The notes under the pieces are model-generated. The model ran no database searches. It saw only the letters and a program-made list of their open reading frames with translations, and was not told the origin of the DNA. Below, piece after piece: positions 1 to 57,750 of a stretch of 57,750 bases of DNA (within the stretch, counting starts at the first letter, position 1; every line of letters starts with the position of its first letter). The translations under genes and the position numbers were made by a program. The DNA is from Oscillospiraceae bacterium (GTDB lineage: Bacteria; Bacillota; Clostridia; UMGS1840), in assembly GCA_015068645.1 (NCBI GenBank), contig SVKD01000014.1, forward strand, positions 1 to 57,750, written 5' to 3'.

Positions 1-1177
1 CCGTCATTGTAAATGTGCTTTGTGTCCATACACCTGCACCGTGTTGTGCGAAGTTTTTGATGATATTACCACCGGTCATATAGAAGTTTTTACCCTGATT
101 CCATAGACCACCGCCACATTTCGATGCAATGTTTTCTCTGATTTCTCCGCCTTGCATTTCTATATTACCATTATCATTATTCCACACACCTGCACCATAG
201 GCAGCCTCATTTTTCTTAATGCTTCCGCCGAAGATAATCATTTTAGCATCGCCGCTGTTTGCGTTCCAGATACCACCGCCGTAGCTGGCTTTGTTATGGC
301 ATATTGTTCCGCCATACATAGCAAAATTGTAGTTGTTCCACAAGCCGGCGCCGTAACCACCTCCGTTATCAATAATCTTTCCGCCATACATAACGAATGT
401 ACCGCCATTATGAATACCCGCTCCCTGTTCGTGTGAGCCTCCGGTTATCATACCCGTTTGCATTGCAGAGCAGTCACAAAGACGAAGCTTTCCGCCCGAT
501 GAGATATTTATCACTCTGCCATTGCCCGTTTTTTTGATGCTGTTACCATTAAGGCAAATAGTGAGAGTTTTATCTCCTGCAACATTTAATGTTTCTGTTC
601 TTGAAACATCTCCGATAAGATATACATACGCAACATTATCTACATAAGGGATAGCACTTGTGCCATCCCACGGCTGAAATTGCTGCGGTTTATGACTTTG
701 GTGTTCACCAAGAAGAATATCCCCGCCGCAAATGCAATGATTCTGATGGGGCATACCGAGGTTTTCATACTTGAATGTGATTGTACCCTCAATAAGTGAA
801 TCGCCTTTATATGCAAAAGTTCCCACTTTCCCATTTATAAAGATGGTTCCATCGGCATACCAGTTATCAATTGTTTTGTTCAATCCGGGGTTAATTGCAA
901 CTCCAACTGTTACAGTATAAGATCCACCGGCTTTAAAACATCCGTTTTCATCAAAATCTCCGTCCCAGCTTATACCTGTAATATAGGTACTTGCACCTTC
1001 ACGCATTGTTCCTGTGGTTGCAGGAGTATCTCCGACCGCAGGCTCTTTTATAGTAACATATATTGAATATATAACCGCTGAATCTGTAGCTGCCGTATTC
1101 TCCTCAGCCTGTACGCTGACAGACACAAGGGAAAATATCATACATAGGCATATAATAGAGCTTAAAAATTTTTTCAT
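1..1177 (-). CDS. Exported right-handed beta-helix surface protein, 3' end outside window
   Basis: The reading frame is open from the ATG at 1175-1177 to the window edge, so the C-terminus is missing. A good ribosome binding site (AAGGAGA) precedes the start. The N-terminus (MKKFLSSIICLCMIFS) is a signal peptide. Residues ~35-130 form a domain shared with the neighbouring remnant at 1234-1470 (STYITGISWDGDFDENGCF). From about residue 200 there are repeats of roughly 22-25 residues with GGG-x-WN and MYGG motifs, typical of right-handed parallel beta-helix (polymorphic-repeat) surface proteins. The intact paralog at 2492-4663 has the same layout and ends in three SLH domains, so this one probably ended in SLH domains too, but that part is not visible. 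Function is unknown; I infer a cell-wall-attached adhesin or surface protein. It lies 57 bases downstream of the remnant, in the position the paralog occupies behind the SLH/GLUG gene. Confidence 0.8.
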   Translation of the reverse strand, partial: MKKFLSSIICLCMIFSLVSVSVQAEENTAATDSAVIYSIYVTIKEPAVGDTPATTGTMREGASTYITGISWDGDFDENGCFKAGGSYTVTVGVAINPGLNKTIDNWYADGTIFINGKVGTFAYKGDSLIEGTITFKYENLGMPHQNHCICGGDILLGEHQSHKPQQFQPWDGTSAIPYVDNVAYVYLIGDVSRTETLNVAGDKTLTICLNGNSIKKTGNGRVINISSGGKLRLCDCSAMQTGMITGGSHEQGAGIHNGGTFVMYGGKIIDNGGGYGAGLWNNYNFAMYGGTICHNKASYGGGIWNANSGDAKMIIFGGSIKKNEAAYGAGVWNNDNGNIEMQGGEIRENIASKCGGGLWNQGKNFYMTGGNIIKNFAQHGAGVWTQSTFTMT

Positions 1178-1233
1178 TTTCTCTCCTTCTTTCCCTGTTT
1201 AAATTTATTTTACAAACGGATAAGTAACAGGAG

Positions 1234-1470
1234 CTAAATTATTTTCCCATATGTAACCTTTCCGGACTCATCAAGTTCCCCGTTCCATTCAACCTTGGAT
1301 ACATAGGTACTTGCAGTTTCGGGAACAGATGCTTCATAAGAAAGTGCTTCTCCGGTTTTAGGTTCTTTTACGGTAACATTAAAAATGGTAATGTTGGTCG
1401 CAAATACATCTGTCGGCAGTATGCAAAGAAGCATACATAAGCACAAAAGCAAACTGAATATTTTTTTCAT
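1234..1470 (-). pseudogene. Truncated exported protein, remnant of a duplicated surface gene
   Basis: A 78-residue frame starts at the ATG at 1468-1470, after AGAAGGGG. A TTG start 21 bases upstream is also open but would overlap the ribosome binding site. The signal peptide (MKKIFSLLLCLCMLL) and all upstream sequence nearly match those of the 1220-residue SLH protein at 4686-8348. The mature part (VKEPKTGEALSYEAS, then STYVSKVEWNGELDESGK) instead resembles the N-terminal domain of the beta-helix gene just downstream. The frame stops after YGKII. If one base is shifted near 1245, a frame continues through WENNLAPVTYPFVK to another stop, which suggests a frameshift on top of truncation. It may still be translated as a small secreted peptide; I consider it a decayed gene. 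Confidence 0.6.
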
Positions 1471-1526
1471 AAAACCCCTTCTTTCTGACAAAATTCTTGC
1501 AATTTTGGAATTATTATGCTATACTG

Positions 1527-1557
1527 ATTATACATCGTATCCTAATGGTCGATGCAA
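1527..1557 (-). promoter_or_regulatory. MerR-type promoter with 19-bp spacer (copy A)
   Basis: Read on the minus strand, a -35 box TTGCAT (1552-1557) and a -10 box TATAAT (1527-1532) are separated by 19 bases instead of 17. The spacer region carries an imperfect dyad with CATCG and CGATG ends. A 19-bp spacer with a dyad is the known hallmark of promoters untwisted by MerR-family activators. A MerR-family gene starts 57 bases away on the other strand. The same arrangement recurs at 8405-8435 with a few substitutions. The promoter would drive the remnant and beta-helix genes; control by the adjacent regulator is inferred. Confidence 0.7.
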
Positions 1558-1613
1558 TAGTTTTTTGAAATTTTTGTAATTTTTTTGATTTTAGAAAGCT
1601 TGAGGACATTTTT

Positions 1614-2381
1614 ATGGAGCAAAAATACTTATTTTCTATCGGAGAAGTGGCAAAAGCCGTAGGAATTACCCGAAAAACAATTTTAAATTATGAAACCAAA
1701 GGGCTCATTAAGCCCGACAAAAAAGAGGGTGCCACCGCCAACAGATACTACACCATTGACACCTTTACCCAAATTCGTACCATTCGTGTATTTCAGAATC
1801 TGGGCCTTTCTCTCGATGAAATTCGTACATATTTTAACGAATCTGCCGATTTGCATCCGATGATCAACCGACTGGAAAAAATGAGAGATGAACTGAATCT
1901 CACCATAGAAAAACTCAAAGAACGCACCAATACACACGGCAACATCATCAAGGAAATTACCATTGAACCCCAAGCCATCTATCAACGTACTTATCACGCC
2001 GGTAGCATAGCAGATAAAACCAACCTGCTTCGGGATACAGCATTAGAGGCATTCCGACAATACGGAACAGATACCACCAAACGAATGTATTTTACAGAGC
2101 ATACCCTAAAGTCTCCCGATGAGGTTGCCTACTGTGTTGCTGTTCCGCCGGAAAGCAAGGGAGAATTCATTCAATATCTTCCTACCTTAAAAGCAATTTC
2201 CTTCTTTCATCACGGTGCCTATGAGGAAATTCCAAAAGCCAGACAGAGTCTGATTGTCTACGCAGAAGAAAACAACCTGAAGCTGTCAGGAGTATTCCGT
2301 AATCTTTATTTAGAAGGACCACCCCAGCATAAAGACCCAAACAAATTTATCACCCAAATTATCGCTATATTAGAAGATTAA
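1614..2381 (+). CDS. MerR-family transcriptional regulator with GyrI-like effector domain
   Basis: This 255-residue protein has an N-terminal MerR winged helix-turn-helix (SIGEVAKAVGITRKTILNYE, residues ~8-27, then NRYYTIDTFTQI). A dimerisation coiled coil follows at ~75-105 (NRLEKMRDELNLTIEKLKER). The C-terminal half (~110-255) resembles the GyrI-like/BmrR effector-binding fold. This architecture is known from multidrug-sensing regulators such as BmrR. The ligand cannot be read from the sequence. It is transcribed divergently from the surface genes, with the 19-bp-spacer promoter between them, so it most likely controls that promoter and perhaps the second copy at 8405. A remnant of a second copy of this gene lies at 8549-8607. 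A perfect hairpin terminator follows the stop. Confidence 0.88.
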   Translation: MEQKYLFSIGEVAKAVGITRKTILNYETKGLIKPDKKEGATANRYYTIDTFTQIRTIRVFQNLGLSLDEIRTYFNESADLHPMINRLEKMRDELNLTIEKLKERTNTHGNIIKEITIEPQAIYQRTYHAGSIADKTNLLRDTALEAFRQYGTDTTKRMYFTEHTLKSPDEVAYCVAVPPESKGEFIQYLPTLKAISFFHHGAYEEIPKARQSLIVYAEENNLKLSGVFRNLYLEGPPQHKDPNKFITQIIAILED

Positions 2382-2390
2382 CCTAAAAGA

Positions 2391-2424
2391 AACTCTCGTC
2401 TGAAAATCAGACGAGAGTTTTCTT
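2391..2424 (+). terminator. Rho-independent terminator after the MerR gene
   Basis: A perfect 13-bp stem (AACTCTCGTCTGA paired with TCAGACGAGAGTT, loop AAA) is followed by TTTCTT, ten bases after the stop codon. Confidence 0.9.
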
Positions 2425-2491
2425 ATTGTGAATACAACAAGGTTCCGGGGTACCCGACCGCAATCTTTGATTGCGTCATCGGGTCGGGTTC
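2425..2491. repeat. Palindromic intergenic repeat, family C copy 1
   Basis: This ~67-bp element starts with TTGTGAATACAACAAGGTTC and continues into a palindrome with inner arms GCAATC/GATTGC and outer arms CCGACC/GGTCGG. It directly abuts the stop codon of the minus-strand gene at 2492. A nearly identical element occurs in inverted orientation at 42027-42098. In both places the TTGTGAATAC end is joined to a terminator hairpin. Confidence 0.8.
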
Positions 2492-4663
2492 TTATGATTT
2501 GAACGCTCTGTATAAGAAGGTTACAATCTGTGCTCTGGTGCAACTATCATCGGGAGAGAAAGTGACGGGAGTTGTACCGGTGGTGATACCGGTTTCCAAT
2601 GCCCAGGCAACTGCATCTCGGTAGTTTGCATCCTCGGGAATATCGGTAAAGGGAAGACCCTTTCTGTTCACCTGAGGGCTACCTGCCGCAATCCACATAT
2701 AGCGGATGGCTGCAGCACGACTGCAATAGTGATTGGGAGAAAAGGCAGCTGTCCGTTCCATTTTTAGTTCCCATGCCCAACGGGTTGCATCATAGAAATA
2801 ATCGGAGGGCTTGGTATCTGCAAAATAGAAGCCGTCGGTTTCGGGGCTTCCGTGCATACGGTAAAGGAAGGTTACCACCTGCCCTCTTAAACATTTTTCA
2901 TCGGGAGAGAAGGTAACGTCGGTGGTACCGGTGGTAATTCCCTTTTCCACCGCCCATTTCACGGGTTCTAAGTAATACGCATCTGCCGCAACATCAATAA
3001 ACTTGGTGGGCATTGCGGCATTTTGGTTTACCACACCGCCTTCTTCCACCGCAATATCGGCATATTCCTCTGCCTGATTTAAAATGATTTCGGCTGCGCC
3101 TTCCATATTGAGAATCCCTTTTACATAAGCACCGGCACCCACGGAACCGTAGTTAGAAACAATGCCGGCGTTCCCGGAAAGTCTGGCAGTACCGGGTCCT
3201 ACCATTTTGTCTTCATACTGGATATAGATGCCGGCACCGCCTACCGCTTCGTTTTCTGCGATAACACCGCTTGACATCACGAATTCACTGCCGTCGTTGA
3301 CCCAAACGCCACCGCCAACGTAGGAACGGTTAAAGGTGATTTCGCCGCCCGACATATGAAACAGACCGCCGTTATTCCACACACCGCCGGCGTAGCCATC
3401 CAGTTCATAGGGGTCGGAGCTTCCGATATTTTTGGAAATGTTGCCGCTCTTTAAGAAAAATGTGCCGCCGTTATTCCAAACGCCACCACCGTTACGGGAA
3501 ATATTCTCTAACAACATCGCACCGTCAATCTCTAAAGTGCCGCCGTTGTTCCAGATACCACCGCCGGCGGTGGAAGCAATATTTTGCTGGATTACCCCAC
3601 CTTTTAAGGTGAGAACGGCATTGTCATTATTCCAGATACCGCCACCGCATACCGCAGTATTTAAGGTGATAGTGCCTTCATACATCTCAAAATTCCAATT
3701 GGAATCGTTGGCATTCCAAACACCGCCGCCATAGAGTGCTTCGTTGTCATAAATGTCGCCGCCGTACATATAGAAGTTGGCATGGTTATACACACCGCCA
3801 CCGTATCCGCCTTTGTTTTTGGTGATAACGCCACCGTACATATAAACGGTTCCGTAGCTGTGAATCCCTGCACCATATTCTTCCCAACCGCCGGTGATTT
3901 GACCGCCGGCATCACGGGTACAGTTACAAAGATACAGCTTACCGCCGGTTTTCACATTGATAACGCTACCTGCTTCCGATCCTTTTTTCAGAGCGTGACC
4001 ATTTAAGCAAAGATACAATGTTTTGTTGCCGCCGATATTTAAGGTATCTGCGAGAACGATGTCTTCGGTCAAATACACATACGCAACATTCTGAGTATAG
4101 GTGATTTTCGTATCCGCTGCACTGATGGGCGAATAGGTAACCTCAGTGTGTGAGGTATGGTCACCGATATTGATATAACCGCCGCAGTAACAATGTTTAT
4201 GCTTTAATGCTTCTTCCTCTGCCGCAGTAATCATTTCTCCCGTGGCATCGGTTTTTACGATGAAATGCAGTTTTACGTTTTTACGAATTACAGACTGCAA
4301 ATTCAATCTGCTTACCTTGTCCAAATTGGTGGTTTGCACATCTTCAACACCAAAATCCTCGGAAAAATTGGCATCCACTCCGCTTTTCACCTTCACCGTT
4401 ACAAAAAGGTTATATTCCTTTTTCGCATAAAAGGTATCCTGAGCGGTTTTTGTGCCAACCCAGCTTACCTCCGAAATTTCCAAACGGTCATCGGAAACGC
4501 TGAAGGTAACATCTTCCTCGGTTACGCCGCTATGAAAACCGTTCATGGTGATGCCAAAGGTTTCAATGGTTTCTGCAGCTTCTCCCAAGGCAGCAAAGGT
4601 CGCTGTGGGAAATGCCGCCATTAACATACAAAAACATAACAAAAGACCAATTAGTTTTTTCAT
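2492..4663 (-). CDS. Exported beta-helix protein with three C-terminal SLH domains
   Basis: This 723-residue protein starts with a signal peptide (MKKLIGLLLCFCMLMAAFPTA). Residues ~30-135 form the N-terminal domain shared by this locus. About residues 185-540 are a right-handed beta-helix built from repeats with GGGVWNN or GGGIWNN turns and MYGG strands. Residues ~545-723 hold three SLH modules (AVEKGITTGTTDVTFSPD; a divergent middle one, RWAWELKMERTAAFSPN; ALETGITTGTTPVTFSPD). SLH modules anchor proteins to pyruvylated secondary cell-wall polymer, so this is a cell-surface protein; its binding target is unknown. The gene is 22 bases downstream of the larger SLH gene and is probably co-transcribed with it. 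GGAGTG precedes the ATG. The incomplete gene at 1-1177 is its paralog. Confidence 0.9.
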   Translation of the reverse strand: MKKLIGLLLCFCMLMAAFPTATFAALGEAAETIETFGITMNGFHSGVTEEDVTFSVSDDRLEISEVSWVGTKTAQDTFYAKKEYNLFVTVKVKSGVDANFSEDFGVEDVQTTNLDKVSRLNLQSVIRKNVKLHFIVKTDATGEMITAAEEEALKHKHCYCGGYINIGDHTSHTEVTYSPISAADTKITYTQNVAYVYLTEDIVLADTLNIGGNKTLYLCLNGHALKKGSEAGSVINVKTGGKLYLCNCTRDAGGQITGGWEEYGAGIHSYGTVYMYGGVITKNKGGYGGGVYNHANFYMYGGDIYDNEALYGGGVWNANDSNWNFEMYEGTITLNTAVCGGGIWNNDNAVLTLKGGVIQQNIASTAGGGIWNNGGTLEIDGAMLLENISRNGGGVWNNGGTFFLKSGNISKNIGSSDPYELDGYAGGVWNNGGLFHMSGGEITFNRSYVGGGVWVNDGSEFVMSSGVIAENEAVGGAGIYIQYEDKMVGPGTARLSGNAGIVSNYGSVGAGAYVKGILNMEGAAEIILNQAEEYADIAVEEGGVVNQNAAMPTKFIDVAADAYYLEPVKWAVEKGITTGTTDVTFSPDEKCLRGQVVTFLYRMHGSPETDGFYFADTKPSDYFYDATRWAWELKMERTAAFSPNHYCSRAAAIRYMWIAAGSPQVNRKGLPFTDIPEDANYRDAVAWALETGITTGTTPVTFSPDDSCTRAQIVTFLYRAFKS

Positions 4664-4685
4664 ATTTTATGCACTCCGTTTTTTA

Positions 4686-7600
4686 TTATTTGGTGAATGC
4701 TCGGTATAAGAAGGTTGCAATCTGACCTCTGGTGCAGGTTGCATCGGGAGAGAATGTGGTGTCGGAGGTACCGGAGGTAACACCCATATATAACGCCCAT
4801 TCTACTGCTGCCGCACATTCGGAATCCTTGGAAACGTCTGCAAATTTTCCGTCATAAGAGAATGCGGGGCAAAATGCGTTCTTCCACATATAAATAACGG
4901 TTTCCGAACGGGTACAGGGAGTGTTTCCTGCAAAAACAGGTCCTTTCACCATATCCATACCGTATGCCCAAAGTGCCGCATCATAATAGTAATCGGATTG
5001 AGACACATCACTAAAGGGATTGGCAATATTCTCCTTGGGGCTTCCTGCCGCACGCCAGAGGAAGGTTAAAATCTGTGCACGGGTACAGGTTGCATCGGGA
5101 CTAAAGGTGGTTGCAGAAGTACCTGTGGTGATTTTTTTCTTTACAGCCCATTCCACCGCATTGGCATACCAGGTATCTGTTTTTACGTCCGTAAAGGAAC
5201 CAACATTGCCTGCCACAAAATGGTAAGGTCCGTTTGGCATATTGTCTTCAGGAATTGCAGCAAGCACTTTTCTTCCCAAAGCGGAAGAATTTTTCCACAT
5301 AGAGCCGGAAACGGCGTTACCGTTGGAGGAGCAGTTTCTGATATATTCCGTTCCGTATTGACTTACTGCCGCAAGAGAAGACACGGTTTCTGCCGTGGTG
5401 GGATAGCCGGTGCTTGCGTCATACTGATTTCCGTGGATTGTTCCCACATTATAACAGTTTTCAATATGAATATCCGATGCAGAGAACATGAAAATACCTG
5501 CTGCGGCTCTTCCCGTAATATTACCGGAGTTATAACAATTCTGAATGAAGGATGCACCTTCCGGCGGTTTGTGATAAATACCGGGAATTTCAGGGATAGC
5601 GGCGTAGGAGCAAATACCGGCTGCCAACGATTCGTGCCAGGAGCCTTCGAGGTCTCCTTCTCTCACGGGCAGAGTAATATCCCCGCTGTTAAAGCATTCG
5701 TGAATGTGGGTGGTGTCGATGGAACCCATAATACCTGCCACATAAAGGAAGTAATTCGCTTCGTTCACATTTACGGTGATATCCGAATCGTTGAAGCATT
5801 TTTCAATGTGCAGATAGGTATGTTTGGGATTACCCGGACCGCCAAACACACCGCCACCGGAGGAACAGATACCGCCGGCATTGATATTCACACTACCGGG
5901 TCCGCTAATATTAAATTTGATGTTTCCGCCTTTGGAATAACAGTTATAAATATCCATACCGTTATTCATACCGCCGCAAATAGCACCGGCATAAAGGTCA
6001 AGTTGTTTTTTAATATTGTGATAAGTTACATCAATATTGAAATCCACAACACCAAGATTCTTAATTCTGTTAGTGTCGGGACTGGTTGCTAAGTTTGCAA
6101 ATAATCCGTATGCTCTCCAGTTACCCGTTTCGGTTAAAAACGGAGTTTCTTCGTTAATCACAATCTGCATACCGGAGATCACATGTCCGTTTCCGTCGAA
6201 GGAACCGAGGAAGGAGCAAGCGCCCACTTCCGCCTTATTGTAACCGCCGCCCATAAAGCCGTAGGCAGGAGTTCCGCCGATGGGAACCCAGTTACCCCAA
6301 TTGGAAAGGTCAATATCGGCAATCAATTTATAGTGCATGGTCATACCGAAGCGAACGGCATTTAACTGGTCTGCGGTTTCAATTAAGAAGGGGTCTTCCA
6401 AGGTACCGCTACCACCTGCAAAGGCGTACTGCATATTTTTCCAATGTCCGGGTGCACCCGGCATATAAGTATCTAAGTATTCAATTTCACCGATAAATGC
6501 CGCCGGCATATAGCGAACGGTAGGGCTGATTTCGGAATTGGAAACCGCATACCACTGTCCGTCTAAGCCGGGAACTTTATAGCTTACGGCTTCATCGTGG
6601 ATATACACTTCTTCCCCGGGGTCGATTGCACTTGAACCCATGTGCGGATACTCATACATCTTGGCATTTCCGCCCATAGAATTCACTTTTGCCTTTGCAT
6701 AACCGCGGTTAATGGGACCTGCCGCTATTTTTTCGGTTGCTCTCATCAGCTCGGATGAGGGTCTTGCGTCATTCTTGTCACCATTGCCGGTAAATGCAGT
6801 ATAACGAACTACCGCACGGTCTTCGGTAACGCTTAAAATTTCACCGTTTTTTGCTTCCATGTCGTTTGCAAAATAGTAATCAACGGCAACCGTATCCACG
6901 GGAACAAAGGTGATATCCGCAGTTACAAAGCTGAATTTTTCTGTCACATACTCTGTGCTATACACAATGGATTCTGCTTTCAAGTAGCTAAGGTCCGCAG
7001 GAACCACTTCCGGCTTGGTGCCGTATTCTGCGGTAAAGCTTCTGATTAAAACATCAATATCTCTTCTGTCTTTTGAACCGAAATCGGGAGTTAAATTTGC
7101 GGAGGAATTGGCACCGTAGGCACCTGCCACCTTGATTTTCATTAAATACTTACTGCTCGGATCGTTCAAATTTTCTCTGGCTCTGATATAACCGATTCCG
7201 CCGTTGTATTCAATCATATGCATCACGGGGTGATTGTAACCGTTCACATAAGAACGAACAACTTTAACGGTATCGTTATACTGAATCTGTCCGAGGACGG
7301 TGCTTCCGGTGTTTGCCTGTGCAAACACATTCAGCCGTTCTTTTGCGATACCGGTTCCGCACTGGTCAATCTGAAAATCTAAATCATCATCACAATGGAA
7401 GGTGTAGCTTCCTTTTACCGCATACAAAGAAAGCTCTGTAATATCGCAGTAATAGTGATTGTAGTCCTGCAAAACGCTGAATTCAAATTTCAATACACCT
7501 GGAGTGGTATCAAAGTAATTCTTGTTTCTGTACTTTTCCTTAAAGGTATATTCTGCGGTCAGGGTGTAGTCCTCCCCTGCGATAAAGCAACCATTGGCGT

Positions 7601-8348
7601 CAAAATTACCGCTCCACTTCTGCATGGTAATATCGCCTTCGCTGTCACTCTCGGTTAAGGAACAGGGTTTTTCACCTGCAGTGGGGAATTTTTCAAGATA
7701 TAAGGTTTTTTGAAAGAATCCGCCGGAAAGATAAGGCGTAGTAGTGGTGGTGGTAGTAGTGGTGGTAGAAGAACCTCCTCGGGTCTGCACTGTTTTTTCC
7801 GCAGTGAAGGTAAGAGAGCTGCTTGTAAACTCTGATTTTGAAAAAAAGTAACCTGCACCGAATTCATTATACTGGTCAGCCACAAAAAGTGCACAACCTT
7901 TACTGTCATCCACACAAACGAGAACGCCGTATGCAACGTGCTTGCCGTAGGGGTCGGTCAGCTTGTGAATCACAACGGTATTCACATCCGATATGTTATA
8001 TTGACTCGCAATTGATTTTACCACGGGAGCAAGATTGGAAGACGGAGCCGGTGAAACACTTCCGATTTCACCATAGGTGCCAACATCGGTCAGCGTCCAT
8101 TCTCCTGCACATGTGTCGTAACGAAATACGCCGCCGGTGGCAGAAGCACCGTTTCTTAAGGGCGCCTGAGGTCTGGACACACTAATTTCGCCCCCTTGTT
8201 TTGTCTGATACGCCGGACTTCTCTGAACATCATACGCATAGTTAAAAGTCATTTCCTGAGAACTTTGAGCTGCGTTTGCTGCCAAGGCAGCCGGTAATAT
8301 GCTAAGAAGCATACATAAGCACAAAAGCAAACTGAATATTTTTTTCAT
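4686..8348 (-). CDS. Large exported SLH surface protein with SH3-like and GLUG-type regions
   Basis: I place the start at the ATG at 8346-8348 (AGAAGGGG four bases upstream) rather than an in-frame TTG 21 bases earlier, giving 1220 residues. In order: signal peptide (MKKIFSLLLCLCMLLSILPA); a ~170-residue unassigned domain; a run of ten threonines near residue 200, probably a linker; a domain related to the N-terminal domain of its neighbours; an SH3-like segment near 335-395 (NVFAQANTGSTVLGQIQYND); a beta-rich region ~650-1010 with GLUG-like repeats (IYNCYSKGGNI, IQNCYNSGNITG, IENCYNVGTIHG); and three C-terminal SLH modules (KKKITTGTSATTFSPDATC, MGVTSGTSDTTFSPDATC, a divergent one between). 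It is a predicted wall-anchored surface protein. It is transcribed from the 19-bp-spacer promoter at 8405, followed by the beta-helix SLH gene. Confidence 0.9.
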   Translation of the reverse strand: MKKIFSLLLCLCMLLSILPAALAANAAQSSQEMTFNYAYDVQRSPAYQTKQGGEISVSRPQAPLRNGASATGGVFRYDTCAGEWTLTDVGTYGEIGSVSPAPSSNLAPVVKSIASQYNISDVNTVVIHKLTDPYGKHVAYGVLVCVDDSKGCALFVADQYNEFGAGYFFSKSEFTSSSLTFTAEKTVQTRGGSSTTTTTTTTTTPYLSGGFFQKTLYLEKFPTAGEKPCSLTESDSEGDITMQKWSGNFDANGCFIAGEDYTLTAEYTFKEKYRNKNYFDTTPGVLKFEFSVLQDYNHYYCDITELSLYAVKGSYTFHCDDDLDFQIDQCGTGIAKERLNVFAQANTGSTVLGQIQYNDTVKVVRSYVNGYNHPVMHMIEYNGGIGYIRARENLNDPSSKYLMKIKVAGAYGANSSANLTPDFGSKDRRDIDVLIRSFTAEYGTKPEVVPADLSYLKAESIVYSTEYVTEKFSFVTADITFVPVDTVAVDYYFANDMEAKNGEILSVTEDRAVVRYTAFTGNGDKNDARPSSELMRATEKIAAGPINRGYAKAKVNSMGGNAKMYEYPHMGSSAIDPGEEVYIHDEAVSYKVPGLDGQWYAVSNSEISPTVRYMPAAFIGEIEYLDTYMPGAPGHWKNMQYAFAGGSGTLEDPFLIETADQLNAVRFGMTMHYKLIADIDLSNWGNWVPIGGTPAYGFMGGGYNKAEVGACSFLGSFDGNGHVISGMQIVINEETPFLTETGNWRAYGLFANLATSPDTNRIKNLGVVDFNIDVTYHNIKKQLDLYAGAICGGMNNGMDIYNCYSKGGNIKFNISGPGSVNINAGGICSSGGGVFGGPGNPKHTYLHIEKCFNDSDITVNVNEANYFLYVAGIMGSIDTTHIHECFNSGDITLPVREGDLEGSWHESLAAGICSYAAIPEIPGIYHKPPEGASFIQNCYNSGNITGRAAAGIFMFSASDIHIENCYNVGTIHGNQYDASTGYPTTAETVSSLAAVSQYGTEYIRNCSSNGNAVSGSMWKNSSALGRKVLAAIPEDNMPNGPYHFVAGNVGSFTDVKTDTWYANAVEWAVKKKITTGTSATTFSPDATCTRAQILTFLWRAAGSPKENIANPFSDVSQSDYYYDAALWAYGMDMVKGPVFAGNTPCTRSETVIYMWKNAFCPAFSYDGKFADVSKDSECAAAVEWALYMGVTSGTSDTTFSPDATCTRGQIATFLYRAFTK

Positions 8349-8404
8349 AAAACCCCTTCTTTCTGACAAAATTCTTGCAATTTTGGAATTATTATGCTAT
8401 ACTG

Positions 8405-8435
8405 ATTATACATCGTACCTTAATGGTCGATGCAA
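8405..8435 (-). promoter_or_regulatory. MerR-type promoter with 19-bp spacer (copy B)
   Basis: On the minus strand, TTGCAT (8430-8435) and TATAAT (8405-8410) are 19 bases apart, as in copy A. The spacer dyad is more symmetric here: CATCGACC on one side, GGTACGATG on the other. About 150 bases around it match the copy A region closely. It drives the 1220-residue SLH gene. The adjacent regulator gene has decayed, so control would have to come in trans from the MerR at 1614. Confidence 0.7.
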
Positions 8436-8548
8436 TAGTTTTTTGAAATTTTTGTAATTTTTTTGTTTTTTTATCAAAAGAGAGGGTACCGCTACGAACC
8501 ATCTGAACCTTACAAGCACATTCTGAATCCAATACTCGGAAGGTCCGC

Positions 8549-8607
8549 CACAGCACAAAGAACCCGATAAATTCATCACCCAAATGATTGCCATTTTAGC
8601 AGAATAA
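8549..8607 (+). pseudogene. 3' remnant of a second MerR-family regulator gene
   Basis: The last ~20 codons before the TAA at 8605-8607 read GPPQHKEPDKFITQMIAILAE. The intact regulator ends GPPQHKDPNKFITQIIAILED. Even the CCTAAAAGA after the stop is shared. Upstream of about 8549 the similarity fades and stop codons appear in frame (TGA near 8533). The remnant sits beyond the duplicated promoter in the same relative position as the intact gene. It therefore marks the end of the duplicated unit. Confidence 0.85.
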
Positions 8608-8610
8608 CCT

Positions 8611-8646
8611 AAAAGACCGCTATCTGTTAGAATAGCGGTCTTTTTT
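8611..8646. terminator. Bidirectional terminator between MerR remnant and dpaB
   Basis: A 9-bp stem (GACCGCTAT/ATAGCGGTC) is flanked by AAAA on the left and TTTTTT on the right. It can end minus-strand dpaAB transcription and rightward transcription from the MerR remnant. Confidence 0.85.
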
Positions 8647-8649
8647 AGT

Positions 8650-9222
8650 CTATTTGATTACCGGCTGGATTTGTGTTCCTTCCAATGCTAATTTGATGGT
8701 ATCCTTCACTTTGGTAAAATCGCATACCAAAGAAGTGGGTTTCTTCACGGGGTCATCCTGGGATAACGGCACAAAATACACGTTTTTCACAGGAAGCATC
8801 ACACCCAAACTTTTGGCAGACTGGCCCAGTCCGTCATTGGTGGCAAGAGCAAGCACCACCGGAATACCGTTACGTAAAGACGCTTTTACCGCCATCGTGG
8901 CAGCAGTGTCGGTAATGCCGTTTGCCAGTTTGGATAAGGTGTTACCCGTGCAGGGAGAAACCACCATCACGTCAATGTACTTTTTCGGACCGATAGGCTC
9001 CACCTCGCTGATGGTAGCCAGCACTTTTTTTCCTGTCGTTTGCTCAATTTTTTCGATAAATTCAGATGCTTTTCCAAAGCGGGTATCGGTTTTGTAAGCG
9101 TTTTCACTCATCATGGGGAACACCTCAAAACCGTCCTCCAAAAGCCCGGAAAGCACTGCCAATGATTTTTGGAAGGTACAATAGGAACCGGTCAGACAAT
9201 AGCCAACCTTAATTGAATTCAT
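8650..9222 (-). CDS. dpaB: Dipicolinate synthase subunit B
   Basis: This 190-residue flavoprotein-like protein (SpoVFB) works with DpaA to convert a dihydrodipicolinate-pathway intermediate to dipicolinic acid in the mother cell, for loading into the spore core. Visible signatures are the N-terminal KVGYCLTGSYCTF, the central VVSPCTGNTLSKLANGITDT, and PVVLALATNDGLG, all typical of the family. Length is normal. It starts 7 bases after the dpaA stop, so the two are one operon, closed by the terminator at 8611. Presence of both subunits argues that the host forms endospores. Confidence 0.95.
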   Translation of the reverse strand: MNSIKVGYCLTGSYCTFQKSLAVLSGLLEDGFEVFPMMSENAYKTDTRFGKASEFIEKIEQTTGKKVLATISEVEPIGPKKYIDVMVVSPCTGNTLSKLANGITDTAATMAVKASLRNGIPVVLALATNDGLGQSAKSLGVMLPVKNVYFVPLSQDDPVKKPTSLVCDFTKVKDTIKLALEGTQIQPVIK

Positions 9223-9229
9223 CGTTATT

Positions 9230-10096
9230 TCATTCCTTATTGCCGATTTTATTGGAAAGCAGGCGAATTACGGTATCCGCCACAACTTTTCCTGAGGAAA
9301 CAGGGGCAACCTTGCCGGGAAGAGATAAGGCATGTGTGACCTCCACTCCCAGCTTTTGTGCAGCTTCCCGGTCAACACCGCCCGGAAGAGATGCCAAATC
9401 CACAAACAGACAGTTTTTGGGTATTTTCTTTAGCAAATCTTCTGAAAAAACCATAAAGGGAACGGTGTTAAATATGATATCCATTTTGGGTAATTCATCG
9501 GAAAGCACATCATAGGACACAGGAATGCATCCATCCAGCTTCATTTTCGTAAGATGGGCAGGGCTTCGGGATGCCACATAGGTAACGGCTCCCAAAGAAC
9601 ACATCATCTTTGCCAGAAAGTACCCGATTCTGCCGTATCCGGTAATTAAAACAGATGCGCCCAGCAATGAAATAGGCGTTTTTGCAATTGCCAGTTCCAA
9701 GGCTGCCTCTGCGGTAAGATAGGCATTTTGTAATAAAAAACCTTCGTCATCGGCATAATCGGTTACCCGGTTTTGAAAACAATCCGGAAGTTTTTGTGCC
9801 ATTCCGCAAAAAACAGTTGTGTGTTTTGGTATTTTGAAAAACAGCTCGTGTAAAGAAATTTCTCCTTCCCAAAGGGGAGTATTCAGCAATTTCCCGTCCC
9901 GTGTAACCGGAAGTGGTAACATGACACAATCGGAATCGGATAGCATTTCCGACAAATCAGCAGGTTCGGATAACCCCATAAGATAGTCCTCATGAAAACC
10001 ATATACCCTTACGTCAAACCCCTGCTCCTTACAATGTTTTGCAGCAAAAATCTGCCGTAAGTCACCACCGATAACCAAAATTTTTTTACCCATCAT
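9230..10096 (-). CDS. dpaA: Dipicolinate synthase subunit A
   Basis: The 288-residue SpoVFA-type protein has an N-terminal domain (KKILVIGGDLRQIFAAKHC) and a Rossmann NAD(P)-binding motif in the second half (LITGYGRIGYFLAKMM, near residue 150). It is the oxidoreductase-like partner of DpaB in dipicolinic acid synthesis. The start is the first of two adjacent ATG codons, preceded by GGGAAAGGGATGGG. A CATACCTT box on the minus strand at 10151-10158 resembles a mother-cell sigma factor -10, but no convincing -35 is at the right distance, so I do not claim a promoter. Confidence 0.95.
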   Translation of the reverse strand: MMGKKILVIGGDLRQIFAAKHCKEQGFDVRVYGFHEDYLMGLSEPADLSEMLSDSDCVMLPLPVTRDGKLLNTPLWEGEISLHELFFKIPKHTTVFCGMAQKLPDCFQNRVTDYADDEGFLLQNAYLTAEAALELAIAKTPISLLGASVLITGYGRIGYFLAKMMCSLGAVTYVASRSPAHLTKMKLDGCIPVSYDVLSDELPKMDIIFNTVPFMVFSEDLLKKIPKNCLFVDLASLPGGVDREAAQKLGVEVTHALSLPGKVAPVSSGKVVADTVIRLLSNKIGNKE

Positions 10097-10214
10097 ATCC
10101 CATCCCTTTCCCGTTTTAACACAAAGTTATAAGGCGGTTGCCCCACTAACAAGGTATGCAAATACGTTCGGTTTGACACCCCAGAAAAAATTGTTAAATT
10201 TTTCTCAAAAAAAC

Positions 10215-10243
10215 TTGACTTTTTTGTTTTTATATGTTAGAAT
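10215..10243 (+). promoter_or_regulatory. Promoter of rplS
   Basis: TTGACT (10215-10220), 17 bases, TAGAAT (10238-10243). It lies about 120 bases upstream of the rplS start, which leaves room for a structured leader. Confidence 0.8.
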
Positions 10244-10249
10244 ATGTTC

Positions 10250-10361
10250 CTGTAGTGTAAAAGGAGCGGTCCGCTTACACGGGAAAGCAGCTCCCAAGTG
10301 GAAAAAGTAAGAAGGGTTTTCCTATCGTGTAAAGAACGCTTATCAAGAAAGGAGATTCGAC
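10250..10361 (+). ncRNA. Candidate structured leader of rplS (L19-leader-like)
   Basis: The ~110-base untranslated leader contains paired segments GTGTAA and TTACAC around a GC-rich loop, followed by further short complementary pieces up to the AAGGAGAT ribosome binding site. Firmicutes are known to carry an autoregulatory L19 leader in front of rplS, and position and length fit. I could not fold it or compare it with the family model, so this is a candidate only. Confidence 0.4.
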
Positions 10362-10709
10362 ATGGACGTTTTAAAAGCCATTACTATGGATCAGTTAAGA
10401 ACTGACATGCCTAACATCCAGATCGGTGATACCGTGAAAGTGTATGTTAAGGTAAGAGAAGGTGCGAAAGAAAGAATTCAGATGTACGAAGGCACCGTTA
10501 TCAAGAAAAAAGGCGGCGGAATCCAGGAAACCTTCACCGTTAGAAGATTATCTTCCGGTATCGGTGTTGAAAGAACCTTCCCGGTTAACTCCCCCATCAT
10601 CGACAAAGTTGTAGTTGTAAGACACGGTAAAGTAAGAAGAGCAAAACTGTTCTACTTAAGAAAACGTGTTGGTAAAGCTGCAAAAGTTAGAGAAAGACTG
10701 GGCGACTAA
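10362..10709 (+). CDS. rplS: 50S ribosomal protein L19
   Basis: This 115-residue protein matches L19 throughout ([58 protein letters not shown]). L19 sits at the 30S/50S interface. It is monocistronic here, with its own promoter and a strong terminator. The usual partners rpsP, rimM and trmD are not adjacent. AAGGAGATTCGAC precedes the ATG. Confidence 0.98.
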
Positions 10710-10740
10710 TTCCCTCTTTCCAAACAAATTGTCACAGAAA

Positions 10741-10771
10741 GAACCAAATCTTTTTGATTTGGTTCTTTTTT
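10741..10771 (+). terminator. Terminator of rplS
   Basis: A 10-bp stem (GAACCAAATC/GATTTGGTTC) with a T-rich loop is followed by six Ts. Confidence 0.92.
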
Positions 10772-10814
10772 GTTTTTCTTTGAAAAATTCTATCAAAAAT
10801 AAATGAAAAATCTA

Positions 10815-10843
10815 TAGACAAATAAAAACATGTGTGCTATAAT
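10815..10843 (+). promoter_or_regulatory. Promoter of the stalk-domain protein
   Basis: TAGACA (10815-10820), 17 bases, TATAAT (10838-10843), with TGC directly before the -10 box (extended -10). It lies 72 bases upstream of the start codon. Confidence 0.75.
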
Positions 10844-10914
10844 GAATTTGATGGCAGAGGTGCTTTTTTTGAACATCCTGACGCCGTTTATTTTATCAGA
10901 AAGGACGTACCGTT

Positions 10915-11502
10915 ATGAAACAAAAATTTTTAAGTTTGTTACTCCTGTTTAACATCCTCTTTTCATGCGCTGTCTTGCCGACAGTTTCTGCTTCCTCGCA
11001 GAACGACCTTTCCCAAATCGATAAAACACAAACCATCAGTGTTATAGTAGACGGTGATGCAATTTTATTTGATCAGCCCCCTGTTTTGATTGAGGGCAGA
11101 GTAATGGTTCCCATTCGTGCCATTGCAGAAAAAATGGGCGATCAGGTGCTCTGGAGCACGGAAGACCAGTCTACCTTAGTGATTCATGCGGATAAAATGG
11201 TGGTATTTAAAAATAATATTACTCATATAACGGTTGCATCAGGATATGCGATGGAAGACTGGGAAACCTATCACACAGATGTTCCGCCTCAAATCGTGGG
11301 AGACAGAACCTTAACTCCGGTAAGAGCTATTGCAGAATGCCTGGGAGCTACTGTGGCATGGGATGATGCTACAAAAACAGTTACCATCACCACCTCCCCA
11401 AAAGCAGAAACCACCATCACCGAACAAACCTTAAAATATTTCAGCGCAGAATATCAGTGGTTATATGATATTGATTCCAATTCGGAAATTCTGTGGAAAT
11501 AA
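10915..11502 (+). CDS. Small exported protein with copper-amine-oxidase-N-like stalk domain
   Basis: This 195-residue protein has a signal peptide (MKQKFLSLLLLFNILFSCAV) and one stalk domain of the 'copper amine oxidase N-terminal' type, residues ~40-160: ISVIVDGDAILFDQPPVLIEG, then MVPIRAIAEKMG and, in the second half, TPVRAIAECLGATVAWD. Despite the family name the domain carries no oxidase activity; in Clostridia it is common in exported proteins and thought to have a structural or wall-associated role. The C-terminal ~35 residues have no recognised domain. It stands alone between its promoter and a terminator. A related stalk domain occurs twice in the protein at 55533-57125. Confidence 0.85.
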   Translation: MKQKFLSLLLLFNILFSCAVLPTVSASSQNDLSQIDKTQTISVIVDGDAILFDQPPVLIEGRVMVPIRAIAEKMGDQVLWSTEDQSTLVIHADKMVVFKNNITHITVASGYAMEDWETYHTDVPPQIVGDRTLTPVRAIAECLGATVAWDDATKTVTITTSPKAETTITEQTLKYFSAEYQWLYDIDSNSEILWK

Positions 11503-11520
11503 CATCATTTACAGTACAAA

Positions 11521-11556
11521 AAAAGCAACGGATTTTAAAATCCGTTGCTTTTTTTT
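11521..11556. terminator. Bidirectional terminator after the stalk-domain gene
   Basis: A perfect stem (AAGCAACGGATTTT/AAAATCCGTTGCTT) is flanked by As on the left and eight Ts on the right. Confidence 0.92.
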
Positions 11557-11572
11557 GCTATCTAAGGCGAGG

Positions 11573-11799
11573 AAAAATGGATGTAGAATTCACAAACCGA
11601 ACCCGAAGCTGTATATGCTATACTGCGAGCGGTGAAATTGGGAGATTGTGCTTCATTTTTCAAGCCTCTACTCCATATAATGGGGTGCAGAAAAACGGAT
11701 GGATAATCAAGAAACCGAATCAAGGCAACGCCTTGACAAGCCGAAGGCGTACCCGAGTGTACGCCAAGCGGTGAGGTTCATTGATTAGACGCCATTTTT
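11573..11799. repeat. Intergenic palindromic repeat, family B (copy B1, compound)
   Basis: This gene-free stretch holds two partial copies of a repeat found five times in the window. The left part (ACCCGAAGCTGTATATGCT and following) matches the element at 40336. The right part has the inner hairpin GGCGTAC/GTACGCC, then GCGGTGAGGTTCATTGAT and the end box GACGCCATTTTT. That end box lies 8 bases from the lacZ stop codon, facing it. Confidence 0.7.
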
Positions 11800-11806
11800 C
11801 AAACCC

Positions 11807-14800
11807 TTACTCTACAGTGATGGAGAAGCCGAACAAGTACTTATCCGCATTCACACGATTTTCCGGATAGAGAGAAGAAATCCAAACCATTTCTCCACCA
11901 ATACCGGCGTGTTTTGCGTCGATGTGCAGATAGCTTTCCGGTCTTCTTTTCAGACGATGTTCGTAACCTGCGGTTAAATAGTCTTCTACGGTGTTGTGAT
12001 GAATGTCAAAGTGGAAGGGTAAGTCGCCTTCAAATCGCATTTTATGGCCGTTATCATCAGAAATTTCCAGCCATTCGGTGGATTCGTGCCCACCGTTTTC
12101 CACGGGAGGATTGAAGGGGAAATGTTCTTGTTCCACTTGGCTTTCGTAAACCGCTTTCACGGGAGAGAGCATTCTGTCACAGTAAGCTTCGTTTCTGCCA
12201 TAGCCAAAGAATTTGATATGTTCAAATCCTGCGGGAATTACCAATTCTTCCCCGATTCTGGGCAGGTCGCCGATATCTTTATCCATATCGTAGCAAACAT
12301 CTACGTGCACTTTATCTTTTAACACGGTATAAGTCAATTTGGAATAAATGTTGTAGCCGGTGGCACCGGTGGTGCAATGTTCTGCAGTTACCACCACTCT
12401 GCCGTCGGAACCCTGATAATAGGAAACGCCCAAGCAATTGGTGGTGGGGGTTTTCATTTCATCCCAAATCACGTTTCTGCCCCAGGGCATACCCGGACAG
12501 TTGGTACCGCAGGCAGGACGATAGAACTGATGTCCCCAACCTTCCATCAGGTAGGTGGTGCCGTCTTTTACCATGGTTTTTATGGTACCATTGTCTTTTG
12601 AGAATACCACAGTAAAGCTTCCGTCAGTTACAGTGATGTTATTATTTTCTTCACTCACAGTGTAGTTGGAAGAAATTTCGGGAACAAAGGTTCTTTGGGT
12701 TTTGCCGTGTTCCAATTCAAACTGGGCATAGCCGATTTCGTAACCTGCCTCATAAGATTTGGTTGCGTCTTTGGCATTTACAGTGAAAAGAATGTGATAT
12801 TTGCAGTTGGGTTTGGATTCGTAATCCACTTCGTAGGTCCAATCAATGGTTTCACCCGGTTTTAACAAGGGTAAATCCACAGAAACAGTTTTGATGGGAT
12901 AACCGTTTTCATACACAGTGGCAAACACATCGTAATGGCTGGTATCCAATGCCATATTGGTGTTGGACACTAAGTATCTGTTTTCAAATTTGGTAATTTC
13001 ACGATGGTCATAATGGGGCTTTCTGAAGATAATGGGCATATATCCCATTTTTAATTCGTATGCACCGGGTTTCCAAGTGTAATCACCCAGCATCACACCG
13101 TTGTTGGTGAAGAAAGGTGCACATTCTCTTTCTCTGATAGACTCGTTGAAAGCACCTGCATAACCGTAAAATTCCACGCCGTTTTCATCTTTGGTAGCAA
13201 TGCCTTTGTCGATTAAATCCCAGGCAAAACCACCCTGGAAACGGGGATATTTTAGGATGCAATCCACATAACGCTGCACGCCGGAGCCGGCATTTAGCAT
13301 CTGATAGAGCATTTCAATTAAGATGATGGGTCTGTCATCATCCACATCGGAAATCATATCCCGAATCATAAACTGCTGAGCGTACATAAAGGGACGGGTA
13401 TCACTCATCCGTTTGCTCACGTCTAAAATTTCGCCGCCTTCGTACTGACACAGTCTTGTGGGGTCGTATTCTTTGATCCAGCCATACATTGCTGCGTGAG
13501 CAGGACCAACACCACTTTCGTTTCCTAAGGACCAGCAATATATTGAAGCGTGGTTTTTATAGAAAGTAGCCATACGAGCAGCACGGTTGACAAATTCAGC
13601 CGCCCATTCGGGACTACGGGTAAGCTGTCCATATACGCCATGAGTTTCCACGTTACATTCCAGCATTACCATCAAGCCGTATTCATCACATAATTCATAA
13701 AATTCACGGCAAGCAGGATAATGACAGGTTCTAACAGCGTTAATATTCATCCGCTTCATATTTTCCACTTCACGGATAATGATTTCGCGGCTTAAGGTAC
13801 GACCTGTGTAAACGTGATGTTCGTGACGGTTCATCCCTTTTACAATCATTCTCTGACCGTTTAAGTGAACCACACCTTTGATAATTTCAACACGTTTGAA
13901 ACCGATGCGATAGGATTCCATATCCAACACATTGCCGTTTTCATCCGATAAGGTGCAAATCACGGTGTAAAGCTTGGGTGTTTCGGGAGTCCAGGGTTCC
14001 ACTTCGCCAACGGTTTCTCTGATCAAACAAGCATTACAGTCGGGAATGCGGTCATCGTGTCTGGATTCGATACCGATTTCGGGAGTTTTTTGATAAATCA
14101 GTTTATCCCCGTCAAAAATTTCCAGGGTCACAGAACAGTTTGCAAAACCGTTCACACGATTTAATAAAATGTTGGAACGAATACTTCCGATTCCTCGTTC
14201 GTAATCGGTTAACACTTTCACGTCCACAATTCGTTTTCTGGGTTTGGAAATTAAGTAAACGGGACGGTAAATCCCTGCTAAATACCAGTAGTCCTGGTCT
14301 TCTAAGTAGGAAGAAGATGCAATCTTCATTACCTGAACGGTCAGGGTATTTTCACCGGGTTTTACAAATGCAGTAATATCAAAGGTGGAGGGCAATTTGC
14401 TGTCTTCTGCATAGCCCACTTCCTTGTCGTTTACCCACAAAATATAAGAGGTTTCCACCCCGTCAAACTGAATGAAGGTGTCTTTTTTGCACCAATCTTC
14501 GTCCACGGTAAAGGTGGTTTCGTAAATGCCGGTAGGATTTTTCTTGGGAATTTCGGGAGCATTTACCACAGTAAATTCTCCGTCGTCGGTGGGATATACC
14601 ACGCAACCTTCAGTTTCATAATATCTCCAGGGATACGTGAAGTTGGTGTAAACGGGTTCGCCAAAACCAAAATATTCCCAGTTGCCGGGCACTGCAATTT
14701 CGGAGGTGAAGTTTTTGTCTAAGTGGGCACCATATTCGGGCACTTCATCATAATAACGGAACTTCCAGTTGCCGTTTAAGGACTTCACATTGGAAGATTT

Positions 14801-14929
14801 TAAAATATCGCAGGTAAAAGCTTCTTCTTTGGTGGCATAAGCACCCCACTGAGAATGGGGAGCTTCACGGTTTACCTGAGTAACATCCATGTCTGTCCAA
14901 GGCATCTTGGTATGAATTTTCTGATACAT
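11807..14929 (-). CDS. lacZ: Glycoside hydrolase family 2, LacZ-type beta-galactosidase-like
   Basis: This 1040-residue protein has the full LacZ layout: N-terminal sugar-binding jelly roll (SLNGNWKFRYYDEVPEY), Ig-like domains, the TIM barrel (GMNRHEHH, RTCHYPACREFYELCDEYGL, NVETHG) and the C-terminal beta-sandwich (Bgal small chain). The acid/base glutamate is E471 in WSLGNESGVGP. The nucleophile should be E539, in IILIEMLYQMLNAG. In classical LacZ this loop reads E-Y-A-H-A-M-G-N, so the histidine that touches the sugar is replaced here and substrate preference may differ. No signal peptide: cytoplasmic. AAAGGAGAACACGCT precedes the start, 25 bases after the fusion gene, so the two are likely co-transcribed. 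The GH2 family call is secure; galactose specificity is inferred. Confidence 0.9.
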   Translation of the reverse strand: MYQKIHTKMPWTDMDVTQVNREAPHSQWGAYATKEEAFTCDILKSSNVKSLNGNWKFRYYDEVPEYGAHLDKNFTSEIAVPGNWEYFGFGEPVYTNFTYPWRYYETEGCVVYPTDDGEFTVVNAPEIPKKNPTGIYETTFTVDEDWCKKDTFIQFDGVETSYILWVNDKEVGYAEDSKLPSTFDITAFVKPGENTLTVQVMKIASSSYLEDQDYWYLAGIYRPVYLISKPRKRIVDVKVLTDYERGIGSIRSNILLNRVNGFANCSVTLEIFDGDKLIYQKTPEIGIESRHDDRIPDCNACLIRETVGEVEPWTPETPKLYTVICTLSDENGNVLDMESYRIGFKRVEIIKGVVHLNGQRMIVKGMNRHEHHVYTGRTLSREIIIREVENMKRMNINAVRTCHYPACREFYELCDEYGLMVMLECNVETHGVYGQLTRSPEWAAEFVNRAARMATFYKNHASIYCWSLGNESGVGPAHAAMYGWIKEYDPTRLCQYEGGEILDVSKRMSDTRPFMYAQQFMIRDMISDVDDDRPIILIEMLYQMLNAGSGVQRYVDCILKYPRFQGGFAWDLIDKGIATKDENGVEFYGYAGAFNESIRERECAPFFTNNGVMLGDYTWKPGAYELKMGYMPIIFRKPHYDHREITKFENRYLVSNTNMALDTSHYDVFATVYENGYPIKTVSVDLPLLKPGETIDWTYEVDYESKPNCKYHILFTVNAKDATKSYEAGYEIGYAQFELEHGKTQRTFVPEISSNYTVSEENNNITVTDGSFTVVFSKDNGTIKTMVKDGTTYLMEGWGHQFYRPACGTNCPGMPWGRNVIWDEMKTPTTNCLGVSYYQGSDGRVVVTAEHCTTGATGYNIYSKLTYTVLKDKVHVDVCYDMDKDIGDLPRIGEELVIPAGFEHIKFFGYGRNEAYCDRMLSPVKAVYESQVEQEHFPFNPPVENGGHESTEWLEISDDNGHKMRFEGDLPFHFDIHHNTVEDYLTAGYEHRLKRRPESYLHIDAKHAGIGGEMVWISSLYPENRVNADKYLFGFSITVE

Positions 14930-14954
14930 AGCGTGTTCTCCTTTTTTCGCTTTA

Positions 14955-17489
14955 TTATGCAGTTTCGATGGCGTTATCCTTATGCAGGTTCAATTTTTCC
15001 ACAGCCATTTCTCTCATCTTATATTTTAAGATTTTGCCTGCCGCATTCATGGGGAAAGCTTCCACAAAATCAACATATCTGGGAGTTTTGTGTTTTGCCA
15101 TATGGGTGGAAACATATTCTTTCATTTCATCCTCGGTCATAGTTTCGCCCTCTTTTAAGATGACGCACGCCATAATTTCTTCCCCGTACTGACGGTCAGG
15201 AACACCGATGACCTGAACATCAGATACCTTAGGATGGGTATAAATGAAGTCTTCAATTTCCTTGGGATATATATTTTCGCCACCACGGATAATCATATCT
15301 TTGATACGGCCTGTGATTTTATAATAACCATTTTCGTCACGGCGTGCAAGGTCGCCGGTGTGGAGCCATCCGTTTTCGTCAATGGCTGCGGCGGTTGCTT
15401 GAGGCATTTTGTAGTAACCTTTCATAATGTTGTAGCCTTTTGCCACAAATTCACCGTCCACATTGTCGGGCAATTCTTCGCCGGTTTCGGGATCCACAAT
15501 TTTACAGTCGATGCCATACATCGCTGCACCAACAGTGTTCACTCGGGTTTCCACAGAGTCGGTAATCTTAGACATGGTGCATCCGGGAGACGCTTCAGTC
15601 TGACCGTATACGATACAGATTTCACTCATATTCATTTTTTCGATAACGTCTTCCATTACCTTAATGGGACAGGGACTTCCTGCCATAATACCGGTTCTCA
15701 TCTGAGAGAAATCAGTTTTTTCGAAGTCATCATGCCCCAACATTGCAATAAACATGGTAGGCACACCGTGAAAACAGGTGATTTTTTCTTTATTGATGCA
15801 GTCTAACCCACGTTTGGGAGAAAATGCAGGAATGGGAGACATAGTTACCCCGTGGGTCATAGATGCGGTCATTGCCAATACCATACCGAAACAATGGAAC
15901 ATGGGCACCTGAATCATCATACGGTCTGCGGTGGATAAATCCATACAGTCCCCGATGTTTTTGCCGTTGTTTACCACATTATAGTGAGTCAACATAACGC
16001 CTTTGGGGAAGCCGGTGGTACCGGAGGTGTATTGCATGTTGCATACATCGTGTTTGTTAATCGCTGCTTGACGGCGGTATACTTCTTCAATGGATACCTT
16101 ATCCTTTAAAGCAACACTTTCTTCCCAGCTTAAGCAACCGGGATATTTCTTTTCACCCACCACCACAACATTGCGCAAGAAAGGTAATTTTTTAATGTGC
16201 AAGGGTTTCCCTGCTTCGTGGGTTGCAAGTTCAGGGCAAAGCTCCTGAATAATTCCCACATAGTCAGAGTCCTTATACCCCTCGGTCATAACCAACGTGT
16301 GAGTATCGGACTGGCGGAGCAGATATTCTGCTTCGTGAATTTTATAAGCGGTGTTCACGGTAACCAAAACCGCACCGATTTTGGTAGTTGCCCAGAAGGT
16401 GATATACCACTGAGGAACATTGGTTGCCCAAATGGCCACATGATCTCCGGCTTTCACTCCCATCGCAATTAAAGCTCTCGCAAACTCGTCAACATCGTCA
16501 CGGAATTCGCTGTAAGTTCTGGTATAATCCAATGTGGTGTAACGGAATGCATACTGGTCCGGGAATTCTTCTACCATACGGTCCAACACCTGCGGGAAGG
16601 TCAAATCAATCAGATGTTCTTTTGGCCACACGTACTTCCCTGTTTTTCTGATATTATCCTGCAGTTTTCCGCGGGTATCACCGTCAGTACCGTAAGCTGC
16701 CATAAAGTTTACATAATGAGGGAACACAATCCCTGCATCGTTTAAATCGGGGGCATAGGATTTTAACCATTCTAACGAAACAAAGCCTTCGTAGTTAATG
16801 GAACGAAGAGAAAACATTGCTGCATCCAAGGGCAGGTCCCCTTCTCCCATCATACGATAAGAAAGCTTCCCATTTTCCATCACAGAATCTTTCACATGGA
16901 TGTATTTTATATAGGCACCTAAATTCTGCACGGTTTCTTCGGGAGATTCGTTCATAAAACGGTAAGGATGATGCACATCCCAAAGGGCACCAACATTGTC
17001 GCTTGCCACGCTGTTTAACAAATTAGCCAGACGTTTGGTGTCTGCATATACGCCGTTGGTTTCTACCAATAAAGTAACATCATAATCTTCTGCATAGGTA
17101 ACCAGTTCGGTTAAGATGGGTAAAATAGCATCATCATCTACTTCCCCGTCCACCTCTGCATTACGGTCTGCTAAGATGCGAAGATAGGGAGTCCCCAAAG
17201 CATTTGCCAGGTGAATATATTCTTTGATTTCTTTTTTGGTTTCTTCCGCTTTGTCCTGATATTTTAACGCACAGCCTGTGGACAGACAAGGAATCTCCAA
17301 ATGCATTTTCTGAAGTTTTTTAATGGTTTCTTCTCTATTTTCTTTGGATAAGGGATTTCCTTTAATGTTTTTAAAGCCTTCTCCCATCCCTCTCACTTCA
17401 ATGCCGTGAAAGCCGCAGTCTTTTGCCATTGCGGTGATTTCTGACCAAGAGAAATCAGGACACCCTAAAGTGGAAAAAGCAAGCTTCAT
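14955..17489 (-). CDS. Fusion: xylose-isomerase-like TIM barrel + AMP-binding acyl-CoA synthetase
   Basis: One uninterrupted 844-residue frame. Residues 1-~275 are an AP-endonuclease-2/xylose-isomerase-like TIM barrel (KLAFSTLGCPDFSWSEI, GFHGIEVRGMG, LLVETNGVYAD, ALWDVHHPYRFMNE, YIKYIHVKDS, GFVSLEWLKSY) with the expected acidic and histidine metal ligands. Residues ~295-844 are an ANL-superfamily acyl-CoA synthetase: YTSGTTGFPKGV near 487 (P-loop-like A3), YGQTEASPG, GWLHTGDLA, and the C-terminal lysine motif AAGKILKYKMRE. Family knowledge: the first fold isomerises or epimerises small sugars or keto acids; the second activates a carboxylate with ATP and CoA. The substrate is unknown. lacZ follows at 25 bases, argB precedes beyond a 294-base gap. 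Joining of two normally separate enzymes suggests linked steps or channelling (inference). Confidence 0.88.
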   Translation of the reverse strand: MKLAFSTLGCPDFSWSEITAMAKDCGFHGIEVRGMGEGFKNIKGNPLSKENREETIKKLQKMHLEIPCLSTGCALKYQDKAEETKKEIKEYIHLANALGTPYLRILADRNAEVDGEVDDDAILPILTELVTYAEDYDVTLLVETNGVYADTKRLANLLNSVASDNVGALWDVHHPYRFMNESPEETVQNLGAYIKYIHVKDSVMENGKLSYRMMGEGDLPLDAAMFSLRSINYEGFVSLEWLKSYAPDLNDAGIVFPHYVNFMAAYGTDGDTRGKLQDNIRKTGKYVWPKEHLIDLTFPQVLDRMVEEFPDQYAFRYTTLDYTRTYSEFRDDVDEFARALIAMGVKAGDHVAIWATNVPQWYITFWATTKIGAVLVTVNTAYKIHEAEYLLRQSDTHTLVMTEGYKDSDYVGIIQELCPELATHEAGKPLHIKKLPFLRNVVVVGEKKYPGCLSWEESVALKDKVSIEEVYRRQAAINKHDVCNMQYTSGTTGFPKGVMLTHYNVVNNGKNIGDCMDLSTADRMMIQVPMFHCFGMVLAMTASMTHGVTMSPIPAFSPKRGLDCINKEKITCFHGVPTMFIAMLGHDDFEKTDFSQMRTGIMAGSPCPIKVMEDVIEKMNMSEICIVYGQTEASPGCTMSKITDSVETRVNTVGAAMYGIDCKIVDPETGEELPDNVDGEFVAKGYNIMKGYYKMPQATAAAIDENGWLHTGDLARRDENGYYKITGRIKDMIIRGGENIYPKEIEDFIYTHPKVSDVQVIGVPDRQYGEEIMACVILKEGETMTEDEMKEYVSTHMAKHKTPRYVDFVEAFPMNAAGKILKYKMREMAVEKLNLHKDNAIETA

Positions 17490-17581
17490 ATTATATCAAT
17501 CCTTTCTTTGAAAGAGGTTTATCAAAATAAGTAGTTTTTGAATTTGTGGCTGATAGGCCGATTCAATCGCCATAAGTAGTC

Positions 17582-17755
17582 GGAAAATTGGATGATTTTT
17601 TCGATTTTTATGACTGCCGTACTTCTCTGTAAAGCAGAAGGAAAATTGCGAAGATTTTTTGTTTCTGTGACTGCCGCTTCCTCACGGTAAAGGTAAAGGA
17701 AAATTGGATGATTTTTTCGATTTTTATGACCGTCGCGTACTTTGGATGTACGCAA
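17582..17755. repeat. Three tandem 58-bp repeats
   Basis: Units start at 17582, 17640 and 17698, exactly 58 bases apart. Each begins GGAAAATTG and has a T-rich core then TGAC-GCCG. Units 1 and 3 are more alike than unit 2. The block fills the gap between argB and the fusion gene. Short frames through it are low-complexity and I do not call a gene. Confidence 0.85.
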
Positions 17756-17783
17756 GGGAGTAAAAGCGGAAAAAGCGCCAATT

Positions 17784-18662
17784 TTACTCTGCTTTAAACA
17801 TGGTACCGATACCATCTGTTGTGAATATCTCAAGCAATAAACAGTGCGGAATACGTCCGTCTAAGATATGGACGGATTTTACGCCACTGTCAATAGCATC
17901 TAAACAGCCTAGCACTTTGGGTATCATACCGCCGGTGATGATGCCGTCATCAATCAGTTTTAAGGTGTCCGCTTTGGTAATTTCAGAAATTACTTCCGGA
18001 GCATCCACATCCATCTTTAATCCTTCAATATCGGTTAACAAAATCAGTTTTTCTGCTTCTAAGGCACCTGCCAAAACACCTGCAGCGGTATCTGCATTGA
18101 TGTTGTAGCTATGGCCGTTTTCATCCACGCCAATGGGTGCGATAACGGGAATGTAACCGTTTTCCGCTAAGTTACGAACCAGTTTGGAGTTTACTTTCAC
18201 AATATCGCCCACATAGCCGATGTCCACTTCTTCTCCATCCACCATAGTGGTATGTTTTTCACAGGTGAACAAACAGGAGTCCATCCCGGAAATCCCAACA
18301 GCGTTACCACCGTTCACATTTAAGAGGGAAACCACTTCTTTATTGGTTTTTCCGATTAACACCATCTGTGCTACCTGCATGGTGGTTTCATCGGTGACAC
18401 GAAGACCGTTTACAAATTCGCTCTGCACATCGTAGGTTTTTAAAGCGCTGGAAATATCGGGGCCACCGCCGTGCACCACAATCGGATGCATGCCGATGTA
18501 TTTTAAAAGCGTGATATCTTCCATGACGGAGTTTTTTAATTCTCCGTTAATCATGGCGTTACCGCCGTATTTGATGACAACGGTTTTATCATAGAATTTC
18601 TGGATGTAGGGCATTGCTTCCACCAGAATTTTCGCTTTATGAATCAGTTTTTCCATATCCAT
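17784..18662 (-). CDS. argB: Acetylglutamate kinase
   Basis: The protein phosphorylates N-acetylglutamate, the second step of arginine/ornithine synthesis. Clear signatures: [57 protein letters not shown] start at the ATG at 18660-18662 (292 residues), because an in-frame GTG 12 bases upstream lies inside the GAGGTG ribosome binding site. The gene begins 18 bases after argC, so the two are one operon. The other arginine genes (argJ, argD, argF) are not here. Confidence 0.96.
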
Positions 18663-18680
18663 TTTCTTTGGCACCTCTTC

Positions 18681-19721
18681 TTATAAGTAGAATCCGGGAC
18701 TTGCCAGCCCGGTGGTTTCGGGTAAATCAAACATCAGGTTCATATTCTGCACTGCCTGACCTGCAGCGCCTTTGTTTAAATTATCGGTGGTGGAAATCAC
18801 AACCACACGGCGCAAACGTTTATCCACGGTCAGACCAATATCAATATAGTTAGACCCTGCTACGTGATTAGATTCGGGAATTTTGCCTGCATCGTAAATT
18901 CGAACGAAGGGACAGTTTTCGTAAAACTTACGGTAAACATCCAAAAGCTGTTCTTCGGTGTAATCATCGGTCATATTCATGTAAATGGTGGCATAGATCC
19001 CGCGTTTCATGGGTACTAAGTGAGGAGTGAAACTGATCATCACGTCCTGACCTGCCAGTTTGGAATATTCCTGCTCAATTTCAGAGGTGTGGCGGTGGGT
19101 TGCGATTTTATAGGCTTTCATATTTTCGGTACACTCACAGAAATGGTAATCCAGATGGATTCCTCTGCCTGCACCGGTTACCCCTGATTTCGCATCTACA
19201 ATAATATTTTCATGGGAAACAAATCCGCCTCTGATAAGGGGTGCTGCACCTAAAATAGAGGTGGTAGTGTAGCAACCGGGGTTTCCGATTAAACGAGCTT
19301 TTTTTATTTTTTCACGGTACAGTTCACATAAACCGTACACCGATTCTTTTAACAGTTCGGGATTTTTATGAGTGGTTTTATACCATTCTTCATACACTTT
19401 CACGTCATCGTAACGGTAGTCACCGCTTAAATCGATCACACGAAGACCTGCATTATATAAATTGCCGATGACCATATCGGAAGCACCGTGCGGCAGAGAG
19501 GTAAACACCACATCACATTTTTTTGCAATTTCTTCCACATTGAGTTCTTCCAACACGATATCACAAATTCCTTTTAAATGGGGGTAGATGGTGGAAATCT
19601 TTTCCCCTGCAGTACTGCCGGAAACCAAAGTGGTCACTTCCACTTCGGGATGATTTAACAGTAATCTTAATAATTCAATTCCTGCATATCCTGTTACGCC
19701 TAAAATACCGGCTCTAATCAT
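18681..19721 (-). CDS. argC: N-acetyl-gamma-glutamyl-phosphate reductase
   Basis: This 346-residue enzyme reduces N-acetylglutamyl phosphate with NADPH, the step after ArgB. The N-terminal NADP site GVTGYAGIELLRLL and the active-site cysteine in GNPGCYTT are present, as are the family pieces HRHTSEIEQE and PHLVPMKRGI. It starts 13 bases after typA and ends just before argB, so the three genes appear co-transcribed. That linkage of a translation-associated GTPase with arginine genes is probably positional. Confidence 0.96.
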   Translation of the reverse strand: MIRAGILGVTGYAGIELLRLLLNHPEVEVTTLVSGSTAGEKISTIYPHLKGICDIVLEELNVEEIAKKCDVVFTSLPHGASDMVIGNLYNAGLRVIDLSGDYRYDDVKVYEEWYKTTHKNPELLKESVYGLCELYREKIKKARLIGNPGCYTTTSILGAAPLIRGGFVSHENIIVDAKSGVTGAGRGIHLDYHFCECTENMKAYKIATHRHTSEIEQEYSKLAGQDVMISFTPHLVPMKRGIYATIYMNMTDDYTEEQLLDVYRKFYENCPFVRIYDAGKIPESNHVAGSNYIDIGLTVDKRLRRVVVISTTDNLNKGAAGQAVQNMNLMFDLPETTGLASPGFYL

Positions 19722-19734
19722 AACTATATTCCTC

Positions 19735-21552
19735 CTATGCTTTGCTACGGGCTTTCGCTCTTAATTGGTTGTTTAAAATTCGTTTACGGATACGAAGACT
19801 TTCGGGAGTAACTTCCAGAAGTTCGTCATCTGCCAAGAATTCCAAAGATGCTTCTAAGCTATACACGGTAGGCGGTGTAAGCTTTAAGGCATCATCACTA
19901 CCGGATGCGCGGGTGTTGGTCAGCTGTTTTTTCTTACAAACATTTACGTTGATATCTTCCTGCTTGGGAGTGAAACCAACTACCATCCCTTCATACACCT
20001 TGGTACCTGCTCCGATAAAGAGAGTACCTCTCTCCTGAGCGTTGTATAAACCGTAGGTTACAGCGGTGCCTGTTTCAAAAGCTACTAAGGAACCTGTGAA
20101 ACGTTTGGTGATATCACCTTTATGTTCCTGATACTCGTGGAAGATGGTGTTTAAAATCCCCTCACCCTTGGTATCGGTTAAAAATTCGCTTCTGTAGCCG
20201 AATAAGCCACGGGAAGGAATGATAAATTCAATTCTCATACGGTTGCCAACGGGCGCCATATGGGTCAATTCCGCTTTGCGAAGACCCATTTTTTCCATCA
20301 CGGAACCAACACAGTCTTCCGGAACATCAATCACTAATTTTTCGGTGGGTTCATAAATTTTTCCGTCAATTTCTTTTAACAGTACTCTGGGAGTGGAAAC
20401 GGCAAATTCAAAACCTTCACGTCTCATCGTTTCAATCAAAATGGAAAGATGCATTTCGCCGCGTCCCGATACTAAGAAGCAGTCGGTGGTTTCCCCGTCT
20501 CTTACTCTTAAGGAAACGTCTTTTAACAGTTCTTTTTGCAGACGGTCACGAATCTGACGGGTGGTAACAAATTTACCCTCCTGCCCTGCAAAGGGACTAT
20601 CATTTACCGAAAAAGTCATTTCTACGGTGGGTTCCCCGATTTTTACGAATTCCACCGGTTCCGGATTGGATACTGCGGCAATGGTTTCACCGATGGTGAT
20701 ATCTTCGATACCGGAGAAGTAAATAATATCCCCCACTTTGGCATCGGTAACCTGTTTTCTGTTTAAGCCGTCAAACTGGTAGAGATTTACCACTTTTCCT
20801 TTTCGGGGAGCACGACGATTGTGATAGTCGCAAACCATAACCTCCTGATTCTGTTTCACGGCACCACGTTCTACTCTGCCGATGGCAACACGACCTACAT
20901 AGTCGTTATAGTCGATAGAAGAAACCAGCACCTGCAAATCACCGTTTTCATCCCCTTCGGGAGCGGGAATGTAACTAACGATTTTTTCGAACAACACAGA
21001 CAAGTCTTTTCCTGCAACGTTGGGAGAATAGGAGGCAGTTCCGGCACGGCCTGAGCAGTAAATAATGGGGCTGTCCAACTGTTCATCGTTAGCATCCAGT
21101 TCCAACAGAAGTTCTAAAACTTCTTCTCCTACTTCGTCCAAACGAGCGTCGGGTTTGTCAATTTTATTGATGACTACGATAATTCTATGTCCTAATTCCA
21201 GTGCTTTTTGCAATACAAAACGGGTCTGCGGCATGGGGCCTTCTGCAGCGTCAACCAACAGAACAACACCGTTTACCATTTTTAACACTCGTTCCACTTC
21301 CCCGGAAAAGTCCGCGTGACCGGGAGTGTCTATAATATTGATTTTGGTGTCCTTATAATGCACAGCAGTATTTTTTGCCAAAATAGTGATACCGCGTTCT
21401 CTTTCCAGGGCATTATTATCCATAACACGTTCTTCCACAACCTGGTTTTCACGGTATACGCCACCCTGCTTTAACATCTCGTCAACCAAGGTGGTTTTCC
21501 CGTGGTCAACGTGAGCAATAATGGCGATATTTCTTAAATCTTCTCGAATCAT
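19735..21552 (-). CDS. typA: Ribosome-associated GTPase TypA/BipA
   Basis: This 605-residue translational GTPase has G1 AHVDHGKTTL, the switch region RERGITILAKN, G3 DTPGHADF, G4 NKID, then EF-G-like domains and the BipA-specific C-terminus (LFGYRSEFLTDTKGEG; GMVVGFTPKQEDINVNVCKKK). TypA binds the ribosome and assists 50S assembly and stress adaptation. Length is normal. It has its own extended -10 promoter and leads the argC-argB operon. Confidence 0.97.
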   Translation of the reverse strand: MIREDLRNIAIIAHVDHGKTTLVDEMLKQGGVYRENQVVEERVMDNNALERERGITILAKNTAVHYKDTKINIIDTPGHADFSGEVERVLKMVNGVVLLVDAAEGPMPQTRFVLQKALELGHRIIVVINKIDKPDARLDEVGEEVLELLLELDANDEQLDSPIIYCSGRAGTASYSPNVAGKDLSVLFEKIVSYIPAPEGDENGDLQVLVSSIDYNDYVGRVAIGRVERGAVKQNQEVMVCDYHNRRAPRKGKVVNLYQFDGLNRKQVTDAKVGDIIYFSGIEDITIGETIAAVSNPEPVEFVKIGEPTVEMTFSVNDSPFAGQEGKFVTTRQIRDRLQKELLKDVSLRVRDGETTDCFLVSGRGEMHLSILIETMRREGFEFAVSTPRVLLKEIDGKIYEPTEKLVIDVPEDCVGSVMEKMGLRKAELTHMAPVGNRMRIEFIIPSRGLFGYRSEFLTDTKGEGILNTIFHEYQEHKGDITKRFTGSLVAFETGTAVTYGLYNAQERGTLFIGAGTKVYEGMVVGFTPKQEDINVNVCKKKQLTNTRASGSDDALKLTPPTVYSLEASLEFLADDELLEVTPESLRIRKRILNNQLRAKARSKA

Positions 21553-21585
21553 AAGAGCACCTCTTTTTCAAATTCAAACGGTCTT

Positions 21586-21639
21586 GGGGTAACAAATATA
21601 CAAATTACCCCATAATAAACTTATACAAATACAATTATA
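21586..21639 (-). promoter_or_regulatory. Extended -10 promoter and dyad upstream of typA
   Basis: On the minus strand TATAAT (21634-21639) is preceded by TGC, an extended -10; the -35 is weak. Between it and the ribosome binding site lies an inverted repeat GGGGTAA/TTACCCC (arms 21586-21592 and 21605-21611), a possible operator or leader hairpin. Confidence 0.6.
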
Positions 21640-21761
21640 GCATACTCTTCCCGAAAATTCCAGTATTTTTTGCAGAAAATACTGGAATTTTTTGAATTTT
21701 TTTCATAGTTTTTTTACTTTTTAAAAAACATCGTTTAAAAAAAGATTTTTTTCTTGATAAA

Positions 21762-21790
21762 TTGACAAATCAAATAAATTGGTATATACT
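21762..21790 (+). promoter_or_regulatory. Promoter of the MATE exporter gene
   Basis: TTGACA (21762-21767), 17 bases, TATACT (21785-21790), about 45 bases upstream of the start. Confidence 0.85.
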
Positions 21791-21834
21791 GATTTTATGT
21801 TTTATTTTTTTAACTAGAAAGAAGGTACCTGATT

Positions 21835-23238
21835 TTGCAAGCACTACAACGGCTTTTTTCCACAAAGTATATGGTCAAAGAAAAAGACCGTGTGGGAGAA
21901 ATTCCTTCTTCAAAAGAAGCATACAAAAAAACATTTAACCTTGCCTGGCCATCTATGACTGAATCGGTATTGGTTTGCTTAACCGGCGCAGTAGACACCA
22001 TGATGGTTGGCTCCATCAGCCCTCAGGCGATTTCAGCAGTTGGGATTACCAATCAGCCGAAGTTTATCTTATTGGCTCTGATTTTCTCATTAAATGTGGG
22101 CATCACAGCCGTTATCGCCCGCAGAAAAGGGGAAGAAAATCAAGAGGGTGCTAACCGATGTATGAAGCAATCTTTGATGATTGCTACCATCTTAGCAATT
22201 CTGTTATTTGCTATTGGAAATCTAATTGCAGAACCCTTGCTTCGATTTGCAGGAGCCGGCAATGATATTATCGGAGATTCGGTCACTTACTTCCGTATCA
22301 TTATGGTAGGTATTTTCTTTAACTCCATCGGCCTTGCCATCAATGCGGCACAGCGTGGAGTGGGTAACACCAAAATTTCGATGACCACAAATCTAACAGC
22401 AAATATCGTGAATGTGATATTCAACTATTTTCTCATCAATGGTGCCTGCGGTTTTCCGAAATGGGGTGTCATGGGGGCGGCAGTTGCCACTGCACTTGGA
22501 AATTTTGTTGCGTTTTTAATGGCGCTTGCCTCTATTCTTCCCAAAAGACGCTATTTGTCGCTGTTTTCCGAAGCAAAATGGAGATTTGACCGTCATACCA
22601 TGGGTTCTGTGACCAAGGTCGGCTTAAGTGCCTGTGCCGAACAGGTTGCCATGCGAATCGGATTTTTCCTCTATGCCAAAATTGTTGCAGGACTGGGAAC
22701 TATCCCCTTTGCAACCCATCAGGTTTGTATGAGCATTATGAGCATTTCTTTTGGCTTTGGAGACGGCTTCAGTGTAGCATCAGCAACACTGGTAGGTCAG
22801 TGCTTAGGATCCAAACGACCGGATATGTCAAGAATTTATGCAAGCATCTGCCAGAGGATTGCTCTCATTATTTCCACAGTACTCTTTGTGCTGTTTATCC
22901 TATTTCGCCACGAAATTGTAGGACTGTTTACCACCGATCAAACCATTATCCAAGAGGGTGCGGTACTGATGATTATAATGGCATTTACCACCCACGCTCA
23001 GACCTCTCAGGTAATTATCACGGGAGCGCTTCGCGGTGCAGGAGATGCCATGTATGTGGCGTTGACTTCTCTATTAAGCATTGCCATTGTGCGACCGTTT
23101 CTCACATATCTTCTCTGCTATCCTGTGGGATTGGGACTTCCCGGCGCCTGGATTGGGGTAATGCTGGACCAGTTTATGAGGCTGGGTATCAACTGGTCTC
23201 ATTTTAAAAGAGGTAAATGGACAACCATAAAGTTGTAG
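21835..23238 (+). CDS. MATE-family multidrug/sodium antiporter
   Basis: This 467-residue membrane protein has ~12 hydrophobic segments and MATE signatures in each half (LAWPSMTESVLVCLTGAVDTMMVG near residue 40; VGLSACAEQVAMRIGFF near 255; ITGALRGAGDAM near 395). MATE proteins expel cationic drugs or metabolites in exchange for Na+ or H+. The substrate is not predictable. I use the TTG at 21835, 8 bases after AGAAGGT; an ATG at 21871 is the alternative. Monocistronic between its promoter and the terminator at 23245. Confidence 0.93.
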   Translation: MQALQRLFSTKYMVKEKDRVGEIPSSKEAYKKTFNLAWPSMTESVLVCLTGAVDTMMVGSISPQAISAVGITNQPKFILLALIFSLNVGITAVIARRKGEENQEGANRCMKQSLMIATILAILLFAIGNLIAEPLLRFAGAGNDIIGDSVTYFRIIMVGIFFNSIGLAINAAQRGVGNTKISMTTNLTANIVNVIFNYFLINGACGFPKWGVMGAAVATALGNFVAFLMALASILPKRRYLSLFSEAKWRFDRHTMGSVTKVGLSACAEQVAMRIGFFLYAKIVAGLGTIPFATHQVCMSIMSISFGFGDGFSVASATLVGQCLGSKRPDMSRIYASICQRIALIISTVLFVLFILFRHEIVGLFTTDQTIIQEGAVLMIIMAFTTHAQTSQVIITGALRGAGDAMYVALTSLLSIAIVRPFLTYLLCYPVGLGLPGAWIGVMLDQFMRLGINWSHFKRGKWTTIKL

Positions 23239-23244
23239 AAAAAA

Positions 23245-23280
23245 AATCCTATGTGTTATAAAGCACATAGGATTTTTTTA
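23245..23280. terminator. Bidirectional terminator between MATE and Cys-rich genes
   Basis: An 11-bp perfect stem (AATCCTATGTG/CACATAGGATT) is flanked by As on the left and Ts on the right. It serves both convergent genes; the stop codon of the minus-strand gene lies in its right flank. Confidence 0.9.
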
Positions 23281-23499
23281 CTGCATATGAAATCTGGTAT
23301 CTTCTGTATTCAGAATATTTCTCGGACATTTGATATGATCACAATCATCACAATTATGAGGACCTCTATAATTCAGGCAACAACACAGGTAATTACATTC
23401 ATCGCAACAGATTTCATTTCCGTTTTCACCGTTTCCGGGACAGTCTTTTCCGCCATTTCCGGGAATCAGTTCAATCCCGGTGGGTCCATCAATAATCAT
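23278..23499 (-). CDS. Cysteine-rich small protein, unknown function
   Basis: This 73-residue protein carries ten cysteines, nearly all in residues 20-60: a lone C, then CCDEC, LCCC, HNC, DDC and KC. The N-terminus MIIDGPTGIELIPGNGG is glycine-rich and has no signal peptide. An excellent ribosome binding site (GAAGGAGGGG) and a promoter with TTGCAA/TATAAT 17 bases apart support a real gene. The spacing suggests binding of zinc or another metal or an iron-sulfur centre, but no named family was recognised. It ends at the shared terminator with the MATE gene. Confidence 0.7.
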   Translation of the reverse strand: MIIDGPTGIELIPGNGGKDCPGNGENGNEICCDECNYLCCCLNYRGPHNCDDCDHIKCPRNILNTEDTRFHMQ

Positions 23500-23534
23500 A
23501 ATTTTCCCCTCCTTCCTAAATCAAAATACACAAT

Positions 23535-23556
23535 GTAGGGGACGATGCCCATCCCG
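23535..23556 (+). repeat. 27-bp palindromic repeat, family A, truncated copy A1
   Basis: GTAGGGGACGATGCCCA is identical to the full 27-bp element at 23960; the right arm is shortened by an internal deletion. It lies upstream of the RHH-RAYT pair. Confidence 0.75.
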
Positions 23557-23585
23557 TTGTATAATTTTTCAATACTGTTAACATC

Positions 23586-23614
23586 ATTATATCATATCTT
23601 TTTTAAAATTGCAA
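23586..23614 (-). promoter_or_regulatory. Promoter of the Cys-rich gene
   Basis: On the minus strand, TTGCAA (23609-23614), 17 bases, TATAAT (23586-23591). The -35 hexamer is self-complementary, so it could also serve rightward transcription toward the RHH-RAYT pair, though there the candidate -10 (TACAAT) is only 15 bases away. An inverted pair TGCAATACA/TGTATTGCA flanks the start of the RHH transcript region. Confidence 0.65.
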
Positions 23615-23676
23615 TACATTTGCTATGCATACAATTAAAATATTTTTATATATAATTGTATTGCAGAGGTGATATT

Positions 23677-23850
23677 ATGAAAAACTTTAAAATACCGTCA
23701 ATTCCACCAACAACCAACAAATGTATCCGATTTCCCAACGATATTATTGCAAATGTTGAAAAAGCGATTGAAGGAAAAAATTGCACATTTACAGCTTTTG
23801 TGGTAGAAGCTGTACGAGTGGCACTGGAAAACATTGAAGATGAAAAATGA
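23677..23850 (+). CDS. Small ribbon-helix-helix-like protein coupled to the transposase
   Basis: This 57-residue protein starts at the ATG at 23677 (AGAGGTGAT upstream) rather than an upstream in-frame ATG at 23656. It looks like an RHH DNA-binding protein: a strand NKCIRFPNDI followed by two helices (IANVEKAIEG; TFTAFVVEAVRVALENIED). The last codons overlap the start of the RAYT gene by 11 bases, so translation is probably coupled. I infer that it represses its own transcript or binds the repeats handled by the transposase. The RHH call rests on pattern only. Confidence 0.7.
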   Translation: MKNFKIPSIPPTTNKCIRFPNDIIANVEKAIEGKNCTFTAFVVEAVRVALENIEDEK

Positions 23851-24328
23851 TTTTCCAAAACGAAAACCGAATAGACTCCGAGAATATGATTATTCTACAC
23901 CAGGCGCATATTTCATTACAATCTGTGTAAAAGGCAGAAAACAACTGTTAGGAAAAATCGTAGGGGACGATGCCCACATCGTCCCGAAAAACTATTTGTC
24001 AAATTATGGTTTAATATGTGATAAATATATTAACAGCATAAATGTTAAATATGAAAATGTAACGGTTGATAAATATGTGATAATGCCCAACCATATACAT
24101 TTGATTATATTTCTTAACGGGACGATGTGGGCATCGTCTCCTACACTTAGTATAGAATCTATCATCCGATCCTTTAAAACGATGGTAACAAAACAAATCG
24201 GTAGTTCTATATGGCAACGTTCTTATCACGACCATATCATCCGTGATGAAAATGACTACCAAAAAATATGGGAATATATTGACAATAATGTAACACAATG
24301 GGAAATGGATTGTTTTTATGAAGAATGA
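23840..24328 (+). CDS. REP-associated tyrosine transposase (RAYT, IS200-like Y1 family)
   Basis: This ~162-residue protein matches RAYTs: N-terminal RLREYDYSTPGAYFITICVKGR, the HUH motif in IMPNHIHLIIF, and the C-terminal IWQRSYHDHIIRDENDYQKIWEYI with the nucleophilic tyrosine region. RAYTs are single-copy domesticated relatives of IS200/IS605 transposases that spread short palindromic repeats. I use the ATG at 23840; a TTG at 23834 is also open. Two full 27-bp palindromes lie inside the coding sequence, in frame, encoding IVGDDAHIVP and NGTMWASSP, and another lies downstream. All catalytic motifs seem intact. It is followed by a strong terminator. Confidence 0.9.
   Translation: MKNDFPKRKPNRLREYDYSTPGAYFITICVKGRKQLLGKIVGDDAHIVPKNYLSNYGLICDKYINSINVKYENVTVDKYVIMPNHIHLIIFLNGTMWASSPTLSIESIIRSFKTMVTKQIGSSIWQRSYHDHIIRDENDYQKIWEYIDNNVTQWEMDCFYEE
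23960..23986 (+). repeat. 27-bp palindromic repeat, family A, copy A2 inside RAYT
   Basis: The arms GGGACGATG and CATCGTCCC pair around a CCCA core. It is read in frame within the RAYT gene and is 27 bases long, so it preserves the frame. Confidence 0.85.
24118..24144 (-). repeat. 27-bp palindromic repeat, family A, copy A3 inside RAYT
   Basis: The reverse complement of copy A2 with one mismatch (TCTCC for TCCCC). It is in frame inside the RAYT gene, in inverted orientation to A2. Confidence 0.85.
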
Positions 24329-24330
24329 AA

Positions 24331-24366
24331 AACTGCAGTAAGCCACTACTTACTGCAGTTTTTTTA
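24331..24366 (+). terminator. Terminator of the RHH-RAYT pair
   Basis: A 12-bp perfect stem (AACTGCAGTAAG/CTTACTGCAGTT, loop CCACTA) is followed by six Ts, two bases after the stop. Confidence 0.92.
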
Positions 24367-24405
24367 TTGTTGTGCATTTCTCCAACATTTTCAGAAAATC
24401 TCACA

Positions 24406-24432
24406 CGGGACGATGTGGGCATCGTCCCCTAC
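24406..24432 (-). repeat. 27-bp palindromic repeat, family A, copy A4
   Basis: Exact reverse complement of copy A2, lying 78 bases after the RAYT stop. Together the four copies show two forward elements to the left and two inverted ones to the right. Confidence 0.85.
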
Positions 24433-24490
24433 ATTTTTCTCTATGACTTTAAATCCCCTGCAACGTGAGGTGCAGAGAAATCTTCGAGAA

Positions 24491-24607
24491 TGAATCAACC
24501 GAGCCCGCAGGGGTTATCCGAAGGCGTACATAGGTACGCCGAGTGACGAGGTTGGTTCATAGCAGAAGAATACTTCTGCGGTCTCGGTGATTTATCCAGC
24601 GCCATTT
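24491..24607. repeat. Intergenic palindromic repeat, family B (copy B2)
   Basis: Contains the shared core: arms AACCGAGCC, then GGGTTATCCGAAG, the hairpin GGCGTAC/GTACGCC, GAGTGACGAGGTTGGTTCAT, and the end box GCGCCATTTAT. The end box faces the tuf terminator and stop. No gene is present in this 24367-24610 stretch. Confidence 0.75.
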
Positions 24608-24616
24608 ATAAAAAAA

Positions 24617-24647
24617 GAGTTGCCAAATTCTTGGCAACTCTCTTTTT
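24617..24647. terminator. Terminator of tuf and the str cluster
   Basis: A 10-bp stem (GAGTTGCCAA/TTGGCAACTC, loop ATTC), with As on the left (Ts for minus-strand transcripts) and Ts on the right. Confidence 0.9.
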
Positions 24648-24658
24648 ATAAACGGTTA

Positions 24659-25861
24659 TTATTCGATAACGGAAGTAACAGCGCCGGAACCTACGGTTCT
24701 ACCACCTTCACGGATAGCGAATCTTAAACCTTCTTCGATAGCGATAGGTTTAATTAATTCAACTTCCATTTCAACGTTATCACCAGGCATGCACATTTCG
24801 GTGCCTGCGGGTAATTTGATCTGACCGGTTACGTCGGTAGTTCTGAAATAGAACTGGGGTCTGTAATCATTGAAGAAAGGAGTATGTCTACCACCTTCTT
24901 CTTTGGTTAAAACGTAAACCTGAGCTTTGAATTTGGTGTGGGGTTTAATGGTACCGGGTTTTGCTAATACCTGACCTCTTTCGATTTCAGTTCTCTGAAC
25001 ACCACGGAGCAGTAAACCAACGTTATCACCAGCTTCAGCGTAGTCCAGTAATTTTCTGAACATTTCGATACCGGTAACAACGATTTTTCTAGCTTCTTCA
25101 GCTAAACCAACCAGTTCAACTTCGTCGTTTAATTTTAACTGACCTCTTTCTACTCTACCGGTAGCAACAGTACCACGACCGGTAATGGTGAATACGTCTT
25201 CAACAGGCATTAAGAAAGGCAGGTCAGCTTTTCTTTCCGGAGTAGGAATGTAAGCGTCAACCTGATCCATCAGAGCCAGGATGGGAGCATATTCAGGAGC
25301 AGAAGGATCGGTAGCAGCACATTCTAATGCCATTAAAGCAGAACCGCTTACGATCGGAATATCGTCGCCGGGGAATTCATATTCATTTAACAGTTCTCTG
25401 ATTTCCATTTCAACTAATTCCAGTAATTCGGGATCGTCAACCTGGTCAGCTTTGTTCATGAATACAACAATGTAGGGAACGCCTACCTGACGGGATAACA
25501 GGATGTGTTCTCTGGTCTGAGGCATCGGACCGTCAGCAGCAGATACAACTAAGATAGCGCCGTCCATCTGAGCAGCACCGGTGATCATGTTTTTAACATA
25601 GTCAGCATGGCCGGGGCAGTCAACGTGAGCGTAGTGTCTGGTATCGGTTTCATATTCTACGTGAGCGGTAGAAATGGTGATACCTCTTTCTCTTTCTTCG
25701 GGAGCTTTGTCGATCATGTCGTAAGCTTCGTACTGAGCCTGACCTTTCATAGCCAGAACTTTGGTAATAGCTGCGGTTAAGGAAGTTTTACCGTGGTCAA
25801 CGTGGCCGATAGTACCAATGTTAACGTGCGGTTTGCTTCTTTCGAATTTAGCTTTTGCCAT
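24659..25861 (-). CDS. tuf: Elongation factor Tu
   Basis: This 400-residue GTPase delivers aminoacyl-tRNA to the ribosome. All motifs are present: [10 protein letters not shown], the switch-1 region [36 protein letters not shown], and NKAD at G4. The C-terminus carries the domain 2/3 barrels and ends [10 protein letters not shown]. It is the last gene of the rpsL-rpsG-fusA-tuf cluster, 72 bases after fusA. Confidence 0.99.
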
Positions 25862-25933
25862 TGATAGTTTCCTCCTTCGTGAAGCTATGCTTCAAGATTT
25901 TTGTATAAATAATTTTTTTAACAAGAATAAAGA

Positions 25934-28024
25934 TTATTCTTCGTCCTTTTTCGCTCTGGTAGCAACAATTTTTTCTGCAATGGATTTCGGCACTTCATCG
26001 AAGTGAGAGGGTTCCATTGTGTACTGACCTCTACCCTGAGTTTTAGAACGTAAGTCAGTTGCGTAACCAAACATTTCAGACAGCGGAACGTGTGCAGTAA
26101 TGTTCTGAACACCGCCGTTTCTTGCTTCCATACCCTGGATCTGACCACGACGGGAGTTTAAGTCACCCATAACGTCGCCCATATAATCTTCGGGTACTAC
26201 TACTACAACCTTCATAATGGGTTCTAACAGAACAGCTTTACCTCTTCTACAAGCTTCTTTGAATGCCATAGAACCGGCAATCTTAAATGCCATTTCAGAG
26301 GAGTCAACTTCGTGGTAAGAACCATCGTATAAAGTTACTTTAACGTCTACAACGTTGTAACCTGCCAATACACCGGTCTGCATTGCGCCCTGGATACCAG
26401 CATCAACTGCGGGGATATATTCCTTGGGAATAGCACCACCAACGATTTTGTTAACAAATTCGTAACCAAAACCGGGTTCCATGGGTTCAACAATAATTTT
26501 ACAGTGACCGTACTGACCTTTACCACCGGACTGTCTTGCATATTTCTGTTCAACGTCAACCTGTTCACGGATGGTTTCTTTGTAGGATACCTGAGGTTTA
26601 CCAACATCAGCTTCTACTTTGAATTCACGTAACAGACGGTCAACGATGATTTCTAAGTGTAATTCACCCATACCTGCGATAATGGTCTGACCGGTTTCTT
26701 CATCGGTGTAGGTTTTGAAGGTGGGGTCTTCTTCAGCCAGTTTTGCTAAAGCGATACCCATTTTTTCCTGACCAGCTTTGGTTTTGGGTTCAATTGCTAC
26801 ACGGATAACGGGATCCGGGAATTCCATAGATTCTAAGATAACAGGTGCAGAATCAACACACAGAGTGTCACCGGTAGTGGTATTTTTCAAACCAACTGCA
26901 GCAGCAATATCACCGGAATATACTTTTTCAATATCCTGTCTGTGATTTGCGTGCATCTGCAGAATTCTACCGATTCTTTCTTTATGACCTTTGGTAGAGT
27001 TCAATACAGTGGAACCTGCATCGATGGTACCGGAATAAACTCTGAAGAAGCAGAGTTTACCAACAAAGGGGTCGGTCATAATCTTGAACGCCAATGCAGA
27101 GAAAGGTTCTTCGTCAGAAGAAGGTCTGCAGGTGGGTTCGTCGGTATCGGGATCGATACCTTTAATTGCTTCGATATCAGTCGGAGCGGGCATATAATCG
27201 ATAACAGCGTCTAACAGAAGCTGTACACCTTTATTTCTGTAAGAAGTACCGCACAGTACAGGAACGATGGTGTTATCCAGAGTACCCTGTCTTAAAGCAC
27301 CTTTAATGTCTGCAACGGTTAATTCTTCACCTTCCAGATATTTTTCCATTAACTCTTCAGAAGTTTCTGCAACAGCTTCTAATAAGTTGCTGCGATATTC
27401 TTCTGCTTTGTCTTTCATATCTGCAGGAATTTCTTCAATTCTTAAGTCCTGACCCATGTCATCATAGTATACATGAGCATTCATTTCTACCAGGTCGATA
27501 ATACCAACAAAGGTATCTTCAGCACCGATAGGCAACTGAATCGGAACAGCATTACAGCCAAGTCTGTCTTTCATCATGTCAACAACGTTGTAGAAGTTGG
27601 CACCCATGATATCCATCTTGTTTACATAAGCCATTCTCGGAACTTTGTAATCGTCAGCCTGTCTCCATACGGTTTCAGACTGAGGTTCAACGCCGCCTTT
27701 TGCACAGAATACGGTAACGGAACCGTCCAATACTCTTAAAGAACGCTGTACTTCAACGGTGAAGTCAACGTGACCGGGAGTATCGATGATGTTGATTCTG
27801 TGACCTTTCCACTGAGCAGTGGTAGCAGCGGAGGTAATGGTAATACCTCTTTCCTGTTCCTGAGCCATCCAGTCCATAGTTGCGGAACCTTCGTGGGTTT
27901 CACCAATTTTATGAACACGACCGGTATAGTATAAAATACGTTCGGTAGTAGTGGTCTTACCTGCATCGATATGAGCCATAATACCGATATTTCTGGTTTT
28001 TTCTAAAGAAAATTCTCTTGCCAT
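25934..28024 (-). CDS. fusA: Elongation factor G
   Basis: This 696-residue translocase has G1 [11 protein letters not shown]3 DTPGHVDF, G4 NKMD, and domains IV/V ([29 protein letters not shown]). It hydrolyses GTP to move tRNAs and mRNA through the ribosome. Its neighbours rpsG and tuf are the normal str-operon partners. A divergent EF-G paralog with an altered G4 motif lies at 37934. Confidence 0.99.
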
Positions 28025-28109
28025 GCTTTACTCACTTCCTTTCTTGGAGTAAAGGCAAACGGGAAAATCATTCCCGCTGTGCCCAAATTACTAACTCGCT
28101 AATAAAAAA

Positions 28110-28580
28110 TTAGAATCTGTAATGAGAGAATGCTTTGTTAGCTTCTGCCATTTTATGCATTTCGTCTCTTTTCTTAACTGCACCGCCGGTGCTGTTGATA
28201 GCGTCTAAGATTTCGTTAGCCAGTCTTTCTTTCATGGTTCTTTCGCTACGTTTTCTGGAATACAGAGTGATCCATCTTAAGCCTAAAGTCTGTCTTCTGT
28301 CAGGACGAACTTCGATGGGCACCTGATAGGTAGCACCACCCACACGTCTTGCTTTAACTTCTAAAACAGGCATAACATTGTTCATTGCTTCTAAGAACAC
28401 GGATAAGGGTTCTTTTCCGGTTTTTTCCTGAACAATTTCAAACGCACCATAAACAATTTTCTGGGCTACACCTTTTTTACCGTCGATCATAACGTTGTTG
28501 ATTAATCTGGTTACGATTTTATCATTGTACAACGGATCCGGTAAAACGTCTCTTTTTACTACATTACCTCTTCTCGGCAC
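28110..28580 (-). CDS. rpsG: 30S ribosomal protein S7
   Basis: At 156 residues this is a normal-length S7 ([41 protein letters not shown] split by known RNA contacts, and the C-terminal AFSHYRF). S7 nucleates assembly of the 30S head and contacts the E-site tRNA. It lies between rpsL and fusA. The 207-base gap to rpsL holds a short TCGTAC/GTACGA hairpin near 28753 and no gene. Confidence 0.99.
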
Positions 28581-28787
28581 TGTACTTCCCCCTTTCTAAG
28601 GATAAATCATAAAATTTTATCGGGTACTCAAGCTTCACCAAATTTTTCACTCATTTGGCTTATCTTGTTAGTGCTGGTGACGAACATCTTAATTATAATG
28701 AAAAATAATGAAGATTCGCACTTGCACTATTTAGTTGGTTCTCGTACAAAGTACGAATAAACATTCCAAATAAATTAAGCAGCTTTA

Positions 28788-29210
28788 TTATTTTGCAGCT
28801 TTTTTCGGTCTTTTCGCGCCGTATTTGGATCTGGACTGATTTCTGTTTGCAACACCCTGAGTATCTAAGGTACCACGGATGATATGATATCTAACACCGG
28901 GTAAGTCTTTTACTCTACCGCCTCTGATCATAACAACGCTATGTTCCTGCAGGTTATGACCGATGCCGGGGATGTACGCAGACACTTCAATACCATTGGT
29001 CAGTCTAACTCTGGCAATTTTACGGAGTGCAGAGTTCGGTTTTTTAGGCGTCATGGTTTTAACAGCTGTACATACTCCTCTTTTCTGGGGGGAGGAAATG
29101 TCGGTAGCCTGCTTTTTCAAGGTGTTTAAACCTTTCTGAAGAGCAGGTGCAGTAGACTTGGTAACAGCTACCTGTCTGCCTTTTCTAACTAATTGGCTAA
29201 ATGTAGGCAT
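28788..29210 (-). CDS. rpsL: 30S ribosomal protein S12
   Basis: This 140-residue S12 is part of the decoding centre. Both classical streptomycin-resistance positions are wild type (lysine in [11 protein letters not shown] and in [12 protein letters not shown]), so no such resistance is predicted from this gene. GAAAGGAGAAACAAA precedes the ATG. It follows the L7Ae-like gene after 163 bases that show no gene. Confidence 0.99.
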
Positions 29211-29373
29211 TTTGTTTCTCCTTTCATTAAAATTAAAATGTTCTACCAGGCAATCTGCCTGTTTTCACAGTTTTTCATGGGAGAAAAACCGCAAAAACAA
29301 ACGGATTGGCACAAATAAAAATAGGTGCAAGGGCAGACTACTCCCCTTACAATTTTGCATATTTTTCATAAAA

Positions 29374-29619
29374 TTACTGCTGCAACACCACTGCAACCGA
29401 TGCCTTTACGTCGATACCGCAAAGCTCACCCAATTCCTTTTTGGTGGGAATTTCAGTAACCGGAATGTTCTTATGAGAACACAGTCGTAGGAAGGGTTCC
29501 ACGATAGAAGGAGCCACATCTCTCGCCACATAAGCCAAAGACACAATTCCCTCTTCCACTGCCTTGGTACACTGTTTTATTCCAACTAATTTTTGCTCAC
29601 CGGATAATTCCGAAAGCAT
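29374..29619 (-). CDS. L7Ae-family RNA-binding ribosomal protein
   Basis: I start at the ATG at 29617-29619, giving 81 residues (MLSELSGEQKLVGIKQCTKA...). The upstream ATG at 29653-29655 lies within the predicted promoter. The protein shows the L7Ae/L30e fold pattern, KLVGIKQCTKAVEEG then AYVARDVAP and IPVTEIPTKKELGELCGIDV, as in YbxF/RplGB, which bind kink-turn RNA. Its place between rpoC and rpsL is the usual one in Firmicutes. It is the first gene behind the promoter at 29646. Confidence 0.93.
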   Translation of the reverse strand: MLSELSGEQKLVGIKQCTKAVEEGIVSLAYVARDVAPSIVEPFLRLCSHKNIPVTEIPTKKELGELCGIDVKASVAVVLQQ

Positions 29620-29645
29620 AAGAACACACCACTTTCTAATATGAT

Positions 29646-29674
29646 ATATTAGCACGAAAAAGTCAAAATGTCAA
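29646..29674 (-). promoter_or_regulatory. Promoter of the L7Ae-rpsL-rpsG-fusA-tuf cluster
   Basis: On the minus strand, TTGACA (29669-29674), 17 bases, TAATAT (29646-29651), a near-consensus pair. It lies between the rpoC hairpin and the L7Ae gene and makes the str cluster independent of rpoBC. Confidence 0.82.
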
Positions 29675-29724
29675 TATCTTTATGAATTTTTTTATTTTTT
29701 TCTTTTGCAGGAAAAAATAGGATT

Positions 29725-29764
29725 CCATCATCGGAAATCCTCAAAAAAAGATTTCCGATGATGG
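29725..29764 (-). terminator. Hairpin after rpoC, probable terminator
   Basis: A perfect 15-bp stem (CCATCATCGGAAATC/GATTTCCGATGATGG) lies 13 bases after the rpoC stop. On the minus strand the loop is T-rich and a weaker T tract (TATTTTTT) begins a few bases after the stem. It probably ends rpoBC transcripts wholly or partly. Confidence 0.7.
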
Positions 29765-29777
29765 ATAAAATGTTTCG

Positions 29778-32700
29778 TTACGCTTCTTCTGCTACGAGAA
29801 CAGGTTCTTCTTCCTCAACGGTTTTTACGGCTGCTTCATATGCAGTATCCTGATATTTCTGCATGCCGGTACCTGCGGGAATCAGTTTACCTAAGATAAC
29901 GTTTTCTTTTAAGCCGTTAAGCGGGTCAGTTTTTCCTTTGATTGCTGCATCGGTTAAAACCTTGGTGGTTTCCTGGAAGGATGCTGCAGACAGGAAGGAA
30001 TCGGTTGCCAAAGATGCTTTGGTAATACCTAACAAGGTAACTTCACCCACAGCTTCTTTGCCGCCCTCTGCTCTTACTTTTTCGTTCTGTTCGTTAAATT
30101 CTACCATATCCACTAAGGAACCGGGGAACAGGTTAGTATCCCCATTGTCGTCCACGCGGATTTTTCTCATCATCTGACGAACAATTACTTCGATATGTTT
30201 ATCGTTGATATCAACCCCTTGCAGACGGTATACTCTCTGCACTTCGGAAATCAAGTATTCCCAAACGGAGAATTTGCCTTTGATGCGGAGTACATCGTGA
30301 GGATTGATGGGACCTTCGGTTAAGGGATCGCCGGCTTCAATGAAGCTGCCGTCCTGAACTTTAATCTGAGAACCGTAAGGAATTTTATAGGTTTTTGCTT
30401 CGCCCTCGTCGGACACAACAGTAACCTCTCTCTTATGGTCGGTTACAACGCTAACCTTACCGGACAGTTCGGAAATTTCGGTACAGCCCTTGGGTTTTCT
30501 TGCTTCGAAGAGTTCTTCGACTCTGGGAAGACCCTGGGTAATATCGCCACCCGCAACACCACCGGTGTGGAAGGTTCTCATAGTCAGCTGAGTACCGGGT
30601 TCCCCGATGGACTGTGCTGCAATGATACCAACTGCTTCCCCGATAGAAATGGGAGAACCGCTGGCAAGGTTTGCACCGTAACATTTTGCACAGACACCGA
30701 TTTTGGATTTACAACCCAATACGGAACGGATTTTAACAGATTTGATGTTGTTTGCTTCGCAAACTTTTTCAATTTCCAATGCTTTTGCTTTGGAAATCAT
30801 AGTATCGGTATCGCAGATGACTTCGCCGGTTGCAGGATCCACAAAGTCGCTGATTAAATATCTGCCAATCAGTCTTTCGTGTAAGGGTTCGATACCTTTG
30901 ATTGCTTCCACGTCTAAACCGTCGTGAGAACCACAATCATCTTCACGAATGATCACATCCTGAGAAACGTCAACCAATCTCCTGGTCAAGTAACCGGAGT
31001 CAGCGGTACGAAGTGCGGTATCGGCAAGACCTTTACGAGCACCGTGAGAAGAAATGAAGTATTCCAATACGTTCAGACCTTCACGGAAGTTTGCACGGAT
31101 GGGGATTTCAACGGTTTTACCGGAGGTATCCGCCATCAGACCACGCATACCTGCTAACTGACGAATCTGGCTCTTACTACCACGGGCACCGGAGTCCGCC
31201 ATCATGAAGATGGGGTTGGTAGCTTTTAAGTTATCCATCAGCGCATCGGTAACATCGTCAATGGTGTTAGTCCACAGGTCGATTACCTTGTTGTATCTGT
31301 CGTCTTCGGTTAACAGACCGCGTTTGAATTTCTTTTCAACGTCTTTGATTTTGTCTTCAGTTTCATGAATCAGTTTCCATTTGGTAATGGGAACTTCCAT
31401 ATCGGCAACACCAACGGTGATTGCACCGCGAGTAGAGTATTTGTAACCGTTTGCTTTGATATCGTCCAACACTACAGCAGTTTCGGTGATACCGTGAACT
31501 TCAATACATTTTTCAATGATTTTACCCAGTGCTTTCTTATCGGCATTGAACTGAACTTCTAAGTCTAAAATAGTGTCTTCGCTGGTTCTGTCCACAAAGC
31601 CTAAATCCTGAGGAATGTAGCTGTTGAAGATGATTCTTCCCACGGTTACATCCAGCACTTTGGAATAGGTTTTGCCGTCGATTTCTTTGGTGCTTCTTAC
31701 CTTGATGGGTGCATGCAGACCAACTACGCCGTTTTCATAAGCCAGCATAGCTTCATCGAAGCTGGAGAATGCTTTGCCCACACCGGGTTCATCTTCATTC
31801 ACGATAGTCAGGTAATAGCTACCTAAAATCATATCCTGAGTAGGAACGGTAACAGGTTTACCGTCCTGAGGTTTTAACAGGTTGTTTGCAGAGAGCATTA
31901 AGAATCTTGCTTCTGCCTGAGCTTCTGCAGACAAGGGAACGTGAACAGCCATCTGGTCACCGTCGAAGTCCGCGTTGTATGCGGTACATACCAGCGGATG
32001 CAGACGGATTGCTTTGCCGTCTACCAGAACGGGTTCAAACGCCTGGATACCTAATCTATGCAGAGTGGGCGCACGGTTTAACAGAACGGGATGTTCTTTG
32101 ATAACCTCTGCTAAAATATCCCACACTTCGTCATTCACACGTTCTACCATTCTCTTTGCAGATTTGATATTGTGTGCTTTACCGGAATCGTGCAAACGTT
32201 TCATAACGAAGGGTTTAAACAGTTCCAGCGCCATTTCTTTGGGCAGACCACACTGATAAATTTTCAGTTCGGGGCCAACAACGATAACGGAACGGCCAGA
32301 ATAGTCAACACGTTTACCCAGTAAGTTCTGACGGAAACGACCTTGTTTCCCTTTTAATAAATCGGAAAGAGATTTTAAGGGACGGTTGCCGGGACCGGTT
32401 ACGGGTTTACCGCGACGGCCGTTATCAATCAAGGCATCAACCGCTTCCTGAAGCATTCTCTTTTCGTTTCTAACGATAATTTCAGGTGCATTTAATTCCA
32501 ACAGTTTTTTCAGACGGTTATTACGATTGATAACACGTCTGTATAAATCGTTTAAGTCCGACGCTGCAAATCTGCCGCCGTCTAACTGCACCATGGGTCT
32601 TAAATCAGGCGGAATTACAGGCAGAACTTCCAAAATCATCCATTCGGGCTTGTTGCCAGACAGACGGAAAGATTCCACTGCTTCCAGACGTTTCATCTGT

Positions 32701-33368
32701 TTGGTACGCTTCTGACCCTGACCGGTGGTGGAAGCGATTTCGTCTTTTAATTCCTGAGATAATTTATCTAAATCTAAGTTGCGAAGCAGCGTCTGAACTG
32801 CTTCTGCACCCATACCTGCCTGGAATTTATCACCGTATTTTTCTCTGGCTTCCTGATATTCTGCATTAGACAGAATCTGGTTTAACTGCAGATCGGTGTT
32901 TTTACCGGGGTCGGTAACGATATAAGATGCAAAATATAATACGTTTTCTAAATATTTGGGGGAGATATCCAGTAAAAGTCCCATTCTGGAGGGAATACCT
33001 TTAAAGTACCAGATGTGAGAAACGGGAGTTGCTAAGGTAATATGACCCATTCTTTCACGTCTTACTTTGGATTTGGTTACCTCAACGCCACAACGGTCAC
33101 AAACTACGCCTTTATAACGAATTCTTTTGTACTTACCGCAGTGACATTCCCAGTCTCTGGTGGGGCCAAAGATTCTTTCACAGAATAAACCGTCTTTTTC
33201 CGGTTTCTGAGTTCTGTAGTTAATGGTTTCGGGTTTTTTTACTTCCCCGTAAGACCATTCCAACACATCCTCGGGAGAACACAAACCAACCTTGATGGAC
33301 TCAAAGCTGTTGAATTCTACTTTGGTGTCTTTTTTTACTTCGCTTGTATTTAATTCCATATTTGACAT
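29778..33368 (-). CDS. rpoC: RNA polymerase beta' subunit
   Basis: This 1196-residue subunit contains the N-terminal zinc site ([19 protein letters not shown]), the catalytic [12 protein letters not shown] with the three aspartates, the trigger-loop region [19 protein letters not shown], and the second zinc site ([21 protein letters not shown]). Length is typical of Firmicutes without large insertions. It lies 93 bases after rpoB; that gap holds an imperfect hairpin (arms near 33421-33454). AAAGGATGAGAG precedes the ATG. Confidence 0.99.
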
Positions 33369-33461
33369 TGACTCTCATCCTTTACTAAAGTTTTACCCGA
33401 TTTTCCTGTAATCATGTAAGCACCTGCCCCGAAGAAAAGTCCTCGGGGACAGGTAAAGTCA

Positions 33462-37394
<3,933 letters not shown>

Positions 37395-37403
37395 AAAAAT
37401 CAC

Positions 37404-37584
37404 CTCTTCTAAAAATTTACCTCATGGAAACCACCGATTCCTGCAGAAATCACTTTCGCTTTTTCTTTAGGACCGACCGATGTTTTCGTGCACAATTGCC
37501 AGTTATTTCACCTGATATTCTAAGAATATCTTGTAAAATATACTTATAAATAGGAACACTTTTCCATTAAAATGCGGTTATACC
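37404..37584 (-). other. Untranslated leader of rpoBC
   Basis: About 175 bases separate the rpoB promoter from its start. I see no gene and no clear riboswitch. The usual upstream ribosomal protein genes (rplJ, rplL) are absent here, so this leader starts the transcript. Confidence 0.6.
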
Positions 37585-37613
37585 ATATTATCATTAAAAG
37601 TCAAGATTGTCAA
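37585..37613 (-). promoter_or_regulatory. Promoter of rpoBC
   Basis: On the minus strand, TTGACA (37608-37613), 17 bases, TAATAT (37585-37590). A second TTGACT eleven bases later could pair with TATAAC. Confidence 0.82.
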
Positions 37614-37719
37614 CCCTTTTTTTCAAATTTTTTTCGATTGTGAAACTCTTTTTTTTATCCTGAAAACAAAATTTGTTAAAGTTGCACAAAAAAACAGAAA
37701 AATATCGTACAAATTTCAG

Positions 37720-37748
37720 TTGATTTTTTCAAACGGATATTGTATAAT
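37720..37748 (+). promoter_or_regulatory. Promoter of the EF-G paralog
   Basis: TTGATT (37720-37725), 17 bases, TATAAT (37743-37748). A ~180-base leader without an obvious gene or hairpin precedes the start codon. Confidence 0.82.
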
Positions 37749-37933
37749 AAAACTATCATCAATCAAATACCGTTTCTCCCCAACCAAATCGGCTTTCGCC
37801 TCCACCGATGCTTGGCATCAAAGCGAAAGAATACGCATATTTTTGGATGAGAGCAAAGACCGATTTCCTGCGGGATTTGAATTTTGTATTTTATTGGATT
37901 GCAAAAAGACCAAAAAAGAGAGGATGAGTTCAT

Positions 37934-40006
37934 TTGGACTACAATGTAAAAAACATCAGAAACATCGCATTGGCAGCACACGGCGGCTGCGGAAAAACCG
38001 CATTGGCAGAAGCTATGCTTCTTAATATGAAGGAAATTGACAGACTGGGTAAAATTGTGGACGGTAACACCGTAATGGACTATAACCCGGAAGAAATCAA
38101 ACGCGGTATTTCAATCTCTACTGCAATTTCCAGCGGCGAATGGAAAGATACGAAAATTAATATTATAGATACTCCCGGATTCTTCGATTTTGAAGGTGAA
38201 TTGGCTTGCGGTCTTCGTGCTGCAGATGCAGTGGTAATTTTGGTAAGCGGTAAATCCGGCGTTGGCGTTGGTTCTGAAAATGCATGGGACTACGCAGAAC
38301 GAAAAAACATGCCCAAAATTATTTACATCAACGATATTGATGATGAACACGCAAACTACACACAGGTGGTAAATCAGTTAAAAGAAGTATTCGGTAAATC
38401 CGTTGCTCCTTTCTATGTACCCTTAAAAGTTGATAATTTCGTAACCGGTTATGTGGATTTGATTCACGACCGTGCAAGAGACTTTACCACCAAAGAAAAC
38501 ATTCCGATTACCGATCCTATGAGAGCTGCTTGTGCAGATATCAAAGACCAGATGTTTGAAGCAATCGCAGAAACCGATGAAGCTTTGATGGAAAAATATT
38601 TCTCCGGCGAAGAATTTACTTCCGAAGAAATTTTAACTGCCGTTAGAAAAGGTGTGGAAAACTGTGAAATCACTCCCGTTATGTTTGGTTCCAGTACCCA
38701 TGACATCGGTATCAAAGGGTTATTGAATGCAATTAAAGACTATTTCCCCTCTCCCGATGAAGCAAAACCTGAAAAAGCTATCAACTTAGATACGGAAGAA
38801 GAAGTTGTTTTAGAAATGAAAGAATCTGATCCCACCAGATTATTCGTATTTAAAACCATTTCCGACCCCTTTATCGGAAAACTTTCTATCTTTAAAGTAT
38901 TATCCGGTAAATTGACTGCCGATACCACCTTATATAATATCACACGTGATAAAGAAGAAAAAATCGGCAAACTGTACTTACCCAAAGGTAAAAAACAAGT
39001 AGAAACCAAAGAGTTGATCGCAGGGGATATCGGTTGTGTGGCAAAACTTGCCGTTACCAAAACCGGCGACACTTTGGCTGCTAAAAACGATAAATTAGAA
39101 GTTAAGAAAATTAAATTACCCACTCCTCACGTGAAGATGGCTATCATCTCCAAAGAAAAAGGAGACGAAGAAAAAATCGGTTCCGGTCTTTCCAAACTCC
39201 GTGAAGAAGATCCCACCATCAGCTATTATAATGATGCAGAAACCCGTCAGTTTATCTTATGTGGCGTGGGCGAACAACATTTGGAAGTGATCCAGAGCAA
39301 ATTAAAAACCAGATTTGGTGTTGACTTTACGTTGCAGGAACCCATTGTTCCCTACCGCGAAAAAATCAAACGTAAAGTTTCCGCGGAAGGAAAACATAAA
39401 AAACAGTCCGGCGGTCACGGTCAGTTCGGTCATTGCTGGATTGAATTTGAACCCCACGAAGAAGACGATTTAATCTTTGGCGAAAGAGTTGTGGGCGGTG
39501 CCGTTCCCAAAAACTACTTCCCCGCTGTGGAAAAAGGGTTAAGAGAAAGTATCTTACACGGCGTGCTGGCAGGTTATCCTGTGGTTGGCTTGAAAGCGAC
39601 TCTGTTTGACGGCTCTTACCATCCCGTTGACTCTTCTGAAATGGCGTTCAAGATGGCTGCTCATAAAGCATATATGAAAGGCTTAGCTGATGCAATGCCC
39701 TGCATCTTAGAACCCATTGGTTCCTTAAAGGTTATCGTTCCCAACGATTACATGGGTGACGTTATCGGTGATATCAACAAACGCCGCGGACGTATTATGG
39801 GTATGACTCCCGTAAACTCCAAGCTTCAGGAAATTGATGCAGAAGTGCCCATTTCCGAAATGGCAAAATACTCCACTGACCTGCGCTCCATGACTCAGGG
39901 CAGAGGTAAATTTGAATTTGACTTTGTTCGTTACGAAGAAGCTCCTGCAAACGTGGCTGAAAAAGTTATCGCAGACAGTAAGTTCGTACGTTCCGAAGAA
40001 GACTAA
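37934..40006 (+). CDS. Elongation factor G paralog with altered G4 motif
   Basis: This 690-residue protein has EF-G domain order throughout. The start is a TTG (37934), 10 bases after AGAGAGG; no in-frame ATG fits. G1 is AHGGCGKTAL, G3 is DTPGFFDF, and the domain IV/V motifs GGHGQFGHCWIEFEP and LRSMTQGRGKFEFD are present. At G4, where GTPases have N-K-x-D, it reads N133-D-I-D136; the lysine is replaced by aspartate. Such second EF-Gs are common in Clostridia; their roles (ribosome recycling, stress or hibernation) vary. Conserved domain IV argues for ribosome binding. Whether it hydrolyses GTP normally is open. It is monocistronic. Confidence 0.9.
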   Translation: MDYNVKNIRNIALAAHGGCGKTALAEAMLLNMKEIDRLGKIVDGNTVMDYNPEEIKRGISISTAISSGEWKDTKINIIDTPGFFDFEGELACGLRAADAVVILVSGKSGVGVGSENAWDYAERKNMPKIIYINDIDDEHANYTQVVNQLKEVFGKSVAPFYVPLKVDNFVTGYVDLIHDRARDFTTKENIPITDPMRAACADIKDQMFEAIAETDEALMEKYFSGEEFTSEEILTAVRKGVENCEITPVMFGSSTHDIGIKGLLNAIKDYFPSPDEAKPEKAINLDTEEEVVLEMKESDPTRLFVFKTISDPFIGKLSIFKVLSGKLTADTTLYNITRDKEEKIGKLYLPKGKKQVETKELIAGDIGCVAKLAVTKTGDTLAAKNDKLEVKKIKLPTPHVKMAIISKEKGDEEKIGSGLSKLREEDPTISYYNDAETRQFILCGVGEQHLEVIQSKLKTRFGVDFTLQEPIVPYREKIKRKVSAEGKHKKQSGGHGQFGHCWIEFEPHEEDDLIFGERVVGGAVPKNYFPAVEKGLRESILHGVLAGYPVVGLKATLFDGSYHPVDSSEMAFKMAAHKAYMKGLADAMPCILEPIGSLKVIVPNDYMGDVIGDINKRRGRIMGMTPVNSKLQEIDAEVPISEMAKYSTDLRSMTQGRGKFEFDFVRYEEAPANVAEKVIADSKFVRSEED

Positions 40007-40021
40007 TTTGGACAATCAATT

Positions 40022-40120
40022 TTGCGCAGAACATTTTATTATGAACGAAACAAACCCTCGACGTACCTTTGTACGCCTTCGGGCTTATGGGCTTCGCCTT
40101 TGTTTCGTTCATTCTGCATC
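40022..40120. repeat. Intergenic palindromic repeat, family B (copy B3)
   Basis: Reverse-oriented copy. On the minus strand it reads GATGCAGAATGAACG, then CCCGAAGGCGTAC/GTACGTCGAGG, then GTTTGTTTCGTTCAT and TGCGC near 40022. The end box thus faces the stop codon of the plus-strand EF-G paralog. The rest of 40007-40420 holds a terminator and copy B4, and no gene. Confidence 0.7.
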
Positions 40121-40165
40121 AAAATTTCTTAGCCCAACAACTTACCAAGATTCAGTACCAAAAGA

Positions 40166-40199
40166 CAAAACACCCGTCCGATTTCGGACGGGTGTTTTG
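40166..40199. terminator. Strong terminator after the EF-G paralog
   Basis: A 16-bp perfect stem (CAAAACACCCGTCCGA/TCGGACGGGTGTTTTG) with a TT loop. The T-rich right arm end supports rightward termination; it may also act on the minus strand. Confidence 0.85.
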
Positions 40200-40335
40200 T
40201 TACTATAATATAGTATAGAATTTTTCTGTAACTTTTCGTTATCTCTCCTTCCGTCTTTTGCTTTGCAAAAGCCACCTTCCTCATCAGAGGAAGGCAAGGA
40301 AGATATCTCTTACATCACACATTAAGTGTAACGGA

Positions 40336-40420
40336 AAAATGGATGCAAAATGGAGAAATCGGACCCGAAGCTGTATATTTTATACTGCGAGCGGGACGAT
40401 TCATTCATTTGGCGCCATTT
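40336..40420. repeat. Intergenic palindromic repeat, family B (copy B4)
   Basis: Reads AAAAATGGATGCAAAATGG, GGACCCGAAGCTGTATATT, GCGAGCGGGACGATTCATTC and the end box GGCGCCATTT, which directly touches the stop codon of the minus-strand purF-like gene. Confidence 0.72.
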
Positions 40421-41845
40421 TTACTTACACTTCCCGGGACATTCTTTGCCGTCCCAACAATATGTGCAAACCTTACATTTGTCTAAACCGATAGATTCCA
40501 CCATATCATCCAGGCGATGATATCTCAGAGTGGTGAAGCCCATTTCTTTGCGGATGGCTTCCACCATTTCTTTGTAGTTATCGTGGTCGGGGTTAGTGTA
40601 GGTTTCCATTGTTTTTTCATCCACGTTGTCGCCTTCTCTTAAAGCAATCATACGGCGGGCAATTAAGTCCATATCGGAGCCGGAACGGGAGAAATTCAGA
40701 TATTTACAACCAAACATAATGGGAGGACAAGCAGGACGGATATGAACCTGTTTGGCACCTCTTTGATATAAGAAGTCGGCAGTTTCCCGAAGCTGAGTGC
40801 CACGAACGATGGAGTCGTCAATTAACACCATATCTTTGTTGCGGATCAGTTCTTCCACGGGAATCAGCTTCATTTTTGCAATTTTGTTTCGTTCGGTCTG
40901 CACCTGAGGCATAAAGGAACGCGCCCAGGTGGGAGTGTATTTAATGAAGGGTCTTGCAAAGGGAATTTCAGATTGGTTGGCATAACCGATGGCGTGGGGA
41001 GTTCCCGAATCGGGTACCCCTGCTACCATATGTGCCTGCACATCGTCACGCTTGGCAAGAAGTTCCCCGCATTTATAACGCATCTGTTCCACGTTTACCC
41101 CTTCGTAGGTGGAGGTGGGATAACCAAAATATACCCATAAGAAGCTACAGATTTTCATTTCTTCGCCGGGTGCTTGTAAGGTTTGAATACCGTCGGGAGT
41201 AACCAGGACGATTTCGCCGGGTCCCAATTCTTTTTCTTTGGTATATCCTAAGTTAAAATAAGCAAAGCTTTCAAAGGTGACACAGCGTGCACCGTCTTTT
41301 TTTCCGATGATTAAAGGAGTTCTGCCCACACGGTCACGAGCTGCATAGATGCCTTTGGTAGTCAGCACCAGCATAGACATGGAGCCTTCGATTTTTTCCT
41401 GTGCAAAACGAATCCCTTCCACAATGGAATCGCACTGGTTGATTAAAGAAGCCACCAGCTCAGTCTGGTTAATCTGACCGCCGCTCATTTCCAGGAAATG
41501 AGGATTCCCTTTGGAGAACGCCAGTTTTACCAATTCATCGGTGTTGTTGATTCTGCCCACGGTGGTGATGGCAAAATTGCCTAAGTGACTGCGGACAATT
41601 AAGGGCTGAGGGTCGGTGTCGGAAATACAACCGATGCCGAAATTTCCTTCCATTTCTTCTAAGTCACGACCGAATTTAATACGGAAAGGAGAGTTTTCAA
41701 TGTTATGAATGGCTCTGTTGAAACCGTTTTTGCCCAAAACGGCAAGTCCGCCGCGTTTGGTGCCTAAGTGAGAATGGTAGTCGGTGCCGAAAAATAAGTC
41801 CAGTACGCAATCCGATTTGGATGCTACGCCAAAAATTCCACCCAT
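40421..41845 (-). CDS. PurF-like amidophosphoribosyltransferase lacking the catalytic N-terminal cysteine
   Basis: This 474-residue protein has the PurF two-domain layout. Normal PurF exposes a cysteine as the first residue after processing (M-C-G-) to release ammonia from glutamine. Here the N-terminus is MGGIFGVASKSDC, so that nucleophile is glycine. The phosphoribosyltransferase half keeps the PRPP loop MVLIDDSIVRGTQLRET. Cysteines at the Bacillus-type iron-sulfur positions seem kept (MKICSFLW, MFGCKYL, CTYC). The C-terminus is extra rich in cysteine (CKVCTYCWDGKECPGKCK). It may use free ammonia, act on another substrate, or be regulatory. It stands alone, with no purine genes beside it. 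Confidence 0.85.
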   Translation of the reverse strand: MGGIFGVASKSDCVLDLFFGTDYHSHLGTKRGGLAVLGKNGFNRAIHNIENSPFRIKFGRDLEEMEGNFGIGCISDTDPQPLIVRSHLGNFAITTVGRINNTDELVKLAFSKGNPHFLEMSGGQINQTELVASLINQCDSIVEGIRFAQEKIEGSMSMLVLTTKGIYAARDRVGRTPLIIGKKDGARCVTFESFAYFNLGYTKEKELGPGEIVLVTPDGIQTLQAPGEEMKICSFLWVYFGYPTSTYEGVNVEQMRYKCGELLAKRDDVQAHMVAGVPDSGTPHAIGYANQSEIPFARPFIKYTPTWARSFMPQVQTERNKIAKMKLIPVEELIRNKDMVLIDDSIVRGTQLRETADFLYQRGAKQVHIRPACPPIMFGCKYLNFSRSGSDMDLIARRMIALREGDNVDEKTMETYTNPDHDNYKEMVEAIRKEMGFTTLRYHRLDDMVESIGLDKCKVCTYCWDGKECPGKCK

Positions 41846-41919
41846 ATTTTAAATCTCCTTTTTTATTCAGATTTGCTCAACTTTTAAAAAAATACCGCAT
41901 ATTATCATACGATACTTGT

Positions 41920-41948
41920 ATTATATACGATTTTTTTTAAAATTGCAA
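41920..41948 (-). promoter_or_regulatory. Promoter of the purF-like gene
   Basis: On the minus strand, TTGCAA (41943-41948), 17 bases, TATAAT (41920-41925), about 75 bases upstream of the ATG. No purine-riboswitch-like structure is evident in the short leader. Confidence 0.8.
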
Positions 41949-42026
41949 CCCTATTTCCAAAAAAACACCCACGAATCTTTGGTAATTTCTCCGATGTTTT
42001 TTAGGAAAAACAGACAATTCTTAAAA

Positions 42027-42098
42027 TAAGAACCCGACCCGATGACGCAATCAAAGATTGCGGTCGGTTGCCCCGGAACCTTGTTGTATTCACAATAA
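42027..42098. repeat. Palindromic intergenic repeat, family C copy 2
   Basis: Nearly identical to the reverse complement of 2425-2491, including the GCAATC/GATTGC and CCGACC arms and the GTTGTATTCACAAT end, which abuts the terminator at 42101. One internal difference: GGTTGCC here against GGGTACC in copy 1. Confidence 0.82.
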
Positions 42099-42100
42099 AA

Positions 42101-42132
42101 AACTCGCAAAAATATTTTTGCGAGTTTTTTCG
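42101..42132. terminator. Terminator of the pgk-tpiA-gpmI-gtrA region
   Basis: A 13-bp stem (AACTCGCAAAAAT/ATTTTTGCGAGTT) with T tracts on both strands. It lies beyond copy B5 from the gtrA stop. Confidence 0.88.
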
Positions 42133-42162
42133 TTGATTGATACATTTGTTAAAAAGAAAAAA

Positions 42163-42288
42163 ATGATGCAGAATTAACAAACCGAGCCGCGAAGACGAAA
42201 AGATTCGCGGGTTATCCGAAGCTGTACAAAGGTACAGCGAGCGACGAGGTTTGTTGATAGCAAGAGATTCTTGCGGTCTGCGCTGTTT
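42163..42288. repeat. Intergenic palindromic repeat, family B (copy B5)
   Basis: The clearest copy: GATGCAGAATTAACAAACCG, an inner GCGAA/TTCGC hairpin, GGGTTATCCGAAG, CTGTAC/GTACAG, GCGAGCGACGAGGTTTGTTG, then GCGCTGTTTTT touching the gtrA stop codon. Outer arms ACAAACC/GGTTTGT pair. Confidence 0.78.
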
Positions 42289-42684
42289 TTACTTTTTAAA
42301 TGTGAAAAACTTCTGGAGCAAAAATGTGACAGGTACGCCGATTGCCGCCGCTAACACAGATGCAATGATGTTGTGCCATCCCAGAAGGTTATAAACGATA
42401 AAGACCACGCCATTCTGAATTAAAAAGTTGGGAACGGTTGCAATGGCATATTTTATCAATTTTCCCCATGCAAGTTTTTCACAAAAGGTGAAGTGGCTGT
42501 TTAACAGATAGGATACCAGAAAACCTGCAAGATATCCCACCACATAGGCAACATTTACCCCCAGTAACCCTGCCAGCAATGCGGACAGTACAATGGTGGT
42601 TAACGTGTTTATCACGCCGATTGCCACAAAGATGATAAAATCCTTTTTTAAGAAAAGATTTTTTATTTTTTCTAAAATTTTCAT
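42289..42684 (-). CDS. GtrA-family membrane protein
   Basis: This 131-residue protein has four hydrophobic segments (FIIFVAIGVINTLTTIVLSA; VAYVVGYLAGFLVSYLL; KYAIATVPNFLIQNGVVFIV; IASVLAAAIGVPVTFLL). The SHFTF and KFFTF pieces are typical of GtrA/DPMS-associated proteins, implicated in moving lipid-linked sugars across the membrane for polysaccharide or teichoic acid modification. It starts 1 base after gpmI, suggesting co-transcription, though no functional link to glycolysis is known to me. Confidence 0.85.
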   Translation of the reverse strand: MKILEKIKNLFLKKDFIIFVAIGVINTLTTIVLSALLAGLLGVNVAYVVGYLAGFLVSYLLNSHFTFCEKLAWGKLIKYAIATVPNFLIQNGVVFIVYNLLGWHNIIASVLAAAIGVPVTFLLQKFFTFKK

Positions 42685-42685
42685 C

Positions 42686-44200
42686 TTACTTTACAATCAA
42701 GGATTTACCGGTCATTTCTTCCGGCTGGGGCAGTTCCATCAGTTCCAGCATGGTGGGGCAAACGTCTGCTAAGCATCCGCCTTCAGACAGTTTTAAATCC
42801 CCTGCTCCGCAAATGATAAAGGGCACTGCATTGGTGGTGTGTGCAGTTACGATGCCTTCTTCGTCGGAGAACATTAAGTCTGCATTACCGTGGTCTGCAG
42901 TAATCACCGCGATACCTCCTTTTGCCAATACCGCTTCCACAGTTTCTTTCATACATTCGTCCACTGCTTTTACTGCTGCGGTTGCTGCATCAAACACACC
43001 GGTGTGACCAACCATATCGCAGTTTGCATAGTTTAAGATGATTACATCGTATTTGTCGGAATTGATGCGGTTTAACACTTCGTCTTTTACTTCGTATGCA
43101 GACATTTCAGGCTGCAGGTCATAAGTTGCAACTTTGGGAGATGCAATTAAGGCTCTGTCTTCACCGTCAAATTCTGCTTCCACGCCGCCGTTAAAGAAGA
43201 AGGTAACGTGTGCATATTTTTCGGTTTCCGCAATTCTTAACTGTTTTAAACCTTTATCGGAAATATATTCCCCAAAAGTATTTTTTAAGCTCTGGGGTTT
43301 ATATGCAACAGATACGTTGGGCATAGTTGCATCGTACTGGGTCATACAAACGTAGAATAAGGGGAAGAAGGTTCTGTCAAATCCTGAAAAATCTTCATCC
43401 ACAAAGGTACGGGTGATTTCTCTTGCTCTGTCGGGACGGAAGTTAAAGAAAATCACGCTGTCATTTTCGGAAATGGTTTTTGCACCGTCAATCACGGTGG
43501 GCAGAACGAACTCGTCCACCACTTCTTTTGCATAAGATGCAGTGATTGCTTCGTCTGCAGAAGATGCGGTTTCGCCAACGCCTTTTACCATAGCACTGTA
43601 TGCTTTTTCCACACGTTCCCAACGGTTGTCTCTGTCCATTGCGTAGTATCTGCCCATAATGGTGGCAATTTTACCTACGCCGATTTTTTTCATTTCGTCT
43701 TCCAACTGTGCTAAATATTCTTTTGCGGAAGAAGGAGGAACGTCACGGCCGTCTAAGAAGCAATGCACATACACATCGGTTAAACCGTTTTTCTTTGCCA
43801 TTTCCAGTAAGCCGTATAAATGGGTGTTGTGGCTATGCACACCACCGTCGGACAGTAAGCCCATCAAGTGCAGAGCGGTGCCGTTCTTCTTGCAATTTTC
43901 CATTGCAGCTAAAAGAACATCATTTTGGAAAAAATCGCCGTCTTTGATGGCTTTGGTGATACGGGTTAATTCCTGATATACGATTCTTCCTGCGCCGATA
44001 TTGGTGTGACCAACTTCAGAGTTTCCCATCTGACCGTCGGGCAGGCCAACTGCCATACCGCTGGCATCAATTAAGGTGTTGGGATATTTTTCTAATAAGG
44101 TATCGATATATTTATTGGGAACGGCTTTGATGGCGTTACCCTTTTCTTCGGGGTTGTAGCCGTAACCGTCCATAATCAGTAATGCGATAGGTTTTTTCAT
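42686..44200 (-). CDS. gpmI: 2,3-bisphosphoglycerate-independent phosphoglycerate mutase
   Basis: This enzyme interconverts 3- and 2-phosphoglycerate. I start at the ATG at 44198-44200 (MKKPIALLIMDGYGYNPE), giving 504 residues, the usual size; a longer frame to 44254 lacks a good binding site and runs into a hairpin. The alkaline-phosphatase-type metal site is seen in the N-terminal DGYG and the phosphoserine GQMGNSEVGHTNIGAGR. Later motifs are FLDGRDVPP, IMGRYYAMDRD and ITADHGNAD. It lies downstream of tpiA and pgk, forming a glycolytic cluster. Confidence 0.97.
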   Translation of the reverse strand: MKKPIALLIMDGYGYNPEEKGNAIKAVPNKYIDTLLEKYPNTLIDASGMAVGLPDGQMGNSEVGHTNIGAGRIVYQELTRITKAIKDGDFFQNDVLLAAMENCKKNGTALHLMGLLSDGGVHSHNTHLYGLLEMAKKNGLTDVYVHCFLDGRDVPPSSAKEYLAQLEDEMKKIGVGKIATIMGRYYAMDRDNRWERVEKAYSAMVKGVGETASSADEAITASYAKEVVDEFVLPTVIDGAKTISENDSVIFFNFRPDRAREITRTFVDEDFSGFDRTFFPLFYVCMTQYDATMPNVSVAYKPQSLKNTFGEYISDKGLKQLRIAETEKYAHVTFFFNGGVEAEFDGEDRALIASPKVATYDLQPEMSAYEVKDEVLNRINSDKYDVIILNYANCDMVGHTGVFDAATAAVKAVDECMKETVEAVLAKGGIAVITADHGNADLMFSDEEGIVTAHTTNAVPFIICGAGDLKLSEGGCLADVCPTMLELMELPQPEEMTGKSLIVK

Positions 44201-44220
44201 ACCGTTTTCCTTTCTCTTGG

Positions 44221-44475
44221 AAAATGGCAAGTGTTTTTTGATATCACTTGCCATTTTCTTGGATTGTTTACAAATATGTTTCGTCTTCTGATGCGGACAT
44301 CAGATAATTGAGCGACATTCGCCCGATAGGGGGCACCCGCCGTTTCTGAGATGGAAATTTTTCGCAAGAGAAGGCAAAAGCACAGCAAATACTTTGTGTA
44401 TTTGCGAGCATTTTAACGCACTATTGCGTAAAATTTACTCACAGAAACCGAATACGAGTTCAATTTTCTGATGTC
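44221..44475. other. Structured intergenic region between tpiA and gpmI
   Basis: No gene. A 13-bp hairpin (AAAATGGCAAGTG/CACTTGCCATTTT) sits just upstream of the gpmI binding site. Further on are GCAAATAC/GTATTTGC (near 44383-44403), a nested ACGCA/TGCGT hairpin (near 44414-44430), and outer arms CGTTTCTGAG/CTCACAGAAACCG. This could be mRNA processing or stability structure separating tpiA and gpmI; alternatively it is another repeat family with one copy in view. Confidence 0.6.
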
Positions 44476-45228
44476 TTACTTACAAGCGTTGATGATAGTA
44501 GTAAAATCTTCGCCTTTTAAGGAAGCACCGCCGATTAAACCGCCGTCAATGTTGGGCATAGCCAGTAAACCTGCTGCATTTTTCGCATTCATGCTGCCGC
44601 CGTATAAGATTTTGATAACGTCAGCAACGTCAGCGGAATACAGGTCAGCTAAACATGCGCGGATGAATGCACAAACTTCTTCTGCCTGTTCGTCAGTTGC
44701 GGTTTTGCCGGTACCGATTGCCCAGATGGGTTCGTAAGCAACAACCACTTTTTTCGCATCGTCAGCAGAAATACCAGCGAAAGCTTTGATAACCTGATCT
44801 TTAATCAAATCGTTGGTGATACCTTTTTCACGGTCTTCTAATTTTTCACCCACGCAAACAACGGGGATGATGTTTTTTTCTAATGCTTTGATGGTTTTTT
44901 TGTTAACGGTTTCATCGGTTTCTGCAAAGTATTCTCTTCTTTCGGAGTGACCGATAACAACATAGGTAACACCTAAGTCTAATAACATATCTGCGCTAAC
45001 TTCACCGGTGTATGCACCGCTTTCCATAAAATGCAGATTCTGTGCACCGATGTTTAATTTGGTGCCTTTTGCAGCTTCCACTGCGTTTGCAATACAAACG
45101 AAGGGAACGCAAGCCAAAACGTCACAGTTTGCACCGTCAACTGCACCTTTAAAGGAGTTGATCAGTTCTGCGGTTTCGGAGGGTTTTTTATTCATTTTCC
45201 AGTTGCCTGCAATTAATTTAGTTCTCAT
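44476..45228 (-). CDS. tpiA: Triosephosphate isomerase
   Basis: A standard 250-residue TIM. Catalytic residues are visible: lysine in GNWKMN, histidine in VIGHSERR, and glutamate in AYEPIWAIGTG; the phosphate-binding YGGSMNAKN and GLIGGASL follow. It interconverts dihydroxyacetone phosphate and glyceraldehyde-3-phosphate. It lies 61 bases after pgk. Confidence 0.99.
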   Translation of the reverse strand: MRTKLIAGNWKMNKKPSETAELINSFKGAVDGANCDVLACVPFVCIANAVEAAKGTKLNIGAQNLHFMESGAYTGEVSADMLLDLGVTYVVIGHSERREYFAETDETVNKKTIKALEKNIIPVVCVGEKLEDREKGITNDLIKDQVIKAFAGISADDAKKVVVAYEPIWAIGTGKTATDEQAEEVCAFIRACLADLYSADVADVIKILYGGSMNAKNAAGLLAMPNIDGGLIGGASLKGEDFTTIINACK

Positions 45229-45289
45229 TGTATAAATCTCACTTTCTATAAATTATGCTATACGCAAAAATTATGCTGTACGCAGTACC

Positions 45290-46471
45290 TTATTTATCGT
45301 TTAAGCAATCGATACCGGGCAGAACGATACCTTCCAAGAATTCTAAGGAAGCGCCGCCACCGGTAGAGATGTGGGTAACTTTATCGCCGAAGCCAAACTG
45401 TTCCACAGCTGCTGCAGAGTCACCACCGCCGATGATGGAGATGGAATCGCTCGCTGCAATTGCTTCTGCCACGGAGATGGTACCTTTTGCAAAGTTGGAC
45501 ATTTCAAATACGCCCATAGGTCCGTTCCAGATAACGGTTTTTGCATTTTTTACAACGTCGGAGAATAATGCGATGGTTTTTTCACCGATGTCCAAACCTT
45601 CCCAGTCAGCGGGAATTGCTTTGGAATCAACGGTTTTGAAGTTTGCATCGTTGGAGAAGCCGTCTGCAACAACGGTGTCAACAGGCAGATACATTTTTAC
45701 ATTTTTTGCTTCTGCTTTTGCCAGCAGTTCTTTTGCTAAGTCTAATTTATCGTTTTCGCAGATGGATTTACCGATTTCATAGCCCTGTGCTTTTAAGAAG
45801 GTGTATGCCATACCGCCGCCGATGATTAAGGAATCAACTTTTTCAATCAGGTTGTTGATCACGCCGATTTTATCGGAAACTTTTGCACCGCCTAAAATTG
45901 CAACGAAAGGTCTTTCGGGGTTGGATAATGCTTTACCCATGATGTCGATTTCTTTCTGAATCAGGTAACCGCAAACTGCAGGTAAGTAATCAGCAACACC
46001 TGCGGTGGAAGCGTGTGCTCTGTGTGCGGTACCGAATGCATCGTTTACATAAACTTCTGCTAAAGAAGCCAATGCTTTTGCAAATTCGGGATCGTTCTTT
46101 TCTTCTTCTTTATGGAAACGAACGTTTTCTAAGCAGATTACGTCGCCGTCTTTCATATCAGCTACTAATGCTTTTGCGCTGTCGCCAATAACATCTTCAG
46201 CTAATTTTACTTCTTTGCCTAAGATTTCGGATAATCTTTTGGTAACGGGAGCTAAGCTATATTTCATATTGAATTCGCCCTTGGGTCTGCCCATGTGAGA
46301 GCACAGAATTACTTTTGCGCCCTGACCCATTAAGTATTTGATGGTGGGTAATGCACCGTTGATTCTGTTTTCGTCGGTGATATTTTTGTTTTCATCCAGG
46401 GGAACGTTAAAGTCACAACGAACCAGGACTTTTTTGCCTGCTACCTGAATATCTTCGATAGTCTTTTTCAT
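45290..46471 (-). CDS. pgk: Phosphoglycerate kinase
   Basis: A 393-residue enzyme making ATP from 1,3-bisphosphoglycerate. Motifs: [17 protein letters not shown], the basic-patch region [11 protein letters not shown], and the C-terminal nucleotide-binding [13 protein letters not shown] with [13 protein letters not shown]. First gene of the pgk-tpiA-gpmI group; glyceraldehyde-3-phosphate dehydrogenase (gap), the usual neighbour, is not next to it. Confidence 0.99.
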
Positions 46472-46549
46472 GAGAGTGTGTCTCCTTCTGTCTTATATAA
46501 TATAAATTTTTATGCATTCCAAACAAGCAGACAAAATCTGCCATATACT

Positions 46550-46578
46550 ATATTACTACATTTTTTTATAATTTTCAA
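46550..46578 (-). promoter_or_regulatory. Promoter of pgk
   Basis: On the minus strand, TTGAAA (46573-46578), 17 bases, TAATAT (46550-46555), about 80 bases upstream of pgk. Confidence 0.75.
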
Positions 46579-46693
46579 GTGGAAATTTTAATTTTTTAAA
46601 ATTTTGTTACCATTTTATCAATATTTTGGTTTCGGGACAGAAAAATTATACAAAAGTCCCGAAAAAACAGCGTGTATTTTTACACCTTTTCTA

Positions 46694-46722
46694 TTGATTT
46701 TTTTGGGAAAATCTGTTATAAT
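46694..46722 (+). promoter_or_regulatory. Promoter of the RluA-family gene
   Basis: TTGATT (46694-46699), 17 bases, TATAAT (46717-46722), about 30 bases upstream of the start. Confidence 0.82.
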
Positions 46723-46754
46723 AAAACCAACTATGTAATCAATACGAGGATGCT

Positions 46755-47729
46755 ATGAGAAAATTCACCGTTAACCGCAATGATGCGGGCTTACGACTTG
46801 ATAAATTCATCAAAAAAGTGCTGAAATTTGCTCCCGATTCGCTGATCTATAAATACCTTCGCAAAAAACGGATTAAAGTGAACGGCAAAAAGGAAGAAAT
46901 CTCCTATAAATTAACTGAGGGAGACGTGCTGGAATTCTACGTGAATGACGAGCTGTTTTTTGATGCCGAGGAAAACGAAAATTCTTTCTTAAAAATCAAA
47001 CCTGACTTAGATATTGTGTATGAAGATGAAAATATTATGCTTCTGCACAAAAAAGTGGGGGTTGTGGTACATACCGACGAGAAGGAAAATTTCAATACTT
47101 TAATTTCTCACATTCTCTCCTACTTATACCAAAAAGGTGAGTATAACCCCGACGAGGAGCTCTCCTTCCGCCCTGCCCTTTGCAACCGCATCGACCGAAA
47201 CACGGGCGGCATTGTGATTGCTGCAAAAAATGCAGTGGCACTAAGAGCAGTGAATGAAGCCATCAAGCAAAATGAAACCGAGAAAAAATACTTATGCTTG
47301 GTCAACGGTTTTCTAAAAAAGAAAGAAGCCACTATGACTGCTTATCACTATAAAGACGAAGTGAAAAAACAAGTCTTTGTGTCTGATCATAAAAAAGACG
47401 GCTACAAGGAAATGATTACCAGATATCGGGTGCTAAAAGAAACCAACTTACATAATTGCCCCGTGTCTTTGGTGGAAGTTCACTTAATCACGGGCAGAAC
47501 CCATCAGATTCGTGCCCATTTTGCCCATATCGGACATCCCTTAATCGGAGACGGAAAGTACGGCAGAAACGAAACCAACAAAAAGTTCAACGCCAAATAT
47601 CAGTATCTTTATGCCTATCGGTTCCGTTTCACCCTAAAAGACAAGGAAAATCCGCTTTACTATTTGAACGGACGGATTTTTGAGATTGATAAAATTCCCT
47701 TTATGGAATGGGAAGGACTAAAAAAATAA
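46755..47729 (+). CDS. RluA-family 23S rRNA pseudouridine synthase
   Basis: This 324-residue enzyme has an N-terminal S4 RNA-binding domain (LRLDKFIKKVLKFAPDSLIY... KKRIKVNGKKEEI) and the RluA catalytic domain. The catalytic aspartate lies in LCNRIDRNTGGIVIAAKN (usual HRLDxxTSG), and GRTHQIRAHFAHIGHPLIGD is the conserved second motif. It isomerises specific uridines in rRNA; which positions (RluC-like or other) cannot be told. It begins the gene run that leads to rsmG. Confidence 0.94.
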   Translation: MRKFTVNRNDAGLRLDKFIKKVLKFAPDSLIYKYLRKKRIKVNGKKEEISYKLTEGDVLEFYVNDELFFDAEENENSFLKIKPDLDIVYEDENIMLLHKKVGVVVHTDEKENFNTLISHILSYLYQKGEYNPDEELSFRPALCNRIDRNTGGIVIAAKNAVALRAVNEAIKQNETEKKYLCLVNGFLKKKEATMTAYHYKDEVKKQVFVSDHKKDGYKEMITRYRVLKETNLHNCPVSLVEVHLITGRTHQIRAHFAHIGHPLIGDGKYGRNETNKKFNAKYQYLYAYRFRFTLKDKENPLYYLNGRIFEIDKIPFMEWEGLKK

Positions 47730-47760
47730 TCTTTGATGATTTTTCACCTTCAGCATAGGA

Positions 47761-47831
47761 ATGTAGAGGCTGACGTCCCCGACAGCCCGCTGATGTAACC
47801 TACGGGACGCCCGGGAGGTCGTCCCCTACAA
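47761..47831. repeat. GTAG...CTAC palindrome, relative of family A
   Basis: The outer ends ATGTAG and GTCCCCTACA match the ends of the 27-bp family, with a different and longer inside (CTGACGTCCCC ... GGGAGGTCGTCCCC arms). It fills most of the 132-base gap between the RluA gene and rsmG. Confidence 0.6.
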
Positions 47832-47861
47832 TATGAACTTTCCGAAAGGAATTACCAAAAA

Positions 47862-48566
47862 ATGTTAGAACGCTTACAGGATTATTTAACAAAGCAAAAT
47901 ATCACCCCGACGGACGAAATGATGAATCGTTTTCAGAAGTTCTCAGATTTGCTCAGAGAATGGAACGAAAAAATCAATTTGACCGCCATTACCGAACCCG
48001 ATGAAATTGAACTCAAGCATTTCATCGACAGCCTGACCATTTTGGAAACAGGAAAGGTGCAAGGTTCGATGATTGATATCGGATGCGGTGCAGGATTCCC
48101 CTCCTTTCCGTTAAAAATCGCACGTCCCGATTTAGACGTCACTTTACTGGATTCGTTAAATAAAAGGGTGCTGTTCCAGAATGAAGTCATCAAGGAATTA
48201 AACCTTACCGACATCCACACCGTTCACTCCCGCGGAGAAGACGGTGGCAAAAATCCCGACTTAAGAGAACAGTTTGATATTGCCACTGCAAGAGCAGTTT
48301 CCTCTCTTCCCTCGCTGATTGAACTGTGTATCCCCTTTGTGAAGGTGGGCGGATATTTTATTGCTTTAAAAGGTTCCAGTGTGGAAGAGGAAATTGCCGC
48401 TTCCAAAAAGGCATTAAAAGAACTGAATGCCGAAATTGAAACGGTACTTTCCTTTACTCTTCCCCACTCGGAAGACAAACGAAACATCGTGGTGATAAAA
48501 AAGCTGGCAAAAACCTTGCCAAAATACCCCCGAAACGCCCCAAAACCCATTAAGCAACCGCTATAA
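47862..48566 (+). CDS. rsmG: 16S rRNA (guanine-527 N7) methyltransferase
   Basis: This 234-residue SAM-dependent enzyme methylates G527 of 16S rRNA. Signatures: REWNEKINLTAI, the SAM-binding MIDIGCGAGFPSFPLKIARP, TLLDSLNKRVLFQNEV, and TARAVSSLPSLIELC. Length is normal. The first glycosidase-like gene starts 15 bases after its stop, so they may share a transcript. Confidence 0.97.
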   Translation: MLERLQDYLTKQNITPTDEMMNRFQKFSDLLREWNEKINLTAITEPDEIELKHFIDSLTILETGKVQGSMIDIGCGAGFPSFPLKIARPDLDVTLLDSLNKRVLFQNEVIKELNLTDIHTVHSRGEDGGKNPDLREQFDIATARAVSSLPSLIELCIPFVKVGGYFIALKGSSVEEEIAASKKALKELNAEIETVLSFTLPHSEDKRNIVVIKKLAKTLPKYPRNAPKPIKQPL

Positions 48567-48581
48567 GAAAGGACTACTATT

Positions 48582-50063
48582 ATGTTTATTGATATTAAAA
48601 ACAGACGAGAAGTGTTCTGGGAAGATTCTATGATTATTCCCGAACATACCACCGCAGAGCTGAAACTACATAACCCCGTAAAAAAAGAACACATTCTCAC
48701 CTTTGATGCACCCTGGGAAACCGCAGGGGTTGGCTATGCAATCACCGTAAAAGACGGCGACTTATTCCGAATGTATTATGTGTGTGAAGTTCCTGAAACC
48801 TTCGGCGTGTATTCCACCCGTGTGGTTTGTATGATGGAATCTTATGATGGCAGAACCTGGACCCGTCCCAACTTAGGTCTGCACGAATGCAACGGAAGCA
48901 AAGAAAACAACATTATTTTGGTGGCTCAAAAAAGCGAAACCTTAGAAGAACCCTTTGATAACTTCTTTGTGTTTATTGACGAAAATCCCGATTGTAAGCC
49001 GGAAGAAAAGTTTAAAGCCCTGGCTCTTTGCCGCAACTTAGAGGAAAAAGAACACATTCACTGGTTAAGCCCCCGTGAACTGTGGTTATACACTTCTGCC
49101 GACGGCATCCATTTTACAAGAAACCGCTTGGTGGTGGATTCCGACTTTGTGGGCAGAGGCGGATTTGACAGCATCAATACCGCTTGGTGGGACAAAGACG
49201 ACAACAAATACCATTGCTTTGTGCGTGTGTTTATGAAAGACAGAGTTCGTGACATCAAGTATATGGAATCTACTGATTTTCAAAACTGGTCCGAACCCAT
49301 CCTTTTAAACTACGGCGAAAGCGAAGAATACGAATTATACACCAATCACATTATGAAATATTACCGTGCACCTCACATGTTTATCGGGTTCCCCGAACGG
49401 TATATTGAAAGACCGTCTTTGGGCAAAAACTTTGAGCAGATGAACGGCGAAGAAGGGGCTCGTTTACGAAAAGAACGTGCCGAAAATTTATCCCTTCGCA
49501 TCGGTACCGCTGTGACGGAAGGTATCTTTATGTGTTCCCGTGACGGTTTAAACTGGAAACGCTATGACGATATGTTCTTCCCTCTGCAGCAGGAACATAC
49601 CCATAACTGGGCATACGGGGACTACAGTTGCCCTATGTATCCTTTCTTAGAAACCGATATGCCTGCCCCCTGGGATGGCAAGGAAATCTCCTTCTATGTA
49701 CCCGAGGGTTCCTTCTCTCCCAATCCTCATAAATTATACCGTCATTCGATCCGTTTGGACGGTTTTGCATCTTACCATGCAGACTATGACGTGAAACAGG
49801 TTACCACCAAATCCATTCTGTTTACGGGAAATGAGCTCCACTTGAACTTCTCCACCTCCGCTTTAGGCTGGATTTACGTGGATGTGCTGGATGCCAACAA
49901 CAAACCCTTAGAAGGTTGGCACAGCTGTGAATTATTTGGCAACACCACCGACAGAACCGTATATTTTGGTGATTCCAAAGACGTATCGTCCTTACAGGGC
50001 AAAGTCATCCGTCTGCGCTTTACCATGCGTCAGGCAGACATTTACTCCTACAAATTTGAATAA
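48582..50063 (+). CDS. Predicted beta-propeller glycosidase-like protein, paralog 1
   Basis: This 493-residue protein has no signal peptide. Its N-terminal ~370 residues look like a five-bladed beta-propeller of the GH32/43/68/130 type: repeats of the kind W-x-x-P-N/S-x-D-G-x-x-W/F (YDGRTWTRPNLG, YTSADGIHFTRNRLV, STDFQNWSEPILL, SRDGLNWKRYDDMF). The last ~110 residues form a separate beta-sandwich-like domain. I do not recognise a named family or the catalytic residues. Paralog 2 follows after 46 bases, and a GH20-like enzyme after that. The context suggests breakdown of an imported oligosaccharide in the cytoplasm. Confidence 0.75.
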   Translation: MFIDIKNRREVFWEDSMIIPEHTTAELKLHNPVKKEHILTFDAPWETAGVGYAITVKDGDLFRMYYVCEVPETFGVYSTRVVCMMESYDGRTWTRPNLGLHECNGSKENNIILVAQKSETLEEPFDNFFVFIDENPDCKPEEKFKALALCRNLEEKEHIHWLSPRELWLYTSADGIHFTRNRLVVDSDFVGRGGFDSINTAWWDKDDNKYHCFVRVFMKDRVRDIKYMESTDFQNWSEPILLNYGESEEYELYTNHIMKYYRAPHMFIGFPERYIERPSLGKNFEQMNGEEGARLRKERAENLSLRIGTAVTEGIFMCSRDGLNWKRYDDMFFPLQQEHTHNWAYGDYSCPMYPFLETDMPAPWDGKEISFYVPEGSFSPNPHKLYRHSIRLDGFASYHADYDVKQVTTKSILFTGNELHLNFSTSALGWIYVDVLDANNKPLEGWHSCELFGNTTDRTVYFGDSKDVSSLQGKVIRLRFTMRQADIYSYKFE

Positions 50064-50109
50064 CTGATCAAATTACTATACCTAACAAGACAAAAGAAAG
50101 GGACACACT

Positions 50110-51591
50110 ATGTTTATTGACATCAAAAACAGACGAGAAGTTTTTTGGGATGATTCCATGATTATTCCCGAACACACCACCGCAGAATTAAAACTGCATC
50201 ACCCTGTGAAAAAAGAATTTGCACTTGCCTTTGATGCTCCCTGGGAAGCAGCAGGCGTGGCTTATCCCATGACCGTAAAAGACGGCGACATCTACCGTAT
50301 GTATTACGTTGCATCCCGCCCCAATATGCACGGGGCAGTGGGTACCCGTATTGTTTGTATGATGGAATCCACCGACTATGTCAACTGGACCCGTCCCAAC
50401 GTTGGTCTTCACGAATACGAGGGCAGCACCGACAACAATATTATTTTGGTAAACTCCAATAACGATGACTACGGCGAACCCTTTGATAACTTCTTCGTGT
50501 TTATTGACGAAAATCCCGCTTGCTTACCCGAAGAAAAATACAAAGCCATTGCACTCTGCTACGATTACCACAAGCACAACCGTACCCATTGGCTGAGCCA
50601 ACGTGAAATGTGGTGCTACACTTCTCCCGACGGCATCCATTTTAAACGAAGCTTTTTGGTAATGGATTCCGACACTGCAGTCCGTGGCGGATTTGACAGT
50701 CAGAACGTGGCATGGTGGGATAAAGAAGACCAAAAATATCACTGCTTTATCCGTGTGTTTATGAAAGATAGAGTGCGAGACATCAAATATATGCACTCCA
50801 CCGATTTTAAAAACTGGTCAGAGCCGGTGCTGTTAAACTATGGCGAAAGCGAAGAATATCAGCTTTATACCAACGAAATTATGAAATACCCCAGAGCGCC
50901 CCATATGTTTATCGGGTTCCCCATGCGCTATGTGGAACGAACCTCTTTAGGCAAAAACTTTGAGCAGATGGGTGGCGAAGAAGGAAAACGTCTCCGCTGG
51001 GATCGTGCCGAAACCAAAGAATTAAGAATGGGTACCGCTATCACCGACTGTCTGTTTATGTGTTCCCGTGACGGGATGAACTGGAAACGTTATGACGAAA
51101 TGTTTTTAGAACGGGAAGAAGAACATCCCTATAACTGGTCCTATGGTGATTTTTCCACCCCCGTTTATCCCTTTATTGAAACCAAAATGCCCGAACCCTG
51201 GGAAGGAAACGAACTTTCTTTCTTTGTGCAGGAATTTGCGCGTCCCGGGCTCCCGGCAAACTTGTACCGTCATTGTATCCGTTTAGACGGCTTTGCTTCC
51301 TACCACGCAGATTATGATGTGAAACAAGTTACCACCAAATCCATCTTATTTACAGGTAACGAACTCCACTTAAACTTCTCCACCTCCGCACTTGGCTGGA
51401 TTTATGTGGATGTGTTAGACGCCAACAACAAGCCCTTAGAAGGCTGGCATAGCTGTGAATTATTTGGTAACACTACGGACAGAACCGTGTATTTTGGCGA
51501 TTCCAAAGATGTGTCATCCCTGCAGGGCAAAGTAATCCGTTTAAGATTCACCATGCGCAGTGCAGATATTTATTCTTATAAATTTGAGTAA
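50110..51591 (+). CDS. Predicted beta-propeller glycosidase-like protein, paralog 2
   Basis: Also 493 residues and collinear with paralog 1. The first ~36 residues are nearly the same (MFIDIKNRREVFWDDSMIIP). The middle is diverged, especially the insert regions around residues 60-160 and 370-385. From IRLDGFASYH to RLRFTMR, 94 residues are identical, while about 37 of those codons differ silently (counted by eye). This argues for strong selection on the C-terminal domain rather than recent gene conversion. The domain may bind a shared partner or substrate. AGAAAGGGACACACT precedes the ATG. Confidence 0.75.
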   Translation: MFIDIKNRREVFWDDSMIIPEHTTAELKLHHPVKKEFALAFDAPWEAAGVAYPMTVKDGDIYRMYYVASRPNMHGAVGTRIVCMMESTDYVNWTRPNVGLHEYEGSTDNNIILVNSNNDDYGEPFDNFFVFIDENPACLPEEKYKAIALCYDYHKHNRTHWLSQREMWCYTSPDGIHFKRSFLVMDSDTAVRGGFDSQNVAWWDKEDQKYHCFIRVFMKDRVRDIKYMHSTDFKNWSEPVLLNYGESEEYQLYTNEIMKYPRAPHMFIGFPMRYVERTSLGKNFEQMGGEEGKRLRWDRAETKELRMGTAITDCLFMCSRDGMNWKRYDEMFLEREEEHPYNWSYGDFSTPVYPFIETKMPEPWEGNELSFFVQEFARPGLPANLYRHCIRLDGFASYHADYDVKQVTTKSILFTGNELHLNFSTSALGWIYVDVLDANNKPLEGWHSCELFGNTTDRTVYFGDSKDVSSLQGKVIRLRFTMRSADIYSYKFE

Positions 51592-51612
51592 TCCAAAAAA
51601 AGGAGAAAAACC

Positions 51613-53325
51613 ATGCTTCATTTAATACCCACCCCGAAAACTCTGGTGGAAATTCCCGTTATTTTGAAAAAGAAAGAGCTCTCTTTGGCTTGTGCATTAG
51701 CCGATGCAAGACTCCAAAAAGCTGCAGAAAAACTGCCTTTGGCAGAAGGTGGAATTCCCCTCTATATTTCTTATGAAGAAAAAGGCACCGAAGGTTACAC
51801 CTTAACCTTAACCAACGAAAAGGCTGAAATTATCGGTGAAAGTGCTCAGGCTGCTTTCTACGGTATTCAGACTTTACGTCAGATTTTCACCCATGATAGC
51901 ATCAACGAATTAACCATTTCCGATGCTCCCGATATGGGATACCGCGGGTTCTATCACGACACCACCCGAGGCAAAGTGCCCAAAGTGGAAACCTTAAAAA
52001 CATTGATTGACCAGATGGCATACTACAAATTAAACTCTCTGCAGTTTTATGTGGAGCATTCCTTTGATTTCAAAGAATATGCAGGCACCAAAGAAAAAAC
52101 AGGTTACTTTACCGCAGAAGAAATCAAAGAACTTGATGACTACTGCTGGGAAAACTTTATTGAGTTTATTCCCTCCTTATCCTGCTTTGGTCACTTATAT
52201 GAACTATTGCAACAGCCCGAATATCAGCATTTAAGAGAATTAGACACTTTCGAGCAGGAATATATGACCTGGTGGGAACGAATGGCGCATCACACCATTG
52301 ACCCCACTAACCCCGAAAGCTTTGAGCTGATTAAAAGCTTAATCGACCAATATATGCCCTTATTCCGCAGTAACAAATTCAATATCTGTTGCGACGAAAC
52401 CTTTGACTTGCAGATTGGCCGTCACTGGAATGGCAATGCAGGAAATCTTTACATTGAGTTTGTAAAGAAACTGGTAAATTACCTGCAGTCCAAAGGCAAA
52501 ACCGTGATGATGTGGGCAGATATTCTGCTCCATCACCCCGAAGTGATTTCCGAATTACCTGCCGATGGTATTGAATACTTAAACTGGTGGTATGAACCCG
52601 AAATCCACGAAAACGATATTGAGCTCTTTGAAAAAATGCAAAAACCCCAAATCGTTTGTCCTGCTACCTGGAGCTGGGAAGGCGTTGTGGAATGGGTGGA
52701 AAAAGAAGAAGGCAACATCTGCAATATGATTAACGCAGGTTACCGCCACGGTGCTGACGGTGTGTTAAACACCAACTGGGGCGACTTCGGAAACCCCTGC
52801 ACCATCGAACTGGCTCTTTACGGTATGGTGTTGGGCGGTGCAAAAGGCTGGACCGTTGCTACCGAACCCACCGACGAATTTAAAGCAGATGTGAACCATT
52901 TGCTTTACGAAAATGAAAAAGGTTATCACTACTTAAGAACCTTAAGTGACTGTCAGAAAGATTTACGTTTCACCTTTGTGGCAAACGCTTATTCCAACAT
53001 TTTATACACCAAAAAACGTCTGTTTGACGCTCCCTCTCCCGAACGTGTGGAAGAAATCAGAACCATCTGCAAAAATGTGATGGACGAATTATCCAAACAG
53101 AGCTGGAAGCAGGATGAATTCCGCAAACAGATGGTCATCTCCGCAGAAGGTATTATGGTGATGGACGAACTTCTTGCCAAAGCGGCAGGATACGCCATCG
53201 AAAGAAAATCCGATACCAAAGCTTGGCTGGAAAAATTCTCGGAAGACTGGCTCAAAAAGAACAAAAAGAGCGAGTTAGACGCAGTAATGGATATTTTCTT
53301 AACCTTAGACAAACACTATAACTAA
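51613..53325 (+). CDS. GH20-like beta-N-acetylhexosaminidase
   Basis: This 570-residue protein has an N-terminal GH20b-like domain (~1-110, GYTLTLTNEKAEIIGESAQAA split near AFYGIQTLRQ) and a TIM barrel starting RGFYHDTTRGKVP. The GH20 aspartate-glutamate pair is D261-E262 in NICCDETFDL, where most members read G-G-D-E. Later barrel pieces: VMMWADILLHHPE, EYLNWWYEPE, NTNWGDFGNP. GH20 enzymes remove terminal N-acetyl-hexosamine with help from the substrate acetamido group. No signal peptide, so it acts on imported sugars. It starts 21 bases after paralog 2 and closes the operon. Confidence 0.88.
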   Translation: MLHLIPTPKTLVEIPVILKKKELSLACALADARLQKAAEKLPLAEGGIPLYISYEEKGTEGYTLTLTNEKAEIIGESAQAAFYGIQTLRQIFTHDSINELTISDAPDMGYRGFYHDTTRGKVPKVETLKTLIDQMAYYKLNSLQFYVEHSFDFKEYAGTKEKTGYFTAEEIKELDDYCWENFIEFIPSLSCFGHLYELLQQPEYQHLRELDTFEQEYMTWWERMAHHTIDPTNPESFELIKSLIDQYMPLFRSNKFNICCDETFDLQIGRHWNGNAGNLYIEFVKKLVNYLQSKGKTVMMWADILLHHPEVISELPADGIEYLNWWYEPEIHENDIELFEKMQKPQIVCPATWSWEGVVEWVEKEEGNICNMINAGYRHGADGVLNTNWGDFGNPCTIELALYGMVLGGAKGWTVATEPTDEFKADVNHLLYENEKGYHYLRTLSDCQKDLRFTFVANAYSNILYTKKRLFDAPSPERVEEIRTICKNVMDELSKQSWKQDEFRKQMVISAEGIMVMDELLAKAAGYAIERKSDTKAWLEKFSEDWLKKNKKSELDAVMDIFLTLDKHYN

Positions 53326-53345
53326 ACACAACAAAATACATTTAA

Positions 53346-53383
53346 AAAAATATCCACCCGCTATGCGAGTGGATATTTTTTTA
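53346..53383. terminator. Bidirectional terminator between GH20-like gene and degV
   Basis: Stem AAAAATATCCAC/GTGGATATTTTT with a GC-rich loop and A/T tracts on both sides, serving the two convergent genes. Confidence 0.88.
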
Positions 53384-53394
53384 TATCAAATCAA

Positions 53395-54234
53395 TTATTT
53401 TGAAAAAAATGCAATGGCAACAATGCCGGGGCCTGCGTGGGTACCGATGGTGCTGCCCATTAAGATGGATTCTTTGGGAGCGTTGCCGTCTTTCCAAAAA
53501 TCTTTGGTCTGTTCCAAGAATAATTTTACCCCTTCGTCACTCTGACCGCTATGTCCGAATAACACAGGTTTGGTGTAATCAATTTCACCCACTTTTTTAA
53601 TTTCTTCAATCAGTGCCTGATTCCCCAGTTTCGCACCTCTTGCTTTAGAAATCTGATGAATGGCACCGTCATATACTTTTACGATGGGTTTAATATTTAA
53701 TAAACCGCCCACCAAGGATACCACGCCGGAAATTCTGCCACCCATTTTTAAGTATTTTAAGGTGTCTACCATCGCAATGATATATAATTTATCTTTGATG
53801 GAATCCAAAATATCTTTGATTTCTTTGGCAGATTTTCCTTCTTCTACCAAACGAAGAGCATATTCAACCATAACGCCGGAGCCAACTGCAACATTACCGG
53901 AATCTACTAAGTAAATATTGTCGAATTCTTTGGACGCAATATGAGCACTCTGGCAGGTGCCGGAAAGACCTGATGCCACAGTAATTACCACAGCTTCGTC
54001 TCCTGCATCAGTAACTTTCTGAAACTCATCCCGAAAGGCTTCAGGAGTTACCTGAGAAGTGGTAGGAAGAGTTTCCACGGTTTCTAATCTTTTATAAAAT
54101 TCTTCGTTGGTAATTGTTACGCCATCAATAAATTCTTCTTCACCAAAACGAACGGTCAAAGGAATTACGGTGGTCATCGCTCTGCGATCTGCCATTAAAT
54201 TGGCGGTGGAATCAATAATAATTCTTGTTTTCAT
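53395..54234 (-). CDS. DegV-family fatty-acid-binding protein
   Basis: I start at the ATG at 54232-54234 (MKTRIIIDSTANLM), preceded by TAGGAGAAATTGTT, giving 279 residues; a longer frame overlaps marR. DegV signatures: the N-terminal IDSTANL, TTSQVTPEAF, VASGLSGTCQSA and the C-terminal FGHSGQSDEGVKLF with GTHAGPGIVAIAFF. The family (FakB-like) binds a fatty acid and can feed FakA kinase; fakA is not here. It lies 17 bases after marR, so both share one promoter and probably regulation. Confidence 0.93.
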   Translation of the reverse strand: MKTRIIIDSTANLMADRRAMTTVIPLTVRFGEEEFIDGVTITNEEFYKRLETVETLPTTSQVTPEAFRDEFQKVTDAGDEAVVITVASGLSGTCQSAHIASKEFDNIYLVDSGNVAVGSGVMVEYALRLVEEGKSAKEIKDILDSIKDKLYIIAMVDTLKYLKMGGRISGVVSLVGGLLNIKPIVKVYDGAIHQISKARGAKLGNQALIEEIKKVGEIDYTKPVLFGHSGQSDEGVKLFLEQTKDFWKDGNAPKESILMGSTIGTHAGPGIVAIAFFSK

Positions 54235-54250
54235 AACAATTTCTCCTATC

Positions 54251-54697
54251 TTACAATCCTTCTTTACTGATTGCCTGCAGATTTTTGGCAATCACCTGCA
54301 AGGCATAGTAAAAATGTTCACGCTCTTCGTCGCTAAGACCGCTGCCGCCCTTTTCTACGGCTAATTTAATACGTTCTCTGAGTTCATATGTGGCTTTTTT
54401 CCCTTCTTCGGTCAAACGGATTTTTGCGCGATAAGCGCTTCCGTTTTCCATCTCTCTTACCACCAAACCTTTTTTCTCCATCTCGGAAATTACACGGGAA
54501 GCCTCTGCTTTGTCCCGATGACAAATCTCACAAAGATTGGTGCAGGTAAGCCCTTCTTTACTTTTATAGAGAGCAATCATATATACCGCTGCTCTGCCCT
54601 TTAATCCAAGGCTTTTCAACTCTTCATTGGCGATTTTATTCCAAGAGGAAGTAAGTTGTGCCAAACCCAATGAAAAAATTTCAAAACGTCCGATCAT
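54251..54697 (-). CDS. MarR-family transcriptional regulator
   Basis: This 148-residue winged helix-turn-helix protein has the recognition region TNLCEICHRDKAEASRVISEMEKKGLV and the wing with KIRLTEEGKKATYELRERI. MarR proteins usually repress their own operon until a small molecule binds. A 14-bp perfect palindrome overlaps its own -10 box, and degV follows in the same transcript. A lipid-related ligand is a guess from the degV neighbour. Confidence 0.9.
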   Translation of the reverse strand: MIGRFEIFSLGLAQLTSSWNKIANEELKSLGLKGRAAVYMIALYKSKEGLTCTNLCEICHRDKAEASRVISEMEKKGLVVREMENGSAYRAKIRLTEEGKKATYELRERIKLAVEKGGSGLSDEEREHFYYALQVIAKNLQAISKEGL

Positions 54698-54716
54698 AAG
54701 ATTGTCGCCTCACAAA

Positions 54717-54774
54717 AATAGACTTGTTGATTTTTCAACAAGTCTATTCTAGCATACTAAAATTGAAATGTCAA
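54717..54774 (-). promoter_or_regulatory. marR-degV promoter with overlapping palindromic operator
   Basis: On the minus strand, TTGACA (54769-54774), 17 bases, TAGAAT (54746-54751). A perfect 14-bp inverted repeat (AATAGACTTGTTGA/TCAACAAGTCTATT, four-base centre) spans 54717-54748, overlapping the -10 box and the expected start of transcription. This is an ideal repressor site for the MarR protein. Confidence 0.8.
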
Positions 54775-54820
54775 CATCTATACGCTAATTTCTTCCACTA
54801 TTTTCAAAATTTTATAAGAA

Positions 54821-55255
54821 TCATAAAAATTTGCGGATGTCCATTGCCAGTGTTTCCTCCAAATCAATGAGTCGCTTGGTGATTCTTTTGGATTCCTCAT
54901 CTGCCGCCCGATACTGATTGAGATACATATGAAGAGATTTTACCCCCATATTACAACCGTCGGTCATCAAATCTGCGATGGTTTGATCAGAAGCGTTCAT
55001 CATCAGCTTCACATTGGTTTTTAGCCAGGACATTCCTTTTGCAACAAAAGCAGGATCCTTTCCGTCATCCTGATATTTGTCCAACAGCTTTTCCAAATCG
55101 CTTTCCAATTCTTCGTGACGTTTTTTACACTGCTCCAACAGGGTTTTCAATTCCCCGTCCCCCACCAAAGGAAGCACATCCGCCAGCGAAGAAATCCCCA
55201 TTTTCACTCCTGCATCACATTCCCGAAGAAGTTTTATGGTATCTTGTTCTACCAT
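54821..55255 (-). CDS. All-helical small protein, unknown function
   Basis: I start at the ATG at 55253-55255 (MVEQDTIKLLRECD), giving 144 residues; a GTG 33 bases upstream is possible. The sequence is helical throughout, with alternating charged heptads (LLEQCKKRHEELESDLEKLLDKY; SKRITKRLIDLEETLAMDIRKFL split by a helix break at DEE). It resembles ferritin-like or DUF2383-type four-helix proteins, but I see no clear metal-binding ExxH pair. No signal peptide. Monocistronic; no clear promoter found. Confidence 0.75.
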   Translation of the reverse strand: MVEQDTIKLLRECDAGVKMGISSLADVLPLVGDGELKTLLEQCKKRHEELESDLEKLLDKYQDDGKDPAFVAKGMSWLKTNVKLMMNASDQTIADLMTDGCNMGVKSLHMYLNQYRAADEESKRITKRLIDLEETLAMDIRKFL

Positions 55256-55480
55256 GTTCTCACAACCTTTTTTTATGGAGTATTCCACAGAATAAATTTT
55301 TTATTCTTCCTAGAAAAAAACAATTGCACTTTTTTATGCATCTGCTTCGGTAGGCGCATTTTTTCTGTTTTATAAGGGGAATCGGAAATATAAATCTGCT
55401 CTTTTCCTTCTCCGTATATATTGTTCATAGCAGTATTTTTTCATCTCATCCTGCCAAGTGTTCCCAAAAACACACTTTGC

Positions 55481-55509
55481 TTGACAACAAATTGCCGTTA
55501 TGCTATACT
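55481..55509 (+). promoter_or_regulatory. Promoter of the exported stalk/cyclophilin gene
   Basis: TTGACA (55481-55486), 17 bases, TATACT (55504-55509), with TGC before the -10 box. Confidence 0.88.
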
Positions 55510-55532
55510 TGTTTATGAAAGGAGTTGTTTTT

Positions 55533-57125
55533 ATGAAACAGAAACTCAAAGGCCTTTTGATCGGACTCACCCTTGGTGCAGTTATTTCTTCCACAACTGC
55601 ATTTGCAGCAAACGAAACCATTCCAAAAGATATCACCTACCGCAACATTAACATTGTGATAGACGGTAACGAAATCACCCCCACCGATGCCAACGGCAAC
55701 TACGTGGAACCTTTTATTATGGACGGCACCACTTATCTTCCCGTAAGAGCAATCAGCAATGCCCTTGGGAAAGAAGTTTCCTGGGACGGCGACACCGCCA
55801 CCGTTTATATTGGGGAACAACCTTCAGAAAACATTGATATTGTGGGGAATTACACACTGATAACAGCCGAAACAAACGGTCAACCTATTGAACTAACAAA
55901 TGACATCATACAACTGTTAACCTTAAGAGCAGACGGCACAGGTGACTACGGTCCTGAAATGGCTCAGGTTCCCGTTTTCTGGACCAAGGATGGAAACAAC
56001 ATTACCTTAACCTCTCCTTTTGTATCCAAACCTTTTGTTCTAACTATGGAAGGTAATCAGTTAAAAGGTGAAACAGACAGTATCGTTATGACTTTTATCA
56101 AAACCGGCTATATTATCACCCAACCTGCCGAACCGAAAGAAACCACTTCTGGACCAAATGCCAATGTGCAGAAGGAACTTGCATACAGAGATATTAAAAT
56201 CGTAGTAGACGGCAACGAAATCACCCCCACTGATGCCAACGGCAACTACGTGGAACCCTTTATTATGGACGGCACCACCTATCTGCCCGTAAGAGCAGTT
56301 GCCAATGCTTTTGGAAAAGAAGTTGGCTGGGATGATACCAACAGCACCGTTTACCTGGGAACACAACTCGCAGAAAGCAACAATGTTGTGGGAACCTATG
56401 TTATGGTAAACCCTGACCCCGCCTCCACTGAAAGATTCACTCTCATCTTAAAGGAAAACTATAAAGCTTCTATCTCAGACGGATATGATACAGCACATAT
56501 AACCTGGTATCAAAGAGGAAACACCATTACGCTGGTACCCCCGAGTGGTAATGGCGACTCTATTACCCTGATCATAGACGGCGACCGATTGATCTCAGGG
56601 GAAGAAGGAGATGAAGGAGCTTTTATCAAAGCAGTTTCTCTTCCGAATCCGATGGCACAAGTTACCATGAAAACTGTTACCGTGGATAAAACCGATGCCA
56701 ACAAACCCATCGTGACCATCGAAATGGAAAACGGCGGAATCATTAAAGCAGAGCTGTATCCCGATGTGGCTCCCATCACTGTGGAAAACTTTATTTCCTT
56801 AATTGAAAAAGGCTTCTATGACGGTTTAACCTTCCACAGAAACATTCCCGGCTTTGTGATTCAGGGTGGCTGTCCCGTTGGCAACGGTACCGGTGGACCC
56901 GGCTACACCATCAAAGGTGAATTTTCCTCCAACGGCGTGAAAAACGACCTGAAACATACCCGTGGCGTTCTGTCTATGGCAAGAGCAATGGATCCTGATT
57001 CTGCAGGCAGTCAGTTCTTTATTATGCATGCAGATGCGCCTCACTTAGACGGCGAATATGCAGCTTTCGGTAAAGTCATTGAGGGCATGAACGTGGTGGA
57101 TACCATCGCCAACTCCGGCATGTAA
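55533..57125 (+). CDS. Exported protein: two stalk domains plus C-terminal cyclophilin-type PPIase
   Basis: The start is the ATG at 55533 after AAAGGAG; an earlier ATG at 55500 overlaps the promoter. The 530-residue protein has a signal peptide ([20 protein letters not shown]). A unit follows twice (~25-185 and ~205-370): a copper-amine-oxidase-N-like stalk domain ([20 protein letters not shown]... [14 protein letters not shown]) and a lipocalin-like stretch (VGNYTLI..., VGTYVMV...). Residues ~385-530 are a cyclophilin (peptidyl-prolyl isomerase): [48 protein letters not shown]. The domain stops at [10 protein letters not shown], before the last strand seen in most cyclophilins. It probably helps fold exported proteins outside the membrane. 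Confidence 0.9.
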
Positions 57126-57146
57126 TATCAAATAAAACACAATCAA

Positions 57147-57172
57147 AAAAGCATCCTTTCGGATGCTTTTTT
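57147..57172 (+). terminator. Terminator of the stalk/cyclophilin gene
   Basis: A short stem (AAGCATCC/GGATGCTT, loop TTTC) followed by six Ts. Confidence 0.88.
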
Positions 57173-57388
57173 GTTGCCGATATTCATTATAAAATATGCG
57201 AGACTGCCACGCTCGTCTGTCTCATAACCCGATTATTTTTATGTAGGTTCGTTTCTTATAATGATATGTGAGCCTTGCCTAAGCAAAGCCACATAAACTT
57301 CTTCCCTATTCACTATTACTTATTACCTACAAAAAATCCTTACAACCATTTTTTAGGGAAGAGTGAAGAAGAAATAGGTAAAAAGTAA
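57173..57388. other. Gene-free stretch with an initiator-tRNA-like fragment
   Basis: Bases 57206-57228 (GCCACGCTCGTCTGTCTCATAAC) split as a D-stem-like GCTC, then an anticodon-arm-like piece with CAT as anticodon and CCCGA after it, resembling part of tRNA-fMet. It has no acceptor stem or T arm. The rest, to 57388, is AT-rich with loosely complementary stretches (near 57300-57330 and 57358-57388) and no gene. Confidence 0.5.
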
Positions 57389-57419
57389 AAATCCCCATAC
57401 TTTCGTATGAGGATTTTTT
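57389..57419. terminator. Terminator-like hairpin beside the tRNA fragment
   Basis: AATCCCCATAC/GTATGAGGATT with one mismatch, loop TTTC, As on the left and six Ts on the right. On the minus strand it would end a transcript of the adjacent tRNA. Confidence 0.75.
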
Positions 57420-57460
57420 GGTTGCGGGAGGCGGATTTGAACCACCGACCTTCGGGTTAT
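57419..57460 (-). tRNA. 3' half of an initiator tRNA (tRNA-fMet), 5' half missing
   Basis: Read on the minus strand: ATAACCCGAAGGTC (anticodon-stem 3' side and variable loop), a T arm with GGTGG/CCGCC stem and TTCAAAT loop, TCCCGCA for the acceptor 3' strand, A73 and an encoded CCA. The A at position 72 and CCCG stem match initiator tRNAs. Upstream of ATAA (beyond 57460) the expected anticodon, D arm and acceptor 5' strand are not found. So this is a broken or rearranged tRNA, or an assembly join. Confidence 0.6.
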
Positions 57461-57588
57461 CACTTCGTGCCGGTTTGCGGTGCCCAAAACTGCCAACGCT
57501 TCGCTGCTCGCTCGACGCAGTTTTGACCGCTGCACCAATGGTCACTCTCTCGGACCGCCTCGCGGCGTTCGTGACCATTGCCCAACGA

Positions 57589-57611
57589 GCCACGCTCGTC
57601 GGTCTCATAAC
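57589..57611 (+). other. Second initiator-tRNA-like 5'-side fragment
   Basis: GCCACGCTCGTCGGTCTCATAAC resembles the D-stem 3' side and anticodon arm of tRNA-fMet. It is on the opposite strand to the 3' half at 57419 and is two substitutions or so from 57206-57228. An ACGAGC/GCTCGT hairpin overlaps it. Confidence 0.5.
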
Positions 57612-57631
57612 TTCCGTTTCTCATAAATCAT

Positions 57632-57740
57632 AACCACTAGTAAACTAGTGGTTTGACCAGCCCCTAGAAGGGGCTATTACAGGCTTAACCCCTCAAAGGG
57701 GCATTGAAGGCTTGACACCGCATTACAATTACAGGCAGCC
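57632..57740. repeat. Cluster of short hairpins and 25-27-bp imperfect direct repeats
   Basis: Three consecutive perfect hairpins: AACCACTAGT/ACTAGTGGTT, AGCCCCT/AGGGGCT, CCCCT/AGGGG. Direct pieces ATTACAGGCTT (57676), ATTGAAGGCTT (57703) and ATTACAGGCAG (57728) recur every 25-27 bases. The pattern runs to the window edge, so its full extent is unknown. Confidence 0.6.
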
Positions 57741-57750
57741 GCTCACGTGC

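Follow-up and report, generated by a model that had tools for sequence, protein, structure and literature searches.

Among the closest described systems to the locus analysed here are the REPtrons, composed of a RAYT (REP-associated tyrosine transposase) gene and flanking REPs (Nunvar 2010, PMC2817692) and including E. coli RayT/TnpAREP (structure 4er8). According to that study, every RAYT ORF has an inverted pair of REPs around it; the origin of the REPs was left open there, and both this origin and the reason why RAYT genes keep a REP pair have been open questions since RAYTs were first described. Like the REPtrons, our locus combines an IS200/IS605-related HUH/tyrosine enzyme of the same fold with an inverted pair of GTAG-headed REP hairpins at the gene. 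In the REPtrons the REPs flank the ORF, whereas the pair here is part of the coding sequence and falls in two loops of the protein.

Two other systems share part of this arrangement. In REPINs (PMC3116915), two inverted REPs surround a short spacer, as do the two in-gene copies described below (median spacer of 145 nt); here, however, what separates the two copies is coding sequence for the HUH core, and the likeness is one of layout. In-frame palindromic repeats within protein genes are also represented by intragenic GTAG/CGTC REPs (PMC3733652) and by the Rickettsia palindromic elements cited there. In the passages of that paper used here, the intragenic repeats occur in various genes and mostly at differing sites, whereas ours sit, family-wide, at two fixed positions of the cognate transposase gene; the same passages place REPs at or overlapping the ends of RAYT genes and do not mention the interior. 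A literature search over titles, abstracts and selected passages returned no account of REPs within the body of a RAYT gene, though a prior description may exist.

The window, i.e., the whole stretch of DNA that was analysed, comprises 57,750 nucleotides of Oscillospiraceae bacterium (GCA_015068645.1, contig SVKD01000014.1, positions 1-57,750, forward strand); its genome is labelled G000. S1 and S2 designate the two protein loops, and the corresponding gene sites, which hold the in-gene REPs, and the terms forward and inverted are relative to the RAYT gene. The features of the locus are:

23535..23551, plus strand (forward): decayed half REP 5' of the RAYT gene, with 17 matching bases and without hairpin
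23840..24328, plus strand: RAYT gene (Y1_Tnp), 162 aa from ATG, open ORF
23960..23986, plus strand (forward): in-gene REP at S1, exact 27-mer GTAGGGGACGATGCCCACATCGTCCCG, coding VGDDAHIVP
24083..24100, plus strand: HUH core motif MPNHIH, between both in-gene REPs, invariant in two alignments of the family
24118..24144, minus strand (inverted): in-gene REP at S2, 1 mismatch to GTAGGGGACGATGCCCACATCGTCCCG, coding (N)GTMWASSP(T)
24275..24277, plus strand: invariant Tyr codon (EYI..N motif), Y139 in the second alignment, the presumed nucleophile by analogy with the family
24406..24432, minus strand (inverted): external REP copy 3' of the RAYT gene, exact 27-mer

The original prediction, that this gene carries its own REP twice in frame, is borne out by the exact copy at 23960 and the inverted one with a single mismatch at 24118. 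It had also placed copies on both sides of the gene, and all four lie at the positions it gave; downstream, the inverted copy at 24406 is intact and exact, whereas upstream the copy at 23535, which it had marked as truncated, is a decayed half. As single-stranded DNA, the three intact copies (z about -6) fold into hairpins of -10.7, -7.9 and -10.7 kcal/mol, and the folding test gives no hairpin for the half copy (z 0.03). The outer pair of REPs has half decayed, and the inverted pair that is intact lies within the ORF and does not flank it as in a REPtron. The repeat itself has the attributes of a REP, namely a GTAG head, a hairpin and many copies in the genome. A count of the 27-mer, proposed as a check, revealed 17 copies within 3 mismatches in G000, compared to 0 for the reversed control: 2 in the RAYT gene, 3 in ORFs of 105-123 aa and 12 outside any ORF of at least 100 aa. 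The dispersed copies form two REP subfamilies, GACGATG..CATCGTC and GACGGTG..CACCGTC, the latter of which is carried by no RAYT ORF in G000.

In profile searches, the window protein passes the cut-off of PF01797 (Y1_Tnp) and falls under that of the RAYT model NF047646 (61.3 versus 80 bits; its paralog scores 78), the region of which covers the variable loops. Given its fold and its association with REPs, we call it a RAYT relative from a divergent group. The structure model of the protein (pLDDT 88.5) matches best, among the solved structures compared, 4er8, i.e., E. coli TnpAREP with bound REP (Z 13.2, rmsd 2.7 over 127 residues). In this model, the stretch encoded by the S1 REP, residues 34-42, makes up a beta-hairpin turn, and that encoded by the S2 REP, residues 86-97, is the loop joining the HUH strand to the next helix; judging from the alignment and the model, both loops tolerate length change.

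The arrangement is not peculiar to this gene. A second RAYT in the same genome (G000:C8:93360, designated L018), 53% identical to the first, carries a different 27-bp GTAG palindrome at both of the same places. Relatives were gathered by protein similarity, giving 95 distinct genes and 91 after clustering at 80% identity; the 91 are a non-random sample of RAYTs, mostly from Clostridia and from metagenome assemblies, and their tree is weakly resolved. Site S1 is occupied by a GTAG hairpin in 62 of the 91 genes, in all 62 cases forward and in one frame, with GTA as a codon. Site S2 is occupied in 73 of the 91, by 78 units of which 74 are inverted and 4 forward, and the inverted units are read in frames 0, 2 and 1 in 50, 16 and 8 cases, respectively. 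Both sites are filled in 55 genes and neither in 11. The density of GTAGG hairpins is 4.8 per kb at S1 and 6.3 at S2, compared to 0.20 elsewhere in the gene and 0.15 in distant flanks, a more than 20-fold difference, and this density together with the reversed controls rules out chance palindromes in coding DNA. Likewise, a single recent insertion in G000 is ruled out by the L018 paralog and by the pattern shared by most relatives. In the E. coli rayT control every REP lies outside the ORF, and in more distant RAYTs of the phylum the REPs are more often outside the gene. Single members of the family come from Spirochaetes, Chloroflexi and others, and a viral collection contained 4 matches, 1 of them close.

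The repeat that fills the two fixed sites differs from gene to gene. The S1 of a gene, compared with the inverse of its own S2, scores at least 14 in 61 of 95 genes, versus 4.5% of cross pairs (0 of 2000 permutations), and the match persists after correction for protein similarity (partial r of 0.78, 0.92 and 0.93 in three length classes). Of the REPs in the flanks, 48 of 166 are of the in-gene type of their own locus, whereas 5.6 would be expected with the type of another gene. Each gene's two copies thus resemble one another and the surrounding copies, and differ from the copies in other genes.

What is conserved in the repeats is the DNA, kept by selection or by homogenisation. The Val-Gly codons of S1 are GTA GGG in 63 of 63 genes; elsewhere in those genes GTA accounts for 28% of Val codons and GGG for 20% of Gly codons. 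Among 23 homolog pairs, independent as pairs and all from one family, differences occur at 13 of 203 fourfold sites within the repeats, as against 356 of 674 elsewhere (p 3e-37). Ascertainment bias, which could arise because a hairpin was demanded in both genes, was rejected by repeating the test on 29 pairs with the repeat defined by one gene only: the differences were 14 of 223 (6%) inside versus 464 of 787 (59%) outside (p 1e-50), and it is this disparity that establishes conservation at the DNA level. The partner gene kept S1 in 20 of 23 cases and S2 in 21 of 25. In addition, stem positions covary with their partners in the coding DNA (the units were chosen as hairpins, which inflates the pairing itself and not the variety of pairs), and the 26-nt class often retains a mismatch, G.A or A.G, at pair 7. 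In E. coli, a stem bulge is reported to be needed for activity (PMC8266576). As the S2 repeats are read in three frames, the S2 peptide is not conserved while its DNA is.

These results bear on three expectations of the original prediction. The residues at S1 and S2 do covary with each gene's own repeat, as seen in the S1-S2 and flank matching and in the GTA GGG codons; the 27-mer also being present elsewhere in the genome, neither of the two outcomes that counted as refuting the prediction occurred. That the frame is kept because the repeat has 27 bases is not general, since units in the family measure 23-27 nt and S2 accommodates three frames. A joint function, whereby the element supplies DNA targets and peptide at once, is not supported as stated, given the 50/16/8 split of the S2 frames. 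The family provides a clear natural case of a coding sequence with a strong second, non-protein message.

Gene-internal and nearby external REPs tend to replace each other. A forward REP lies within 160 nt upstream in 14 of the 29 genes that lack S1 versus 4 of the 62 that have it (p 1e-5), and an inverted REP lies downstream in 6 of 18 genes without S2 versus 5 of 73 with S2 (p 0.007). In total, the HUH core is bracketed by a forward REP on its 5' side and an inverted one on its 3' side, in or just outside the ORF, in 68 of the 91 genes; 23 are without the full bracket. This replacement and the inverted bracketing support the idea of sites that act in cis on the gene encoding the transposase, with one on each strand: characterised RAYTs act on the hairpin of the REP strand and not on its reverse (PMC8266576), and an inverted pair therefore gives one site on each strand. 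Furthermore, a pair located inside the ORF cannot mark where a unit containing the complete gene begins and ends. For this group, an in-gene pair that is preserved nearly letter for letter at silent sites thus excludes such unit ends and points to a local role.

The simplest interpretation is that the pair acts in cis on the gene itself, and its role may be self-regulation, provision of a REP source or mobility. We favour, with a little more confidence than doubt, the view that the RAYT gene absorbed its own recognition hairpins and kept them as DNA sites for binding or nicking by the enzyme it encodes. The two mutually inverted REPs, in surface loops on either side of the HUH core, would be held as DNA sites and not for their peptide. 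With one GTAG hairpin per strand, whichever strand becomes single-stranded (e.g., the lagging-strand template) would offer the enzyme one site. We infer that the enzyme would recognise the in-gene copies, and that such binding or nicking may limit its own expression or activity. As a consequence or second benefit, a source copy of the REP would remain tied to the enzyme at every location that the gene reaches. The suggestion that the repeats could bring the transposase to its own gene agrees with the orientation rule and with the silent-site conservation. On the other side, 11 of the 91 genes have no in-gene REP, the bracket is incomplete in the 23 noted above, and the window contains an extra external copy downstream, all of which are points against self-targeting. 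A more demanding version, about which we are slightly more sceptical than convinced, is that of a dual-coded self-targeting gene, in which selection holds an exact hairpin for each strand within the ORF and the gene is necessarily a substrate for the enzyme it encodes. If the proposed reading is true, genomes with only the in-gene REP pair would represent the state from which dispersed REPs arise. The question of the role is directly testable through synonymous recoding.

The repeats may, alternatively, have no function, residing in insertion-tolerant loops and being rewritten by conversion, template switching or re-insertion from the current genomic REP; we consider this account unlikely, although where donor copies exist homogenisation could yield much of the silent-site pattern. 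Dispersed donors of the same type are present in many genomes: in counts that cover a handful of REP types and genomes, some of the latter incomplete, copies of the matching class are numerous in G016 (54), G027 (19) and G000 and G102 (17 each). Both sites are loops that tolerate length change, and S1 and S2 often match exactly. In five other genomes (G115, G127, G138, G174 and G043), however, the searched REP types are almost confined to the RAYT gene. Passive rewriting would also not be expected to produce the fixed orientation or the trade-off with external copies, and the retained G.A stem mismatch likewise speaks against it. A further comparison is that of L155 and L156, which encode 80% identical proteins and differ at 24% of nucleotides outside the repeats. 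In both genes S1 is unlike S2, and each of the repeats is identical across the two species, which means that neither site is being converted by the other; as for other donors of the same type, G174 has none and G107 has two, at two mismatches. With so few donors or none, selection is favoured, although not proven, over homogenisation as the sole preserving force.

A role in the mRNA is much less probable. According to this explanation, S1 and S2 would pair inversely over 27 bases in the transcript and control translation or stability, without DNA recognition. The two do pair in the predicted RAYT mRNA, which is unusually stable (z -5.97), but such pairing is automatic for any two inverted copies. 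Pairing has no need for GTAG, which is kept to the letter; the two repeats are unmatched in L155 and L156; and the replacement of in-gene copies by external ones would not be explained. Finally, the proposal that the loops encoded by the REPs have a function in the enzyme, e.g., contacting the REP, so that protein and target change together, draws on their location, next to the HUH strand in one case and in the beta hairpin in the other, and on residues that change with the repeat, but it is highly improbable in view of the three S2 frames, which yield unrelated peptides from the same DNA arrangement, and of silent sites kept as strongly as the rest.

Mobility deserves separate mention. An IS200/IS605 insertion sequence would be a mobile unit whose hairpin-bearing ends are beyond the transposase gene. 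Alignment of the window RAYT gene with its relative L135 covers the ORF only. In another genome, G008, a related RAYT is multi-copy (L198-L208); the copies share a 5' boundary, with the hairpin ATCGGCAGAG...CTCTGCCGAT, and lie in unrelated surroundings. Internally deleted, dispersed derivatives retain the HUH stretch and the REPs, and nearly all 17 copies of the REP of this genome are pairs or triplets within RAYT copies or derivatives. A multi-copy relative with all of its REP copies inside could point to mobility rather than regulation. As regards movement of the S1-HUH-S2 piece in the manner of a REPIN, the boundaries of the rearranged multi-copy derivatives are not exactly at the REPs. Two of the copies, L205 and L206 (G008:C20 and C14), are chimeric RAYTs with a junction a few codons upstream of the S1 REP of the second RAYT. 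L203 contains REP arrays with a period of about 42 bp (about 516-885 and 1240-1515), located upstream of the RAYT and between its N-terminal part and the HUH motif.

Several minor observations concern individual loci. In L062 and L065, the S2 loop contains the REP-encoded segment in tandem (e.g., TGPSGTPAPTRE repeated), indicating that the REP unit expanded in frame. L070 comprises two identical tandem RAYT copies, at 10021 and 10809, with a period of 788 bp, which is possibly an assembly effect. G061, of the same genus as the window genome, has 11 copies of the window REP class, mostly on contig C71, and no RAYT relative was found there; the REPs may have outlived or lack their transposase, or the assembly may have a gap. 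In the window, a small YlcI/YnfO-type ORF (NF041551; 23677-23850) overlaps the start of the RAYT gene, and relatives more than 90% identical to it occur upstream of the RAYT only in L155 and L158; considered as a candidate linked regulator, it is present at only 3 of the 91 loci. The window RAYT also adjoins a convergent tuf gene (24659-25861). RAYTs just 3' of tuf are found in five other loci as well (L083, L084, L095, L099 and L108), and three of the tuf-adjacent RAYT proteins that were compared are only 42-44% identical to one another and carry different REPs.
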